Below, piece after piece: positions 1 through 64,000 of a stretch of 64,000 bases of DNA (the stretch's first letter is position 1; each line of letters starts with the position of its first letter). Source of the stretch: Pluralibacter sp. UBA7423 (lineage in GTDB: Bacteria > Pseudomonadota > Gammaproteobacteria > Enterobacterales > Enterobacteriaceae); the NCBI GenBank assembly GCA_002470465.1, contig DKMD01000037.1, positions 1-64,000 of the forward strand, written 5' to 3'. The notes under the pieces are model-generated. The model was given only the letters and a program-made list of their open reading frames with translations, made no database searches and was not told the DNA's origin. Both the position numbers and the translations under genes were made by a program.

Positions 1-33
1 GCTGCTGGAGTGTTTTGCCACACCTTACTTCGG

Positions 34-612
34 TTAAACAGCTTGCTCTATCTGTTCATCCAGCAGTTGTGGAGATATATCGGCACCTTCGCCGGAAAGT
101 TTACGTCTTTTTACTGCTCGCGATGGCGGCTGGCAAAGGCTGCACACAAAGCTCCCTACGGGCTGGTGAGCATGGGTGATGAAATTGCCGCCACAGCTGT
201 TGCAGCCGCTGAGTTCCAGCATGCCGCTCTCCACAAAACGCACCAGGGTCCAGGCGCGGGTCAGGGCTAAAATTGGCCCATCTTCCTGCTGCGGGCACTG
301 TTCGAGGTAGAGACGGTAGGCTTTAATTACGGCGTCAACGCCGTTGCACAAACCGGTTTTCAACAAATACTGCCAGGCGTTACAGAACATGGAAGAGTGA
401 ATATTCTGCTCCCAGGTCATAAACCAGTCGGTTGAGAACGGCAGCATGCCTTTTGGCGGCGGGCTCCCGCGCAGCTCTTTATACAGCTTGATGAGGCGGC
501 CGCGGCTTAACTGCGTTTCGCTTTCGAGCATCTGTAAACGCGCGCCAAGCGTGATCAGCTCCATTGCCAGTTGTATGTCGCGGGCTTCCTGAACAATGCT
601 TTTTTCGCTCAT
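34..612 (-). CDS. flhC: Flagellar transcriptional activator FlhC
   Basis: FlhC is the zinc-binding subunit of the FlhD4C2 complex, the class 1 master activator of class 2 flagellar operons read by sigma-70. The 192-aa protein has the family's usual length and keeps the four zinc cysteines C137, C140, C157 and C160. It lies 2 nt downstream of flhD in one operon. The next gene in E. coli, motA, would lie beyond the left edge of the window. Identity is certain from near-collinear similarity to enterobacterial FlhC. Confidence 0.98.
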
Positions 613-614
613 GA

Positions 615-965
615 TCAGGCCCTTTTCTTCCGTGCAGAGCCGTCTGCCTGGCTGGCTTCTTTTAATAAGCGTGTCGAGAGCAGGATACCGGTATGAATTT
701 GTTGCAGATCGTCAACCCGCGACTCCTGAGTGAGTCGGGTGATGGTTTGATGGCTATCAAAGCGGAATTGACAAACCAGCTGGTTAGTCTCCGCAATCTT
801 AACCATCTGAGGAAGCGTCAGTGCGCCGAGCGTGGTAGCCATCTCTTCGTTAATGCCGAGACGGAACATGGCAGAAGCTTTATCCTGACTAATCAAACGC
901 TGTGCAAGTAATAAATAAGACAAATTAATGTCATAAATATGCTTTAGCAACTCGGATGTATGCAT
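615..965 (-). CDS. flhD: Flagellar transcriptional activator FlhD
   Basis: FlhD is the partner of FlhC and helps the complex recognise class 2 flagellar promoters. The product is 116 aa. I chose the ATG at 965 because it gives the usual N-terminus (MHTSELLKH) and has a purine-rich GGGA about 6 nt upstream; an in-frame ATG at 974 would add three residues. The ending RKKRA matches the family. It is the first gene of the flhDC operon and follows a long control region. Confidence 0.98.
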
Positions 966-1710
966 TTTTCCCATCCCGAATAACCAACCATTATTTTATG
1001 CGGCAAGGCCGCACCCCGTGATGTCGCCGGGTAAAAAACCCGGTAAAGAAAGAAACGGCCAAAATGCATAGTTGACTTAGGCGCTGCAATTTTAAACAAT
1101 TCTTACAATTGACTAAGATTTTTCCTAATTCGACGCAACTCTACTCGCCAGTAATGACACATACAACGTGGCTTTACATTAAATTTGAAAATTATGTGAC
1201 GCACGTCACATAAATGAGCCATTTCATAACACCAAACCCATCAATTCCCATTGTCATTTGTGTAAAAAACGGTCAAATGTCAATTCTTTTTATTCCAGCT
1301 GAGTGAATAACGGTTAAGAACATGTTCTGTTGCTCTCTTTTTCAGCAACGAAAAATCCTTTCTCATGGGCAACGAAAAGATCACAAAATGAGCCATTCGC
1401 AATTTTGACCATACCTATAAAAAACAGTAGGTTATCAGTTTATATATTCCTGATAATTACAAAGAGAAATCATTAGCATTTTGTTAATCAATTTAAGGAA
1501 TTGGTTACGAGTTTATTATTTGCCTGGCGAATTTTAGATAAGTGCGTAAAAAATCAATGAACCCCGCCGGAAGCAGTTATTCTTAATATAAGAATAATTA
1601 ATGAATATCAGAGCGGCCTCACATTTCCGGGCAATGCCCCCTCTTGCGGAGCCGGTCTAAACAGGGTAAGAGAAATGAATGGGCGTTTTTCGCCACGTTA
1701 AGGAGGCACA
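966..1710. promoter_or_regulatory. flhDC / uspC divergent control region
   Basis: This 745-nt AT-rich gene-free stretch separates divergently transcribed flhDC and uspC. The flhD-proximal part (about 966-1060) would be the long flhDC mRNA leader, known in E. coli as a target of CsrA and several small RNAs. It contains a GC-rich hairpin-forming stretch near 1005-1045. A perfect CRP half-site pair lies at 1195-1210. The uspC side ends in a strong ribosome binding site (AAGGAGG) just before 1711. No ORF or insertion sequence was recognised. Confidence 0.75.
1195..1210. promoter_or_regulatory. CRP site upstream of flhDC
   Basis: The sequence reads TGTGA-N6-TCACA, an exact match to both CRP half-sites with the correct 6-nt spacer. 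E. coli flhDC is known to be CRP-activated from a single upstream site, so this fits catabolite control of motility. The distance of 230 bp to the flhD start is consistent with a long leader. Confidence 0.85.
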
Positions 1711-2139
1711 ATGACCTACACGCATTTGTTAGTCGCCGTTGCACCGACACCGGAAAGTCATAAACTCGTGAGCAAAGCGGTGTCCATCGCCCGCCCCGTT
1801 AACGCCCGTATCAGCCTGATCACCTCCTCCACCGACCCGGAAATGTATAACCAGTTCGCGGCGCCAATGCTGGAGAACCTGCGGGAACTAATGCAGGAGG
1901 AAACCCGACAGTTCCTCGACGAGTTGCAGGCCCGGGCCGATTACCCGATAGCTAACGCCACCATCGCCTGCGGCGAATTAAGCGAACACATCAGGGATTT
2001 CTGCCTGAAGCAGCAGGTGGATTTGGTTATCTGCGGGAACCACAATAAAACGTTCTTTGCGCGGGCGACGTGCAGCGCCAAAACCGTCGCGGGCAACAGC
2101 GGTGTAGATGTTCTGCTGGTCTCGCTGGAAAATGAGTAA
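1711..2139 (+). CDS. uspC: Universal stress protein UspC
   Basis: A UspA-family universal stress protein of 142 aa, cytoplasmic. It begins with the family's beta-strand pattern (YTHLLVAVAPTPES) and keeps the C-terminal strand ending in VDVLLVSLENE. In E. coli uspC (yecG) sits in the same place, between flhDC and otsBA, and has been linked to stress survival and motility. The start is supported by an AAGGAGG box 5 nt upstream. Family and position both support the name; the molecular role is not visible in the sequence. Confidence 0.95.
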   Translation: MTYTHLLVAVAPTPESHKLVSKAVSIARPVNARISLITSSTDPEMYNQFAAPMLENLRELMQEETRQFLDELQARADYPIANATIACGELSEHIRDFCLKQQVDLVICGNHNKTFFARATCSAKTVAGNSGVDVLLVSLENE

Positions 2140-2249
2140 CGGCTTCATCAACGATCGTACCGGATGGCAGCTACGCCTGACATCAGCATGAGGCGCATAT
2201 CTGACCACCAGGCCCGGCAAGCACAGCGTCGCCGAGCGGCTATCATTTA

Positions 2250-4479
<2,230 letters not shown>

Positions 4480-4540
4480 TTAATCAAACGTTAGCAGTGT
4501 AAGTATAGACAGTGTGACCGCCCTCGCCATTTTCAAACGA

Positions 4541-4566
4541 AAACGCCGGGGGAATTAGCCCCGGCG
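4541..4566 (-). terminator. Terminator of araFGH
   Basis: An 8-bp perfect stem (CGCCGGGG / CCCCGGCG) with a 7-nt loop is followed on the minus strand by GTTTTCGTTT. It lies 36 nt past the araH stop codon, as expected for a rho-independent terminator. Confidence 0.85.
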
Positions 4567-4601
4567 AAAGGTTAGGATTAAACTTAAAAGTTGGGGTGAA
4601 A

Positions 4602-5585
4602 TCAGGCCGTACGCTTCGCTTTTTGCTTGTAGCGGTCGAAAATCACCGCCGCCAGCAAAATCAGACCACGCACCACATATTGGGAAAAAGGCGAGATGTT
4701 CAGCAGGTTCATCGCATTTTCCACCGTTCCCAGGATCAGGATCCCCGCCACCACATACGAGATCTTGCCGATCCCGCCCTTAAGCGACACACCGCCCAGC
4801 ACGCAGGCGGAAATGACGATCAGCTCATAACCCATCGAGGTCATCGGCTGACCGCTGGTCATGCGCGAAGCCAGGATGATCCCCGCCGCCGCCGACACCA
4901 GTCCCGAAAGCACAAAGATGATGATTTTGGTGCGCACCACCGGCACACCCGCCAGACGCGCAGCTTCTTCATTTCCGCCTATGGCCAGCGTATTCCGGCC
5001 AAAAGTGGTTTTATTGAGCAGCAAACCGAACGCAGTCAGACAAACGACGGTGAGCCAGATAGGCGCGGGAAGTCCGAACCAGTTGGCGTATCCCAAAGTG
5101 AAGAAGCGCTCGTCCTCAATCCCGACCGCTTTACCATCGGAAATGATATACGCCAGACCACGCACGATTTGCATGGTGGCAAGCGTGGTGATCAGCGCAT
5201 TAATTTTCAGGCGGGCGATGACAAACCCGTTCACCAGGCCACTCAGTGCTCCCAGCAGCAGCCCGGCGAACACGCCCAGCCACAGGCTTTCTGAGAGATT
5301 AATCACTACCGCCGTCGTTACCCCGGCGCAGGCAATCACCGAAGCAACGGAAAGGTCAAAATCCCCCGACGCCAGGCAAAACAGCATGCCGCACGCCACC
5401 ATGCCGGACATCGAAATAGCGAGCCCCAGCCCCTTCATGTTGACGAAGCTTGCAAAGTTCGGCACAAAAATCGCACAGGCGAGGAACAGCACGGCAAATA
5501 CCACCAGCATGCCGTACTGATCCCAAATGCGCCCGACGCTAAACGCATTCCGGCGCGGGCCGGATGTCGTTACTGAAGACATCAT
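4602..5585 (-). CDS. araH: L-arabinose ABC transporter permease AraH
   Basis: Inner-membrane permease of the high-affinity L-arabinose importer AraFGH. The 327-aa protein is a BPD_transp_2 (carbohydrate uptake type 2) permease with about nine to ten hydrophobic segments and the conserved loop GGNEEAARLAGVPV, which contacts the ATPase. It lies 10 nt after araG. Two adjacent ATGs (5585 and 5582) are possible starts; the first matches the family N-terminus MMSS. Confidence 0.97.
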   Translation of the reverse strand: MMSSVTTSGPRRNAFSVGRIWDQYGMLVVFAVLFLACAIFVPNFASFVNMKGLGLAISMSGMVACGMLFCLASGDFDLSVASVIACAGVTTAVVINLSESLWLGVFAGLLLGALSGLVNGFVIARLKINALITTLATMQIVRGLAYIISDGKAVGIEDERFFTLGYANWFGLPAPIWLTVVCLTAFGLLLNKTTFGRNTLAIGGNEEAARLAGVPVVRTKIIIFVLSGLVSAAAGIILASRMTSGQPMTSMGYELIVISACVLGGVSLKGGIGKISYVVAGILILGTVENAMNLLNISPFSQYVVRGLILLAAVIFDRYKQKAKRTA

Positions 5586-5595
5586 TCACTCCTCA

Positions 5596-7110
5596 TCAGG
5601 CTACGGCCTGCGTGGTTTTAGGCATCGCCAGGCTCAGCGCCAGCTGTTCATTGGCGCTCTCATGGAGCAGCTCACCGGCAATCTCACCTTCACGCATGAC
5701 GATGATCCGGTCCGCCACGCCGAGCACCTCCGGTAGATCGCTTGAGGCAAATAGCACCGCTACGCCGGACGCCGCGAGCGCATAGATAACGTTGTAGATT
5801 TCATGTTTGGCCCCGACGTCAATGCCGCGCGTCGGCTCATCGAGCAGGATGACCTTCATCTCTTCTGACAGCCAGCGGCCAAGAATGGCTTTCTGCTGGT
5901 TGCCGCCGGAAAGATTCATGATGAGCTGCTCCGCTCCCGGCGTTTTGATATTGAGAGATCGGATATGGTGTGCCGCGTTGTCCGCCTCCCAGGCGTTGTT
6001 GATCAGGCATCCGGCGCGAATGTGCCTGCGCCGGGCGCTGATGTTGATGTTGTCGCGCACCGAATGCACCGGAATAATGCCATCCGCCTTACGGTCTTCC
6101 GGGCAGAGCATCATGCCGACCCGGATAGCCTCAGCGGGTTTGCGGATATCAACCGGCTTGCCGTCAATGCTCACCTGCCCTCCGGTTATTCGCGTTCCGC
6201 CGAACAGCCCTTTCATCAGCTCGCTTCGCCCGGCACCGACCAGGCCGAACAAACCAACAATTTCGCCGCTTTTCACTGACAGGCTGATGGGCTGGCGTAC
6301 ACCCGGTGCTTTAACATCGTCCAGCCGCAGCCTTTCGACGCCGTATTCACGCGGCTGCCAGCCGTAGATATCACCGATTTCACGCCCCACCATCGCCTGC
6401 ACCAGCAGGTCGTTATTGACCTGCGCCATGTCGTCAAACGTGCGAACGTAGCGCCCGTCTTTAAACACCGTAATGGCATCGCTGAGGGCAAAAATCTCCT
6501 CCATGCGGTGCGAAACATAAATAATGACGCGCCCTTCGTTACGCAATTCGCGGATAACGCGAAACAGGTTGTCGATTTCCCGCGCTGAGAGCGAACTGGT
6601 GGGTTCATCAAAGGCGATCACCTTGGCGTTGCGCGCCAGCGCCTTGGCAATTTCCACCATCTGCCACTGGCCAATGGAGAGATACTTCAGCGGGGTTTGC
6701 GGATCGATATCCAGCCCCAGATGTTCAAGCTGCAGTCCCGCTTCATAGTTAAGCAGCGAGCGATTAACGATCCCCCCCTTGTGCGGCATCTGCCCGAGGT
6801 AAATGTTTTCGGCTACCGTCATCTCCGGCACCAGATGCAGCTCCTGATAGATGATGGCCACCCCGGCATTCAGCGCGGCGGTCGTGTCGGTGAAGCTGAC
6901 CTCTTGTCCTTTCAGCGCCAGCGTCCCGGTGCTGGGCGCGTAGTTACCGCTCAAAATCTTCAATAGCGTAGATTTTCCGGCACCGTTTTCCCCCATCAGC
7001 GCATGAACCTGCCCGGCATAGCAGTCAAAGCTGATGTCGGTCAGAGCCTTCACGCCCGGGAAGGTTTTGCTGATGCCGCGAAACGAGAGATAAGGCTGCG
7101 ACTGTTGCAT
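5596..7110 (-). CDS. araG: L-arabinose ABC transporter ATP-binding protein AraG
   Basis: Tandem ATPase that powers L-arabinose import with AraH. The 504-aa protein holds two ABC domains. The first has Walker [10 protein letters not shown] at 40-48; the second has the signature LSGGNQQK and Walker [12 protein letters not shown] chose ATG 7110 ([10 protein letters not shown]), which gives exactly the E. coli AraG length; an upstream in-frame start would add six residues unlike the family. A 186-nt gap with repeats separates it from araF. Confidence 0.97.
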
Positions 7111-7200
7111 ATGCACTCCAGAGAACACGAATCCACTTCTGTATGGCTTCTTTTGTCGGGTGACGCTTCAGCGTGGCTCTGTCTGATGCCCTCACCCCGG

Positions 7201-7221
7201 CCCTCTCCCACAGGGAGAGGG
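7201..7221. repeat. Short GC-rich inverted repeat (CCCTCTCCC family)
   Basis: A perfect 9-bp inverted repeat (CCCTCTCCC / GGGAGAGGG) with a 3-nt loop lies between araF and araG. The same motif occurs twice between tcyJ and dcyD (27439-27509). It looks like a dispersed palindromic repeat, and as a stable RNA hairpin could protect araF mRNA from 3' decay. Confidence 0.75.
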
Positions 7222-7260
7222 AGAACACACTAAAAAAACGGCGTTTTTTGCTGTTTACCT

Positions 7261-7289
7261 TGCCCGGTAAGCGCCAGCGCCACCGGGCA
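7261..7289. repeat. REP-like palindrome downstream of araF
   Basis: The half-stems TGCCCGGT and ACCGGGCA enclose 13 nt. This is a short member of the REP-like family also seen at 11190-11279, 18733-18810, 35225-35316 and 50691-50755. It sits 8 nt past the araF stop, where it could stabilise the binding-protein message relative to araGH. Confidence 0.7.
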
Positions 7290-7296
7290 ATTCAGA

Positions 7297-8277
7297 TCAC
7301 AGTCCTTTCTTCGCCAGCTCTTCTTTAAAGTTGTCGCGGGTGATCAGCACCACGTCGGTCACTGCGGTAAACTTTGGCGGCTCTACCTTTTTCTGCACCC
7401 AGTTGTAGAGCATTTCGCTGGTTTTATAGCCGTGCACGTCCGGGCTCGGCAGCAGGGAGCCGTAGAAGCCGGTCGCCTGCGCCTTAGAGAGTTCGTTCAC
7501 CGCATCCACGCCGTTAATGCCGATGCCAATCACGTCTGCCGCCTTAAAGCCCTGGCCTTCCGTTGCGCGCACGCCGCCGAGCACGGTGTTGTCATTCATG
7601 CCGAGGACCAGCCAGTGCTTCACGCCAGGATGCTGCACCAGCAGCGAGTTGCCGGCGTCGAACGCGCCAGGGATATCGTTGGATTTCGTCGGGACCTTAT
7701 AGATTTGCGCTTCAGGGAATCCGGCTTTTTTCAGCGCGTCCATTGAGCCGGTGGTGCGGCGACGTGCAGTGTCGAGCTCATCGGCGGTAATAGCCATCGC
7801 GCCGGTATCCTTCACGTCCCAGCCGCGTTTTTGCATCTCTTTATAGAGTTCATCCCCCTGACGCGCACCAATTTCGCTGGCCGCCATCATTACCAGCGGC
7901 ACCGTCTCCATCGGCTTGCCTTTGGCGTTGACGAACTGATCGTCGACGGTAATGACCTTCATGTCATAGCTGCGCGCTTTGGCCACGATCGCGGGCCCCA
8001 GTTTCGGGTCCGGCGTACAAATCACAAACCCTTTCGCCCCGTTGGCCGCCAGGCTGTCGATGGCGTTCAGCGTTTTTTCACCGTCGGGTACGGCAATTTT
8101 AATCACCTCGAACCCTAAATCTTTCCCGGCCTTATCGGCGAAACGCCATTCGGTCTGGAACCAGGGCTCCTCCGGCTGCTTCACCAGAAAACCGAGCTTC
8201 ATGTTTTCAGCGATAGCTGATTGTGACATAACCGCTGCAAGGCCAATGGCCGCCAGCGCTTTAGTGAATTTGTGCAT
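7297..8277 (-). CDS. araF: L-arabinose-binding periplasmic protein AraF
   Basis: Periplasmic receptor of the L-arabinose importer. The mature part is a type I (ribose/LacI-like) binding fold. The 326-aa precursor has a Sec signal peptide: positive HKFTK, a hydrophobic core and the likely cleavage site AIA|E after residue 23. I chose ATG 8277 because the 17 residues upstream in the same frame are not part of the family and would bury the signal peptide. It is the first gene of araFGH, which in E. coli is controlled by AraC and CRP. Confidence 0.97.
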   Translation of the reverse strand: MHKFTKALAAIGLAAVMSQSAIAENMKLGFLVKQPEEPWFQTEWRFADKAGKDLGFEVIKIAVPDGEKTLNAIDSLAANGAKGFVICTPDPKLGPAIVAKARSYDMKVITVDDQFVNAKGKPMETVPLVMMAASEIGARQGDELYKEMQKRGWDVKDTGAMAITADELDTARRRTTGSMDALKKAGFPEAQIYKVPTKSNDIPGAFDAGNSLLVQHPGVKHWLVLGMNDNTVLGGVRATEGQGFKAADVIGIGINGVDAVNELSKAQATGFYGSLLPSPDVHGYKTSEMLYNWVQKKVEPPKFTAVTDVVLITRDNFKEELAKKGL

Positions 8278-9170
8278 GGTTAACTCCGGCTCTAATGTTC
8301 TTTTCCACAGGGAAATTGAGAACAGCATTTTTTATTCAGCAGAAAAACAAGGCATTAGCGGCTTCACCCGTCTGCGCATTTGTGCTGAACCATTAATAGC
8401 GGGAAATTAATTATCCATAGGAGAGCGCCATCACACCGCAGAATTACAGTTAACGCGTACATAAACTCAGCGAAAAATGACATAAATAAAGGGCGAATTG
8501 TCAGACAATTCGCCCAGGGGATAGCAGAATAATCTATATCAGCAGTCGTGAGATCCTTATCTTACCAGCGGTAATAAATATGTTCCGCATGTTCCCGAAC
8601 GAAAGCTTCCTCTTCCGCCCCCCCGGCAGCCGCAGACAGATTGCGCAGAGAACCTCACCCGCCTTATCCTGCGTAGCAACAGGACGACAGCTTGCTTCAC
8701 GGGTTTCTTTTTAATATCAAATTTGGCCGCGGCTGGCCGTTAGCTATTTTAAACGGATATTGATCTGCCGCATTCTCTGCAAACAGCCTGAGAACGTCAT
8801 TAACGAAATACGATTAAAACATATCATATTACGCTCATCTAAAATGACGAATGATAATCCGATCGTAATTATAAAACTAACAAAGCCATATAATACTGTT
8901 AGATATAATGCCATTACCCGCTGTTTTTACGGATATTTTACTCGTTAATTACGAACTCATTAGCGCGTCATGTAACGAAGCGTAAATAATAACCTCCAGG
9001 CATTTTCTTATAATTATGGAGGGCGTATTCTGAAACCGGTCAGCGCACCAAAAGCGTTGTGGCCCGTAAAAAGTATTAACGCTGAATATCGTCGGGTTGT
9101 GTGGACAGAAAAAGTGTGAACCTTACGATTGCCGGCAGGTTTCGTAACTTCAGAAAATAAGGATATTGCT
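8278..9170. promoter_or_regulatory. araF / ftnB divergent intergenic region
   Basis: This 893-nt stretch without a convincing gene separates araFGH (minus) from ftnB (plus). It must carry the araFGH promoter, though I could not place AraC half-sites with confidence. It contains a perfect 10-bp inverted repeat at 8491-8515, described separately, and becomes strongly AT-rich from about 8720 to 9010. A small plus-strand reading frame (8760-8948) has no recognisable product and no ribosome binding site. Confidence 0.6.
8491..8515 (-). terminator. Orphan terminator-like hairpin
   Basis: A perfect stem GGGCGAATTG / CAATTCGCCC with a 5-nt loop is followed on the minus strand by TTTATTTAT, as in a rho-independent terminator. 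No annotated gene lies upstream on that strand (ftnB is on the plus strand), so the hairpin either ends an unknown transcript or is an operator-like palindrome. Confidence 0.55.
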
Positions 9171-9674
9171 ATGACGGTTCCGGGAATGGTTCAAAAACTC
9201 AATGTGCAAATGAACCTCGAGTTTTGTGCCTCAAATTTATACCTGCACCTGAGCGAATGGTGTGCCGATCACAAGCTGACCGCAACGGCTACGTTTCTGC
9301 GTTCACAGGCCCAGTCCAGCGTGACTCAAATGATGCGCGTGTTTGAATTTATGCGCAAAGCGGGTGCTTACCCGATGGTCAGAGAAACGGCCCCGGTGGA
9401 TGACCGCTGTTCAACACTTGAAGATCTGTTCATTAAAACGCTGGAGGAACATCATCAGCGCCGCAGCACTCTGAGCGCGCTAGTGCTGGAAGCCAAGGCC
9501 ATGCAGGATAACAGCACCCTGCGTTTTCTGACTCATCTTGAGAAAGAGCAATATCAGGATGGCGTGCTGCTGCAGGCAATCCTCGAAGAAGTGCGCAGTG
9601 CAAATAACGCAGGCTTGTGTATGCATCAGACCGACCAGCACCTGCTGAACGTCGTCAATCACCAGCAACACTAA
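9171..9674 (+). CDS. ftnB: Ferritin-like protein FtnB
   Basis: Non-haem ferritin-like protein of 167 aa, clearly FtnB (YecI) by its ending ([10 protein letters not shown]) and N-terminus ([11 protein letters not shown]). The start at 9171 follows an AAGGA box; the upstream in-frame extension is not conserved. Where FtnA has the ferroxidase pair E49-E50 and H53 (QEEMTHM), this protein has QSSVTQM, so the canonical dinuclear iron site is missing. E. coli FtnB has the same changes. It may act in iron or iron-sulfur cluster handling rather than bulk storage, which is inference. Confidence 0.95.
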
Positions 9675-9840
9675 CCCTTCAATGGGCGGCTTTAGCCGCC
9701 CGCTTCATGCTCGCATTTGTTAAATAAATGTAGCCAACAGTTTGTTTTTACAGCTGTTTATAAATCCGATCTCCCTCTCACTCAATATCATTACAAAATG
9801 TAATGATTTAGCCTTTCTTTATGGATGAGACAGGTGAGAC

Positions 9841-11184
9841 ATGATTACTCTTGAATTTGCGGTCATTATTTTATGCCTGCTGGTTGGCACCCGCTTTGGC
9901 GGGATGGGCCTGGGGCTTATCAGCGGAATCGGCTTATTTATCCTGAGTTTTGTTTTTGGCCTCCAGCCCGGCAAGCCGCCGGTGGATGTGATGCTGACTA
10001 TCCTTGCGGTGATTGGCTGTGCGGCCACGCTGCAAACCGCTGGCGGGCTTAACGTCATGATGCAATGCGCCGAAAAGCTGCTGCGTAAGCATCCGCAGCA
10101 CATCACGCTGCTGGCCCCGTTCACCACCTGGATGCTGACGTTTCTCTGCGGCACCGGGCATGTGGTCTACACCATGTTTCCGATTATTGCGGACATCGCG
10201 CTGAAAAAAGGCATTCGTCCGGAGCGCCCTATGGCCGTCGCTTCGGTAGCATCACAAATGGCGATCACCGCTTCACCCGTCTCCGTAGCTGTCGTGTCGT
10301 TAGTCTCCATTCTCGGCGCCCAGCACGGCATTGGCCATGCATGGAGCATTCTCGACATTCTGGCGGTGTCCGTGCCCGCATCGCTGTTTGGCGTAGCGAT
10401 CGCCGCACTCTGGAGCCTGCGCCGCGGGAAGGACCTGGCCGACGACCCTGCTTTTCAGGCCAAAATTCAGGATCCGAAGCAGCGTGAGTTTATCTTTGGC
10501 AGTACTGAAACGCTGCTCGACCAGCGCTTTAACCGCGAGGCTTACTGGTCAACCTGGATCTTTTTCGCCGGTATTCTGGTGGTGGTATTGCTTGGCGCCC
10601 TGCCGGACCTGCGTCCGGCCTTTGAAGTGAAAGGCAAGCTCGCCCCACTCTCCATGAATCTTGTGATTCAAATGATGATGCTGATCGCCGGGGCGGTGAT
10701 GCTGGTGGTATGTAAAGTCAATGCGGCAGCCATTTCCAACGGCGCGGTGTTCAAAGCCGGGATGGTAGCGATTTTCTCCGTGTTTGGCGTGGCGTGGATG
10801 AGCGACACCTTCTTCCAGTCGCATCTGCCGGAGCTGAAATCGGCGCTGGAAGGCGTAGTTCAGAATCACCCGTGGACCTACGCGATCGTGCTCTTTTTGG
10901 TATCGAAACTGGTGAACAGCCAGGCCGCCGCGCTGACCGCCGTCGCGCCAATGGGGCTGATGCTCGGCGTTGAGCCGAAAATGCTGATTGCTTTCTTCCC
11001 GGCAGCGTATGGCTATTTTGTTCTGCCGACGTACCCAAGCGATCTGGCCTGCATCGGGTTTGACCGCTCCGGCACGACCCGCATCGGAAAATTTATCATC
11101 AACCACAGCTTTATCCTGCCGGGCCTGATTGCGGTGAGCTGCGCCTGCGTGGCGAGCTATCTGCTGGTGGAAGCGTTGTATTAG
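9841..11184 (+). CDS. Anaerobic C4-dicarboxylate transporter, DcuA/DcuB family
   Basis: A 447-aa inner-membrane carrier with about ten to twelve hydrophobic segments. It shares the DcuB signatures LQPGKPPVDVML, LCGTGHVVYT and YPSDLACIGFDRSGTT, and ends with FIINHSFILPG. The family exchanges fumarate, malate or aspartate for succinate during anaerobic growth. The gene stands alone between ftnB and yecJ, where E. coli K-12 has no such gene. Family membership is secure; whether it works as DcuA, DcuB or a paralogue is unknown, so no symbol is given. Confidence 0.88.
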   Translation: MITLEFAVIILCLLVGTRFGGMGLGLISGIGLFILSFVFGLQPGKPPVDVMLTILAVIGCAATLQTAGGLNVMMQCAEKLLRKHPQHITLLAPFTTWMLTFLCGTGHVVYTMFPIIADIALKKGIRPERPMAVASVASQMAITASPVSVAVVSLVSILGAQHGIGHAWSILDILAVSVPASLFGVAIAALWSLRRGKDLADDPAFQAKIQDPKQREFIFGSTETLLDQRFNREAYWSTWIFFAGILVVVLLGALPDLRPAFEVKGKLAPLSMNLVIQMMMLIAGAVMLVVCKVNAAAISNGAVFKAGMVAIFSVFGVAWMSDTFFQSHLPELKSALEGVVQNHPWTYAIVLFLVSKLVNSQAAALTAVAPMGLMLGVEPKMLIAFFPAAYGYFVLPTYPSDLACIGFDRSGTTRIGKFIINHSFILPGLIAVSCACVASYLLVEALY

Positions 11185-11189
11185 GGCGT

Positions 11190-11279
11190 TGCCCGGTGGC
11201 CTGACGGTATCGGGTAGCGGCTTCGCCTTACCCGACCTACGGCTTTCTGTAGGCCCGTGCAAACGAGTGCCACCGGGCA
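11190..11279. repeat. REP-like palindromic element
   Basis: The outer half-stems TGCCCGGTGGC and GCCACCGGGCA bracket inner complementary pieces containing CCGACCTACGG and GTAGGCCCG. This 90-nt bipartite palindrome lies between the convergent dcu-like gene and yecJ, a typical place for BIME/REP-like elements. Confidence 0.8.
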
Positions 11280-11292
11280 TTTCTTACGAAGA

Positions 11293-11541
11293 CTAGTGAG
11301 TACTGCTTTCCTGCGGGGTGAACTTCAGCTCAATCAGGGCAATGGCCTTTTGAATTGCACGCTGGGTGACCGGATCGGCCCCGGCGGCACTGAAATCAAT
11401 TGCACGCAGCTGATTGGCCATTTTGTCGCGAACTTCAACCGGGGCGATAACGTCAATAACATCGAGGATTTGTTTGATCACCAGCTGGCAGGCGACAACG
11501 TCGGACACCAGCTCATCATTTGCAGTCAGGTTGTGAGACAT
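11293..11541 (-). CDS. yecJ: YecJ family protein (DUF2766)
   Basis: Small 82-aa cytoplasmic protein of unknown function. It is recognised as YecJ from the conserved middle ([18 protein letters not shown]) and C-terminus ([11 protein letters not shown]). E. coli yecJ also lies next to ftnB and yecR. Its start ATG is at 11541, divergent from the MFS gene. No catalytic motif is visible. Confidence 0.92.
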
Positions 11542-11674
11542 AATTTACTCCTGTTTTTCAGAGCGCCATAGTAACCCGGTTTGCCGATGCCGAATAATAA
11601 AATCCCGCAAATCCGCCGTTGCGGTACGTTCCGCAATGCGCGTAAAGTGAGTAAAAATCCTGAAATGGCGTTTT

Positions 11675-13099
11675 ATGATGAGTGAAAATATCTCCGTTAA
11701 GGAGAGCCGTGGCCTCTCTCCCGCTGCGCTGCTGGTGGCCGGAGCCTTCTTTATGGAGTTTCTCGACGGCACGGTGATCGCCACTGCGCTGCCGGATATG
11801 GCAAAAAGTTTTGGCGTGGAGGCCGTGGCGCTGAACGTGGGGATCAGCGCCTATCTGATTACGCTAGCGGTGCTGATCCCGGCAAGCGGCTGGATTGCTG
11901 ACCGCTTCGGCGCCCGCAAAGTCTTTACCCTTGCGCTGTTCATTTTTACCCTCGCCTCCGTATTCTGCGGACTGGCGACCAGCGTCAACGGCTTCGTTGC
12001 GATGCGCATACTCCAGGGCGTTGGCGGCGCGCTGATGGTGCCCGTCGGGCGTCTCGCCGTGCTCAGAACCACGCCAAAACATCAGCTGATTACCGCCATC
12101 GCCACGCTTACCTGGCCCGCGCTGGTGGCGCCCATTATTGGTCCGCCGCTCGGCGGATTCATTACCAGCGTCGCCAGCTGGCGCTGGATCTTCTTTATTA
12201 ATGTGCCACTCGGGCTTATCGCCATGCTGCTGGCGCTGCGCATCATTCCGGACATACGCGAAGAACAGCGTCGCCCGTTTGATCTGCCCGGCTTTGTGGC
12301 TACCGCTATCGCGATGGTAAGCCTGGTCTATGCGATGGAAGCTTTCGGCGCAGAGCATGCCCGCGGCGGCCTGCCGTTTGTGCTGCTCGCCCTCGGCGGG
12401 CTTACCTTCTGGTTTGCTCTGCGCCATTTCCGCCGCGTGGAATGGCCGATGATTCGCCTTGATGCATTACAGGTCCCGACGTTCCGGGTAACGATGTACG
12501 GCGGCTCGCTGTTTCGTGCCTCCATCAGCGCCGTGCCTTTTTTGCTACCGCTGCTGTTTCAGGTCGGCTTCGGGATGGATCCGTTTCACGCCGGGCTACT
12601 GGTGCTGGCGGTGTTCGTCGGCAACCTGACGATTAAGCCTGCCACTACGCCGCTCATCCGCTGGCTCGGTTTTCGCAAACTGCTGCTGATTAACGGCACG
12701 CTCAACGTGCTGGCGCTGCTGGCCTGCGCCTTCCTCACGCCGAATACGCCGCTATGGGTAACGCTGCTGATTCTGTATCTCGGTGGGGTATTCCGTTCGG
12801 TGCAGTTTACCGGCGTCAGTACGCTGGCGTTTGCCGATGTGCCCTCTGCGCAGATGAGCTACGCCAATACGCTGTTCAGCACCGCAACCCAGCTTGCCGT
12901 CGGGCTTGGGATCACGCTTGGCGCGATCGGCATTCGGCTCGGGGAAAAGGTTGGCGACTGGCTACAGCTGACCGCCGTACCCGGTATCAGCTTCCGGCTG
13001 GCGTTTGTGTTTATCGCCCTGATTTGCCTGATGGGAATGATTGACACACTCCAGCTGACGCGGGATGCGGGCAGTTCGGTGTCGAAACGTAAATCGTAA
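11675..13099 (+). CDS. MFS drug-efflux-type transporter (DHA2/HsrA-like)
   Basis: A 474-aa major facilitator superfamily protein with about 14 hydrophobic segments. It starts FFMEFLDGTVIATALPDM, typical of the DHA2 family in which an acidic residue sits in helix 1. The loop WIADRFGARKVFT is MFS motif A, and MRILQGVGGALMVPVGR resembles motif B. It is closest in style to E. coli HsrA (YieO), but the substrate is unknown. Two overlapping ATGs (11675 and 11678) are possible starts. It is not conserved here in E. coli K-12. Confidence 0.85.
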   Translation: MMSENISVKESRGLSPAALLVAGAFFMEFLDGTVIATALPDMAKSFGVEAVALNVGISAYLITLAVLIPASGWIADRFGARKVFTLALFIFTLASVFCGLATSVNGFVAMRILQGVGGALMVPVGRLAVLRTTPKHQLITAIATLTWPALVAPIIGPPLGGFITSVASWRWIFFINVPLGLIAMLLALRIIPDIREEQRRPFDLPGFVATAIAMVSLVYAMEAFGAEHARGGLPFVLLALGGLTFWFALRHFRRVEWPMIRLDALQVPTFRVTMYGGSLFRASISAVPFLLPLLFQVGFGMDPFHAGLLVLAVFVGNLTIKPATTPLIRWLGFRKLLLINGTLNVLALLACAFLTPNTPLWVTLLILYLGGVFRSVQFTGVSTLAFADVPSAQMSYANTLFSTATQLAVGLGITLGAIGIRLGEKVGDWLQLTAVPGISFRLAFVFIALICLMGMIDTLQLTRDAGSSVSKRKS

Positions 13100-13101
13100 A
13101 T

Positions 13102-13128
13102 GCTCCGGCGGCGCAATGCCGCCGGAGC
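13102..13128. terminator. Bidirectional terminator between MFS gene and isomerase gene
   Basis: A perfect 11-bp stem (GCTCCGGCGGC / GCCGCCGGAGC) with a 5-nt loop sits between two convergent genes, 2 nt after one stop and 7 nt before the other. Both flanks are AT-rich, so it probably ends transcripts from both sides. Confidence 0.8.
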
Positions 13129-13135
13129 CCTGTAT

Positions 13136-13774
13136 TTAAGCCAGAACCTCACGTACAAAGGCCTCGATAGCCTTATCCTGGCAGTTTTCAAAGAAGCACT
13201 GCTGGAAGCGCACCCCCGAGACGGCCGTTTTCACCAGTTCCGGATCGATGGCCCGCAGGGTGTCGAGATAGTTCTCTTTCACCACCGCCGCTTTCACCTG
13301 ATTCAGGATGCCCGCGTTGCGCACCTGCGGCTCTTTTCGCTCTGGCGGATAGCCTTCGCCATTGCGGCCGGTGAACGCTTTTTCAAAGATGAAGCGGACG
13401 TTCAGCTCGGCCCCCCAGCCAAAACCTTTGGCAAACGGCAGCGAAAGCGCATTTCCGTTGTTGATTTGGGCAAACAGGAACGCATCGGCCGGGTCAATGC
13501 AGTAGCCACACACCACGCCCGGATGGATATTCAGCGACATCAGTGCGCCCTGGCCAGTACCGCAGCCGGTCACGACAAAATCCACGGCTTTGGCGTTCAG
13601 CAGAATACTCGCCATAATCCCAAGATGAATATAGGTCAGGTGATGATCCTGCTCGTCGCTCATGCCGACGTTATAGACAGGAAAGCCTTTTTCATCAGCC
13701 ACGGCCTTCAGCTCACGATGGATAACGGCGTTTTTCGCGGCCTGACTGTTTTCCATCATCAGTGCAATCTTCAT
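13136..13774 (-). CDS. RpiB/LacA/LacB family sugar-phosphate isomerase
   Basis: A 212-aa cytoplasmic protein of the RpiB/LacAB fold, whose members isomerise aldose and ketose phosphates such as ribose-5-phosphate. The family hallmark CGTGQGALMSLNIHPGV, with its active-site cysteine, is at about residues 70-86. The protein is longer than RpiB (about 150 aa) because of a C-terminal extension. It is a single gene, divergent from the HD-GYP gene. There is no kinase or transporter beside it, so the sugar cannot be inferred. Confidence 0.8.
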   Translation of the reverse strand: MKIALMMENSQAAKNAVIHRELKAVADEKGFPVYNVGMSDEQDHHLTYIHLGIMASILLNAKAVDFVVTGCGTGQGALMSLNIHPGVVCGYCIDPADAFLFAQINNGNALSLPFAKGFGWGAELNVRFIFEKAFTGRNGEGYPPERKEPQVRNAGILNQVKAAVVKENYLDTLRAIDPELVKTAVSGVRFQQCFFENCQDKAIEAFVREVLA

Positions 13775-14020
13775 TCTTTACTCTCCTGAAATGTGCGGAG
13801 CGCTCCGCAGGGAACAGACACAACAGGCTCACCTTAGCGCGACTCAAACACACATTCAAATTTAATGAAATTATGTTTCATTATTTACAACTGGCTTCAC
13901 AGATTTCTCGCCAATAGTCGTAATGAATGATGATTCACATAATCAATAAAATCCTGTCAGGGATCCCGGCAGTTAGTTAGACTGAACACCAACGACACTA
14001 TAAAAATCAGGAACCTTCTT

Positions 14021-16192
14021 GTGCGCTCCTTGCTAACAATGTCGCTCACTTTGCTCTGGCTCACGCTCACTATGCATGCTTATTCACTGCGGGCCGAACC
14101 CTTAACAAGCGTTAAAGATTCAACGCCCGTTCCGGTCTGGCTTTTTGATGCCGAAAACTTCGAATTCTGGCGTGACAGCAGTGGACACTATCAGGGCTAT
14201 TACCCGGAGCTTATTCAGGAAATTAATAAACGCTACGGCTATCAGCTGGAACTGAAACCCATCAGCGGCGAAGAGATTGGCAAGCGCTTCAACGCTAACA
14301 GTTTTGGTGTTTACGCAGGCGTGTTAAGAACCGAGGCGCGCTCACGCAGCAAAGTGCTTTCTGCCCGGCTGTTCGATAACGAGGTTCTGGCGGCAAGCCT
14401 TAGTCGCACCGCCTCCGTGCCGGACGATCTCAACGATACCAGGGTGATTTTTCGTCGCGACGATGCCACACAGAATCAGGTGCTGACGCGCTACCCTTCC
14501 CTGCGCTTCAGCAAGATCATTCTGGTCAACAGCAGCACCGAAGCGTTTACGCTGCTGCGCGATCGCAAGGCCGATTTCTACATCAACGACGACTCTGAAA
14601 TGGACGACACGCTGCATTACTACACGCTGTCGCGTCCTTTCGCTGATTTACGCCTTCCCTGCGTGATGGGATTCAGCCCTGAGCTTCGCGGTATGCGCGA
14701 CAACATCAATAAGGCGATCGCCGAGTGGCAGCAGAGCGGGAAGCTGTGGGAGCTGGAAAACCGCAGTAAACGTAATTATCTGGTCAGCCGCATTCAGATA
14801 ACGCCAGATGAAGCTAAATGGATCCACGACAATCGCCTCACCGTCTGGCTGCCCAGGAACGAAAACTTCGCTCCGCTGCTGTGGCAGGACGAGCGCGGCT
14901 ACCACGGCACGGTGATGGACATGATTAGCGACATGCGCGATCTGCTGCACCTTAATATCGACGTAAAGTTTACCGATAACTATGTTTCTCACCTGCGCCA
15001 GGAAGCCTGGCCGGTGCGGATGGTCAACGTTGTCGAAAGCCACGATCAATCGCAGATGGAAGGTATCATTGGCCCGGCACTCTCCTGGCATAACGCCTAC
15101 TACAATCGCGTCGAGCAGCCCTTTTTATGGGATGAAGAACAGGTTCGCTTCAAGCGAGTGGGCGTGATCCGCGGTTCGTTTGCAGCGCTCTATCTCCACC
15201 AGCGCTTTGGCAACGATATTACGGTACTGCCTGCGGCCTCGATTGAAGATCTGGTCAATGCTATCGACCAGCACAAGATTGATTTTATCCTCGGCGATCT
15301 CAGCTCGCTGGAAAGTTCGCTGCGCGGCAACGACCTGTTTCGCGGCGTGCTGAAAGTTGCCGGACTAACGCGCTCGGATTATCGGATCGTCTCCTGGGTG
15401 GACAGCGAACACCCGTTGCACTCACTGTTGACGCAGATCCACCGAATCTCCAGCTACCGTACGCAGATGGAGCGCTCGCAGGAGGCGCCTCTTCTTCCGG
15501 ACTTCAGCAAAAACACCCTTAAAATTATTAGCGTGGCGCTGTTCATCACCGTGCTGTTTAGCCTCTGCCTGCTGTGGCTGATGTGGCGGCACATGAAGCA
15601 AAGTCAGGCCGTCAACCGAAGCATCGTGGAAGCGATGGAAAAAGTGAACCGCGCCCACGATGACGAAACGGGCAGCCATATTCAGCGCGTGGCAGCCTAT
15701 TGTGGGCTACTTGCCCGGGAGATCGGCCTGCCGCGTAAAACCGTGCATGAAATTGAGCGCTTTGCTTCGCTGCACGACGTGGGAAAAATTGCCGTACCGG
15801 AACGCATTTTGCGCAAACAGGGGCCGCTCACGGAAGAAGAGTTTAACGAAATGAAGCTACACACGCTTAAGGGCTGGCGCATTATTCAGGGGCTCGGCCT
15901 TGGGCCAGTGGCTGAAAATATCATCCACTATCACCATGAAAAATGGGATGGCAACGGCTATCCGGAAGGCTTAAGCGGCGAGCAAATTCCCATTGAAGCG
16001 CGCATTCTGGCACTGGCAGACGTCTATGACGCCCTGCGGCAAAAACGCATCTACAAACCAGGCTACACCCATGAACACGCCTGTTCGCTCATTTTTGCCG
16101 GGGCGGGTCGCCATTTTGATCCGGAGCTTATTAACCGCTTCCGCCAGCTGCACCCCAAATTCCAGGCTATTTACGACAGCCAGGCCGACTGA
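14021..16192 (+). CDS. Tandem periplasmic-sensor HD-GYP phosphodiesterase
   Basis: Predicted inner-membrane c-di-GMP phosphodiesterase, 723 aa. It has a signal peptide (about 1-26), two solute-binding (SBP_bac_3-like) periplasmic domains (about 35-250 and 265-490), one membrane helix (about 498-520) and a cytoplasmic HD-GYP domain (about 545-715). The HD motif ASLHDVGKIAVPERIL and the GYP motif HHEKWDGNGYPEG are both complete, so activity is likely. The start is GTG 14021; an in-frame ATG at 14039 would shorten the signal peptide. It probably ties an extracellular nutrient signal to c-di-GMP turnover. E. coli K-12 has no such protein here. Confidence 0.88.
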   Translation: MRSLLTMSLTLLWLTLTMHAYSLRAEPLTSVKDSTPVPVWLFDAENFEFWRDSSGHYQGYYPELIQEINKRYGYQLELKPISGEEIGKRFNANSFGVYAGVLRTEARSRSKVLSARLFDNEVLAASLSRTASVPDDLNDTRVIFRRDDATQNQVLTRYPSLRFSKIILVNSSTEAFTLLRDRKADFYINDDSEMDDTLHYYTLSRPFADLRLPCVMGFSPELRGMRDNINKAIAEWQQSGKLWELENRSKRNYLVSRIQITPDEAKWIHDNRLTVWLPRNENFAPLLWQDERGYHGTVMDMISDMRDLLHLNIDVKFTDNYVSHLRQEAWPVRMVNVVESHDQSQMEGIIGPALSWHNAYYNRVEQPFLWDEEQVRFKRVGVIRGSFAALYLHQRFGNDITVLPAASIEDLVNAIDQHKIDFILGDLSSLESSLRGNDLFRGVLKVAGLTRSDYRIVSWVDSEHPLHSLLTQIHRISSYRTQMERSQEAPLLPDFSKNTLKIISVALFITVLFSLCLLWLMWRHMKQSQAVNRSIVEAMEKVNRAHDDETGSHIQRVAAYCGLLAREIGLPRKTVHEIERFASLHDVGKIAVPERILRKQGPLTEEEFNEMKLHTLKGWRIIQGLGLGPVAENIIHYHHEKWDGNGYPEGLSGEQIPIEARILALADVYDALRQKRIYKPGYTHEHACSLIFAGAGRHFDPELINRFRQLHPKFQAIYDSQAD

Positions 16193-16298
16193 GCGCATTC
16201 GTTGCAGAAACTGACGCTGGATGTGCCAGCTATTCAGGGCATTGGCATGATAAGTGGGCGCTAAGATGAGAGGATCGGACATTTATGCAGAGTGAGCC

Positions 16299-16637
16299 AT
16301 GAAAAAACTGATCCCCTTCGTCGCAGCGATCGCCCTTTCCGCCTGTACGGTTCATCGTCAGGCCAACGTCACCGACGTCGACAGCACCAGCGGTATCGTG
16401 CGTCTGACCTACGGCCAGGCGATGTTGCAGAATGCCACTACGGATAATTATGTTGCCAGCGGCTCAGCCACTAAGCAGTGCCAGCAAATGGGTTATGCTA
16501 CCGCGGTGGCCTACGGGCAACCCGTCACCACCTGTACCGTGACCAGCGGATCGCTGTGCATGAATGAAAGCGTAACCGTTCAGTATCAGTGCCGCGGCAT
16601 TGCAGTGACGCCTGCCCCGGTGGGAAATTACTGGTAA
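16299..16637 (+). CDS. yecR: YecR family lipoprotein
   Basis: A 112-aa predicted lipoprotein with signal MKKLIPFVAAIALSAC, where the lipobox LSAC gives lipidation at C16. It matches E. coli YecR (TVHRQANVTDVDSTSGIVRL and the later cysteines). In E. coli yecR lies beside ftnA and is a late flagellar-regulon gene of unknown function. I found no convincing sigma-28 promoter directly upstream here. Confidence 0.9.
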   Translation: MKKLIPFVAAIALSACTVHRQANVTDVDSTSGIVRLTYGQAMLQNATTDNYVASGSATKQCQQMGYATAVAYGQPVTTCTVTSGSLCMNESVTVQYQCRGIAVTPAPVGNYW

Positions 16638-16829
16638 TTTTGGCTGCCGGTTTATTTTTACCGGCAGTAAAAAATAATTATTCTCATTTTATTATCCAAT
16701 AGCCGCAATGCGTTTTATTCCCATTAGCATTTAACAATATTTATTTTTTATTTTACCTTTTGCAAATAACTTAATTACAAATTAGACTTCCCGCTACATT
16801 CTCCTGAGCCAAATAATGCGGAGCACGCC

Positions 16830-17327
16830 ATGCTGAAAACAGAAATGATCGACAAACTGAATGAGCAAATGAACCTCGAACTCTATTCCTCTCTGCTGTA
16901 TCAGCAGATGAGCGCGTGGTGCAGCTACCACAGCTTTGAGGGTGCAGCAGCGTTTTTGCGCCGTCACGCTCAGGAAGAGATGACGCACATGCAGCGCCTG
17001 TTTGATTATCTGACGGATACCGGCAGCCTGCCGCGTATTAATACGATTGATTCTCCTTTCGCAGAATATAACAGCCTCGATGAACTGTTCCGCGTGACCT
17101 ATGAACACGAACAGTTAATCACCCGTCAAATTAACGAACTGGCTCACGCCGCCATGATCAGCCAGGATTATCCAACCTTTAATTTCCTGCAATGGTATGT
17201 AGCGGAACAGCACGAAGAAGAGAAGCTGTTTAAATCCGTTATCGATAAACTGTCGCTGGTCGGAAAAAGTGGCGAAGGCCTCTATTTTGTCGATAAAGAG
17301 CTGGCAACCCTCGACGCGCAAAACTGA
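16830..17327 (+). CDS. ftnA: Non-haem ferritin FtnA
   Basis: The main iron-storage ferritin: a 24-mer shell that oxidises Fe(II) and stores the mineral in its cavity. The 165-aa protein keeps the ferroxidase residues E17, Y24, E49, E50 and H53, and glutamates in the helix carrying [10 protein letters not shown]. This contrasts with ftnB at 9171. It stands alone after an AT-rich gap. In E. coli it is induced indirectly by Fur with iron. Confidence 0.98.
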
Positions 17328-17334
17328 TGTTCAG

Positions 17335-17362
17335 GCGGCAGCGATCCCAGCTGCCGTCGTTA
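17335..17362 (+). terminator. Probable ftnA terminator
   Basis: The stem CGGCAGC / GCTGCCG has a 7-nt loop and a weak U-rich tail (TCGTTATTT). It begins 7 nt after the ftnA stop codon. Confidence 0.6.
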
Positions 17363-17381
17363 TTTGCCCCACCTCGCAAAA

Positions 17382-17423
17382 GCGTAAACCCTTCATTACA
17401 CCCACTGTAATTCAGATTTGACG
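17382..17423 (+). promoter_or_regulatory. Pair of TyrR boxes upstream of tyrP
   Basis: Two matches to the TyrR consensus TGTAAA-N6-TTTACA lie one helical face apart. Box 1 (17382-17399) is CGTAAA-N6-ATTACA, 10 of 12 positions. Box 2 (17406-17423) is TGTAAT-N6-TTGACG, 9 of 12. E. coli tyrP is controlled by adjacent strong and weak TyrR boxes that repress with tyrosine and activate with phenylalanine, so the arrangement fits. Confidence 0.7.
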
Positions 17424-17491
17424 AGACCCCGCTTTTCCCCTACCCTGCGCGGCATATTGAGTTGTTTCTATCCGTAATAGCAGAGGAAAGC

Positions 17492-18703
17492 GTGAAGAAC
17501 CGCACCGTAGGGAGTATTTTAATCGTCGCCGGGACGACCATTGGCGCAGGAATGCTGGCGATGCCGCTGGCTTCAGCAGGCGTTGGCTTCGGCGTTACGC
17601 TGGTACTGCTTTTTAGCCTGTGGGCGCTGATGTGCTACACCGCTTTGCTGCTGCTGGAAGTTTATCAGCACGTGCCTGCCGATACCGGGCTGGGCTCGCT
17701 GGCGCTACGTTACCTGGGTCGCTACGGCCAGTGGGTGACGGGTTTCAGTATGCTGTTCCTGATGTATGCCCTGACGGCAGCCTACATCAGCGGAGCCGGA
17801 GAGCTTCTGGCTTCGAGCCTCGGCCAGTGGCTGAACGTCCAGCTTCCTCCTGCGGCAGGCGTGCTGCTGTTTACCGCCGTGGGCGGTGGCGTGATCTGTG
17901 TGGGCACCACGCTCGTCGATCTGTTCAACCGTTTTCTGTTTAGTGCAAAAATCATCTTTCTGATCCTGATGCTTGCTCTGCTGTTGCCACATATCCACCA
18001 GATAAACTTGCTGACCCTGCCGCTTGAGCAGGGGCTGGCGCTTTCTGCAATTCCGGTGATTTTCACATCGTTTGGCTTCCACGGCAGCGTGCCAAGCATC
18101 GTCAGCTACATGAACGGCGACGTGCGTAAGCTGCGGAAGATTTTCGTCATCGGCAGCTTTATCCCGCTGGTGGCCTACATTTTCTGGCAGCTGGCAACGC
18201 TTGGCAGCATTGATTCTTCGGCATTCAGCTCCCTGTTGGCCAATCACGCCGGGCTGAACGGTCTGTTACAGGCCATTCGCGAAGTTGTCGCCTCCCCGCA
18301 CGTTGAGCTGGCCGTACATCTGTTTGCCGATCTGGCGCTGGCGACGTCGTTCCTTGGCGTTGCGCTGGGGCTGTTTGACTACCTGGCCGATTTGTTTCAG
18401 CGCAGCAATACCGCAGGCGGTCGTCTGCAAACCGGGGCCATCACTTTCCTGCCGCCGCTGGCCTTTGCGCTATTCTATCCGCGCGGTTTCGTGATGGCGC
18501 TGGGCTATGCCGGCGTGGCGCTGGCCGTACTGGCATTAATCATCCCCTCTTTGCTGGCGATGAAAAGCCGGCAGGAACACCCTCAGGCGGCTTATCGCGT
18601 CGCCGGGGGTAAACCAGCGCTATGGCTGGTCTTTAGCTGCGGTGTCACGGTGATTCTGGTGCAAATCGCGATTGCCGCGGGAATGCTTCCGGCAGTTGGC
18701 TAA
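17492..18703 (+). CDS. tyrP: Tyrosine-specific permease TyrP
   Basis: Inner-membrane proton symporter for tyrosine in the aromatic amino acid (HAAAP) family. It is 403 aa with about eleven membrane segments. The N-terminus [19 protein letters not shown] is the family hallmark. I chose the GTG start at 17492, preceded by GAGGAAAG, because it gives the E. coli N-terminus; the ten upstream in-frame residues are not conserved. The two upstream TyrR boxes support its identity. Confidence 0.96.
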
Positions 18704-18732
18704 CGCCAGAAATGAAATTGCGTTTTTGAAAT

Positions 18733-18810
18733 TGCCCAGCGGCGCTTCGCTGGCGCGGGCCTACGTGATTCTCGTAGGCCGCCGGGTAAGGCATCAGCCG
18801 CCACCCGGCA
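18733..18810. repeat. REP-like palindromic element
   Basis: A bipartite palindrome between convergent tyrP and yecA. It has TGCCCAGCGGCGC on one side and GCCGCCACCCGGCA on the other, with inner GGCCTACG / CGTAGGCC. It belongs to the same family as the elements at 11190, 35225 and 50691. Confidence 0.75.
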
Positions 18811-18837
18811 GAAATACGCTGCGGAGCTATTAGACAG

Positions 18838-18858
18838 AAGGCCCTTTCGGGCCTTTTT
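18838..18858 (+). terminator. Terminator between tyrP and yecA
   Basis: The stem AAGGCCC / GGGCCTT with a TTTC loop runs into a five-T tail on the plus strand. It ends transcription from tyrP and could also serve yecA from the other side. Confidence 0.85.
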
Positions 18859-18863
18859 GTCGC

Positions 18864-19529
18864 TTATTTCAGACAGCAGTTTTTATATTTCTTCCCGCTG
18901 CCGCACGGACAAGGATCGTTGCGCCCTGTCTTGCTCTCATTTTTAACCGGCTGCTGAACCGGAGCGCTCTGCGGATTCTCCAGCCAGTAGTGGCAGAGGC
19001 TGAGCGCCGCAGGCTTCAGCAAATCGACGCTGGCAATGTACTCTTCGGCCGTTAACGCATCCAGTCGTGTGAAATTGTCTTCGCGCCCGTGCAACGCAAT
19101 GGCGTCCAGCTGAGGTTGCAGGTTTTCCGGCAACGCCGACCAGTCGCTCAGATCGACCCCGCGCATATAGCCGAAGCACCACTCTTCCACGATGGTGATT
19201 TCCTGCCCTTCTTCTTCACGGGTGCCGAACAGCGGTTCGTACTGATCCGGATAATCGCCAAGGCGTTCGCCGATATCATCCATATGCTGCAGGGTCAGAT
19301 TCACGAAACGATCGCGTTCGCGGTCGTTGGCCCAGCGTGGTACGAAGTCCGCTCCGCCCCACACCGCCAGCATCCAGTCGGCAGGTTCGATATCGACTGG
19401 CGAAGAGAGAATTGCCGTCAGCATGCCGTCCAGCTCGGAGACATCCATTACGGATTTCTCATTGCCATAGCGGGCCAGAACATCATCCAGCCACTCCAGT
19501 TCGCTTTCGTTTAACGGTCCGGTTTTCAT
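18864..19529 (-). CDS. yecA: UPF0149/SEC-C domain protein YecA
   Basis: A 221-aa cytoplasmic protein of the YecA/YgfB family. It has an N-terminal UPF0149 domain (about 1-180) and a C-terminal metal-binding SEC-C motif ([18 protein letters not shown]) like that at the end of SecA. E. coli YecA has been linked to SecA and ribosome-associated work, but its role is not settled. The ATG at 19529 is the start; an adjacent upstream GTG is less likely. It lies just past the tRNA cluster, as in E. coli. Confidence 0.93.
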
Positions 19530-19584
19530 CACTGATTACTCGTTTGGGAAGTGTGTTGAAGATAGAACATCAGAATTGCAAAGA

Positions 19585-19609
19585 CAAAAAAACCACCCGA
19601 AGGTGGTTT
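19585..19609 (-). terminator. Terminator of the tRNA operon
   Basis: The stem AAACCACC / GGTGGTTT on the minus strand is followed by a run of seven Ts, downstream of tRNA-Leu. Confidence 0.85.
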
Positions 19610-19649
19610 CACGACACTGCTTATCATTGATTTTATTCTTTTTTTCCCA

Positions 19650-19736
19650 TGGTAGCCGGAGTGGGACTTGAACCCACACAGCGCGAACGCCGAGGGATTT
19701 TAAATCCCTTGTGTCTACCGATTCCACCATCCGGCC
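19650..19736 (-). tRNA. leuZ: tRNA-Leu (anticodon TAA)
   Basis: An 87-nt class II tRNA with long variable arm and encoded CCA end. The acceptor stem pairs GGCCGGA with TCCGGCT, including one G-T pair. The anticodon loop reads TTTAAAA, giving anticodon UAA. It is the last of three tRNA genes downstream of pgsA, matching glyW-cysT-leuZ of E. coli. Confidence 0.96.
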
Positions 19737-19749
19737 TCGGGAAATAAAG

Positions 19750-19823
19750 TGGAGGCGCGTTCCGGAGTCGAACCGGACTAGACGGATTTGCAATCCGCTA
19801 CATAACCGCTTTGCTAACGCGCC
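19750..19823 (-). tRNA. cysT: tRNA-Cys (anticodon GCA)
   Basis: A 74-nt tRNA with acceptor GGCGCGT / ACGCGCC, the T-loop GTTCGAC, anticodon GCA in the loop TTGCAAA, and encoded CCA. It is the only tRNA-Cys gene in E. coli, where it sits at the same place. Confidence 0.97.
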
Positions 19824-19861
19824 GATATTGCTAACACCCGCAACTGCCGATGTTTTTAAAC

Positions 19862-19937
<76 letters not shown>

Positions 19938-20085
19938 AGAATCAGATGACCTTAATCACTTGATTTTGTTACCGTCTGGCAAGCTGTGCTGCCGTTCGAT
20001 GCGATGCATTCTACTTACCTGACGCACTGAGTCAACGTTAATTTTCACCGCACAGGATCGTTTGCTGAAATTTACGTCGAAACGA

Positions 20086-20634
20086 TCACTGTTCAAGCAA
20101 ATCGCCGCGCGCGGCATTGAGATACTGGAACATAGACCAAAGCGTCAGCACCGCAGCGACCATAAACAGGCCAATGCCCGCCCACTCAACCCACTCGTTT
20201 GGCCGCCACAGCATCCACACCAGCGCCGCCATTTGCGCGGTGGTTTTGACTTTACCAATCCAGGAAACCGCTACGTTGCTGCGCTTGCCGAGCTCCGCCA
20301 TCCACTCACGCAGCGCCGAAATGATGATCTCACGCGCGATCATCGTCGCCGCGGGCAGCGTCACCCACCATGAATGATAATGTTCAGCCACCAGCACCAT
20401 GGCTATCGCGACCATCACCTTATCGGCAACCGGATCGAGGAATGCGCCAAAGCGGGTGCTTTGATTCCAGCGGCGGGCCAGATAGCCATCGAACCAGTCC
20501 GTTACCGCGGCGACAAAGAAGATCAGCGCACAGACAAACGGCGCCCAGGTGAACGGCAGATAGAACGCCAGCACGAAAAAGGGGATCAGGATGACGCGGA
20601 ACAATGTGAGCAACGTAGGGATATTAAATTGCAT
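20086..20634 (-). CDS. pgsA: CDP-diacylglycerol-glycerol-3-phosphate 3-phosphatidyltransferase PgsA
   Basis: PgsA makes phosphatidylglycerol-phosphate from CDP-diacylglycerol and glycerol-3-phosphate, the committed step to phosphatidylglycerol and cardiolipin. The 182-aa inner-membrane enzyme has about four hydrophobic segments and the CDP-alcohol phosphotransferase pattern: DWFDGYLAR, then [12 protein letters not shown], carrying the D-G-A-R-G-D-D residues. It lies between uvrC and the glyW tRNA operon as in E. coli. Confidence 0.97.
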
Positions 20635-20689
20635 GGCGACGGTAACTATCTGTTGTCAGTAAAATTAGCCCTATGTTGCTACAGAGCCC

Positions 20690-22522
20690 CTAATGTTTCA
20701 ATGAGTAGAAGATCTTTTCTGCCAGACCGTGTGAAATGCCGGGTACTTTCGCAATATCTTCCACGCTGGCTTTCTGCAGCCCCTGCAATCCGCCCATATA
20801 TTTCAATAACATCTGGCGACGCTTCGGCCCTACGCCCTCAATGGTCTCAAGCGTACTGGTGCTTTTCACCTTCGCCCGTTTTTTACGGTGTCCTGTGATC
20901 GCATGATCGTGAGATTCATCGCGAATGTGCTGGATCACGTGCAGCGCCGGAGAATCGGACGGCAGGTTGAAACCCTCACCTTCCGGCTCGAAAAACAAGG
21001 TTTCCAGCCCGGCCTTGCGATCGCTGCCTTTCGCCACGCCCAATAGCAGCGGGTGACGTTTGTCCCAGTTGACCTCAAGCTCGGCAAAAACCTGTTTGGC
21101 CTGGCCGAGCTGGCCTTTCCCACCGTCAATCAGGATAACGTCGGGGATTTTGCTTTCTTCGATGTCCTTGCCGTAGCGGCGACGCAGCACCTGGTTCATC
21201 GCCGCGTAGTCATCACCCGGCGTAATGCCGGTAATATTGTAGCGACGGTATTCCGCACGCAGCGGGCCGTTGCTGTCGAATACAACGCAGGAGGCGACGG
21301 TTTGCTCACCCATCGTGTGACTGATGTCGAAACACTCCATACGTTTAACTTCCGGCAGGTTCAGCTGCGTTGCCAGCGCCTGCAAACGCTGAGAAATAGT
21401 CGACTGCTGTGACAGCTTCGTGACCAGCGCGGTTGCGGCATTAGTGCGCGCAAGCTTCAGGTAACGCGCCCTGTCGCCGCGAGGCCTGGTCTGAATATTG
21501 ATGCGACGCCCGGCCAGTTCGGAAAGCGAATCGGCCAGCAGCGTTTTGTCACCCAGATTGAAGTCCAGCAGGATCTCACCCGGGAGCGTGCGTGCCTGGC
21601 TGCCCTGCAAATAGAACTGGCCGACGAAAGTCTCCACCACTTCCACGGCTTCCGTCCCGGCCGGGACTTTCGGGAAATAGCTGCGGCTGCCGAGCACTTT
21701 ACCCTGGCGGATAAACAAGACATGAACGCACGCAAGGCCACCGTTGAAGGCTACGCCGATAACGTCGAGATCGTCGCCTTCATTGGAAACAAATTGTTTT
21801 TCGGTGACGCGGCGCACCGCCTGAATTTGATCGCGAATGCGGGCCGCTTCTTCAAACGCCAGCGACTGGCTGGCTTTTTCCATGCGGGCGACCAGCTGAT
21901 TGACAACCTGCTCATCTTTGCCGGCGAGGAACAGACGCACATACTCCACCTGCCGGGCATACTCTTCTTCACTCACCAGCCCCGCCACGCACGGGCCGAG
22001 GCAGCGACCAATCTGGTACTGAAGGCAAGGTCGCGAGCGGTTACGGTACACGCTGTTTTCACACTGGCGTATAGGAAAAATTTTCTGCAACAGCGCCAGC
22101 GTTTCTCTGACCGCGTAGCCGTTGGGGAACGGACCAAAATACTCGCCTTTGGCGTGCTTTGCCCCACGGTGCATCGCCAGCCGTGGATGGCTGTCACCGC
22201 TCAGGAAGATAAACGGATAGGATTTGTCATCGCGCAGCAGCACGTTGTAGCGCGGCTGATAGAGCTTGATGTAATTGTGCTCCAGCAGCAGCGCTTCCGT
22301 TTCCGTGTGGGTGACGGTCACGTCAATCTGCATAATCTGCGCCACTAAGGCTTCAGTCTTACGCGAGGCAAGGTTGCTGCGGAAATAGCTGGAAAGACGC
22401 TTTTTGAGATCTTTGGCTTTACCGACATAGATGACCGTGCCGCCAGCATCGTACATACGATAGACGCCGGGCTGGCTGGTCACAGTTTTCAGAAAGGCTT
22501 TTGAATCAAATACATCACTCAC
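20690..22522 (-). CDS. uvrC: Excinuclease ABC subunit UvrC
   Basis: UvrC makes both incisions around a DNA lesion after UvrA-UvrB damage recognition. The 610-aa protein has an N-terminal GIY-YIG nuclease domain (VYRMYD...[12 protein letters not shown]), a UVR motif (about residues 205-240), an RNase H-like nuclease domain containing the conserved ECFDISH, and C-terminal helix-hairpin-helix motifs ([15 protein letters not shown]). The start is GTG 22522, which gives the E. coli length and overlaps the uvrY stop by 4 nt (GTGA), so the two are coupled. Confidence 0.98.
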
Positions 22523-23175
22523 TGACTTGCTAACGACTCCGCATTGCACAGGCCATGGCGAATTGCCAGGTGAGTCAGCTCGACGTCACCGTGAATGTTC
22601 AATTTGCTAAACATACGATAGCGGTAGCTGTTCACCGTCTTCGGGCTGAGATTTAACTGTTCGGAGATCTCAGTCACCTTCTGGCCTTTGGTGATCATCA
22701 GCATAATCTGCAATTCACGTTCAGACAAACTGGCGAACGGTGATTCTGTTTTTTCTGGCTCGATCTGGCTCAGGGCCATCTGTTGAGCGATATCGGAAGC
22801 AATATAGCGCTGCCCGGCGAAGACGGAGCGGATGGCATTGACTACCTCCTGTGGTGCAGCACCTTTACTCAGGTAGCCTGCGGCCCCTGCCTGCATCACT
22901 CTGGCGGGCAGCGGATTTTCCGTATGGACGGTTAACATGATGACTCGGGTACCGGTAGTGGCGCGCGCAATTTTGCGTGTGGCTTCCAGCCCGCCAATAC
23001 CTGGCATGTTCATGTCCATAAGCACCACATCGACCGGGTTTGCGCGGCACCATTTGACCGCATCTTCACCACAGCAGACTTCACCGACGACTTTAATACC
23101 CTTTATATCTTCCAGAATGCGTCGTATCCCTGCGCGCACTAGTTCGTGGTCATCAACAAGTAGGATGTTGATCAA
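22519..23175 (-). CDS. uvrY: Response regulator UvrY
   Basis: UvrY is the response regulator of the BarA-UvrY system. It activates csrB and csrC, small RNAs that sequester CsrA and so control carbon storage, biofilm and motility. The 218-aa protein has a receiver domain with D8, D9, phospho-acceptor D54 and the switch lysine in GYLSKG, then a LuxR-type helix-turn-helix ([10 protein letters not shown]...[15 protein letters not shown]). It overlaps uvrC by 4 nt. No partner kinase is in the window, as is usual. Confidence 0.98.
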
Positions 23176-23632
23176 AGGAATAATCTCCAGAATAGGGATA
23201 ACGCAACTCTCTCTAAAATCGCAACCATATTAACGGGTTTTATCTAAACATTGAAAGTCAAAAAATGTGCCATTTAGGTTTTTACTTAGATTTCTGGAAA
23301 TTAAGCTGTACAACAACTGGAAACAACTACAAAACAGTTAGATACAACAACCGCATTTTTAAACGCTTGCCTTCAGAAAATTTCTTAAAAACACGACATT
23401 TTACGCAGATGAAAAATACGATTGCAAAAATGTAACAATAATTAACTGGTCATGAACCCGCGCTAAACAAATAAGCGACGAACGCTTTCTTACCCAGCTT
23501 AATTTAGCCGTAAGCAGCTCTGATCAGAGGACAAAAATCAGACGCTCCCGTTTTTCCTCTCGCCTGTGGTATACTGCGCGACCTTTACTGTTACTCCCCG
23601 CGCAAGCGCGATGAAATCCAACGAGGAAATAG
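23176..23632. promoter_or_regulatory. uvrY / yecF divergent intergenic region
   Basis: A 457-nt AT-rich stretch with no gene that I recognise, between uvrY (minus) and yecF (plus). An extended -10 element (TGGTATACT, 23567-23575) lies about 55 nt before the yecF start and is a good promoter candidate. The uvrY promoter must lie in the left half, but I could not single out its boxes. Confidence 0.6.
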
Positions 23633-23857
23633 ATGAGCACTCCTGATTTTTCCACTGCTGAGAATAATCAACAACTGTCCCAGGAAGTTTCCTGCCTGAA
23701 AGCCCTGCTGACCCTGATGCTGCAGGCGATGGGCCAGGCAGACGCAGGACGCGTGATTATTAAAATGGAAAAGCAAATCACGCAGATGGAAGATGAAGCT
23801 CAGGCGGCCGTATTTTCCAGCACGGTTAAGCAAATTAAACAGGCTTACCGCCAGTAA
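23633..23857 (+). CDS. yecF: YecF family protein (DUF2594)
   Basis: A 74-aa cytoplasmic protein of unknown function, matching YecF in length and core ([20 protein letters not shown], then KQIKQAYRQ). It is mostly helical by composition. It stands between divergent uvrY and convergent sdiA, as in E. coli. Confidence 0.93.
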
Positions 23858-23863
23858 TGATGA

Positions 23864-23892
23864 AACCGGCTGCCATGTGCAGCCGGTTTTGC
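23864..23892 (+). terminator. yecF terminator
   Basis: A perfect 10-bp stem (AACCGGCTGC / GCAGCCGGTT) with a 5-nt loop and short T tail, 7 nt after the yecF stop codon and before the convergent end of sdiA. Confidence 0.85.
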
Positions 23893-23919
23893 GTCTGGCA
23901 CGCAGAACGTCGGATGCGG

Positions 23920-24642
23920 TCAGATAATGCCTGTCGCTGCCGCATAGCAGGCAATCTGAGTTTTGTTGGGCGCGTTGAATTTCTTTTGCATATTCTTCTG
24001 GTGGAAATTCACCGTATTTTCAGAAATCGACAGGATTATCGATATTTCCGCTGAGGTTTTCCCCTCCGCCGTCCATTTCAGAATCTCCAGCTCCCGCTTG
24101 CTGAATTTCATTTCTGGCGCCATGACCGTCGTATCTTCCAGCCGCAGCAACGTTGCCATACTAAGCTCCATCAGCGTTTGCAGTCGTAACTCGGTTTCAT
24201 CATCCGCGAACGGATTAGCCTGATGACTTTGCCGCGATACGGATAAAAATCCGAGCGCCCGATTCGGCAGCATCAACGACTGTGTGATCCCACGCCTTAA
24301 GCCATGGTCACGCGCAGCATCCCAAAATGCCTGAGTCTCTTTGAATAAGCTTTCACTCCAGGGAAGATGCCCATTCTGGTAATTCTCAGCCTTCAGCACA
24401 GGATCGATGGCGAAATAGTTTTCAGCCTGATAAAGGTCCATCCAGGCCTCAGGATAGGTGGTGTGCAAAGAGAGTTTAGGGCGGGTAAACGGCACCGGAT
24501 GACGCACGCACAACGCGAACCAGTCATATTCCAGCAGGTGCGTTTGCTGTTGCAGAATGGCATAGACCTGGTCATCTGCCGCGGCGGAGTGAAATTGTTG
24601 CGTCAGTCCCTTCCGCCAATGAAAAAAATCGATGTCCCTCAT
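23920..24642 (-). CDS. sdiA: LuxR-type quorum-sensing regulator SdiA
   Basis: SdiA binds acyl-homoserine lactones made by other bacteria. No luxI synthase is in the window, which fits the family's role as a solo receptor. The 240-aa protein has an autoinducer-binding domain (about 1-165; EYDWFALCVRHPVPFTRP) and a LuxR helix-turn-helix (KRELEILKWTAEGKTSAEIS...ENTVNFHQKN). I chose ATG 24642 (MRDIDFFHW), which gives the E. coli length; the 65-residue upstream extension is not conserved. Confidence 0.96.
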   Translation of the reverse strand: MRDIDFFHWRKGLTQQFHSAAADDQVYAILQQQTHLLEYDWFALCVRHPVPFTRPKLSLHTTYPEAWMDLYQAENYFAIDPVLKAENYQNGHLPWSESLFKETQAFWDAARDHGLRRGITQSLMLPNRALGFLSVSRQSHQANPFADDETELRLQTLMELSMATLLRLEDTTVMAPEMKFSKRELEILKWTAEGKTSAEISIILSISENTVNFHQKNMQKKFNAPNKTQIACYAAATGII

Positions 24643-24900
24643 ATCTGACGAGAAAACTCCTGATTGATAATCATTCCTGTGAATACTGCAAACTAACACA
24701 TAAACCCTGTTTATATATCTAAAATATCGTTGAAGGCGTAAATAATCTGATACCCCCTCTTTTCTCGGGGCAAACTGGCGGTGGAATATGTTGTACAAGC
24801 ATGCAGAAATTAAGCACACCTTAAATACAGGCGACAAAAACTTAAGCTAAATTTTCTGATAAAAGAAAACGGCCTGAAATTATCAGGCCGCTATTGAAGA

Positions 24901-25653
24901 TTACTGCATCAGGAATTTTTCAAGGAACTGACGGGTTCGTGGCTGCTGCGGGCTGGCGAACAGCGCTTTGGCTTCGCCCTGCTCCACGATGCGTCCTTGA
25001 TCCATAAAGATGGCCCGATCGGCAACGTCGCGGGCAAAGCTCATCTCATGAGTGACGATAACCATTGTGCGCTTCTCCTTCGCCAGCTGGCGGATAGTAT
25101 TCAGCACCTCACCCACAAGCTCCGGATCCAGTGCGGAAGTCGGCTCATCAAACAGGATAACGTCCGGGCGCATCGCCAGGGCGCGAGCAATCGCCACGCG
25201 CTGCTGCTGCCCGCCGGACAGGCGGCGCGGATAGCTGGTTTCTTTACCCGACAGCCCAACCTTTGCCAGCAGCTCACGCGCGCGGGTTGCCGCTTCGCCT
25301 TTGTTCTCACCTTTAACGATCACTGGCCCTTCAATAATGTTTTCCAGCACCGTACGATGCGGGAACAGATTGAAGTTCTGGAACACAAATCCCACGTGCT
25401 GGCGCAAAGTCCGAATCAGCCCTTTCTGCTGGCTCAGCGGACGCGCAGTGTCGATGGTGATGTCACCCACCCGAATCGTGCCGCTTTCGGGCTGCTCCAG
25501 CAGGTTAATGCTGCGCAGAAGCGTGGTTTTACCCGAGCCGCTCGGCCCGATAATCGCCACCACTTCGCCCTCTTTCACCTCAAGATCGATACCGTGCAGC
25601 ACCGTCTGACCGTGGAATTTTTTTACCAGGTTTTTAACGTCGATAGCACTCAT
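24901..25653 (-). CDS. tcyN: Cystine ABC transporter ATP-binding protein TcyN
   Basis: ATPase of the high-affinity L-cystine importer TcyJLN (formerly YecC). The 250-aa single ABC domain has Walker A GPSGSGKTT at 36-44, signature LSGGQQQRVAIARAL and Walker B VILFDEPTSALD. Its ATG overlaps the tcyL stop by 4 nt. The operon order here is tcyJ, dcyD, tcyL, tcyN, as in E. coli. Confidence 0.97.
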   Translation of the reverse strand: MSAIDVKNLVKKFHGQTVLHGIDLEVKEGEVVAIIGPSGSGKTTLLRSINLLEQPESGTIRVGDITIDTARPLSQQKGLIRTLRQHVGFVFQNFNLFPHRTVLENIIEGPVIVKGENKGEAATRARELLAKVGLSGKETSYPRRLSGGQQQRVAIARALAMRPDVILFDEPTSALDPELVGEVLNTIRQLAKEKRTMVIVTHEMSFARDVADRAIFMDQGRIVEQGEAKALFASPQQPRTRQFLEKFLMQ

Positions 25654-26318
25654 TTCGGATCACGCTCCTGGCGGTTCAGCTGGTTTTCAAAGTAGTTCTG
25701 TAACGCGGAGAGTACCGTCGCCATGACCCAATAAATCAGCGAGGCGGCGAGGTACATGGTGAACACTTCCAGCGTACGCGAGGTGATCAGCTGCGCCTGA
25801 CGGAACAGCTCCGGCACCTGAATAGTGGCCGCAAGTGACGTGTCTTTCACCAGGCTGATAAAGCTGTTCGACAGCGGCGGCAGCGCCACGCGTGCAGCCT
25901 GGGGCAGAATGGCGCGACGCAGGGTTTGCCACGGCGTCATGCCGATACTGGCGGCGGCTTCCCACTGACCTTTATCAATCGACGAGATCGCCGCACGCAG
26001 CGTTTCCGAGGTATAGGCTGCGGTGTTGAGCGACAGACCAATCATTGCCGCCGGAATCGGATCCAGCTCGATGCCAAACTGCGGCAGGCCGTAGTAGATC
26101 ATAAAAAGCTGGGCAATGAGCGGCGTGCCGCGGAAAATCGAGATATAAAACCGCGCCAGCCAGCGTACCGGGGCGATGGGCGACATTCGCATCAGCGCCA
26201 GCACAAAACCCAGCACCAGGCCGAAGAACATCCCGCCGATGCTGAGCTGTAAGGTGAAGACAGCGCCTTTCAGCAGGTAAGGCAGCGAGTCGATAACCAG
26301 TTGGATACTTTCTTGCAT
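25650..26318 (-). CDS. tcyL: Cystine ABC transporter permease TcyL
   Basis: Inner-membrane permease of the cystine importer (formerly YecS), 222 aa. It is a HisM/GlnP-type polar amino acid permease with about five hydrophobic segments and the EAA loop (EAAASIGMTPWQTLRRAILPQA) that docks on the ATPase. It lies 12 nt after dcyD and overlaps tcyN by 4 nt. Confidence 0.97.
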   Translation of the reverse strand: MQESIQLVIDSLPYLLKGAVFTLQLSIGGMFFGLVLGFVLALMRMSPIAPVRWLARFYISIFRGTPLIAQLFMIYYGLPQFGIELDPIPAAMIGLSLNTAAYTSETLRAAISSIDKGQWEAAASIGMTPWQTLRRAILPQAARVALPPLSNSFISLVKDTSLAATIQVPELFRQAQLITSRTLEVFTMYLAASLIYWVMATVLSALQNYFENQLNRQERDPK

Positions 26319-26330
26319 TATGGGTGTCTT

Positions 26331-27509
<1,179 letters not shown>

Positions 27510-27534
27510 TTAGGGAGAGGGAGATTACCGATGT

Positions 27535-28335
27535 TTATTTGGTTACGTCAGCCCCGAACCACTTCTCGGACAGCGCTTTCAGGCTACCGTCTTTCTGCAT
27601 ATCGGCGATAGCACCGTCGATAGCTTTCAGCAGGTCATCGTTGCCTTTACGCAGCGCCACGCCAGATTCCTGACGGGAGAATGCTTCACCGGTGACGGCC
27701 AGCGTGTTGTTGGTTTTCTTCACCAGATCCAGTGCGGCAAGACGGTCAACCAGAATGGCATCAATACGGCCTACGCGCAGATCCTGGTATTTGGTCGGAT
27801 CGTCATCATAGGTACGCACGTCCACACCCTGCACGTTCTGACGCAGCCACTCTTCGTAGTTGGTGCCCAGACCCACGCCGACTTTTTTGCCCTTCAGGTC
27901 CGCGGCGGTTTTAATGGTGCCTTCATTGCCTTTTTTCACCAGCGCCTGAATACCGGACACGGTATAAGGCGTGGAGAAGTCATATTTCTTTTTACGCTCG
28001 TCGGAGATGGTGACCTGGTTAATCACCACATCAATGCGTTTAGAATCCAGCGACGCCAGCATGCCGTCCCATTTGGTCGGCTTGAGGTCTGCTTTTACGC
28101 CCAGATGCTTTGCCAGCTCCTGGGCAAACTCCACTTCGAAGCCGGTCAGCTTGCCGTCATCGCCCTGGAAACTGAACGGCGGATAGGTGCCTTCCAGGCC
28201 CACACGCAGAGAACCACGCTCTTTCACCTGACTCAGCAGATTTTCTGCCGCGAAGGTTTTCACACTTGCCCCGGCGACCAGCGCCACGGCCATCATGCCC
28301 ATCAGAGCCTGACGGCCCAGAAATGCTAGTTTCAT
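27535..28335 (-). CDS. tcyJ: Cystine-binding periplasmic protein TcyJ (FliY)
   Basis: Periplasmic receptor for L-cystine, feeding TcyL-TcyN. The 266-aa precursor has a signal peptide of about 29 residues and an SBP_bac_3 fold (ERGSLRVGLEGTYPPFSFQ; GKKVGVGLGTNYEEWL). The start at 28335 gives exactly the E. coli length; five further in-frame residues upstream are not conserved. The old name fliY reflects its position next to fliZ, not a flagellar function. Confidence 0.97.
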   Translation of the reverse strand: MKLAFLGRQALMGMMAVALVAGASVKTFAAENLLSQVKERGSLRVGLEGTYPPFSFQGDDGKLTGFEVEFAQELAKHLGVKADLKPTKWDGMLASLDSKRIDVVINQVTISDERKKKYDFSTPYTVSGIQALVKKGNEGTIKTAADLKGKKVGVGLGTNYEEWLRQNVQGVDVRTYDDDPTKYQDLRVGRIDAILVDRLAALDLVKKTNNTLAVTGEAFSRQESGVALRKGNDDLLKAIDGAIADMQKDGSLKALSEKWFGADVTK

Positions 28336-28420
28336 TCTTTCCCCCAACATTTGAATTTTTTTGCAGTGTAAGGCGTTTGGGAAAAACAGCTAATACCCGT
28401 CCGCTATAAGCCATTCAAAT

Positions 28421-28969
28421 TTAATATAACTCAGAGGTTGCCTGCATGCCGAACTTCTGCTGATCGCCCACCGGGCGCAGACTTTTGAATTGCGAATACT
28501 TTCGTAGCGCAATGCGGTAGTTGTTGGTACTGGTTTGCGGCAGCCACGGCGCGAGATTTTCGTCCGCTTCACCCGCAAGCAATGCGCGGTCGATTTTCAG
28601 CGCGCTCAGATGATTGCCCAGACGACGCAGGCGCACAACGTATTCACGCACGGTGCCTGGACTCATGTCGGTTTGCTCGAAGAGATACTGCTTAAAGCCG
28701 AGGATATCGAAGAAGTCGCTCTGCTCTTTGCAGTGCAAATCGCCGCAGAAACGGCACAGCGCCACCCACTCGCGGCGCTCCTGTTGCCAGTCGGCTTCGT
28801 CCATCAGCATATCAAGGCGGGAAATAGCGATTTTGTTGACGATTTCGCCCCGACGCACAAGCGTGATGCGGTCGAGCATTTTATGGCAGTGGGCGCAATG
28901 CGTCTGGCTGTGTTTAAAGTCTTTGAGATAGCGGCTTAAAGGCCGTCTTTTTACCTGCTGCACCGTCAT
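28421..28969 (-). CDS. fliZ: FlhDC/RpoS-modulating regulator FliZ
   Basis: FliZ is a DNA-binding regulator that in E. coli antagonises RpoS-type promoters and in Salmonella raises FlhDC activity, favouring motility over curli. The 182-aa protein has paired cysteines (CAHC, then CRFCGDLHC) and a phage-integrase-like core (REYVVRLRRLGNHL; TSTNNYRIALRKY). It follows fliA by 52 nt in the fliAZ operon. Confidence 0.96.
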   Translation of the reverse strand: MTVQQVKRRPLSRYLKDFKHSQTHCAHCHKMLDRITLVRRGEIVNKIAISRLDMLMDEADWQQERREWVALCRFCGDLHCKEQSDFFDILGFKQYLFEQTDMSPGTVREYVVRLRRLGNHLSALKIDRALLAGEADENLAPWLPQTSTNNYRIALRKYSQFKSLRPVGDQQKFGMQATSELY

Positions 28970-29021
28970 GATAACTCCTGGTAGTCAATGCTATGTGCGG
29001 CATTTCTCCAGGCATGACAGC

Positions 29022-29753
29022 TTAGCCGCCCTCCTGGTACCGACCCAGTTTTGTTCGCAAACGCTTAATGGCCTGGCTGTGAAGCTGGCTGACGCGCGAC
29101 TCTCCCACCTCCAGGACGGCACCAATCTCTTTGAGATTGAGCTCTTCCTGGTAATAGAGCGTCAGCACCAGCTGCTCACGTTCCGGCAAGGCTTCAATCG
29201 CCTCCATCACGCGACTACGCAGGTTGCCCTCCATCAGCAGATGGAGCGGGTTCTCCTGCTGGTTCTCTTCAGTCACCAACTCGATACTGTCGCCGTGCTC
29301 TTCCCGCCACTCGTCGTAGGAGAAAAGCTGACTGTTGTTGGTATCGAGCAGCATCTGTCGATACTCCTCAACGGCAATGCCCAGCCGCTGCGCGACCTCC
29401 GTTTCGGTGGCGTTGCGGCCCAGCTCCTGCTCCAGTTGCCCCATCGCCTGCGCCACTTCACGGGCGTTGCGACGAACGCTTCTGGGCACCCAGTCCCGGC
29501 TGCGCAGTTCGTCGAGCATCGCGCCGCGTATGCGTTGTACTGCGTAAGTGGTAAATGCCGTGCCTTGCAGTGCATCGTAACGTTCGACGGCATTCAGTAA
29601 TCCAATGCCGCCCGCCTGAAGCAGATCGTCCAGTTCTACGCTCGCGGGCAGTCGCACCTGAAGGCGCAATGCTTCGTGTCGCACCAGAGGTACATAACGC
29701 TGCCACAGCGAGTGTTTATCCATTACACCTTCAGCGGTATAGAGTGAATTCAC
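29022..29753 (-). CDS. fliA: Flagellar sigma factor FliA (sigma-28)
   Basis: Sigma-28 directs RNA polymerase to class 3 flagellar and chemotaxis promoters; FlgM inhibits it. The 243-aa protein shows region 2 (DDLLQAGGIGLLNAVERYD and the -10-binding FTTYAVQRIRGAMLDELR) and region 4 helix-turn-helix (LNLKEIGAVLEVGESRVSQLHSQA). Sigma-28 promoters upstream of fliC and fliD in this window are its expected targets. Confidence 0.98.
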   Translation of the reverse strand: MNSLYTAEGVMDKHSLWQRYVPLVRHEALRLQVRLPASVELDDLLQAGGIGLLNAVERYDALQGTAFTTYAVQRIRGAMLDELRSRDWVPRSVRRNAREVAQAMGQLEQELGRNATETEVAQRLGIAVEEYRQMLLDTNNSQLFSYDEWREEHGDSIELVTEENQQENPLHLLMEGNLRSRVMEAIEALPEREQLVLTLYYQEELNLKEIGAVLEVGESRVSQLHSQAIKRLRTKLGRYQEGG

Positions 29754-29778
29754 GATAAACAGCCCTGCAATAGTTGAG

Positions 29779-29786
29779 TTATCGGC
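29779..29786 (-). promoter_or_regulatory. Sigma-28 -10 element upstream of fliA
   Basis: On the minus strand this reads GCCGATAA, the exact sigma-28 -10 consensus, 26 nt before the fliA start. The -35 position 15 nt upstream (TCCA) does not match TAAA, so it may act with help or be a weak autoregulatory promoter. Confidence 0.5.
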
Positions 29787-29875
29787 ATGATTATCCGTTT
29801 CTGGAGGGGTTTTAATCGACGGAATAGTGGCTAAAAGGAGGGGTTATTTGGGGAGTTAAGTGAAACTCTAAAACA

Positions 29876-29900
29876 GAAAAACCCCGCCAAGGCGGGGTTT
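29876..29900 (-). terminator. fliC terminator
   Basis: The stem CCCCGCC / GGCGGGG with a 2-nt loop runs into TTTTTCTGTTTT on the minus strand, 17 nt after the fliC stop codon. Confidence 0.92.
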
Positions 29901-29916
29901 GTTAAGCGAATCAGGA

Positions 29917-31137
29917 TTAGCCCTGCAGCAGAGACAGAACCTGCTGTGGAACCTGGTTTGCTTTAGCCAGCACGGAGTTACCGGCCTGCTGAATGATCTG
30001 CGCTTTAGACATGTTGGACACTTCGGTCGCATAGTCGGCGTCCTGAATACGGGACTGCGCTTCAGACAGGTTGGTGGTGGTGTTGTTCAGGTTGGTGACC
30101 GCAGAGTCCAGACGGTTCTGGATAGCACCCAGAGAAGAACGGAATTTGTCTACGGAAGCGATAGCCTGATCCAGTTTGTCCAATGGGTTAGAGGTAGAAC
30201 CTGTGGTCAGGCTGCTCAAACTCATGTTATCAGTATCAATCTTAAATGCAGCAGTACCAGAGGTAGTTGCAGTATCAGCAGACTGCGGATCAATCGCAAC
30301 ATAATAAGACTTCGCCGTACCAGTTGTGCCATCGAATTCGCTTTCGAAGCCATTCGCTTTTAAGTTATTAACTTCTGCCGCACTTCCTGGAGTGATGGTG
30401 ATTTTTGCAAACAAGTTACCGTTATCGTCTTTATAGACGTTGGAACCATCAACAGCAACACTACCAGCATCTACACCAAGGCGAGTCGCCAGGTCGCCGG
30501 CAGTATTTTCATTAACCGTCGCCGCCGTAACATTAGTTGTTGAACCGTAGTAGGATTTAAAATCTTTACCCGCTGTGCCGTCCAGTGCTGTCATCGTGCC
30601 TTTCGGACCATTAACGTTAAAGCTGTCCAGACCCAGAGTATTAGAGTCGATTTTCTTCAAATCAATGTCGATGGTTTCACCGTCGTTTGCGCCAACCTGA
30701 ATAGACATTTTACCGTCTTTAGCCAGTACGTTCACGCCGTTGAACTGGGTCTGACCGGATACGCGGTCAATTTCATCCAGGCGGGATTTGATTTCGTCCT
30801 GGATGGAAGACAGGTCGGAATCGGAGTTAGTACCGGTAGAAGCCTGAACGGTCAGCTCACGGATACGCTGTAAGTTGTTGTTGATTTCAGACAGCGCGCC
30901 TTCAGTAGTCTGCGCAACGGAGATACCGTCGTTGGCGTTCCGCGCAGCCTGAGTCAGGCCCTTGATGTTAGAGGTGAAACGGTTAGCAATCGCCTGGCCC
31001 GCAGCATCGTCTTTGGCGCTGTTGATACGCAGACCGGAAGACAGACGCTCAATGGAAGTCGACAGAGCAGACTGGTTCTTGTTGATGTTGTTCTGAGTGA
31101 TCAGCGAGAGGCTGTTGGTATTAATGACTTGTGCCAT
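29917..31137 (-). CDS. fliC: Flagellin FliC
   Basis: Filament subunit, exported through the flagellar type III apparatus. The 406-aa protein has conserved D0/D1 regions at the N-terminus (MAQVINTNSLSLITQNNINK; LSSGLRINSAKDDAAGQAIA) and C-terminus (ANQVPQQVLSLLQG), with a variable central part at about residues 175-290. The variable part is shorter than in E. coli K-12 (498 aa), so the exposed D2/D3 region is small. There is one copy in the window; no phase-variation switch or methylase gene (fliB) lies beside it. Confidence 0.98.
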   Translation of the reverse strand: MAQVINTNSLSLITQNNINKNQSALSTSIERLSSGLRINSAKDDAAGQAIANRFTSNIKGLTQAARNANDGISVAQTTEGALSEINNNLQRIRELTVQASTGTNSDSDLSSIQDEIKSRLDEIDRVSGQTQFNGVNVLAKDGKMSIQVGANDGETIDIDLKKIDSNTLGLDSFNVNGPKGTMTALDGTAGKDFKSYYGSTTNVTAATVNENTAGDLATRLGVDAGSVAVDGSNVYKDDNGNLFAKITITPGSAAEVNNLKANGFESEFDGTTGTAKSYYVAIDPQSADTATTSGTAAFKIDTDNMSLSSLTTGSTSNPLDKLDQAIASVDKFRSSLGAIQNRLDSAVTNLNNTTTNLSEAQSRIQDADYATEVSNMSKAQIIQQAGNSVLAKANQVPQQVLSLLQG

Positions 31138-31215
31138 GATTTGGTTTCCTGTTGTTCATCAAATCTGTTAGTAGATTTGGGTTTCCACCCGTCGGCTCAA
31201 TCGCCGTCAATGTGG

Positions 31216-31242
31216 TTATCGTCGCCCTCCATCCAACCTTTA
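31216..31242 (-). promoter_or_regulatory. Sigma-28 promoter of fliC
   Basis: On the minus strand the sequence is TAAA-N15-GACGATAA. The -35 and spacing fit sigma-28 exactly, and the -10 differs from GCCGATAA at one position. It lies about 80 nt before the fliC start and faces the fliD promoter. Confidence 0.85.
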
Positions 31243-31337
31243 GATTTTTTTTCACAAACCCCTGAATAATTTTTTAGCCGCCGAAATAGTCCGCCCTCGT
31301 GCCTTTATTCCCGCCATTAAAAAAAGCAAATTAAACG

Positions 31338-31364
31338 TAAACTTTGCGCCAATCCCGCCGATAA
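31338..31364 (+). promoter_or_regulatory. Sigma-28 promoter of fliD
   Basis: TAAA-N15-GCCGATAA is a perfect sigma-28 consensus, 44 nt before the fliD start. The fliDST operon is known to be read by both FlhDC/sigma-70 and FliA. Confidence 0.93.
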
Positions 31365-31407
31365 CCCCGGTATTCATTCTACGTGTCGATAAATTTAAGG
31401 AATAAAT

Positions 31408-32811
31408 ATGGCAAGTATCTCTACACTGGGAATCGGTTCGGGTCTTGATTTGAGCACCATCCTGGATAACCTGGAAACGGCTGAAAAAGCGGGTCTGAAG
31501 CCTATTTCAACTCAGCAATCTTCCTACACCGCCAAGCTGAGCGCCTACGGCACGCTAAAAAGTGCACTGGTCGCATTCCAGACGGCCAATACCGCCTTAA
31601 ACAAAGCAGGTCTGTTTACCGCCACCAGCGCCAACAGTAGCTCTTCAGCATTCAGCGCCACCACCACCGGTAACGCCGTGGCGGGAAAATACACGATTAG
31701 CGTCTCCCAATTGGCACAGGCGCAAACGCTGACCTCCAAAACCGCGCAGGCCGACAGCAAAACCGCGATCGCAAGTAGCGACAGCACCATTACCATTCAG
31801 CAGGGCGGCGGTAAAAAACCGGTCACGATTGATATCAGCGCCGCAAACTCCTCCCTGAGCGGCATTCGCGATGCGATTAACAAAGCCGATGCGGGCGTCA
31901 GCGCCAGTATTATTAACGTCGGGAACGGCCAGTATCGCCTTTCGGTCACCTCGAACGACACAGGCTCTGACAATGCGATGACCATCGCCGTCAGCGGTGA
32001 CAGCGCCCTGCAAAGCTTTATGGGTTATGACGCCTCCGGCAACGGCGGCATGCAGGAGAGCGTGACGGCGCAAAACGCCAAACTCAAAGTCAACAATATC
32101 GACATTGAGAACAGTAGTAATACCATCAGCGACGCGCTGGAAGACATTACTCTGAACCTGAACGACACCACCACAGGTAATCAGACGTTAACCATCACCA
32201 AAGACAACTCACAGTCTGAAACAGCGATTACCACTTGGGTCAATGCCTATAACTCGTTGCAGGATACTTTCGCCTCACTCACCAAGTACACCGCGGTGGA
32301 TGCAGGTACCGATTCGCAGGATACCACCAACGGCGCTCTGCTCGGCGATAGCACCCTGCGCACCATTCAGACCCAGCTGAAAAGTATGCTGACAAGCTCC
32401 GGCAGTTCGACCCTGAAAACGCTTTCCCAGATTGGTATCACCTCCGACGCCAGCACCGGCAAGCTGAGTATCGACAGCACCAAGCTGGAAACTGCACTGA
32501 AAACCGGTTCTTCGAACATCAAAGACCTGTTTATGGGGGACGGAAAAGCCACCGGCATCACCACCACCATGGACAAGAGTCTGACCAGCTGGCTCTCCAG
32601 CACCGGGATCGTCCAGGCGGCCACCGACGGCGTGAGCAAAACCTTAAAAAATCTGACCGACCAGTACAACGCCGCCAGCGACCGCATTGATACGCTGATG
32701 GCACGTTACAAAGCCCAGTTCACCCAGTTGGACGTAATGATGAGTTCGCTGAACTCCACCAGCAGCTATCTGACTCAGCAGTTCGAATCGTCTTCCAGCA
32801 GCAAAAGCTAA
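31408..32811 (+). CDS. fliD: Flagellar filament cap FliD
   Basis: FliD (HAP2) forms the cap at the filament tip and folds incoming flagellin into place. The 467-aa protein has the family N-terminus (ISTLGIGSGLDLSTILDNLE) and C-terminal coiled coil (RYKAQFTQLDVMMSSLNSTS). The region between is variable and rich in Ser and Thr. It is first of fliDST and divergent from fliC. Confidence 0.97.
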   Translation: MASISTLGIGSGLDLSTILDNLETAEKAGLKPISTQQSSYTAKLSAYGTLKSALVAFQTANTALNKAGLFTATSANSSSSAFSATTTGNAVAGKYTISVSQLAQAQTLTSKTAQADSKTAIASSDSTITIQQGGGKKPVTIDISAANSSLSGIRDAINKADAGVSASIINVGNGQYRLSVTSNDTGSDNAMTIAVSGDSALQSFMGYDASGNGGMQESVTAQNAKLKVNNIDIENSSNTISDALEDITLNLNDTTTGNQTLTITKDNSQSETAITTWVNAYNSLQDTFASLTKYTAVDAGTDSQDTTNGALLGDSTLRTIQTQLKSMLTSSGSSTLKTLSQIGITSDASTGKLSIDSTKLETALKTGSSNIKDLFMGDGKATGITTTMDKSLTSWLSSTGIVQAATDGVSKTLKNLTDQYNAASDRIDTLMARYKAQFTQLDVMMSSLNSTSSYLTQQFESSSSSKS

Positions 32812-32833
32812 TTAATCAAGCTCAGGAGCTAAC

Positions 32834-33244
32834 ATGTACGGCGCAAAAGGCACGCAGGCCTACGCAAAAATCGGAGTCGAAAGCGCGGTGATGAGCGCCA
32901 GCCAGCAGCAGCTGGTGATCATGCTGTTTGATGGCGCCCTCAGCGCACTGGTGCGCGCACGCCTGTTTATGCAGGATAACAACCTGGAGGGGAAAGGCCT
33001 CTCCCTCTCGAAAGCCATCAACATCATCGAAAACGGTCTGAAAGTGGGCCTCGATGAAGAGAGCGAAGATGAGCTCACGCAAAATCTGATCGCGCTGTAC
33101 GCCTACATGGTAAGGCGTCTCCTGCAGGCGAACCTGCGCAATGACGTTTCCGCTATCGAAGAGGTGGAAACGCTGCTGCGCGAGATCGCCGATGCCTGGA
33201 GGGACGTTGCCACCTCGACCAACCTGATTCAGGACGCCGTCTAA
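32834..33244 (+). CDS. fliS: Flagellin export chaperone FliS
   Basis: FliS binds the C-terminal D0 region of flagellin in the cytoplasm, preventing early assembly and guiding it to export. The 136-aa all-helical protein starts [19 protein letters not shown] and matches the family throughout. Its stop overlaps the fliT start by one base (TAATG). Confidence 0.97.
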
Positions 33245-33621
33245 TGAGTACTGCACCGCACCTGTATAGCCTGTACCAGCAGCTGCTTGAGCAAAGCCTT
33301 GCCATGCTGCGCCTTGCCAGCGAAGGACAATGGGATGAGTTGATCGCCTGTGAAATGGAGTACGTCAGCGCGGTGCAAAAACTGGCAGAGGTGACGCGTC
33401 AGTCGGAACCCTCGGGCGTGATGCAGGATCAGCTGCGTCCGGTTCTGCGGGCGATTCTGGAAAACGAGACGGAAGTGAAACGTCTTTTACAGGCCCGAAT
33501 GGACGAGCTGGCGAAGCTCGTCGGGCAGTCAACCATCCAGAAATCCGTCCTCACCACCTACGGCAAACAGGGCGGCCACGTTCTGGTTCCGCAGGAAACC
33601 CGCGATACCCCAACCAACTGA
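33244..33621 (+). CDS. fliT: FliD chaperone and FlhDC inhibitor FliT
   Basis: FliT is the export chaperone of FliD; when freed it binds FlhC and turns down class 2 transcription. The 125-aa helical protein starts with [19 protein letters not shown], like the family, and is last of fliDST. Its C-terminus is more divergent than the rest. Confidence 0.94.
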
Positions 33622-33702
33622 TTCGCTGGCGCGCACCGCGCGCCAGGCGTTTTTCCGTTTCGTATTCCATACTTGAGTCTCCTTATCTGTCGGAGTCCGT
33701 GT

Positions 33703-35190
33703 ATGCGCAACCCCACCCTGTTGCAGTGTTTTCACTGGTATTACCCCGCTGGCGGTGAATTGTGGCGAGAGGTCGAAGCGCTTGCGCCCAATCTGAACGA
33801 AATCGGCGTCAATATGATCTGGCTGCCTCCGGCCTATAAAGGCGCATCGGGTGGTTATTCCGTCGGTTATGACAGCTACGATCTGTTCGATCTGGGCGAA
33901 TTTGATCAAAAAGGATCGGTTGCCACCAAATACGGCGATAAGGGCCAGCTGCTGGCTGCCCTGGATGCGCTGAAGAAAAACGATATCGCCGTGCTGCTCG
34001 ACGTGGTGGTGAACCACAAGATGGGTGCCGATGAGAAAGAGCACATTCGCGTACAGCGGGTCAACGAACAGGACCGCAACCAGATCGACGATGAGATCAT
34101 CGAATGCGAGGCCTGGACGAAATACACCTACCCGGTACGCAACGGCCACTATTCTCAGTTCGTCTGGGATTACAAATGCTTCAACGGCATCGACCACATC
34201 GAAAATCCCGATGAAAACGGCATCTTTAAGATCGTCAACGACTACACCGGCGAAGGCTGGAACGACCAGGTCGACGGCGAAATGGGCAACTTTGATTACC
34301 TGATGGGCGAGAATATCGACTTCCGTAACCATGCGGTCACCGAAGAGCTGAAATACTGGGCGCGCTGGGTGATGGAACAAACTCACTGCGACGGTTTCCG
34401 CCTGGATGCGGTGAAACATATTCCGGCCTGGTTCTACAAAGAGTGGATTGAGCACGTTCAGGAAGTGGCACCAAAACCGCTGTTTATCGTGGCGGAATAC
34501 TGGTCACACGAAGTCGATACGCTGCAAAACTACATCAATCAGGTCGATGGCCAGACGCTGCTGTTTGACGCCCCGCTACAGATGAAATTCCACGAGGCCT
34601 CGAGGCTTGGCCGCGACTACGACATGAGCCAAATATTCACCGGCACGCTGGTGGAAGCCGATCCGTTTCATGCCGTGACGCTGGTCGCTAATCACGACAC
34701 CCAGCCGCTACAGGCGCTGGAAGCGCCGGTCGAACCCTGGTTTAAGCCACTGGCCTATGCGCTGATTTTACTGCGTGAGAACGGCGTGCCATCGGTGTTT
34801 TATCCGGATTTGTTTGGCGCGGTCTATGAAGATACCGGCGGTGATGGCAACACCTACAAAATCGAGATGCCGGTCATCGAACAACTTCACGAGCTTATCG
34901 ATGCCCGACAGCGGTTTGCGCACGGCGTGCAAACGCTCTATTTCGATCACCCCAACTGCATCGCCTTCAGCCGCAGCGGCACCGACGAAGCGCCCGGCTG
35001 TGTGGTGGTACTCTCAAACGGCGACGACGGTGAGAAGACGCTCACGCTCGGTGAAAACTACGGCCAGAAGCGCTGGAAAGATTTTCTCAATAATCGCGAG
35101 GAAATTGTTGAAACAGACGACGATGGCAAAGGCGTCTTTACCTGTAAAGGCGGCAGCGTCAGCGTGTGGGTGATGGAGGATGTTCTGTAG
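33703..35190 (+). CDS. amyA: Cytoplasmic alpha-amylase AmyA
   Basis: GH13 alpha-amylase that hydrolyses maltodextrins and glycogen-type glucans in the cytoplasm; there is no signal peptide. The 495-aa protein carries the catalytic triad in [10 protein letters not shown] (nucleophile D235), FIVAEYW (acid/base E265) and LVANHDTQ (D332), and the [10 protein letters not shown] region for calcium and substrate. ATG 33703 ([13 protein letters not shown]) gives the E. coli length. It lies directly after fliDST, as in E. coli. Confidence 0.97.
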
Positions 35191-35224
35191 GGCTGTTTGT
35201 CACGAACCGCATTGAGTGGTGAAA

Positions 35225-35316
35225 TGCCCGGTGGCGCTGCGCTGACCGGGCCTACGATTTCGCACCGTTTTTTATGTCCGGTTGTAGGCCCGGTAAGGCA
35301 TAGCCGCCACCGGGCA
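35225..35316. repeat. REP-like palindromic element
   Basis: The outer arms TGCCCGGTGGCGCT and AGCCGCCACCGGGCA, with inner GGGCCTACG / TGTAGGCCC, form a 92-nt bipartite palindrome between convergent amyA and yedD. It is the clearest copy of the family in this window. Confidence 0.85.
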
Positions 35317-35336
35317 ATCGCAAACGGGCACATTTT

Positions 35337-35750
35337 TTAAGGCAATGGCGAAAGCAAAGGATTCTTCTGCAGATAGTCTGCACATTCCTGCGTCGGACGG
35401 TCGACACGTTTTAGCGTCATGCGATCGTAGTCAAGACGATCGCCGTCGCGCTCGATGGCGTAAACATCTTTCTTGCCAGTGACGTTATACACGTCGTCGC
35501 TACGCAGCATCAGTTTACCCGGCAGCGCAATCACGCGCTGCCACTGGCGACAGTCCAGCGTATCGCCGTCTTTGGTCACCACAAGCGTGGCAATGGCTTC
35601 CGGACTGACCATCGCGCTTTGCGGCCCTTCCGACTGCCAGTAACCCGCAAGGCCTGCCGGCGCAGGCGCTTTAACCACATCGTTGTAATTATCAACCTGA
35701 ACACATCCGCTCAGCGCCAGCATTGCGCCGAAAATTGCAATTTTTTTCAT
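35337..35750 (-). CDS. yedD: YedD family lipoprotein
   Basis: A 137-aa predicted lipoprotein with signal MKKIAIFGAMLALSGC and lipidation at C16. It matches E. coli YedD (SPEAIATLVVTKDGDTLDCRQWQRVIALPGK). It is probably envelope-located and of unknown function. ATG 35750 is preferred over the adjacent upstream GTG. Confidence 0.93.
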   Translation of the reverse strand: MKKIAIFGAMLALSGCVQVDNYNDVVKAPAPAGLAGYWQSEGPQSAMVSPEAIATLVVTKDGDTLDCRQWQRVIALPGKLMLRSDDVYNVTGKKDVYAIERDGDRLDYDRMTLKRVDRPTQECADYLQKNPLLSPLP

Positions 35751-35811
35751 CACTCATCCTGCAAACCGTGAAAAAAATATTGTGGCATTAAAGCGTTAAC
35801 GCTTCCAGCCT

Positions 35812-36255
35812 TTACTTCTGCGGGATAATCGAGATATGGCCGTTGCTCTCGAGGATGGCAAACTTGATCTCCGCAAGCTCCGTCAGCCCCTGATTGTTGC
35901 GGGCCGATACCATAATATCCTCCTCGGAGATATCGGCCATTTTCATTTTTTTGCGCATCAATACGCCATTTTCCACCAGCACCACCGCCGTTCCGTCAAT
36001 CATCTCCTCCGCGCCGGGCAGGTATTTTTTGATTTTGCCAAACAGCATATCCATTACGATGAGGGTAATGATGCACAGTGCAGCCCCGGTGACGGAAAAA
36101 TCATTGCCGAGCAGCCCCTGCTGCGTCGCCTCGCTGATGATCAGCAGCAGAATCAAATCAAACGAGGTCATCTGCAACAGCGCCCGACGCCCGGCAATTT
36201 TGAAGACGACCACCAGAATCAGGTAAATCGCGACGGCACGAAGGATCATATCCAT
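35812..36255 (-). CDS. DUF421 (YetF-type) membrane protein
   Basis: A 147-aa inner-membrane protein with three hydrophobic segments in the first 75 residues, the family motif GRRALLQMTSFDLIL and a cytoplasmic C-terminal domain (about 80-147). DUF421 proteins (YetF, YcaP, YdfR/S) have no established function. ATG 36255 is the likely start. It begins 9 nt after the 36265-36777 gene, so the two form an operon. Confidence 0.85.
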   Translation of the reverse strand: MDMILRAVAIYLILVVVFKIAGRRALLQMTSFDLILLLIISEATQQGLLGNDFSVTGAALCIITLIVMDMLFGKIKKYLPGAEEMIDGTAVVLVENGVLMRKKMKMADISEEDIMVSARNNQGLTELAEIKFAILESNGHISIIPQK

Positions 36256-36264
36256 ATACAAATC

Positions 36265-36777
36265 CTAAGGATAAATATACTGGGTCAAAGTGACAGCGGG
36301 CTGCTGGTTAGCCCTCAGCGTGGAGACGACCTTACCGGAATGCCGGGGTTGCACGCTAAGCCAAAGCGTATGCAAGCCCCCTTCCGGCTGGTCATGAAAC
36401 TCGAGCGTCATATCGCCGTTATGGCTGCTGAATCGCCACGGCTGCGGGTAGAGGGCTTCGATTTCAAACATATCCATAAACTGCCCGCCGAGCGTCACGG
36501 TATAGCTCTCTCCCGGCGGCGCGTTGAGCGTGACTTTCAGATCCATATCGCTTTGGTTGCGACCAAAACGCTCGTAATCGACCTTCAGAGAGTGGTTGCT
36601 GTTTACCGCGCTGCCGTTGCTGAACATCCCTTTTGAAAACAGCCCGCAGAACCCGGCCAGCAGCACTAAAATCAGCAACACAAAACCGTACTGTCGTGCC
36701 GCATTTTCCACCCGTAGCCAGAAGGGGTGCTCTGCTACAGGCGCTGATGAAGACGATGAGGATTTACTGTCAGCCAT
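36265..36777 (-). CDS. Hypothetical single-pass membrane protein
   Basis: A 170-aa protein that I cannot assign to a family. It has a short Ser-rich cytoplasmic start (residues 4-11), one membrane helix (about 29-47) and a soluble beta-rich tail (about 60-170), probably periplasmic. The start ATG 36777 is chosen because the 62 residues upstream in frame read like non-coding DNA. It is the first gene of a two-gene operon with the DUF421 gene, so the two may work together in the membrane. Confidence 0.75.
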   Translation of the reverse strand: MADSKSSSSSSAPVAEHPFWLRVENAARQYGFVLLILVLLAGFCGLFSKGMFSNGSAVNSNHSLKVDYERFGRNQSDMDLKVTLNAPPGESYTVTLGGQFMDMFEIEALYPQPWRFSSHNGDMTLEFHDQPEGGLHTLWLSVQPRHSGKVVSTLRANQQPAVTLTQYIYP

Positions 36778-36915
36778 AATGACCCCGACGCGTGAGCGAA
36801 CCGTAGAGGAAAGTATGGTCGCTTCCGGGCAGACCGTAAGTGACTGATGAAAAAATAGTGACAGGAAGTTATAGAGATATATCCCAACCAGCCCGGGCCG
36901 GGTTTCACATTTTAT

Positions 36916-36934
36916 TAAACCTGCATGCCCATCA
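36916..36934. repeat. Left att-like direct repeat (displaced fliE tail)
   Basis: This 19-bp sequence matches 38630-38648 at 18 of 19 positions in the same orientation. Read on the minus strand it encodes the last residues of FliE (MGMQV followed by a TAA stop), about 1.7 kb from the fliE gene. It is probably the original fliE end, cut off when an element integrated. Confidence 0.8.
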
Positions 36935-37309
36935 TATGAGCATACATTTTTCATAATCGACAAAGATCGTCTCAGAGCACACCAAATAACAGATGATTAG
37001 CGTCGTTGAAAACATCAGTCGTCTAAGTTCACCTTAGATCGAGTGCTGTTTTATGCCTCCCCCATGTCCCATCATCGAAGCTTTACGAGCGCGTTTCCAA
37101 AGTTACTATCCCCTATATTTTCTCCTTCCGCCGTTCCCGGCGGGAATCTCAGCAAACCATGACATCAGGACGATGAAACAGAAAACCTATCACTACCTTC
37201 AGTTCCAGGCTGAGGGTAGTGATGTCGTTACTTCCGCAGTCAGCGAGGTTTATTGCTTAGTAAAAGAAGATGTAGTCTTACCTGATAAACCTTGAATTGC
37301 CGTCAACGC

Positions 37310-37609
37310 CTAAAATCGAAAAGGTAGCATTGCGCGGATTTCACTAAACCAATGGTTGACTGCGGGGATTTCCTCCAGGAGCCAGAAACCTAACACAATC
37401 ATCACAATACCCATTACCAGATGAAAAATAATGCTGAACCAGAATTCAATAGGTTTGTCATCTTTATGAATGTACTCCTTTCGGCTCGTTCCTTTGAATG
37501 TTTTGGTATAAACGCCACGACGACAGTAGATAAATGATTGAGCCAAGGAGATTGGACCAACCAAAAAAGCTGCGCATACGGTGAACCAATATTGAAAACC
37601 CATCGCCAT
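37310..37609 (-). CDS. Unknown small membrane protein in the fliE island
   Basis: A 99-aa protein with two predicted membrane helices (about 7-27 and 55-79) joined by a basic loop (YTKTFKGTSRKEYIHKDDKP). I recognise no family. The start ATG 37609 has no strong ribosome binding site. It lies inside the prophage scar, with no shared operon. Small two-helix proteins on such elements are sometimes immunity or exclusion proteins, but nothing here proves that. Confidence 0.5.
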   Translation of the reverse strand: MAMGFQYWFTVCAAFLVGPISLAQSFIYCRRGVYTKTFKGTSRKEYIHKDDKPIEFWFSIIFHLVMGIVMIVLGFWLLEEIPAVNHWFSEIRAMLPFRF

Positions 37610-37845
37610 TCAATCCATTTAATGATTTTTCCCATTATTGCACAGGTAGTTCAGATTCCGCTCAGGATGGCATAAGCATCCGCTACTCACTCGAACGTGT
37701 CGGCATAGTGGTTAAACCTGGACGGCATCAGCAAACGTTCGTGGATGTATCTACCTTCACCGCGGCTGTGAGCGCACCTACACCAAAGTCCTTCTGATGG
37801 AAGAATATTTGAATGGTCGCAGCGACGGATTTAAACACTGAATGG

Positions 37846-38196
37846 TTATTTGTTTGGTCCGTGCGGAGCAAGACGGAATTCCAACTGATAAAGTTTTCCA
37901 TCCGGAGCTTTAAAGTCGACGTCAAAAGAGCCCGGCGGGTTAAACGGATCTGGAACGTTTCTCGCTATACACGTTGACCGCCAGGCTATATGGCCGTTTT
38001 TTCCCAAGCCAAGTGAGCGTGACTTCCACCAGTCGTACCATGACTGGTCTGTTGGCTGGTCACTGCCCTTCTCTCTTACGAACCAATGATTCCGCTTCGA
38101 TCTCTTTCCCATTTCACGAGTGGAGTACATCGGGGATGGAAGCTTTTTGTCTATCAGCATCTGACGTGCCTGATTATGCATTAACGAGAAATGCAT
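37846..38196 (-). CDS. Unknown soluble protein in the fliE island
   Basis: A 116-aa protein rich in Lys, Arg and Trp, with no membrane segment or signal peptide and no family that I recognise. The C-terminal half (DVDFKAPDGKLYQLEFRLAP) reads like a beta-rich domain. ATG 38196 is the likely start; a GTG at 38211 is also in frame. It lies 236 nt upstream of the 99-aa membrane protein gene on the same strand. It may be phage cargo, or a fragment of a longer gene. Confidence 0.45.
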   Translation of the reverse strand: MHFSLMHNQARQMLIDKKLPSPMYSTREMGKRSKRNHWFVREKGSDQPTDQSWYDWWKSRSLGLGKNGHIAWRSTCIARNVPDPFNPPGSFDVDFKAPDGKLYQLEFRLAPHGPNK

Positions 38197-38233
38197 TTTG
38201 GTCACTCTCACGCCTGTTAATCAAGGAAAAATC

Positions 38234-38602
38234 ATGAGCGAGTTTGCGCTTATTGAAATCAAGCCGGAACCTGCTCCAATGCTTTACATCACAAATGGCC
38301 TTGACGTTTACCTTGAGCAAATCTGTCAGACAGATCGGGCTGGTGTCCGCAAGGCGGCACCATCAATTACATCCGCGAGACGCTACCAGTCCCGAAATAC
38401 GGATGCATGCTGGTCGTTGGCTGCCGGTGCTAACCCGAACTTCATCGCGAAGCAAATGGGCCACACCGACGCGCAAATGGTTTACCGGGTGTACGGATCC
38501 TGGATGGCTGAAAATAACCAGGACCAGGTACTCATCCTCAACCAGAAATTGAGTGAGTTTGCCCCATCCATGCCCCACGCAGTGGGATCAGATGGATATT
38601 AA
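38234..38602 (+). pseudogene. Chimeric phage remnant: phage gene start fused to integrase C-terminus
   Basis: The 122-aa reading frame begins MSEFALIEIKPEPAPMLY, like a small conserved gene of the lambdoid early left region. From about residue 56 it becomes a tyrosine-recombinase C-terminus: RNTDACWSLAAGANPNFIAKQ, then MGHTDAQMVYRVYGSWM, which contains the nucleophile tyrosine region. The usual HxxR box reads YQSR, so a catalytic histidine is lost, and the N-terminal core-binding and most catalytic parts are gone. An internal deletion between the two genes explains the fusion. It cannot be an active integrase. Confidence 0.8.
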
Positions 38603-38628
38603 TTATAAATATCATTAGGTTATCTAAC

Positions 38629-38940
38629 CTAAACCTGCATCCCCATCACTTCCTGGTAAGCCGACACCAGTTTGTTACGCACCTGAATGCCCATCTGCAA
38701 AGAAACAGACGATTTTTGCAGGTCGGTCATCACATCGTTCAATGCCACGCCCGGCTCGCCTAAGGCAAATTTCTCCGCCTGCGCTTTGGCACTGTTTTGC
38801 GTTTCGCTGATGCGGTCCAGCGCGGCGTTGAGCTGCCCGGCGAAGCTGATAGTTGGCTGTTCTTCCACCTGCTGATTGCGGGCGACGCTGGCAGCAGCCT
38901 GCATTTGCGTCAGAACCCCTTCGATGCCTGTAATGGCCAT
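38629..38940 (-). CDS. fliE: Flagellar hook-basal body protein FliE
   Basis: FliE joins the MS ring to the rod and is the first substrate of the export apparatus. The 103-aa protein ends [11 protein letters not shown] as usual. It is a single gene divergent from fliF. Its last six codons and stop lie inside the 19-bp repeat that also occurs at 36916, so the 3' end is probably supplied by an integrated element without changing the protein. Confidence 0.96.
38630..38648. repeat. Right att-like direct repeat inside fliE
   Basis: The sequence covers the fliE stop and last codons and matches 36916-36934 at 18 of 19 positions. The integrase fragment ends 27 nt to its left, the usual geometry of an integrase next to its attachment site. 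Confidence 0.8.
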
Positions 38941-39154
38941 TTTGATCCCCTGGTTGATGTCATGGGTGATGAGATTATCAGTTTGTCAATGAGATAAAGG
39001 CGCTAATTAACGTTAAAAAACCCGACTATTTGAGCGATGGAAAATTCGCGGAGGGCAAATAATGGCATCAGTACCCCTTTGCCTTTGCCGACCGGGAGTC
39101 AGCCTTGCTTTTGTACACGTTTAACGCCATCGACCTGGATTTACGAGGTGCGCA
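38941..39154. promoter_or_regulatory. Divergent fliE / fliF promoter region
   Basis: A 214-nt AT-rich gap between fliE (minus) and the fliFGHIJK operon (plus). By position it should hold class 2 promoters and an FlhDC site serving both directions. I did not identify the boxes individually. Confidence 0.6.
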
Positions 39155-40831
39155 ATGAGCGCGACCGCGGCCACGCCACAATCTAAAATGCCAGAGTGGG
39201 TCGCTCGCCTGCGCGCTAACCCGAAAATTCCTCTTATGGTTGCCAGCGCTGCCGCAGTGGCAATCATCGTTGCGCTGGTGCTGTGGGCAAAGCAGCCTGA
39301 CTACCGGACGCTGTTCAGCAATCTGACCGATCAGGACGGCGGCGCCATCGTCACTCAGCTCCAGCAGATGAACATTCCCTATCGCTTTGCCGACAGCGGC
39401 GGCGCGATCGAAGTGCCTGCTGACAAAGTCCACGAGCTACGCTTGCGTCTGGCGCAGGCCGGGCTGCCGAAGGGCGGTGCGGTCGGCTTTGAGCTGCTGG
39501 ATCAGGAAAAATTCGGCATCAGCCAGTTCAGCGAGCAGGTGAACTACCAGCGTGCGCTGGAAGGCGAACTGGCCCGCACTATTGAAACCCTCGGTCCGGT
39601 GAAAAGCGCCCGCGTGCATCTCGCGATGCCAAAACCATCGCTGTTCGTGCGTGAGCAAAAACTCCCTTCTGCCTCCGTGACCCTGAACCTTGAGCCTGGC
39701 CGCGCGCTGGACGAAGGTCAAATCGCGGCGGTGGTGCATTTGGTTTCCAGCGCCGTGGCAGGCCTGCCGCCGGGTAACGTGACCTTGGTCGATCAGGGTG
39801 GCCATCTGCTGACCCAGTCGCAGACCGGCGATCGTGACCTCAACGACGCGCAGCTGAAATACGCCTCCGATGTGGAAGGACGCGTGCAGCGTCGTATCGA
39901 ATCAATTCTGTCGCCGATTGTTGGCAACGGCAACGTCCATGCGCAGGTCACCGCCCAGATCAACTTCGACAATAAAGAACAGACCGAAGAGCAGTATCGC
40001 CCGAACGGCGATACCAGCCAGGCGGTAATGCGTTCGCGTCAGGTGAACGAAAGCGAGCAGGTTGGCAGCCCGAATCCGGGTGGCGTGCCGGGTGCGCTCT
40101 CCAACTCCCCTGCTCCGGCGCCGAATGCGCCAATCTCCACGCCACCGGCAAACCAGCAGGCAGGCGCGCAGGGGCAGCAGCGTACGACCAGCACCAATAA
40201 CCAGAGCGGGCCGCGCAATAGTTCCCGCAACGAAACCACTAACTACGAAGTCGACCGCACCATTCGCCACACCAAAATGAACGTCGGCGACATTCAGCGC
40301 CTGTCGGTAGCGGTAGTGGTGAACTACAAGAATCTGCCCGACGGTAAGCCGCTGCCGCTGACCGCCGATCAGATGAAGCAGATTGAAGATCTGACCCGCG
40401 AAGCGATGGGCTATAACACGACCCGTGGCGACACCCTGAACGTGGTCAACTCGCCGTTTACCGCGGGTGATGAAACCGGTGGCGAACTGCCGTTCTGGCA
40501 GCAGCAGTCGTTTATCGATCAGCTGATGTCCGCCGGACGCTGGCTGCTGATTGCCCTGGTGGCGTGGATCCTGTGGCGCAAAGCGGTTCGTCCGCAGCTG
40601 CTGCGCCGCGAAGAGGAAGCCAAAGCCGCGCGCGAAGAAGCGAAGGTCGAGCGTGAAATCGCCGAGGCCGTGCAGGTTAACCTCAGCAAAGATGAACAGC
40701 AGCAGAGCCGTCGCGCCAACCAGCGCCTGAGTGCCGAAGTGATGAGTCAGCGTATTCGCGAAATGTCAGACAACGATCCGCGCGTCGTCGCGCTGGTCAT
40801 TCGCCAGTGGATGAGTAACGACCATGAGTAA
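39155..40831 (+). CDS. fliF: Flagellar MS-ring protein FliF
   Basis: FliF forms the MS ring in the inner membrane, the base on which the motor and export gate are built. The 558-aa protein has a helix near the N-terminus (about 27-45), the YscJ-like ring-building domain, a low-complexity Pro/Ala/Asn stretch (about 300-355), a second helix (about 457-475) and a C-terminal tail that binds FliG. It is the first gene of fliFGHIJK and overlaps fliG by 8 nt. Confidence 0.98.
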
Positions 40832-41825
40832 TTCAGCCCTTAGCGGTACCGATAAAAGCGTCATCCTGCTGATGACCATTGGCGAAGACCGCGCGGCGGA
40901 GGTGTTCAAGCATCTCAACACGCGCGAAGTACAGACGCTCAGCGCGGCAATGGCCAACGTGCGCCAGATTTCCAACAAGCAGTTGACCGACGTGCTGGCA
41001 GAGTTTGAGCAGGAAGCCGAACAGTACGCGGCGCTGAACGTCAACGCCAACGAATACCTGCGTACCGTGCTGGTGAAAGCGCTGGGTGAAGAGCGCGCGG
41101 CAAGCCTGCTGGAAGATATTCTCGAAACCCGCGAAACCACCAGCGGCATCGAAACGCTCAACTTTATGGAGCCGCAGAGCGCCGCCGACCTTATCCGCGA
41201 CGAGCATCCGCAGATCATCGCCACCATTCTGGTTCACCTTAAGCGCGGCCAGGCGGCGGATATTCTGGCGCTGTTCGACGAACGCCTGCGTCACGACGTG
41301 ATGCTGCGTATCGCCACCTTCGGCGGCGTGCAGCCGGCGGCGCTGGCGGAGCTGACCGAAGTGCTGAACAACCTGCTCGACGGCCAGAACCTCAAGCGCA
41401 GCAAAATGGGCGGCGTGAGAACGGCAGCCGAAATCATCAACCTGATGAAAACTCATCAGGAAGAAGCGGTCATCACCGCCGTGCGCGAATTCGACGGCGA
41501 GCTGGCACAAAAGATCATCGACGAGATGTTCCTGTTCGAAAACCTGGTCGAAGTGGACGACCGCAGCATTCAGCGCCTGCTGCAGGAAGTGGATTCCGAA
41601 TCGCTGCTTATCGCCCTCAAAGGCGCCGAGCATCCGCTGCGCGAGAAATTCCTGCGCAATATGTCGCAGCGTGCGGCGGATATCCTGCGCGACGACCTCG
41701 CCAACCGTGGCCCGGTGCGCCTGTCTCAGGTGGAAAACGAGCAGAAAGCGATTCTGCTTATTGTGCGTCGTCTGGCGGAAACCGGCGAGATGGTGATTGG
41801 CAGCGGAGACGATACCTATGTCTGA
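40824..41825 (+). CDS. fliG: Flagellar motor switch protein FliG
   Basis: FliG is the rotor component that meets the MotA stator; it converts proton flow into torque and switches direction. The 333-aa protein has three armadillo-like domains, the EHPQ segment ([13 protein letters not shown]) in the middle and the C-terminal torque helix with charged residues ([20 protein letters not shown]). It overlaps fliF and fliH by 8 nt each. Confidence 0.98.
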
Positions 41826-42516
41826 TGCCACGCCGTGGAAAGTCTGGTTGCCTGATGACCTGGCCCCGCCGGTACAGGCCTTTGTACCGGAATTTACCGA
41901 ACACACCGACGGTGAACCGGTAGATGAAATATCAGAAGAACAAAAGCTGCAGCAGCAGCTCGCGCAGATTCAGATGCAGGCTCATGAACAGGGCTATAGC
42001 GCCGGTCTGGCCGAAGGACGTGCCGCCGGGCAGTCTCAGGGCTATCAGGAAGGCTTAGCGCAGGGTCTGGAGCAGGGCCAGATGCAGGCTCAGCAGCAGC
42101 AGGTGCCTCTGCACGCGCGGATGCAGCAGCTGGTGAGTGAATTTCAGCATACGCTGGACGCGCTCGACAGCGTTATCGCCTCGCGTCTGATGCAGATGGC
42201 ACTGGAAGCCGCCCGCCAGGTGATCGGCCAGGCGCCGGTTGTCGATAACTCGGCGCTGATCAAACAGATTCAGGCCCTGCTGCAACAGGAACCGCTGTTC
42301 AGCGGTAAACCGCAGCTGCGCGTGCATCCGGATGATTTACAGCGCGTGGAAGAGATGGTTGGCGCCACGCTAAACCTGCACGGCTGGCGGCTGCGGGGCG
42401 ATCCTTCCCTGCATCACGGCGGCTGCAAAGTGTCTGCCGATGAGGGCGATCTTGACGCCAGCGTAGCCACCCGCTGGCAGGAGCTGTGCCGCCTGGCCGC
42501 TCCGGGAGTCATCTGA
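41818..42516 (+). CDS. fliH: Flagellar export ATPase regulator FliH
   Basis: FliH binds the export ATPase FliI and anchors it to the C ring through FliN. The 232-aa protein has a Gln-rich helix with glycine repeats (about 60-90; [23 protein letters not shown]) and a conserved C-terminal domain ([23 protein letters not shown]). ATG 41818 overlaps the fliG end by 8 nt, and its TGA overlaps the fliI ATG by one base. Confidence 0.97.
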
Positions 42517-43886
42517 TGACCGCCCGTCTGACGCGCTGGCTCACCACGCTCGATAACTTCGAGACAAAAATGGCGCAGCTCCCATCGGTGCGCCGCTACG
42601 GACGGCTGACCCGCGCCACCGGGCTGGTGCTGGAGGCCACCGGGCTGCAGCTGCCGCTCGGCGCGACCTGCGTGATTGAGCGTCTGGAAAACGGCGAAGT
42701 GCACGAAGTGGAGAGCGAAGTGGTCGGCTTTAACGGTCATCGCCTGTTTCTGATGCCGCTGGAAGAAGTGGAAGGCATTCTGCCCGGTGCTCGTGTCTAT
42801 GCGCGCAATGCATCCGGCGACGGTTTGCAGAGCGGAAAGCAGCTTCCGCTTGGCCCGGCGCTGCTGGGACGCGTACTCGACGGCGCAGGAAAGCCGCTCG
42901 ACGGCCTGCCCGCTCCGGACACAACCGAAACCGGCGCGCTGATCACCCAGCCGTTCAACCCCTTGCAGCGAACCCCGATTGAACACGTGCTGGACACTGG
43001 TGTGCGTCCCATTAACGCCCTGCTGACCGTGGGACGCGGCCAGCGCATGGGCCTGTTTGCGGGCTCCGGCGTAGGGAAATCGGTACTGCTCGGCATGATG
43101 GCGCGCTACACCCAGGCCGATGTGATCGTGGTCGGGCTGATCGGTGAACGTGGCCGTGAAGTAAAAGATTTTATCGAGAACATTCTTGGAGCAGATGGGC
43201 GTGCGCGCTCGGTGGTGATCGCCGCCCCGGCGGACGTCTCTCCCCTGCTCCGCATGCAGGGCGCGGCCTATGCCACGCGTATCGCCGAAGATTTTCGCGA
43301 CCGCGGCCAGCACGTTTTGCTGATCATGGATTCTCTTACCCGTTACGCGATGGCCCAGCGTGAAATCGCGCTCGCCATCGGTGAACCGCCTGCCACCAAA
43401 GGTTATCCGCCTTCGGTGTTTGCGAAGCTGCCCGCACTGGTGGAACGCGCCGGGAACGGCATCAGCGGCGGTGGTTCGGTCACCGCCTTTTATACAGTGC
43501 TCACCGAGGGCGACGATCAGCAGGATCCGATTGCCGACTCAGCGCGTGCCATTCTCGACGGCCACATTGTGCTGTCCCGCCGTCTGGCGGAAGCGGGCCA
43601 CTATCCGGCCATCGATATCGAAGCCTCCATCAGCCGCGCCATGACTGCGCTCATCACCGAGAAGCACTACGCGCGGGTGAGAAACTTCAAACAACTGCTC
43701 TCAAGCTTCCAGCGCAACCGCGACCTGGTGAGCGTCGGTGCGTACGCAAAGGGCAGCGACCCGATGCTCGACAAGGCCATTGCGCTGTGGCCACAGCTGG
43801 AGGGCTTTCTGCAACAGGGTATTTTCGAAAAAGCGGACTGGAATGATTCCCTCCAGGCTCTGGACATCATCTTCCCGGCCGCTTAA
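42516..43886 (+). CDS. fliI: Flagellum-specific ATPase FliI
   Basis: Hexameric ATPase, related to the F1 beta subunit, that delivers and unfolds substrates for flagellar type III export. The 456-aa protein has Walker A GSGVGKS at 183-189, Walker B ([18 protein letters not shown]) and the following [14 protein letters not shown] segment. The start ATG at 42516 overlaps the fliH stop; ten further in-frame residues upstream lie within fliH and are ignored. Confidence 0.98.
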
Positions 43887-43898
43887 CAGGAGACCGAT

Positions 43899-44342
43899 AT
43901 GGCAGAACACGGTGCCTTAGCCACGCTGAAAGAGCTGGCGGAGAAGGAAGTCGACAATGCCGCCCTGCAGTTGGGTGAGATGCGACGCGGCTGCCAGCAG
44001 GCAGAAGAGCAGTTGAAGATGCTGATGGATTACCAGCTTGAGTATCAGACCAGCCTGAACGACACCCTGTCCCAGGGGATGGCAAGCCTGCGCTGGCAGA
44101 ACTACCAGCAGTTTATCCAGACCCTGGAGAAGGCTATCGATCAGCATCGCCAGCAGCTTCTGCAGTGGAACCGCAGAGTCGAACAGGCGCTCAGCGCCTG
44201 GCGTGAAAAAAAACAGCGTTTGCAGGCATGGCAGACGCTCCAGGACAGACAGGCCGCCGCCGAGCTGCTGGCGGAAAACCGTCTGGATCAGAAAAAAATG
44301 GATGAGTTCGCCCAGCGCGCCACCTTAAGGAAACCCGAATGA
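43899..44342 (+). CDS. fliJ: Flagellar export chaperone-like protein FliJ
   Basis: FliJ is the central stalk of the FliI ATPase ring, resembling the F1 gamma subunit, and shuttles chaperones. The 147-aa protein is almost entirely a charged antiparallel coiled coil ([20 protein letters not shown]). It overlaps fliK by 4 nt (ATGA). Confidence 0.96.
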
Positions 44343-45556
44343 TTACTCTGCCGAAACTTCTCGTCAGTGACGCCGATATTCCAGGCGCGCAAACCGGCGT
44401 CACCGCCGGTGCCGATGCCGGGGACGCTCAGGACTTTTTTGCTCTGCTGGCCGGGGCGATGTCTGGCAAAACCGCGAAAGAGGGCAAGCTGACGCTCGCC
44501 GACCTGCAGGCCGCCAGTCAAAAGCTCCCTCAGGGAGAGGCAAAAGCCACGCTAAACCAGCTTCTCACACAGCAGGACGAAGGCGATACGCAGAAAATCG
44601 ATCTGACCACCCTCACGGATGCTCAATCGGTGCTGAGTGCACTGACGCCGGAAGCCAAAAGCGACGTGGTGAAACAGCTGACCAAAGATCTGCAAAAAGC
44701 CGAAGACAAACCGACGCTGAGCGAAGAAGAACTGGCGGGCATCAGCGCACTGATGGCGATGCTGCCGCATACTGCTACGGCTACCACAACAGCCGCACCA
44801 GCCGCTTCAGGTGATGCCGTTACCCAGACGGCAGGCGCAGGCGTCAAAGGGTTTGCGGATCTCGCAACTGCGGCAACCGCTGTGGGCAGTACCGCCGGAC
44901 ACGCAGCCGGGAAAGAATTCACCCTCACGCAAACGGGTCATGGGGTGCAGGCCGTTCATACAGAGGATGCCGCCAGCCAGGCCACGCCGCTGGTCGCGTC
45001 TGTTGCCGCAAAAGCGGATGCAGACAGTTTCCTTTCTGCCGCAGTGCCTGTGGCGACCGCCGCACCGGCCATCAGCAACGCCACCGCCACGGTCAATACC
45101 CACCCGGTGGTGACCGTCAATTCTCAGCTCGGCACACCGGAATGGCAGCAAAACGTCAGCCAGCACATTACGCTGTTTACCCGCCAGGGCCAGCAAACGG
45201 CCGAGCTGAAGCTGCACCCGGAGAACCTGGGCCAGGTCAATATCACCCTGAAAATTGACGACAATCAGGCGCAAATCCAGATGGTTTCCCCGCACAGCCA
45301 CGTGCGTGCGGCACTGGAAGCGGCAATTCCGACCCTGCGCACTCAGCTTGCAGACAACGGCATTCAGCTGTCGCAGAGCAACGTCAGCAGCGAAAGCTTT
45401 GCGGGACAGCAACAGCAATCTGCTTTCGGACAATCTTCATCGCAACGTTCTGCTGAAGGTCGGGCAAATCCTTCCGATAACGAAGAGACGCTGAGCGTTC
45501 CCGTCAGCCTGCAGGCGCAGGCTCGGGGCAACGGCACAGTTGACACGTTCGCCTAA
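44339..45556 (+). CDS. fliK: Flagellar hook-length control protein FliK
   Basis: FliK is exported to measure hook length and switches the export gate from hook to filament subunits. The 405-aa protein has a variable Ala/Thr-rich N-terminal part and the conserved C-terminal switch domain (about 270-350) with [19 protein letters not shown], then [11 protein letters not shown]. The tail is rich in Gln and Ser. It is the last gene of fliFGHIJK. Confidence 0.96.
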
Positions 45557-45661
45557 CGCCAGAGGTAGCACGATTATTCCCGTCTTTTCCGCCCTTTGAG
45601 CCGGACTTAAGTCGGGATAATCATCGGATAAGCAGTACCCATTAAAGGAAAGCCGTAACAG
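45557..45661 (+). promoter_or_regulatory. fliL operon promoter region
   Basis: A 105-nt gap between fliK and fliL, expected to carry the class 2 promoter of fliLMNOPQR. It contains a short inverted repeat (CCGGACTTAAGTCGG) near 45602-45616 and an AAAGGAAA ribosome binding site before fliL. The promoter itself was not placed. Confidence 0.5.
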
Positions 45662-46129
45662 ATGACTGACACCGCGATCGCAAAGAAAAGCAAGCGCTCA
45701 ATCTGGATCCCGCTGCTGGTGCTGGTGACGCTCGCGGCCTGCGCAACCGCAGGCTATAGCTACTGGCGTCTGCAGCAGCAACCTTCAGCGGAGGCGAAGA
45801 AAGAGGCTCCCCCGCCACCTGCCCCGGTATTCTGGGCGCTGGACACCTTCACGGTGAACCTGGGCGACGCCGATCGCGTGCTCTACATTGGTATTACGCT
45901 GCGCCTGAAGGACGAGGCGACCCGCACGCGTCTGAACGACTATCTGCCGGAAGTACGCAGCCGCCTGCTGCTGCTGTTCTCCCGTCAGGACGCCGCGAAG
46001 CTTGCGACCGACACCGGAAAACAGGATCTGGTGAACGCGATTAAACAGACACTTGCCCCACCGCTGGTCGCGGGTCAGCCGAAGCAGGAAGTGACTGACG
46101 TGCTGTATACAGCTTTCATTCTGCGGTAA
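45662..46129 (+). CDS. fliL: Flagellar basal body-associated protein FliL
   Basis: FliL surrounds the stator and increases torque or stator stability, notably during swarming. The 155-aa protein has a short cytoplasmic start, one membrane helix (about 14-34) and a periplasmic domain with [20 protein letters not shown]. It is first of fliLMNOPQR. Confidence 0.97.
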
Positions 46130-46133
46130 TCCC

Positions 46134-47138
46134 ATGGGCGACAGTATTCTTTCTCAGGCCGAAATTGATGCGCTGCTGAACGGCGACAGCGACAAGAGCG
46201 ACGAACCTCAGGCGGGCGCATCCGGCGACAGCGACATTCGTCCCTACGATCCCAATACCCAGCGTCGCGTGGTGCGCGAGCGTTTACAGGCGCTGGAAAT
46301 TATCAACGAGCGTTTTGCGCGCCAGTTCCGTATGGGACTGTTTAACCTGCTGCGTCGCAGCCCGGATATTACCGTCGGGGCAATCCGCATTCAGCCGTAT
46401 CACGAGTTTGCCCGCAACCTGCCGGTGCCGACCAACCTGAACCTGATCCACCTGAAGCCGCTGCGCGGCACGGGCCTGTTCGTGTTTTCGCCAAGCCTGG
46501 TGTTTATTGCCGTCGATAACCTGTTCGGCGGCGATGGACGCTTCCCGACGAAAGTGGAAGGCCGCGAATTCACCCACACCGAGCAGCGCGTCATCAACCG
46601 CATGCTGAAGCTGGCGCTGGAAGGCTACAGCGACGCCTGGAAGGCGATTAACCCGCTGGAGGTCGAGTACGTGCGTTCGGAGATGCAGGTGAAATTCACC
46701 AACATCACCACCTCGCCGAACGACATCGTGGTGAACACGCCGTTCCATGTGGAAATTGGCAACCTGACCGGCGAGTTCAATATCTGCCTGCCGTTCAGCA
46801 TGATCGAGCCGCTGCGCGAGCTGCTGGTCAACCCGCCGCTGGAGAACTCCCGCAGTGAAGATCAGAACTGGCGTGAAAACCTGGTTCGCCAGGTTCAGCA
46901 CTCCGAACTGGAGCTGGTGGCGAACTTCGCCGACATCTCCCTGCGCCTGTCGCAAATATTAAAACTACAGCCCGGCGATGTACTGCCGATCGACAAACCG
47001 GATCGCATTATCGCCCACGTGGACGGCGTGCCGGTGCTGACCAGCCAGTACGGCACGATAAACGGACAGTACGCGCTACGCGTTGAGCATTTGATTAACC
47101 CGATTTTGAACTCGCTGAACGAGGAACAGCCCAAATGA
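46134..47138 (+). CDS. fliM: Flagellar motor switch protein FliM
   Basis: FliM forms the middle of the C ring and binds phosphorylated CheY to trigger switching. The 334-aa protein has the N-terminal CheY-binding peptide (ILSQAEIDALLNG), a CheC-like middle domain and a C-terminal SpoA domain (LQPGDVLPIDKPDRI). It overlaps fliN by 4 nt (ATGA). Confidence 0.98.
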   Translation: MGDSILSQAEIDALLNGDSDKSDEPQAGASGDSDIRPYDPNTQRRVVRERLQALEIINERFARQFRMGLFNLLRRSPDITVGAIRIQPYHEFARNLPVPTNLNLIHLKPLRGTGLFVFSPSLVFIAVDNLFGGDGRFPTKVEGREFTHTEQRVINRMLKLALEGYSDAWKAINPLEVEYVRSEMQVKFTNITTSPNDIVVNTPFHVEIGNLTGEFNICLPFSMIEPLRELLVNPPLENSRSEDQNWRENLVRQVQHSELELVANFADISLRLSQILKLQPGDVLPIDKPDRIIAHVDGVPVLTSQYGTINGQYALRVEHLINPILNSLNEEQPK

Positions 47139-47548
47139 GTGATATGAATAATCCGTCCGATGGCAACGCTGGCGATATGGACGATCTGTGGGCTGAAGCG
47201 TTGGGCGAACAGAAATCCGCTGGCGGCAAAAGCGCCGCCGATGCCGTGTTCCAGCAGTTAGGCGGCGGTGACGTCAGCGGCACATTGCAGGACATCGACC
47301 TGATTATGGATATTCCGGTCAAACTGACCGTTGAACTGGGCCGCACTCGTATGACCATCAAAGAGCTGCTGCGCCTGACGCAGGGTTCCGTGGTGTCGCT
47401 GGACGGCCTCGCGGGCGAGCCGCTGGATATCCTTATCAACGGCTATCTGATTGCCCAGGGCGAAGTGGTGGTGGTGGCCGATAAATACGGCGTACGCATC
47501 ACGGATATTATTACGCCGTCTGAGCGTATGCGTCGCCTGAGCCGCTGA
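47135..47548 (+). CDS. fliN: Flagellar motor switch protein FliN
   Basis: FliN forms the base of the C ring and docks the FliH-FliI export complex. The 137-aa protein has a variable acidic N-terminal half and a SpoA domain (about 50-130; DIPVKLTVELGRTRMTIKE; LAGEPLDILINGYLIAQGEV). It overlaps fliM by 4 nt. Confidence 0.98.
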   Translation: MSDMNNPSDGNAGDMDDLWAEALGEQKSAGGKSAADAVFQQLGGGDVSGTLQDIDLIMDIPVKLTVELGRTRMTIKELLRLTQGSVVSLDGLAGEPLDILINGYLIAQGEVVVVADKYGVRITDIITPSERMRRLSR

Positions 47549-47549
47549 T

Positions 47550-47933
47550 ATGAAACCCCAGGTCGTCGTTTCACAATCGGCTCCCACAGCAGCGCCCTCT
47601 TCCCCGCTGATTGCCGTCAGCGGTGCGCTGCTCGGCATTATTCTGCTGATCCTCGCTGCGGCGTGGCTCGCGAAGCGCTTTGGCTTTAACGGGGTGAAAA
47701 ATAGCGCCACCAAAGAGCTGAAGGTCAGCGCCAGCGCGGCGCTGGGCCAGCGTGAGCGGGTGGTGATTATCGATGTTGAAGATGCGCGCCTGGTGCTGGG
47801 CGTGACCGCAAATCAGGTGTCACTGCTGCATAAGCTGCCGCCGAAAACCGTTGACCCTGAAGCCCCGAATCCTGACGCCCCCGATTTTGCCTCACTGATG
47901 AAATCCGTGATTAAGCGTCCAGGGAGACTTTGA
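47550..47933 (+). CDS. fliO: Flagellar export protein FliO
   Basis: FliO is an inner-membrane scaffold that helps FliP assemble into the export gate. The 127-aa protein has a short periplasmic start, one membrane helix (about 21-41; [20 protein letters not shown]) and a small cytoplasmic domain (about 52-127). Its TGA overlaps the fliP ATG by one base. Confidence 0.95.
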
Positions 47934-48670
47934 TGCGCCGTCTGTTATCCCTTTCGCTTGTTACGCTGTTGCTGATCTCCCCGGCAGCGTTCGCCCAGTT
48001 GCCAGGGCTGGTGAGCCAGCCGCTGCCAAACGGCGGCCAGAGCTGGTCTCTACCGGTGCAGACGCTGGTATTTATCACCTCGCTGACCTTCCTGCCTGCC
48101 ATTTTACTGATGATGACCAGCTTCACGCGCATCATCATCGTGTTTGGCCTGTTGCGCAGCGCACTCGGCACCGCCTCCGCACCGCCAAACCAGGTGCTGC
48201 TGGGCCTGGCGCTGTTTCTGACGTTTTTCATTATGTCGCCGGTGATCGACAAGATTTATAACGACGCTTATCAGCCGTTCAGCGAAGACAAAATCACGCT
48301 TGAGCAGGCCATTGATAAGGGCTCGCAGCCGCTGCGGGAGTTTATGCTGCGCCAGACGCGCGAGGCAGATCTTGCGCTGTTCGCCAGGCTTGCCAATACG
48401 CCCCCGATTCAGGGCCCGGAGGCCGTGCCGATGCGTATCCTGCTGCCCGCCTACGTCACCAGCGAGCTGAAAACGGCCTTCCAGATTGGCTTCACCATTT
48501 TCATTCCGTTCCTGATTATCGATCTGGTGGTCGCCAGCGTGCTGATGGCGCTGGGGATGATGATGGTCCCCCCGGCCACCATCGCCCTGCCGTTCAAGCT
48601 GATGCTGTTCGTGCTGGTTGACGGCTGGCAGCTGCTGGTCGGTTCGCTAGCACAAAGTTTCTACAGTTAA
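47933..48670 (+). CDS. fliP: Flagellar export gate protein FliP
   Basis: FliP makes the pentameric core of the type III export gate with FliQ and FliR. The 245-aa protein has a cleavable signal peptide ([20 protein letters not shown]), which is unusual for a multi-pass protein but typical of FliP, then four membrane helices. [10 protein letters not shown] and the MMMVPP loop are family signatures. ATG 47933 is preferred over the adjacent TTG. Confidence 0.97.
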
Positions 48671-48681
48671 GGAGTGCCGCG

Positions 48682-48951
48682 ATGACCCCTGAATCGGTAA
48701 TGATGCTCGGCACTGAAGCGATGAAAGTGGCCCTGGCTCTCGCCGCCCCACTGCTGCTGGTGGCGCTGGTTACCGGGCTGCTGATCAGTATTTTGCAGGC
48801 CGCGACGCAGATTAACGAAATGACCCTGTCGTTCATTCCGAAAATCATCGCCGTGTTCGTGGCGATGATCGTGGCCGGTCCGTGGATGCTGAACCTGCTG
48901 CTCGACTATGTGCGCACGCTGTTTAATAACCTGCCCTATATCATCGGGTAA
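48682..48951 (+). CDS. fliQ: Flagellar export gate protein FliQ
   Basis: Small export-gate component that wraps around the FliP-FliR core. The 89-aa protein has two membrane helices (about 14-36 and 50-72) and the conserved [15 protein letters not shown]. It lies between fliP and fliR. Confidence 0.97.
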
Positions 48952-48956
48952 GCGGG

Positions 48957-49751
48957 ATGTTACACGTCTCAAGCGATCAGTGGCTCCACTGGCTTAGCCT
49001 CTATTTCTGGCCGCTTTTGCGCGTGCTGGCGCTGATCATGACGGCGCCGCTCCTGAGTGAAAAATCGGTGCCTAAGCGGGTGAAACTCGGGCTTGGCGTC
49101 ATCATCACCTTTATCATCGCCCCAACGCTTCCCGCCACTGACGTGACGCTGTTTTCCCCCAACGCGCTGTGGCTGGCGCTGCAACAAATCCTGATTGGCA
49201 TTGCCCTCGGTTTTACCATGCAGTTTGCCTTTGCAGCGGTGCGCTTCGCGGGTGAAGTGATTGGCCTGCAGATGGGGCTTTCCTTTGCGACTTTCGTTGA
49301 CCCCGGCAGCCATCTCAGTATGCCGGTGCTGGCCCGCATTATGGATATGCTGGCGATGCTGCTGTTTCTGGTGTTTAACGGCCACCTGTGGCTGATCTCC
49401 CTGCTGGTTGACACGTTCCATACGCTGCCCATTGGCGGGCACCCGCTCAACAGCAACGCCTTTATGGCACTGAGCCGGGCGGGAGGGCTCATTTTCCTCA
49501 ATGGACTGATGCTGGCGCTGCCGATCATCACCCTGCTGTTGACCATCAACCTGGCGCTGGGAATGCTCAACCGCATGGCGCCGCAGCTTTCAGTGTTTGT
49601 TATCGGTTTCCCGATTACGCTCACCGTCGGTATTATTTTGATGGCGGCATTAATGCCCTTAATTGCTCCTTTCTGTGAGCATTTATTCAGCGAAATATTC
49701 GATCTATTAGCAGATATTATCAGTGAGTTACCAAAGATAAGTTCTCCATAA
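48957..49751 (+). CDS. fliR: Flagellar export gate protein FliR
   Basis: FliR completes the helical export gate as a FliP-FliQ-like fusion. The 264-aa protein has about six hydrophobic segments, with [19 protein letters not shown] and [13 protein letters not shown] as conserved parts. It is the last gene of fliLMNOPQR. Confidence 0.97.
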
Positions 49752-49768
49752 TATAAAAAGGGTTATCC

Positions 49769-49782
49769 TAAGGATATTCTTA
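49769..49782. promoter_or_regulatory. RcsAB box upstream of rcsA
   Basis: The sequence TAAGGATATTCTTA closely matches the RcsAB box (TAAGAATATTCCTA) and is nearly palindromic. It lies about 250 nt before rcsA. RcsA-RcsB autoactivate rcsA from such a site in E. coli and Klebsiella. Confidence 0.8.
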
Positions 49783-50031
49783 AAACAGACCTGCGAAAAC
49801 ATCTACCAGGATAACTCTGGCGCGGGTTAATTGTTTTTACCCCCCTCACAGTTCATAACATTTACTTTACTTTAAGATGTTTCCTGGCAAATTATACGTA
49901 ACTTTACGGGATAGTTGTGGTCACCCGATTGTCTTACTTGCTCTTTGCTATGACAGGTATGGCGCGCTCTGACAAATAAAAAACAATCGGGTTATGGGTT
50001 AATTATCGTTATGCATTGAGTGAGGGTAACC

Positions 50032-50655
50032 ATGTCAACGATTATTATGGATCTGTGCAGTTACACCCGGCTGGGTTTAACCGGGTATTTGACCAGCCGG
50101 GGGATAAAGAAGCGTGATATCGGCGACGTCGACAGCATCAGTGAGCTTGAAGAGGCCTGCGGTGCGCTAAGCCCGTCTGTCGTGTTCATTAATGAAGACT
50201 GTTTCATTCACGATCCACAAAACAGTCAGCATATAAAGCAGATCATTAATCAACACCCCAGGACACTGTTTATCGTCTTTATGGCTATTGCCAATATTCA
50301 TTTCGATGAATATTTGCTGGTCAGAGATAATTTGCTGATCAGTTCGAAATCGATTAAGCCAGAATCCCTGGACGGTATTCTTGCCGATTATCTGCAAAAA
50401 ATCGGCGAGGATGTTAGTAAGATTAAAATCCCAACATTATCATTAAGCCGGACTGAATCCAGCATGCTGAAAATGTGGATGTCGGGCCAGGGTACGATTC
50501 AAATATCCGACCAGATGAATATTAAGGCTAAAACGGTATCATCACATAAAGGTAATATTAAAAAGAAAATAAAAACCCACAATAAGCAGGTTATTTATCA
50601 TGTTGTCCGATTGACAGATAACGTGACCAGCGGGATCTACGTCAATATGCGATGA
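50032..50655 (+). CDS. rcsA: Capsule regulator RcsA
   Basis: RcsA is the unstable partner of RcsB, degraded by Lon. Together they activate colanic-acid-type capsule genes and repress flhDC, linking envelope stress to motility. The 207-aa protein ends in a LuxR helix-turn-helix ([34 protein letters not shown]). ATG 50032 gives the E. coli length. A long AT-rich leader with an RcsAB box precedes it. Confidence 0.97.
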
Positions 50656-50663
50656 ATAAAAGT

Positions 50664-50687
50664 GCAGACGATTCCGTCTGCGCTATT
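50664..50687 (+). terminator. Probable rcsA terminator
   Basis: The stem GCAGACG / CGTCTGC with a 4-nt loop is followed by GCTATTTC, 8 nt past the rcsA stop codon. Confidence 0.65.
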
Positions 50688-50690
50688 TCA

Positions 50691-50755
50691 TTGCCCGGCC
50701 TACAAAACCAGCTTGCCTCGCAGGCTGGCGTAAGGCGTAGCCGCCACCCGGCAAG
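50691..50755. repeat. REP-like element (partial)
   Basis: TTGCCCGGCC on the left and GCCGCCACCCGGCAA on the right frame a 65-nt stretch between rcsA and dsrB. It shares the family vocabulary (GGCCTAC, GGCGTAGCCGCCACC) but pairs less completely than the copy at 35225. Confidence 0.6.
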
Positions 50756-50791
50756 TGTTTACTGCACATCCCTGCCCCGGCAGAAAGACGC

Positions 50792-51073
<282 letters not shown>

Positions 51074-51111
51074 CTATACTTAAGGGTGGGTTACTGGATG
51101 AGGAGCCTTGA

Positions 51112-51339
51112 ATGAAAACTGTCAAAGAGTATAGCGAGACGGCCAAACGCGAGGTCAATGTGGACGTCGACGCCTTGCTGGACGCTATCAATGAAATCAG
51201 CGAGAGCGAGGTCCATCGCGCCGGTGATTCTCCGCATCACGTCAGCATCAACGGGCGTGATTACCATACGTGGCGAGAGCTGGCCGAGGCCTTTGAGCTT
51301 GATATTCACGACTTCAGCATTACTGAAGTGAACCGCTGA
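51112..51339 (+). CDS. yodD: YodD family stress protein
   Basis: A 75-aa acidic protein matching E. coli YodD (VDALLDAINEISESEVHR; YHTWRELAEAFELDIHDFS). YodD has been linked to peroxide and acid stress, and its mechanism is unknown. It faces the dsrA small RNA gene and shares its terminator hairpin. Confidence 0.93.
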   Translation: MKTVKEYSETAKREVNVDVDALLDAINEISESEVHRAGDSPHHVSINGRDYHTWRELAEAFELDIHDFSITEVNR

Positions 51340-51346
51340 TCGCAAT

Positions 51347-51436
51347 AAAAAAAACCCGGCCATGGCATGGCCGGGTGGAAACAAGCTTTCGCAAGAAGCA
51401 CTTGAAAATTCGTTACACCAGGAAATCCGATGCGGG
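51347..51436 (-). ncRNA. dsrA: Small regulatory RNA DsrA
   Basis: On the minus strand the segment shows the DsrA core: ATTTCCTGGTGTAACGAATT followed by AAGTGCTTCTTGC, the stretch that pairs with the rpoS leader and opens it for translation, and with hns mRNA. It ends in a strong hairpin (ACCCGGCCATG / CATGGCCGGGT region) with eight Ts. Length is about 90 nt against 87 in E. coli. A GATAAT -10-like box lies just upstream. Known function needs Hfq; low temperature induces it. Coordinates are estimated by comparison with E. coli. Confidence 0.9.
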
Positions 51437-51538
51437 GAAAACATTATCCTCAATTTTTCCATCAGACAAGCACCATTCATAAATAATGTGAATGTCTTTA
51501 AGATTTTTCCCGCATGAATTTATGTTTAAGGAGCGCGA

Positions 51539-52354
51539 ATGCCCACCCTGCAACAGCCGCTGATCCTCTTTACCGACGTCGAAGGTACTCTGCTTGATAT
51601 CCATACTCAGGAATGGCAGCCCGCCAGCGACTGGCTACTGCGCCTTAAACAGCAGCAAATCCCCGTTATACTGTGCAGCAGCAAAACGGCGGCTGAGATG
51701 ATGCTGCTGCAAAAAGAGCTGGGACTGGAAGCGCTGCCGCTGATTGCTGAGAACGGTGCGGTTATTCATCTGGCAGATGAATGGCAGGACGATGAGGCGT
51801 TTCCTCGCCTGATCAGCGGATCGCCGCACGAAGAGATCCGGCATGTGCTAAACCAGCTTCGCGACAGCGACGGATATAAGTTCACCACGTTCTCTGACGT
51901 CAGCGAACCAACCATCGTCGACTGGACAGGAATGACGCCCCGGCATGCGGCGCTGGCGAAGCTGCATGAGGCTTCAGAAACGCTTATCTGGCGGGACAGT
52001 GATGAAAAGATGCTGGAATTCAGCGCCGCGCTTGCCTCACTTGGTCTGCAATTTGTGCAGGGTGCCCGCTTCTGGCACGTACTGGATGAACGCGGTGGCA
52101 AAGCGCAGGCGGTAAACTGGCTGCTGCACCGCTATCAGCAGCGGGAAGGCTTTCGGCGGACGTCGATAGGCCTTGGCGACGGACCCAACGACGCATCGCT
52201 GCTTGATACCACCGATTATGCCGTGGTCGTCAAAGGGTTGAACCGCGACGGTGTCAGGCTCTCCCGCGATACGCCAGAGCGCGTCTATCATACCAGGGAA
52301 AGCGGGCCTGCGGGCTGGCGCGAAGGGCTGGACTACTGGCTAGCACCACCCTGA
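51539..52354 (+). CDS. yedP: Mannosyl-3-phosphoglycerate phosphatase family protein YedP
   Basis: A 271-aa HAD-superfamily (Cof-like) phosphatase. The nucleophile motif is [10 protein letters not shown] (about residues 11-20), a variant of DxDGT, and the acidic motif [13 protein letters not shown] lies near residue 220. The family name comes from archaeal enzymes; the true enterobacterial substrate is unknown. It lies between dsrA and dgcQ as in E. coli, and its end overlaps the convergent dgcQ by 22 nt. Confidence 0.92.
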
Positions 52355-54033
52355 CAGCACACCTGGTTACGCCCGTTCTGCTTGGCCAGATAGAGCCTGC
52401 CATCGGCAACGGACTGCAAATGCTCAATATCATAGATCCCTTTTTCATCACTGCTGCTGACGCCAAACGAGGCGCTGATGCGAAGCGTAGTGCCTTTGCC
52501 GATGAGCATTTCCCGGTTGTTAATTTTGGCGCGGATGCGTTCGGCCATCGCGCAGGCATCTTTCCGGGAAGCACCCGGCATGACCAGGCAGAACTCTTCT
52601 CCGCCAACGCGCCCGGCTAAATCGTCCTTGCGGATCTGCGAGGCAATCGTGCTGGAGACATGGCTCAGCACACGATCGCCAGCCTGGTGACCAAACCGGT
52701 CATTGATGCCCTTAAAGTAATCCAGGTCAAGCTGAATCACCGACAGCGACTCGCCGTGCAGCTCACACTCGCGCGCTGCTTTAGCGGCCAGGTCAAACAG
52801 CGTGCTGCGGTTGTACAGGCGCGTCAGTCCGTCATGCCACGCCTGCCATTGTAGCGAGCTTTGCAAAGTACTCATGTTGCGGACCATACGACGAATCACA
52901 ACCCAGGAGATGATGAGCATGGTGGTAAACAGCGCCCAGACCAGGCTCAACGCCACGGAAATAGTGCCGAAATCGCCCCGAATGCCCTCATTCAGAGGGT
53001 GAATACGCACCAGCACGCCGTCAAAGTTGCGCATTTTTTCCCAGTTAACGTAACGTGTCGCAAAGCGCATGCCGCCGTGGTTGTCATACTCAAGCGCCCT
53101 TGCGAGTTGGGCTTTTTCACTATTACTCAGCGGCTGTGGCGTGGCTTCAACGGAGAGGGAGCTGGCAAGCAAGTTCATTTGCCGATCGTAAAGACGGTAT
53201 TCGCCTTCCTTTTCACCCTGCATAGCTGTCGACAGCAGGTGCTTCATCTGTGCGAGAGAGAAATCAATCGCCAGCACGCCATGCCAGTAATGCTGATAAT
53301 CCACCGGGAGCGAGACGGCAATCCGGCGTTTCGGCCCTTCCGGCGTATCCAGCATCCAGCTCACCCAGCGAATGCCGCGATTTGGATTAGTGCGCTCAGA
53401 CTGATCGACAAACCAGGGGCTGGTCACCAGCGCGTAATACTGCCCAACGACGTCATTGCTGAGCATCGTCGGATTGCTGGCGATAAAAAAACCCGCGCGG
53501 GAAACGTAGAGCATCTGCTGCGAGTCGCCTTTAAGCGTGGTGGACAGCCTCAGCAGGTAACCCACCTCCAGCGTGGCGGTCAGTTCGTTGCCGAGCAGCA
53601 AACTGTCGCGAGAAAGAATGGTGGTATCGTCGACAAACGCATCGGAGACGCCGTGCACCGGCAACGTGCGCTGGTTGTCGAGCAGAATGGACCACTGATG
53701 CTGCGTGCGCTTGCGCTCAAACTCTTCGCCTGCATTATGCAGCACGTCGAACGCCAGCGGCCTTTCAAGCGCCGCCTGCATCCCGTTGCGGTAAAATATC
53801 AGCCGCTCAATGCTGACCTGCAGCTGATTGTTAAACTCGTGGGTCACGTTCTCCAGCGAGTTGCGCTGGCTGGAGATGTAGGCATCTTCAAGGACGACCA
53901 CTTCACGCCAGGTAAGCAGGGTTGAAAACAGCAGGACGACACAAAAACAGACGTTAACCACCCGGTCCGGGCTGGAACGATGGCTGAGTCTCTTTAGCCA
54001 GCGCGGATTTTCCACTCGTGATAGGTGGGGCAC
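52333..54033 (-). CDS. dgcQ: Diguanylate cyclase DgcQ (YedQ)
   Basis: Membrane-bound c-di-GMP synthase implicated in cellulose and biofilm control in E. coli. The 566-aa protein has a first membrane helix (about 25-45), a large periplasmic sensor (about 50-350), a second helix (about 355-380) and a GGDEF domain. The active site is GGEEF at 477-481, and an RxxD inhibitory site (RKDD, 468-471) lies five residues before it, so both synthesis and product inhibition are likely. Together with the HD-GYP gene at 14021 the window encodes both arms of c-di-GMP turnover. Confidence 0.94.
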
Positions 54034-54074
54034 ACAAACTCCCTGAACATGATCTGGGGCGATGACTACAGTTA

Positions 54075-54102
54075 AAACGCCCGGCTAAGAATACCGGGCG
54101 TT
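54075..54102. terminator. Terminator-like hairpin between yodC and dgcQ
   Basis: The stem AACGCCCGG / CCGGGCGTT with a 10-nt loop lies just after the yodC stop codon and before dgcQ on the minus strand. It could end yodC transcripts. Confidence 0.75.
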
Positions 54103-54106
54103 GTCA

Positions 54107-54286
54107 CTATGCTTCGTTTTGGGCTCGCCCGTCTCCCGGCATGAGTTCGTCTTCACGGAATGCTTCCCGCTTTACGCCAAACCCATCATACCAACGGCAT
54201 TCGACCATGCCACTGGCGTACCCGGTGACGACCATACGCGGCCCGCCACTTTTTGGCTTAACTTCATCACTGACCAAAAAGACCAT
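54107..54286 (-). CDS. yodC: YodC family protein (DUF2158)
   Basis: A 59-aa protein found by translating the minus strand. It reads MVFLVSDEVKPKSGGPRMVV, then GYASGMVECRWYDGFGVKRE, and matches E. coli YodC closely in sequence, length and place (between dgcQ and yedI). DUF2158 proteins are small beta-rich proteins of unknown function. The start ATG is at 54286, the stop TAG at 54107-54109, with GAGGCAG as a ribosome binding site. Confidence 0.92.
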   Translation of the reverse strand: MVFLVSDEVKPKSGGPRMVVTGYASGMVECRWYDGFGVKREAFREDELMPGDGRAQNEA

Positions 54287-54363
54287 AACTGCCTCCGGTA
54301 TCAGAGTGAAACTGTTTCACGATAGCCGAAAATAGTCAGGTTTGCGTAGTCGCTGAAAAACTT

Positions 54364-55272
54364 TTACGTTGCCGAACGCAGCCGCGAGATAAGGTTCACG
54401 CCAGCCAGCACAACGGCGCCCACCACGAAACCAAACAGCAGATTGAACAGCGTTGGTGAAAGCATGCCAACGATCCCGCCCTGCCCCGCGGCAAAAGCTT
54501 CAACCGCGTGATGTAGCGGCGCGATACCGTGCACCACAATGCCACCACCCACTAAAAACATTGCCAGCGTTCCCACCACGGAAAGCACCTTCATCAGCCA
54601 CGGCGCCACAAACAGCAGGAATTTGCCAACCGCCTGAGAAAGTGCGCCGCGCTTCTCCACCAGCCAGTAGCCCATGTCGTCAAGCTTCACGATCACACCG
54701 ACCAGACCGTAAACGCCGATGGTCACGAGAACAGCAATGCCAGAGAGGATCAGAATCTGATTAAGCAGCGGCGCGTCAGCCACGATCCCGAGGGTGATCG
54801 CCACAATTTCTGCCGACAGAATAAAATCGGTGCGTACCGCGCCTTTTACTTTGTCGCGCTCGAACGCCTGCGGGTCCTGATTCGCAATAGCTTCCAGACG
54901 CTGCTGGCGCGCCTTTGGATCTTCTTTATGCTTGCGTGAGTGTAGCGTATGCAGCACTTTCTCCACGCCCTCAAAGCAGAGGAATGCGCCACCCAGCATT
55001 AACAACGGTGTGATAGCCCAGGGCAAAAACGCACTGATGAGCAGCGCCAGCGGCACCAGGATCACTTTGTTAATAAACGACCCTTTCGCCACGCTCCATA
55101 CCACGGGCAGCTCGCGGTTGGCCCGCACGCCCGTGACCTGCTGTGCGTTTAGCGACAAATCATCCCCGAGCACGCCAGCGGTTTTCTTCGCCGCCAGCTT
55201 ACCCATCATGGAAATATCATCCAGCAGCGTGGCAATATCATCCAGTAACGTTAAAAGACTGCTTCCGGCCAA
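54364..55272 (-). CDS. yedI: DUF808 inner-membrane protein YedI
   Basis: A 302-aa membrane protein with about six hydrophobic segments, matching YedI ([34 protein letters not shown]). Function unknown. I chose a TTG start at 55272 because it gives the family N-terminus and has AGGAGT 8 nt upstream; the longer ORF from 55341 adds 23 residues that are not conserved. Confidence 0.9.
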
Positions 55273-55459
55273 AAGGGACTCCTGTGTTTTGTTGTTATTT
55301 CTGAGTCTTATAGTATGAAGCAAAAGTCCTTTCCCGCCCATTGGCTCACGCTGTCAATCAAAAAGAGTTCGTCTGGTGCCAATTAAAGCGCTCGCCAGAA
55401 GGATAGTTTTCCCGTTAACTATACGCGCCCTTCTTAATTCTCTGTCGCCGTGAGGACTC

Positions 55460-56371
55460 ATGCAGGTCAGACATCTTTTACCGCTCATCGGAGCGCTTTT
55501 CGCCCTCTATATCATCTGGGGATCGACCTATTTTGCCATCAGCATTGGCGTAGAGAGCTGGCCGCCGATGATGATGGCCGGCGTGCGCTTCCTTTCTGCG
55601 GGCGTGCTGCTGATGGGCTACCTGCTATTGACCGGGCATAAGCTGCCAGCCCGCCGTCCCTTGCTGAACGCCGCCCTGATTGGCGTACTGCTGCTGGCGA
55701 TTGGCAACGGTTTTGTCACTATCGCTGAACATCAGCGCGTTGCCTCCGGCATTGCCGCCGTCGTGGTGGCGACCGTACCGCTTTTTGCCCTGTGCTTCAG
55801 CCGCCTGTTTGGCATCACCACCCGCAAGCTTGAGTGGCTCGGCGTGGCGATTGGGCTTGCGGGGATTGTGCTACTGAACAGCGGCGGCAACCTCAGCGGC
55901 AATCCGTGGGGGGCAGTGCTGATTCTGATAGGCTCTCTGAGCTGGGCGTTTGGCTCGGTTTACGGCTCGCGTATTGAATTGCCAACCGGGATGATGGCGG
56001 GTGCGATTGAAATGTTAGCGGCAGGCATCGTGCTGATGTGCGGCTCGTGGCTGACCGGGGAAAAGTTGACGCAGATGCCGACGCTCTCCGGCTTCCTGGC
56101 GGTGGGCTATCTGGCTGTTTTTGGTTCACTGATTGCCATTAACGCCTACATGTATCTGATTCGCAATGTTTCACCGGCAGTGGCCACCAGCTATGCCTAC
56201 GTCAACCCGGTGGTTGCGGTGCTGCTCGGCACCAGCTTCGGCGGAGAGTCGCTTTCTTCTGTTGAATGGCTGGCGCTGGGGATAATCATCTTCGCCGTGG
56301 TGCTCGTCACGCTCGGCAAAACGCTGTTCCCGGTAAGGGCTACCGTGAAGTCGTGCGAGGCGGAGAAGTAA
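55460..56371 (+). CDS. yedA: EamA family transporter YedA
   Basis: A 303-aa inner-membrane protein of the drug/metabolite transporter superfamily, with ten hydrophobic helices in two EamA repeats (first ALYIIWGSTYFAISIG; second about 150-285, ending NPVVAVLLGTSFGGE). Substrate unknown. Its last 32 nt overlap the end of vsr on the other strand. Confidence 0.93.
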   Translation: MQVRHLLPLIGALFALYIIWGSTYFAISIGVESWPPMMMAGVRFLSAGVLLMGYLLLTGHKLPARRPLLNAALIGVLLLAIGNGFVTIAEHQRVASGIAAVVVATVPLFALCFSRLFGITTRKLEWLGVAIGLAGIVLLNSGGNLSGNPWGAVLILIGSLSWAFGSVYGSRIELPTGMMAGAIEMLAAGIVLMCGSWLTGEKLTQMPTLSGFLAVGYLAVFGSLIAINAYMYLIRNVSPAVATSYAYVNPVVAVLLGTSFGGESLSSVEWLALGIIIFAVVLVTLGKTLFPVRATVKSCEAEK

Positions 56372-56840
56372 CGGACAGCGGCGCAATGCCCTGAGTGTCG
56401 ATCTGCGCGCTGTCGGTGCCGGCGCAGATCCACTCCTCCAGCCGCTCCCTGAGCGCCACATCGCTGAGCTTTTGTTTCCCCCGCAGAGCGCATTCCCAGA
56501 CGACCATCACCCGCCAGCCCTGCGCTTCCAGCTGTGCAATATCCCGCGCGTCGCGTTCAACATTTTTACCAATTTTGTTCAGCCAGAATGCCGTGCGGGT
56601 TTCGGGCACTTTAAATAAATAGCAGTCGTGATGATGCCAGAAACAGCCGTGAGTAAAGAGGATGCAGCGGTACGCCTCCAGCACAAAATCAGGTTTTCCC
56701 GGCAGCGTGGCATCCTGCACGGTGAAAGGAAAACCTGCGTCATTCAGTAATGTGGCGAGACGTTTTTCAATAGCGGTATTCTGCGTGCCGATAGCACGCA
56801 TATTTTTACTGCGCGTGGCCGGACTATGAACGTCCGCCAT
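56340..56840 (-). CDS. vsr: Very short patch repair endonuclease Vsr
   Basis: Vsr nicks next to T:G mismatches produced when Dcm-made 5-methylcytosine deaminates, starting repair. The 166-aa protein keeps the catalytic Asp in LPGKPDFV and [15 protein letters not shown], with its zinc and catalytic histidines. ATG 56840 ([15 protein letters not shown]) overlaps the dcm end by 17 nt, as in E. coli; an ATG at 56852 is also possible. The C-terminus is about ten residues longer than E. coli Vsr and overlaps the end of yedA. Confidence 0.95.
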
Positions 56841-58245
56841 CGGCTTTTTCATTAGTGCGGCATGCCACCGCCTGGAGAATACGGGACTTCAGCAGCTTCG
56901 CGACGGCCGCAAAGGCCGGAACCACTACGGAGTTGCCGAACTGACGGTAGGCCTGGGTGTCTGACACCGGAATCCGGAACTGATAGCCCTGCGGCGATTC
57001 GAAGCCCATCAGTCTTGCGCATTCGCGAGGGGTTAAGCGGCGCGGGCGGCGCTGCTGATTCTGCGGATCGTCAAAGTCTTTCTCACCGAGCGCTTTGTCC
57101 CAGCCGCGATCGACCAGGATCTCCGCGCCGTCTTTGTAATAGCGGGCAGAGAGCGTTCGCGCCACGCTACTGGCCCGTGTCGGGTCAACCAGCCCATAGC
57201 CAAAGCCGTTGCCGCGTGCCTGATGTTTTTTGGCGTAGCGGTAGAGATACTTCCACAGCACCGGCGTCAGAATAAATTTCGCATCGACGCCAGGCTCCAG
57301 CAGTTCGCCGAACGTCGGGCGACGCTCAGGATAAAGCGCAGGCAGATCGCGCAGGGTAAAGCCCTGCTGAAGATTCAGATCGCGGCGGAACCCCACCAGC
57401 ACGATACGTTCCCGGTGCTGGGGCAGGAAGTGCTGTCCGTCGATGATTTTTGGATCGTCCGCGCCCATCTCCGCGGAGTCGGCAATGTCGTAGCCGAGTG
57501 CGTCCAGCGTCTGCATGATGATGCGGAAGGTTTTCCCGCCGTCGTGGCTTTTCAGGTTCTTGACGTTTTCCAGCACGAATATGGCCGGGCGACAGGCGTC
57601 AATGATGCGCGCCACGTCGAAAAACAGCGTGCCCTGCGTATCACAGGCAAAGCCATGCGCGCGGCCCAGCGCATTTTTCTTCGACACGCCAGCCAACGAA
57701 AACGGCTGACACGGGAAGCCCGCGAGCAGCACGTCATGCTGAGGGATGATAGTGCGAATATGCGTAGCAGCCTCGCCGTCGCTGACGTCCGGTTTATTGC
57801 TGAGGGTCACATCGCGAATATCTTCATTAAACTGATGTTCTACCGGATCGCAGTACCAGTTGGCTTTGTAGGTCCGAACCGCGTGCTTGTTCCATTCGCT
57901 GGTAAAAACGCACTTTCCGCCGATGGCTTCAAAACCATGGCGGATGCCACCTATTCCGGCAAAGAGATCGATAAAGCGAAACTGCTCCGGCTGGCCTGAC
58001 GGCTGAGGTAAGAGTGCCGCAAGCCTTGCAAACTCACGCTCGCCCAGACGACGGTTGATTTTCCCGTTCTCCGCGGCGCGTTTGAGAATAGCCGGGCTCC
58101 AGTGCTGTTCGCCAACGGCGTTGAGCGTGGCAACCAGCGTCTTCACGTCGTAAATGGTGAGCAGTTGGGTAACTAAAGCCTGTGCGTCTGGCCCGGAAAA
58201 TTCCGCGTCCTGCGCTGGGAGAGTGCGAGTAAGTATGTGCTGCAT
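56824..58245 (-). CDS. dcm: DNA-cytosine methyltransferase Dcm
   Basis: Dcm methylates the second C of CCWGG to 5-methylcytosine. The 473-aa C5-methyltransferase has the AdoMet motif [17 protein letters not shown], the catalytic Cys in [11 protein letters not shown], the ENVKNL motif and the C-terminal [11 protein letters not shown]. It has an N-terminal extension of about 85 residues, as in E. coli Dcm. It overlaps vsr, its repair partner. It is an orphan methylase without a restriction gene. Confidence 0.97.
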
Positions 58246-58302
58246 ATCAGTAACCGGGGCAGACTATTTTCTCTGAGAGTAACACAGTTTCCCGATCCCG
58301 GC

Positions 58303-58992
58303 TCAGGCTGGCGGCGCAAAACGCGCCAGAATCGCCCGATCGTACTCCAGATAATCGCCCTGCAGTTCAGCGCTGATTTTTGCCATAAACTCGACCAGAT
58401 AGCGGGCATTGTGATTTGCCAGCGCTTTCCCCTTCACCGTTTGCATTGTGACAGGCAGGCCAAGAAGCTTATTCTGGAAGTGATCGAGGGCATAACGCTT
58501 ATCGTTTAGCGGGCGCGAATCCGCAAAAGGATCGTCGGCGTTGAACAACGAAAAATTGAGTTTTCCCGCCACCGCAAACACGCGGGCGAGCCCAATCGCG
58601 CCTAATGATTCCAGCCGATCGGCATCCTGAACGATCTTCGCTTCCAGCGTTTCAGGGGGTATATTTGCGCTGTGGCTGTGTGCTTCGATGGCGTGCATTA
58701 CCGCGGGGAGAAGCGATTCCGGGAAGTCAGGAAAATCTTCATGCAGAATCGTCTGCGTTTTTTGGGCCGCCAGGCGTGAAGAGCTGCTGCGCTCCGGGTG
58801 ATTTTTCGGCAGGCTGACGATGTCATGGAAATAGCAGGCGGTGAGAATCACAAGCTCGTCGACATCGTCATCGACGGACAAGCGTTGGGCCGTGGCCCAA
58901 ACGCGGCGAAAGTGAGAAATATCATGTGCCGCATCATCATCCATGTGGTGCGCCATCAACCACTCTTCAAAACGCTGTTGCCAGGAGTGCAC
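58303..58992 (-). CDS. yedJ: HD-domain phosphohydrolase YedJ
   Basis: A 229-aa cytoplasmic HD-superfamily protein, with metal ligands in [25 protein letters not shown] and a later D ([15 protein letters not shown]). The family is predicted to hydrolyse phosphate esters of nucleotides; the substrate is unknown. It lies downstream of dcm as in E. coli. Confidence 0.93.
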
Positions 58993-59049
58993 GGGGATTC
59001 GCCTCTCTACATTATCGGAACGAAGAGGCGAGCATAGCAGCTTTTTGTG

Positions 59050-59328
59050 TCAGCTTCCCGATGGCTCAGAACGACGGGGTCGGGTGTACCAGGCGATTCC
59101 ACCGAGGATAGCTCCCACCACGCTCAGCACCAGAAAACCGAACAGCGCGCCCAGCCATTTCCCCATGGTCAAACCGAGCTCCCCTTCAGGCATGGCACCG
59201 GGATTGGGATCGATCTGACTGACCACCCAGAAGTAGCGCAGCATAGCCCAGATAAAATAGCCACAAAACGCATAAAAAACCCACAGCGCCAGCATACCGC
59301 CGGGACCACGCGAAGCTCTTTCTTCCAT
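59050..59328 (-). CDS. yedR: YedR-like inner membrane protein
   Basis: A 92-aa membrane protein with two hydrophobic helices (about 12-32 and 58-80) and a proline-rich loop between (IDPNPGAMPEG). The position right upstream of yedJ and the pattern RGPGGMLALWVFYAFC fit E. coli YedR as I remember it. ATG 59328 is one of two candidate starts; the other, at 59373, would add 15 residues. Function unknown. Confidence 0.65.
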   Translation of the reverse strand: MEERASRGPGGMLALWVFYAFCGYFIWAMLRYFWVVSQIDPNPGAMPEGELGLTMGKWLGALFGFLVLSVVGAILGGIAWYTRPRRSEPSGS

Positions 59329-59631
59329 TAAGAGAAGCCCTTCCTTTTCACAGAGAAATGTTTCATTTTTCACTTACCATTGCCACAAATGTGATTCTCA
59401 TCACATTACAACCCTGTTGTGCCGCCAGAAAAGCCTACGGAGACCTCGTCAGGGAATGACTTATCGTTCATTTGATCTCTGGCAATGTTCACCGGAGCTG
59501 TCGCTCACGATTGTGGCGTGGACTTCTCATTGGATTGTTCAGAATAAATGCTGCGACATGCAGGATTTTGTCAACGTTTTCAGGCACGAAAGAGTCTCTT
59601 GTGACTGAAGAGAAACGTATCGAAGCAGCAA
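59329..59631. other. Intergenic region between the yedR-like gene and the T6SS cluster
   Basis: A 303-nt stretch without a convincing gene. It holds an exact CRP-type palindrome at 59392-59407. In E. coli the small RNA rseX lies near yedR, but I could not recognise it here and see no terminator. A short plus-strand reading frame (59417-59608) is not supported by composition or similarity. Confidence 0.5.
59392..59407. promoter_or_regulatory. CRP-type site upstream of the yedR-like gene
   Basis: The sequence reads TGTGA-N6-TCACA, an exact match to both CRP half-sites. It lies 64 nt upstream of the chosen yedR-like start. It could regulate that gene or a rightward transcript that I cannot identify. 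Confidence 0.65.
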
Positions 59632-60975
59632 TCAAGGCTGCTCCAGCGAGGAATATCTATGCTGCAGGCCACTAAAATGCTGCAGGATCTGCTGCTGTGT
59701 AGCCAACGCTGCGTCGCCTTCCTGAGTTTGCAGAAGGCGTAACTGTTCCTCCAGCGGAATCGACTGACCGAAGCTGTTTATCATCCCGTATACGCTCGAC
59801 TTCAGCTCACTGACGGTAATGTATTTGCCCTTTTGACCATCCAGCGCGTTGAGGCGGTCTGCCAGCTGCTGCAGCTGCTGCATCCCGGTATACCAGCCAC
59901 TCAGAGAAGCATCGGAAATTGCGCTGGCGGCCATTCGTTGTTGCCACTGCCTGCTCATTCCTGCCACTTCAGGGTCATCGGGCCACAGAACCTTTGCCTG
60001 AGCCAGCAGCCCGTTGCCATACCGGTATGCCCAGTCGGGCGGCAGCGAAGCCAGCCTGTCCAGCTGTGATGATGCCCTTTTTAGCCAGGCTGCCGGGTCA
60101 GGTTTGACTTTGCTCGATTGCTGTAATGCCTGGATTTGTGTCGTGCTCAGCGGCTGAGGAAGCGGTGCCACCGAAGCAACAAGCGCATCAGCGGCTTCGT
60201 CCACACTGTGTGCATAATGCCAGCCGGTTAATGCGATGGCACCGGCAACCAGTGCGGAACAGGCTCCCGCCAAAAACACCGGCCAGCGCTTCGGCGCCGG
60301 TGGCGTTTCCTGTACAACCTGCACGTTTACCTCCGGTTCAGGGCGTATGACGTACACGAGGCGGCTAACGGGTGAGGCCTCCTCTTCCGCGGGCACCGCA
60401 GCCAGCGCCTGTGGCGGAAGCGTTACTGCTGGTTGCGTATCGTTCGGCGAAGCGCTGTTTTCCAGCCGGGTTAATGCGCTGTTTATTTGCTGCATCAGCG
60501 GAGTCGTCTGACAGGCATGCTTCAGCTCCTGACGCGCCAGAATATCGTACATGCTCTGCAACAGCCCTTGCGCCTGTATCAGCGCCGGTAAATCCCCATG
60601 GCTAAGTGAAAAGGTGCGAAACAGCTTCTGTAAGCGCTGAAAAAGGCCATTGAGGATTTCCGCGCGGGCATGAACCGGCTGCGGCCAGAGCTGCGCCCAC
60701 TGATGGCTCAGCAGCGCATTCAGGATAGTCAGCCCTTCATTCAGACCATTTATGCGGGCCAGATGGCTGCGGGCGAGCGTATACCACGCCCCGGTCTGGA
60801 GCTCGACGCCGTTCAGTTCAAACAACGAGAGCGACAGCGCTTCCACCTGCTGCCAGTTCACGTCCGGGCGCGCCGGATGCGTCAGCTTTGCCATCTCCTC
60901 GCGAAGCGCAATAAAGTCAGAAAGTGCGCGCGGGTCACTGCCGGTTTTCACCGGGCGGGGTTGTACATCGTGCAT
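59632..60975 (-). CDS. Type VI secretion ImpA_N/VasL-type protein (TagA-like)
   Basis: A 447-aa protein with an N-terminal ImpA_N domain (about 15-130), a variable linker (about 175-230), one membrane helix (about 231-252) and a C-terminal VasL-type domain with helical repeats (about 280-440). This architecture is like TagA, which in enteroaggregative E. coli stops the growing sheath at the opposite membrane. It is the last gene of the T6SS transcription unit seen here. The exact subtype is inferred. Confidence 0.8.
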   Translation of the reverse strand: MHDVQPRPVKTGSDPRALSDFIALREEMAKLTHPARPDVNWQQVEALSLSLFELNGVELQTGAWYTLARSHLARINGLNEGLTILNALLSHQWAQLWPQPVHARAEILNGLFQRLQKLFRTFSLSHGDLPALIQAQGLLQSMYDILARQELKHACQTTPLMQQINSALTRLENSASPNDTQPAVTLPPQALAAVPAEEEASPVSRLVYVIRPEPEVNVQVVQETPPAPKRWPVFLAGACSALVAGAIALTGWHYAHSVDEAADALVASVAPLPQPLSTTQIQALQQSSKVKPDPAAWLKRASSQLDRLASLPPDWAYRYGNGLLAQAKVLWPDDPEVAGMSRQWQQRMAASAISDASLSGWYTGMQQLQQLADRLNALDGQKGKYITVSELKSSVYGMINSFGQSIPLEEQLRLLQTQEGDAALATQQQILQHFSGLQHRYSSLEQP

Positions 60976-61012
60976 AGTGATTTCATCCCTGAGGATAAGA
61001 AAAAGGCGGGGC

Positions 61013-61483
61013 TTAATCGGGCAACAGCGCGCCGATCATCTCAAAAAAGGCATCTTCGTTAAAAGCAACGCGGGGTGCTGCCCTGTTGCCGCTGACGCTC
61101 CAGGTCCAGCTCACATCGTTGCTTGAGCGCATAAACAGGCGGTAAAGCGAGGCTATCTGCCCCTGCATACAGAGCGTCACTTCCACACAGCCGACAACGC
61201 CCTGCCCGTACAAAAATACCGGCGTGAACTTCACCACCCGGTTTTCATAACGCAAATGGATACCCGGCACGCTGAACGTATTGCCGCTAATCAGAAACTC
61301 AACCAGCGATACGGAGACCGCCTCTACGGAAATTCCCGTGTCGGTCAGCCAGTTTTCCATTGTTTCCTGAAGCTTGCCCATTCGCTCACAAAACTCGGCG
61401 ATATCGGCCTGGCTTTTATTGTCGTACGCCCGGCTGCGGGTCTGCTGCTGGAGTTTTTTCATGAATCGTGCTTTGGCTGACAT
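61013..61483 (-). CDS. Uncharacterised T6SS-cluster protein
   Basis: A 156-aa soluble protein, no signal peptide, no family that I recognise. The start is basic (KARFMKKLQQQTRSRAYDNK); the rest is mixed alpha/beta with VVGCVEVTLCMQGQIASLY near the middle. It lies between tssE and the tagA-like gene on the same strand, so it is probably co-expressed with the secretion machine. ATG 61483 is chosen; the upstream part of the frame overlaps tssE. Confidence 0.75.
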   Translation of the reverse strand: MSAKARFMKKLQQQTRSRAYDNKSQADIAEFCERMGKLQETMENWLTDTGISVEAVSVSLVEFLISGNTFSVPGIHLRYENRVVKFTPVFLYGQGVVGCVEVTLCMQGQIASLYRLFMRSSNDVSWTWSVSGNRAAPRVAFNEDAFFEMIGALLPD

Positions 61484-61517
61484 GCTGTCCCTGTGGTTTT
61501 CATCCAATGAACAAGAT

Positions 61518-61973
61518 CTATAAATGGGCTTTGGTATCGAGGTAGTTCTGCCGTTTGAGGTGACGAATAAGCACCCGCCCCTCCGGCATAAAATCGGTGC
61601 CGTAGCGAACAAGGCCGATGCCTTTCAGCTCGGCGTCAATGGCGTAGCGCAGCTCGCCGGGGATGTGCTGGTCGAGCAGGATGACGTTGATGCTTTTCAG
61701 GCGCGGCTCGTATTTGAGCAACACGTCGGAAAACGTCTTCAGTAACTGATGCGCGGTGCCCGGCATGCCTTGCAGGATTTTGGTCATATCCGGCAGGCCA
61801 TAATCCGGCAAATGTGCCAGCGTCCCGGCGCGGCAGTTGAGGATCCGCTGCATGTTGTCGAGCACGGACAAAATCACCTGGTTTTGTTCGCTGACCTGAT
61901 GGAGATCGAGGCCGCCGGTGAAGTTGCCCGCCAGCAGTTCATACAGCGAAGGGGTATTGTGTCCCTGGGCCAT
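61518..61973 (-). CDS. tssE: Type VI secretion baseplate subunit TssE
   Basis: TssE is the gp25-like wedge protein of the T6SS baseplate and starts sheath assembly. The 151-aa protein has the gp25/GpW fold pattern: CRAGTLAHLPDYGLPDMTKI and a C-terminal beta segment (GELRYAIDAELKG). ATG 61973 overlaps the tssJ stop by one base (TGATG); an upstream GTG is less likely. Confidence 0.93.
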   Translation of the reverse strand: MAQGHNTPSLYELLAGNFTGGLDLHQVSEQNQVILSVLDNMQRILNCRAGTLAHLPDYGLPDMTKILQGMPGTAHQLLKTFSDVLLKYEPRLKSINVILLDQHIPGELRYAIDAELKGIGLVRYGTDFMPEGRVLIRHLKRQNYLDTKAHL

Positions 61974-62518
61974 CACTTATCCTTAACAGGCTGTAGCGTC
62001 AGATGGTTGTTTCCGGCTTCCAGAATGCGTGGTTTATCAGGGTCCAATTCCTCCCGCTCAATGACCAGCTTCCAGGTGTTATTCTCCATATCCGGATGAC
62101 GGAACAACCCGACCACGGCCACGAACTGCGCATCGGCTTCCATCGGCATATCGAGGCTGGCATCACCGCCCGGTTTCACCACCACATCCCGACTGGATAA
62201 CAGATCGGCTTTCAGTACGGTTTCACCTTCTTTCAGTAGCTGCTGATAGACGGATTTATCGAAGGTTTTTCTGTCCCTGAGCTGATATACGCGAACGACA
62301 ACTGACTCGGACAAAGAATTGTTCTCTCGGGCATCGGTGTTCAGGGCCTCACGCGCGGTGAAATCCAGATGCAGCACTTTAATTTTTTTATAAAAGACGG
62401 AGGTAAATGCGGATTTAGTCCCATCGGTGACGCTTTGCGTCAGGCCACATCCTGTCAGGCCAGATGCCAGCAGCGGCAGCAGCCAAAGAGCGGGTTTAGT
62501 CAAACTTGTACGTAACAC
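61973..62518 (-). CDS. tssJ: Type VI secretion outer-membrane lipoprotein TssJ
   Basis: TssJ anchors the TssJLM membrane complex to the outer membrane. The 181-aa precursor has a lipoprotein signal with lipobox GLTGC, then a transthyretin-like beta sandwich with VRVYQLRDRKTF and FVAVVGLFRHPD. I chose the GTG start at 62518, preceded by AAGGAAA, because it gives a normal signal peptide; the longer frame would place 39 residues ahead. It overlaps the tssG end by 23 nt. Confidence 0.92.
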   Translation of the reverse strand: MLRTSLTKPALWLLPLLASGLTGCGLTQSVTDGTKSAFTSVFYKKIKVLHLDFTAREALNTDARENNSLSESVVVRVYQLRDRKTFDKSVYQQLLKEGETVLKADLLSSRDVVVKPGGDASLDMPMEADAQFVAVVGLFRHPDMENNTWKLVIEREELDPDKPRILEAGNNHLTLQPVKDK

Positions 62519-63581
62519 GTCGGTTTCCTTGTTGTGGTGTTGCGGACTGCAGGCCGCTGTAATAACCCAGCTCAGTCGTAAAGGTCTCAGGAATGTCATC
62601 AGAAAGCTCAGCCTCCCCGGCGCCCAACACGCCATTCATCCCGAGCCAGAATGCCCCTTCGCCGAGCGGAGGAGGCGTCAGCAGACGAGTGCTGACCGTC
62701 AGGTGGATTTTTGCCTTAAAGCGCCATCCCAGATACACCCGCAGCATCACCAGAAAGTCCTGATACAACAGCCCGTCTGGCTTCCAGCCCTGCACTTCCC
62801 GTTCATTATTCGTCGAGAGTGCAATCAGCAGTTGGCTATTCGCATCCATCGCTTCCTCACCCAATGGCGTATTGCCATCAAGCAGGAAATCATCATCAGC
62901 GTAAAAGCCTAAAGGCTGGCTGATTTCCACCGGTCGCAGGCAGTAAGGGCTAACTTTCACGGTGGTATCCGGGGCCAGCAGGGTTACCAGTGCCTGCATG
63001 CCCTCCTGGGTTTTTCCCGGCTGCCGCAGTACGCCGAGCAGCGCCAGAAAGCGCGATACTGGCGTGGCGATGTGATTCGCTGTGCCAGGAATGCCCAGCC
63101 CCACCAGGCCCAGCAACGACTGAGAAATAGCGTCGGTGCCGCCGGGTTCAAACGTGGCCGGATAGGAGTATTTACGCCAGATGCGGTAAAACTGGGTCAG
63201 GATGCGATGGCTGAAGATGTCGAGGAAGCCCTGCAGCGCCTCATGCCCTTCACGACGTTGGGTGATGTCATCGAGATAGGCTGTGGGCAACGGGGAATCC
63301 ACCCCATACATGCCCATAAAGGTGGTACGAACGACCGGCGGCTTGCTGTCATCCTCTTCATCGTATTCGACGGCTTTCAGTTCGCTCGCCGGAAAGCCCA
63401 TCCCCGGGTGCGGCACAAACCGCACCGGATCGTCACCAGGATGGCTGGTTGAGCCCATCAGTGGTTTGCCCGGATTCATCTTCTCCAGCAACTGGCAGAA
63501 GCGGTAAAAGTTTATCCGGTTAAGGTCAGCCTCGAGCCGCGGGGTCAACCGGGAATGCGGCGATTGTGCTTCTCTTCCCAT
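62496..63581 (-). CDS. tssG: Type VI secretion baseplate subunit TssG
   Basis: TssG is a baseplate wedge component that binds two TssF copies and TssE. The 361-aa protein shows the family N-terminus (INFYRFCQLLEKMNP) and PVVRTTFMGMYGVDSPLPT. It overlaps tssF by 37 nt and tssJ by 23 nt, which suggests tight coupling in one operon. Confidence 0.94.
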   Translation of the reverse strand: MGREAQSPHSRLTPRLEADLNRINFYRFCQLLEKMNPGKPLMGSTSHPGDDPVRFVPHPGMGFPASELKAVEYDEEDDSKPPVVRTTFMGMYGVDSPLPTAYLDDITQRREGHEALQGFLDIFSHRILTQFYRIWRKYSYPATFEPGGTDAISQSLLGLVGLGIPGTANHIATPVSRFLALLGVLRQPGKTQEGMQALVTLLAPDTTVKVSPYCLRPVEISQPLGFYADDDFLLDGNTPLGEEAMDANSQLLIALSTNNEREVQGWKPDGLLYQDFLVMLRVYLGWRFKAKIHLTVSTRLLTPPPLGEGAFWLGMNGVLGAGEAELSDDIPETFTTELGYYSGLQSATPQQGNRRVTYKFD

Positions 63582-64000
63582 TCCAGGCGTTCTCCGGTCG
63601 GTTGCAGAATAATAATCAGGCGGTTAAACAGATAGATATCGGTGTACAGCGCAAAGAAGCGACTCAGCATCTCACCAAACAGGCAGATATCCCCGCGACC
63701 GGCAAAGCCGTGGCTGTCGAGCGTCACCTCAATCTGCACACCGCGGACCAGGTAACCCTGCTCAAAGCGCTCCGTTTCACTGTGCTTCACGTCGATAATC
63801 GCTTCCAGGCGGCGGCGGTTCATCTCGCTGTCGGTCCATTCATACAGCGCCAGGGTACCGCGCAGCACATCGGCATTATCCATCATCGACAGGAAACCGC
63901 TCCCGAGGTGGCTCAGCACGCGCCAGTGAAAACGGTCCTGCGCCGGGGGATAACAGGGTAGCGTCGGCGCACACAGGTTACGGACGGCAATACTGGCCGA
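63545..64000 (-). CDS. tssF: Type VI secretion baseplate subunit TssF (partial, C-terminal end)
   Basis: Only the last 151 residues are present; the gene runs past the right edge. The conserved end is recognisable: FHWRVLSHL, then RGVQIEVTLDSHGFAGRGD and FGEMLSRFFALYTDIYLFNR. TssF forms the baseplate wedge core with TssG. The frame is open to the last base of the window. Confidence 0.93.
   Translation of the reverse strand, partial: SASIAVRNLCAPTLPCYPPAQDRFHWRVLSHLGSGFLSMMDNADVLRGTLALYEWTDSEMNRRRLEAIIDVKHSETERFEQGYLVRGVQIEVTLDSHGFAGRGDICLFGEMLSRFFALYTDIYLFNRLIIILQPTGERLEWEEKHNRRIPG

What the first reader, a model, noticed from the sequence alone, without database searches (positions are those of the whole stretch)
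36916..38648. fliE 3' end is an attachment site: a 19-bp repeat brackets a collapsed prophage
The last codons and stop of fliE (38630-38648) are repeated at 36916-36934 with one mismatch in 19, in the same orientation. In the left copy the minus strand still spells the FliE ending MGMQV and a stop. Between them lies an integrase C-terminal fragment beside fliE. This is the signature of integration into a gene's 3' end with the gene restored by the incoming copy. From memory, E. coli K-12 carries the integrase fragment intG beside fliE, so the flagellar basal-body gene may be a recurrent hot spot across the family. Integration or excision here could touch motility.
Basis: partly seen in the sequence, partly recalled or inferred. 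Interest (0 to 1): 0.75.

Follow-up and report, generated by a model that had tools for sequence, protein, structure and literature searches.

The report
Collapsed prophage at fliE gene end
The short repeat at the end of the flagellar gene fliE marks the two ends of a virus that once inserted itself there and has since mostly been deleted; related viruses use the same spot in other bacteria of this family, so this is a genuine but ordinary kind of genomic scar.

Summary
Confirmed. The 19-bp direct repeat (18/19) at 36916-36934 and 38630-38648 is a real attachment-site pair. The DNA inside both copies comes from one kind of lambdoid phage: 36916-37073 is 89% and 38384-38649 is 95% identical to Enterobacter phage CobraSix, and in that free phage the two pieces adjoin a single core, which is attP. 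Full integrases sit beside fliE in E. coli (7 of the 60 rows listed) and in other genera; 22 of 64 fliE loci fetched are empty sites with one core. Hybrid sites place the exchange inside TGATG, over FliE codons 98-99, so the phage supplies the last four codons and the stop. FliE stays whole. The 1.7-kb remnant keeps both ends, 0.6 kb of early-region phage DNA and about the last 74 codons of the integrase. Motility is not touched here, but in six E. coli genomes read, an IS1-bounded deletion beside a related prophage end has removed fliE to the start of fliR. fliE was already listed in print as a prophage site in Cronobacter (PMC3680222).

The parts
38629..38940 (-). fliE, whole (103 aa); its last four codons and stop are inferred to be phage-supplied
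   Evidence: ORF and Pfam/TIGR FliE; hybrid att analysis
38630..38648 (-). attachment-site copy on the integrase side (fliE 3' end; host left of TGATG, phage right of it)
38378..38602 (+). integrase C-terminal fragment, about the last 74 codons and stop; the homologous DNA run 38384-38649 is 94.7% identical to phage CobraSix
37716..38333 (.). phage early-region DNA, 78.5% identical over 619 bp to a stretch 5.4 kb from an integrase gene in same-genus genome G001
37846..38211 (-). small gene of PHROG 16212 (function unknown)
   Evidence: 4.9e-59; relatives; a 104-aa relative in the G001 stretch; no match in the phage record collection
38234..38377 (+). 5' end of an early coiled-coil gene (similar to about 38333), now joined in frame to the integrase fragment
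37310..37609 (-). 99-aa ORF, DUF2542 hit just above the Pfam cut-off; origin (phage cargo or other) not settled
36935..37072 (.). phage attP arm on the far side of the core
   Evidence: 36916-37073 88.6% to CobraSix; 36916-37072 89.8% to the HL15 distal end
36916..36934 (-). distal attachment-site copy; from codon 100 on inferred to be the host's original fliE ending
36265..36780 (-). host gene that follows the site (171 aa, no Pfam hit), then a DUF421-type gene, yedD and amyA (names recalled from the proteins)

Best explanation
A lambdoid temperate phage of the CobraSix kind inserted at the 3' end of fliE through its tyrosine integrase. The phage attP carries a copy of the end of fliE; recombination inside TGATG (codons 98-99) replaced the host's last four codons and stop with the phage's and pushed the host's own ending to the far side of the prophage. 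The prophage then lost nearly everything, in at least two internal deletions: from an early gene into about codon 358 of the integrase, and the repressor, late genes and most of the far half. What is left cannot excise by itself because the integrase lacks most of its length. Shown: repeat, phage origin of both inner flanks, attP of free relatives, intact and empty sites in relatives, exchange interval in relatives. Inferred: that the window followed the same exchange, the number and order of deletions, and loss of excision.
For: Repeat, not chance. Both inner flanks match CobraSix and IdasGreatGrand, where they adjoin one core. The 25 bases before the distal core are identical in the window and the HL15 prophage. 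Prophages or full integrases at fliE. Empty sites with one core. In UTAK-1 the fliE side reads G-TGATG-TCC and the distal side A-TGATG-AGC, exactly host-left/phage-right and phage-left/host-right against the IdasGreatGrand attP and the MG1655-type host; 30EVA1 and the window are consistent. Middle DNA 37716-38333 matches DNA near another integrase in a same-genus genome, upstream of an ERF-like gene by eye.
Against: No structural, repressor or lysis gene was recognised in the window element. 37073-37715, including the DUF2542-like ORF, was not traced to a phage beyond a weak 71% match over about 120 bp to a contig of the same genome that also bears an integrase. The 120-aa ORF found no match in the phage collection. 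The 141-bp host flank beyond the distal core matched only the window's own copies among the loci held, and the six same-genus loci shown there end fliE in GTG-TAG, not GTT-TAA, so the host's original ending is not confirmed directly. No second strain of this species was available; the nearest empty site is another species of the genus (L020).
Confidence: 0.96

Rival explanations
1. The element is the remnant of an integrative island or phage satellite that borrowed a phage integrase and fliE site, never a full prophage.
For: Only 1.7 kb remains and no structural gene was recognised; a same-genus element at fliE (G001, 9 kb) holds integrase, excisionase-like ORF, IS3-like and glycosyltransferase-like ORFs and no head gene recognised by eye, though one ORF may be tail-fibre-like.
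Against: Both ends match complete free phages and a 46-kb prophage; part of the middle matches DNA near another integrase and an ERF-like gene.
Confidence: 0.03
2. The left 19-mer is a chance or duplicated piece of fliE with no role in integration.
For: It is short and has one mismatch.
Against: 138 bp of phage arm lie directly inside it, in the same register as in free phage; no shuffle of 200 reaches 18/19.
Confidence: 0.01

Closest known systems
Enterobacter phage vB_EclS_CobraSix (Cobrasixvirus, NC_071003) and Escherichia phage IdasGreatGrand (PP925829)
   Same: Same attP core with the end of fliE, same arm; integrases 94.4% and 85.5% identical to that of the HL15 prophage; window end pieces 92.7% and 81.2% identical
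   Different: Complete free phages; the window has only the ends and a piece of early region
E. coli HL15 prophage at fliE (NZ_CP079770)
   Same: Same site, same far arm, both att copies
   Different: About 46 kb, full integrase and excisionase-family gene; its far end is followed by an older integrase remnant
E. coli K-12 integrase remnant beside fliE (intG, prophage segment PR-X; the link of these names to fliE is recalled)
   Same: Integrase C-terminal fragment next to fliE in an MG1655 derivative
   Different: One core only in the stretch held; no far arm there
Cronobacter malonaticus prophage listed at fliE (PMC3680222; table passage and section 9 read)
   Same: Prophage with insertion site fliE
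   Different: Sequence not compared here

Membership tests
Prophage of the CobraSix-type fliE-integrating lambdoid phages | Direct repeat of the target-gene end at both boundaries | tested here: met
Prophage of the CobraSix-type fliE-integrating lambdoid phages | Both inner flanks contiguous round one core in a free phage (attP) | tested here: met
   also an IMG/VR contig
Prophage of the CobraSix-type fliE-integrating lambdoid phages | Full-length tyrosine integrase | tested here: not met
   only the C-terminal part is left; hence a remnant, not a functional member
Prophage of the CobraSix-type fliE-integrating lambdoid phages | Phage structural genes | tested here: not met
   none among the four ORFs of the element scanned with PHROGs; smaller overlapping ORFs were not scanned
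Prophage of the CobraSix-type fliE-integrating lambdoid phages | Excision restores a single fliE ending | not testable with these tools
   needs the bench; empty sites in relatives have one ending
K-12 PR-X / intG remnant | Integrase fragment beside fliE | tested here: met
K-12 PR-X / intG remnant | Same (orthologous) insertion event | tested here: inconclusive
   the MG1655-type stretch is 78.7% identical over 221 bp, 71 of them fliE, while the window is 94.7% identical to CobraSix; this points to separate insertions but does not prove it

The most novel reading that the evidence does not exclude
fliE is an old prophage site in this bacterial family, targeted by more than one integrase lineage, and prophages parked there are a recurrent stepping stone to loss of the flagellar basal-body operon by IS-mediated deletion. 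Integration also rewrites the last FliE codons (Ser to Gly at the residue equivalent to window Gly100 in E. coli 30EVA1, by its two hybrid att copies).
Probability: 0.3. Interest if true: 0.55.

Novelty: new member of a known kind. Interest (0 to 1): 0.35.

Why it matters
It gives an exact attB, attP and exchange interval for a phage group whose free members are sequenced, and names a conserved flagellar gene as a cross-genus insertion site. It accounts for leftover integrase pieces beside fliE in a number of genomes, and it points to a concrete route by which prophage decay can delete flagellar genes.

Tried and rejected
Chance repeat: rejected. tRNA-type site: the only tRNAs found in the window lie at 19650-19937. 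A first script for second cores used a 19-mer shifted past the stop and missed even the window's own pair; searches replaced it. The 120-aa ORF has no match in the phage collection. My first wording took the integrase fragment as 93 codons from the protein alignment; one search showed clean homology only from about codon 358, so the report now says about 74 codons.

Literature: nine searches of an open-licence library; (CobraSix) found no paper. Of the papers listed in the others I opened seven, passages only except one section: PMC3680222 lists a prophage at fliE; PMC5811629 names PR-X as a short K-12 prophage segment without mentioning fliE or intG; PMC4393859 and PMC7545054 hold only the author name Flieger; PMC6127512 has fliE only as a regulated gene and PMC11619404 likewise; PMC7317114 matched the word flies. 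The other listed papers were not opened.

One origin for fliE targeting: rejected by AU test, p 0.0035, 29 rows against 32, with the caution that several rows have long branches and one row (G358), at a contig end, was left out of that test. Other DNA between fliE and yedD in 28 of the 64 fetched loci was not sorted; it may hold old remnants or unrelated genes. Plasmid collection: 8 records matched the attP region, one with the far arm, the others with the integrase-fliE side; only the first was opened.

Full report
Observation. Two hundred base shuffles of a 2-kb stretch, one strand, gave no 18/19 match. fliE is a whole 103-aa gene. The repeat takes in the last codons but only two of the three stop bases (TAG on the fliE side, TAA on the far side).

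Phage origin of both ends. Against the phage collection, window 36935-38628 matches CobraSix in two pieces that span only 404 bp of the phage although they are 1.3 kb apart in the window (92.7% identity; IdasGreatGrand 81.2%). Local alignment gives 36916-37073 at 88.6% and 38384-38649 at 94.7% to CobraSix. In CobraSix, IdasGreatGrand and one IMG/VR contig (L116) the far arm, one core and the integrase end follow each other directly: this is attP. A scan of IMG/VR for the arm plus the start of the core returned 36 stretches; by eye 31 of the 36 continue into a fliE-like core and 5 do not.

Intact prophages. E. coli HL15 has an integrase (431 aa) whose coding end lies 33 bp from that of FliE, an excisionase-family gene, replication, head and tail genes, and the far core about 46 kb away, followed by the DNA that follows fliE in an MG1655 derivative. 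Of 5,336 E. coli records with a match to the integrase-fliE query, 60 were listed; 7 of the 60 have the integrase next to fliE (HL15, SF10, 30EVA1, FLI21 frameshifted, UTAK-1, OkiPb01711, NZ_OZ040490) and the other 53 are about 66% identical and lie beside yecE or an unnamed DUF72 gene. In the family-wide sample of 392 genomes, 229 have a FliE match at E <= 1e-20 and 82 an integrase match at E <= 1e-40. Among the loci held, 15 genomes have an integrase of near full length facing the fliE end (one, G015, split by a frame change) and 9, the window's included, a partial one. This is a lower bound: not every integrase match was fetched and the printed fliE list was cut.

Empty sites. Of 64 fliE loci of genome contigs (66 fetched, two with distant FliE set aside), 22 have YedD within 300 bp of fliE, 11 have an integrase piece there, 28 have other DNA, and 3 could not be classed. 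None of the 22 has a second core at 17/20 or better in the downstream DNA held (10 kb for 21, 0.7 kb for one). The window, run alongside, showed its pair at 18/20 in the same test. Loci with a full integrase showed no second core either, as expected if the far end lies beyond the 10 kb held; this was not followed further there.

Where the strands exchange. IdasGreatGrand attP reads A-TGATG-TCC; the MG1655-type host reads G-TGATG-AGC. UTAK-1, which carries the phage, reads G-TGATG-TCC at fliE and A-TGATG-AGC at the far end. 30EVA1 (GGC/CAA/GTT at fliE as in CobraSix; AGC/CAG/GTG at the far end as in the host) fits but is uninformative on the left. The window (G before TGATG and GGG after it at fliE; A before and GGC after at the far end) fits too, though its own phage and empty site are unknown; GGC is the codon in three same-genus loci (L018-L020), while L021, L022 and L005 have AGT or AGC. 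FLI21 and HL15 do not resolve the codon because both copies agree there. So the exchange falls inside TGATG, over window FliE codons 98-99, and the phage provides codons 100-103 and the stop.

What is left inside. 37716-38333 is 78.5% identical to a stretch 5.4 kb from an integrase gene in same-genus genome G001. It holds a PHROG 16212 gene and the start of a coiled-coil gene; in G001 that gene is followed by one that looks by eye like an ERF-type annealing protein. In the window its first codons run into the integrase fragment in one open frame (ORF 38198-38602); clean integrase homology starts at 38378, codon ~358. 37073-37715 remains of unsettled origin; one 71% match over about 120 bp lies on a contig of the same genome that also bears an integrase.

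Integrase tree. 62 integrases of near full length (partials dropped): 29 labelled fliE and 33 other. Five of the 29 are phage or IMG/VR rows labelled by their fliE-type core, not by a neighbouring fliE. The label needs 5 changes, at least 3 forced by well-supported branches; 0 of 500 shuffles were as low. One clade for all fliE rows is rejected, p-AU 0.0035. Site choice is thus conserved within clades but was gained or lost more than once; a deep fliE group (6 rows, 48-71 bp from fliE) and two further rows (51 and 57 bp) differ from the CobraSix group (33-42 bp). The root is a midpoint and long branches make the deep placement unsure.

Motility. FliE is whole in the window, so no direct effect is expected. 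However, 18 of 5,426 E. coli genomes carry a match to the far arm, at 73-100% identity: the 7 with the integrase at fliE, 4 at 75.7% (one read, beside intS and a tRNA-Arg gene), and 7 rows at 97.2% (H128-H134, two of them named T28R). Six of these 7 were read (T28R, 63-2, TL012, MB52, PEC1003, C3728). In all six the arm is preceded by an S24-peptidase gene (named HumD in two records) and a hypothetical gene, then an IS1 (a fragment in PEC1003), then fliR without its start; fliE to fliQ are missing from the annotation of this locus. The core itself was checked in T28R only. Shared protein accessions suggest a single clone. Whether the genes lie elsewhere was not tested.

Prior knowledge. The Cronobacter pan-genome paper lists a C. 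malonaticus prophage at fliE and reports integrase clusters that share insertion sites (PMC3680222; table passage and section 9 read). The K-12 integrase remnant intG beside fliE is recalled; sequence in an MG1655 derivative agrees. No description of the fliE attP or exchange point turned up in nine searches of an open-licence library, of whose listings seven papers were opened; so that part may be unreported, but the kind of event is textbook.

Verdict. The parts of more than routine interest are the exact exchange interval, the breadth of fliE-targeting integrases, and the IS1-bounded deletion that took flagellar genes with it.

Noticed in passing
L235, L241-L245 (E. coli T28R, 63-2, TL012, C3728, MB52, PEC1003): IS1-bounded deletion from a fliE-prophage remnant through fliE-fliQ into fliR; flagellar basal-body genes missing at the locus.
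   Followed up: partly
L239, 3001-3156 (E. coli ECCWS199): A prophage beside intS and a tRNA-Arg gene still carries a fliE-type attP arm and core (16/20), as if its integrase module had been swapped and the old attP left behind.
   Followed up: no
L229 (same-genus genome G001): A 9-kb element at fliE has a full integrase, an IS3-like pair and glycosyltransferase-like ORFs resembling by eye an O-antigen modification set; its far core runs on into attP-like sequence.
   Followed up: partly
L084 26205-26390, L236 and L238 distal ends: Several E. coli fliE prophages sit beside an older integrase remnant at the same site, so the site has been used repeatedly.
   Followed up: partly
L018 10310-19400 (same genus): Nine kb between fliE and the next host gene hold ORFs that look by eye like fimbrial usher and chaperone genes and regulators, with no related integrase.
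   Followed up: no
L240 (Enterobacter roggenkampii plasmid NZ_CP109732): A 91-kb plasmid carries the phage far arm next to S24-peptidase, DinI-family and tail-fibre assembly genes.
   Followed up: no
window 37310-37609: DUF2542-like 99-aa ORF inside the remnant, of unsettled origin.
   Followed up: partly
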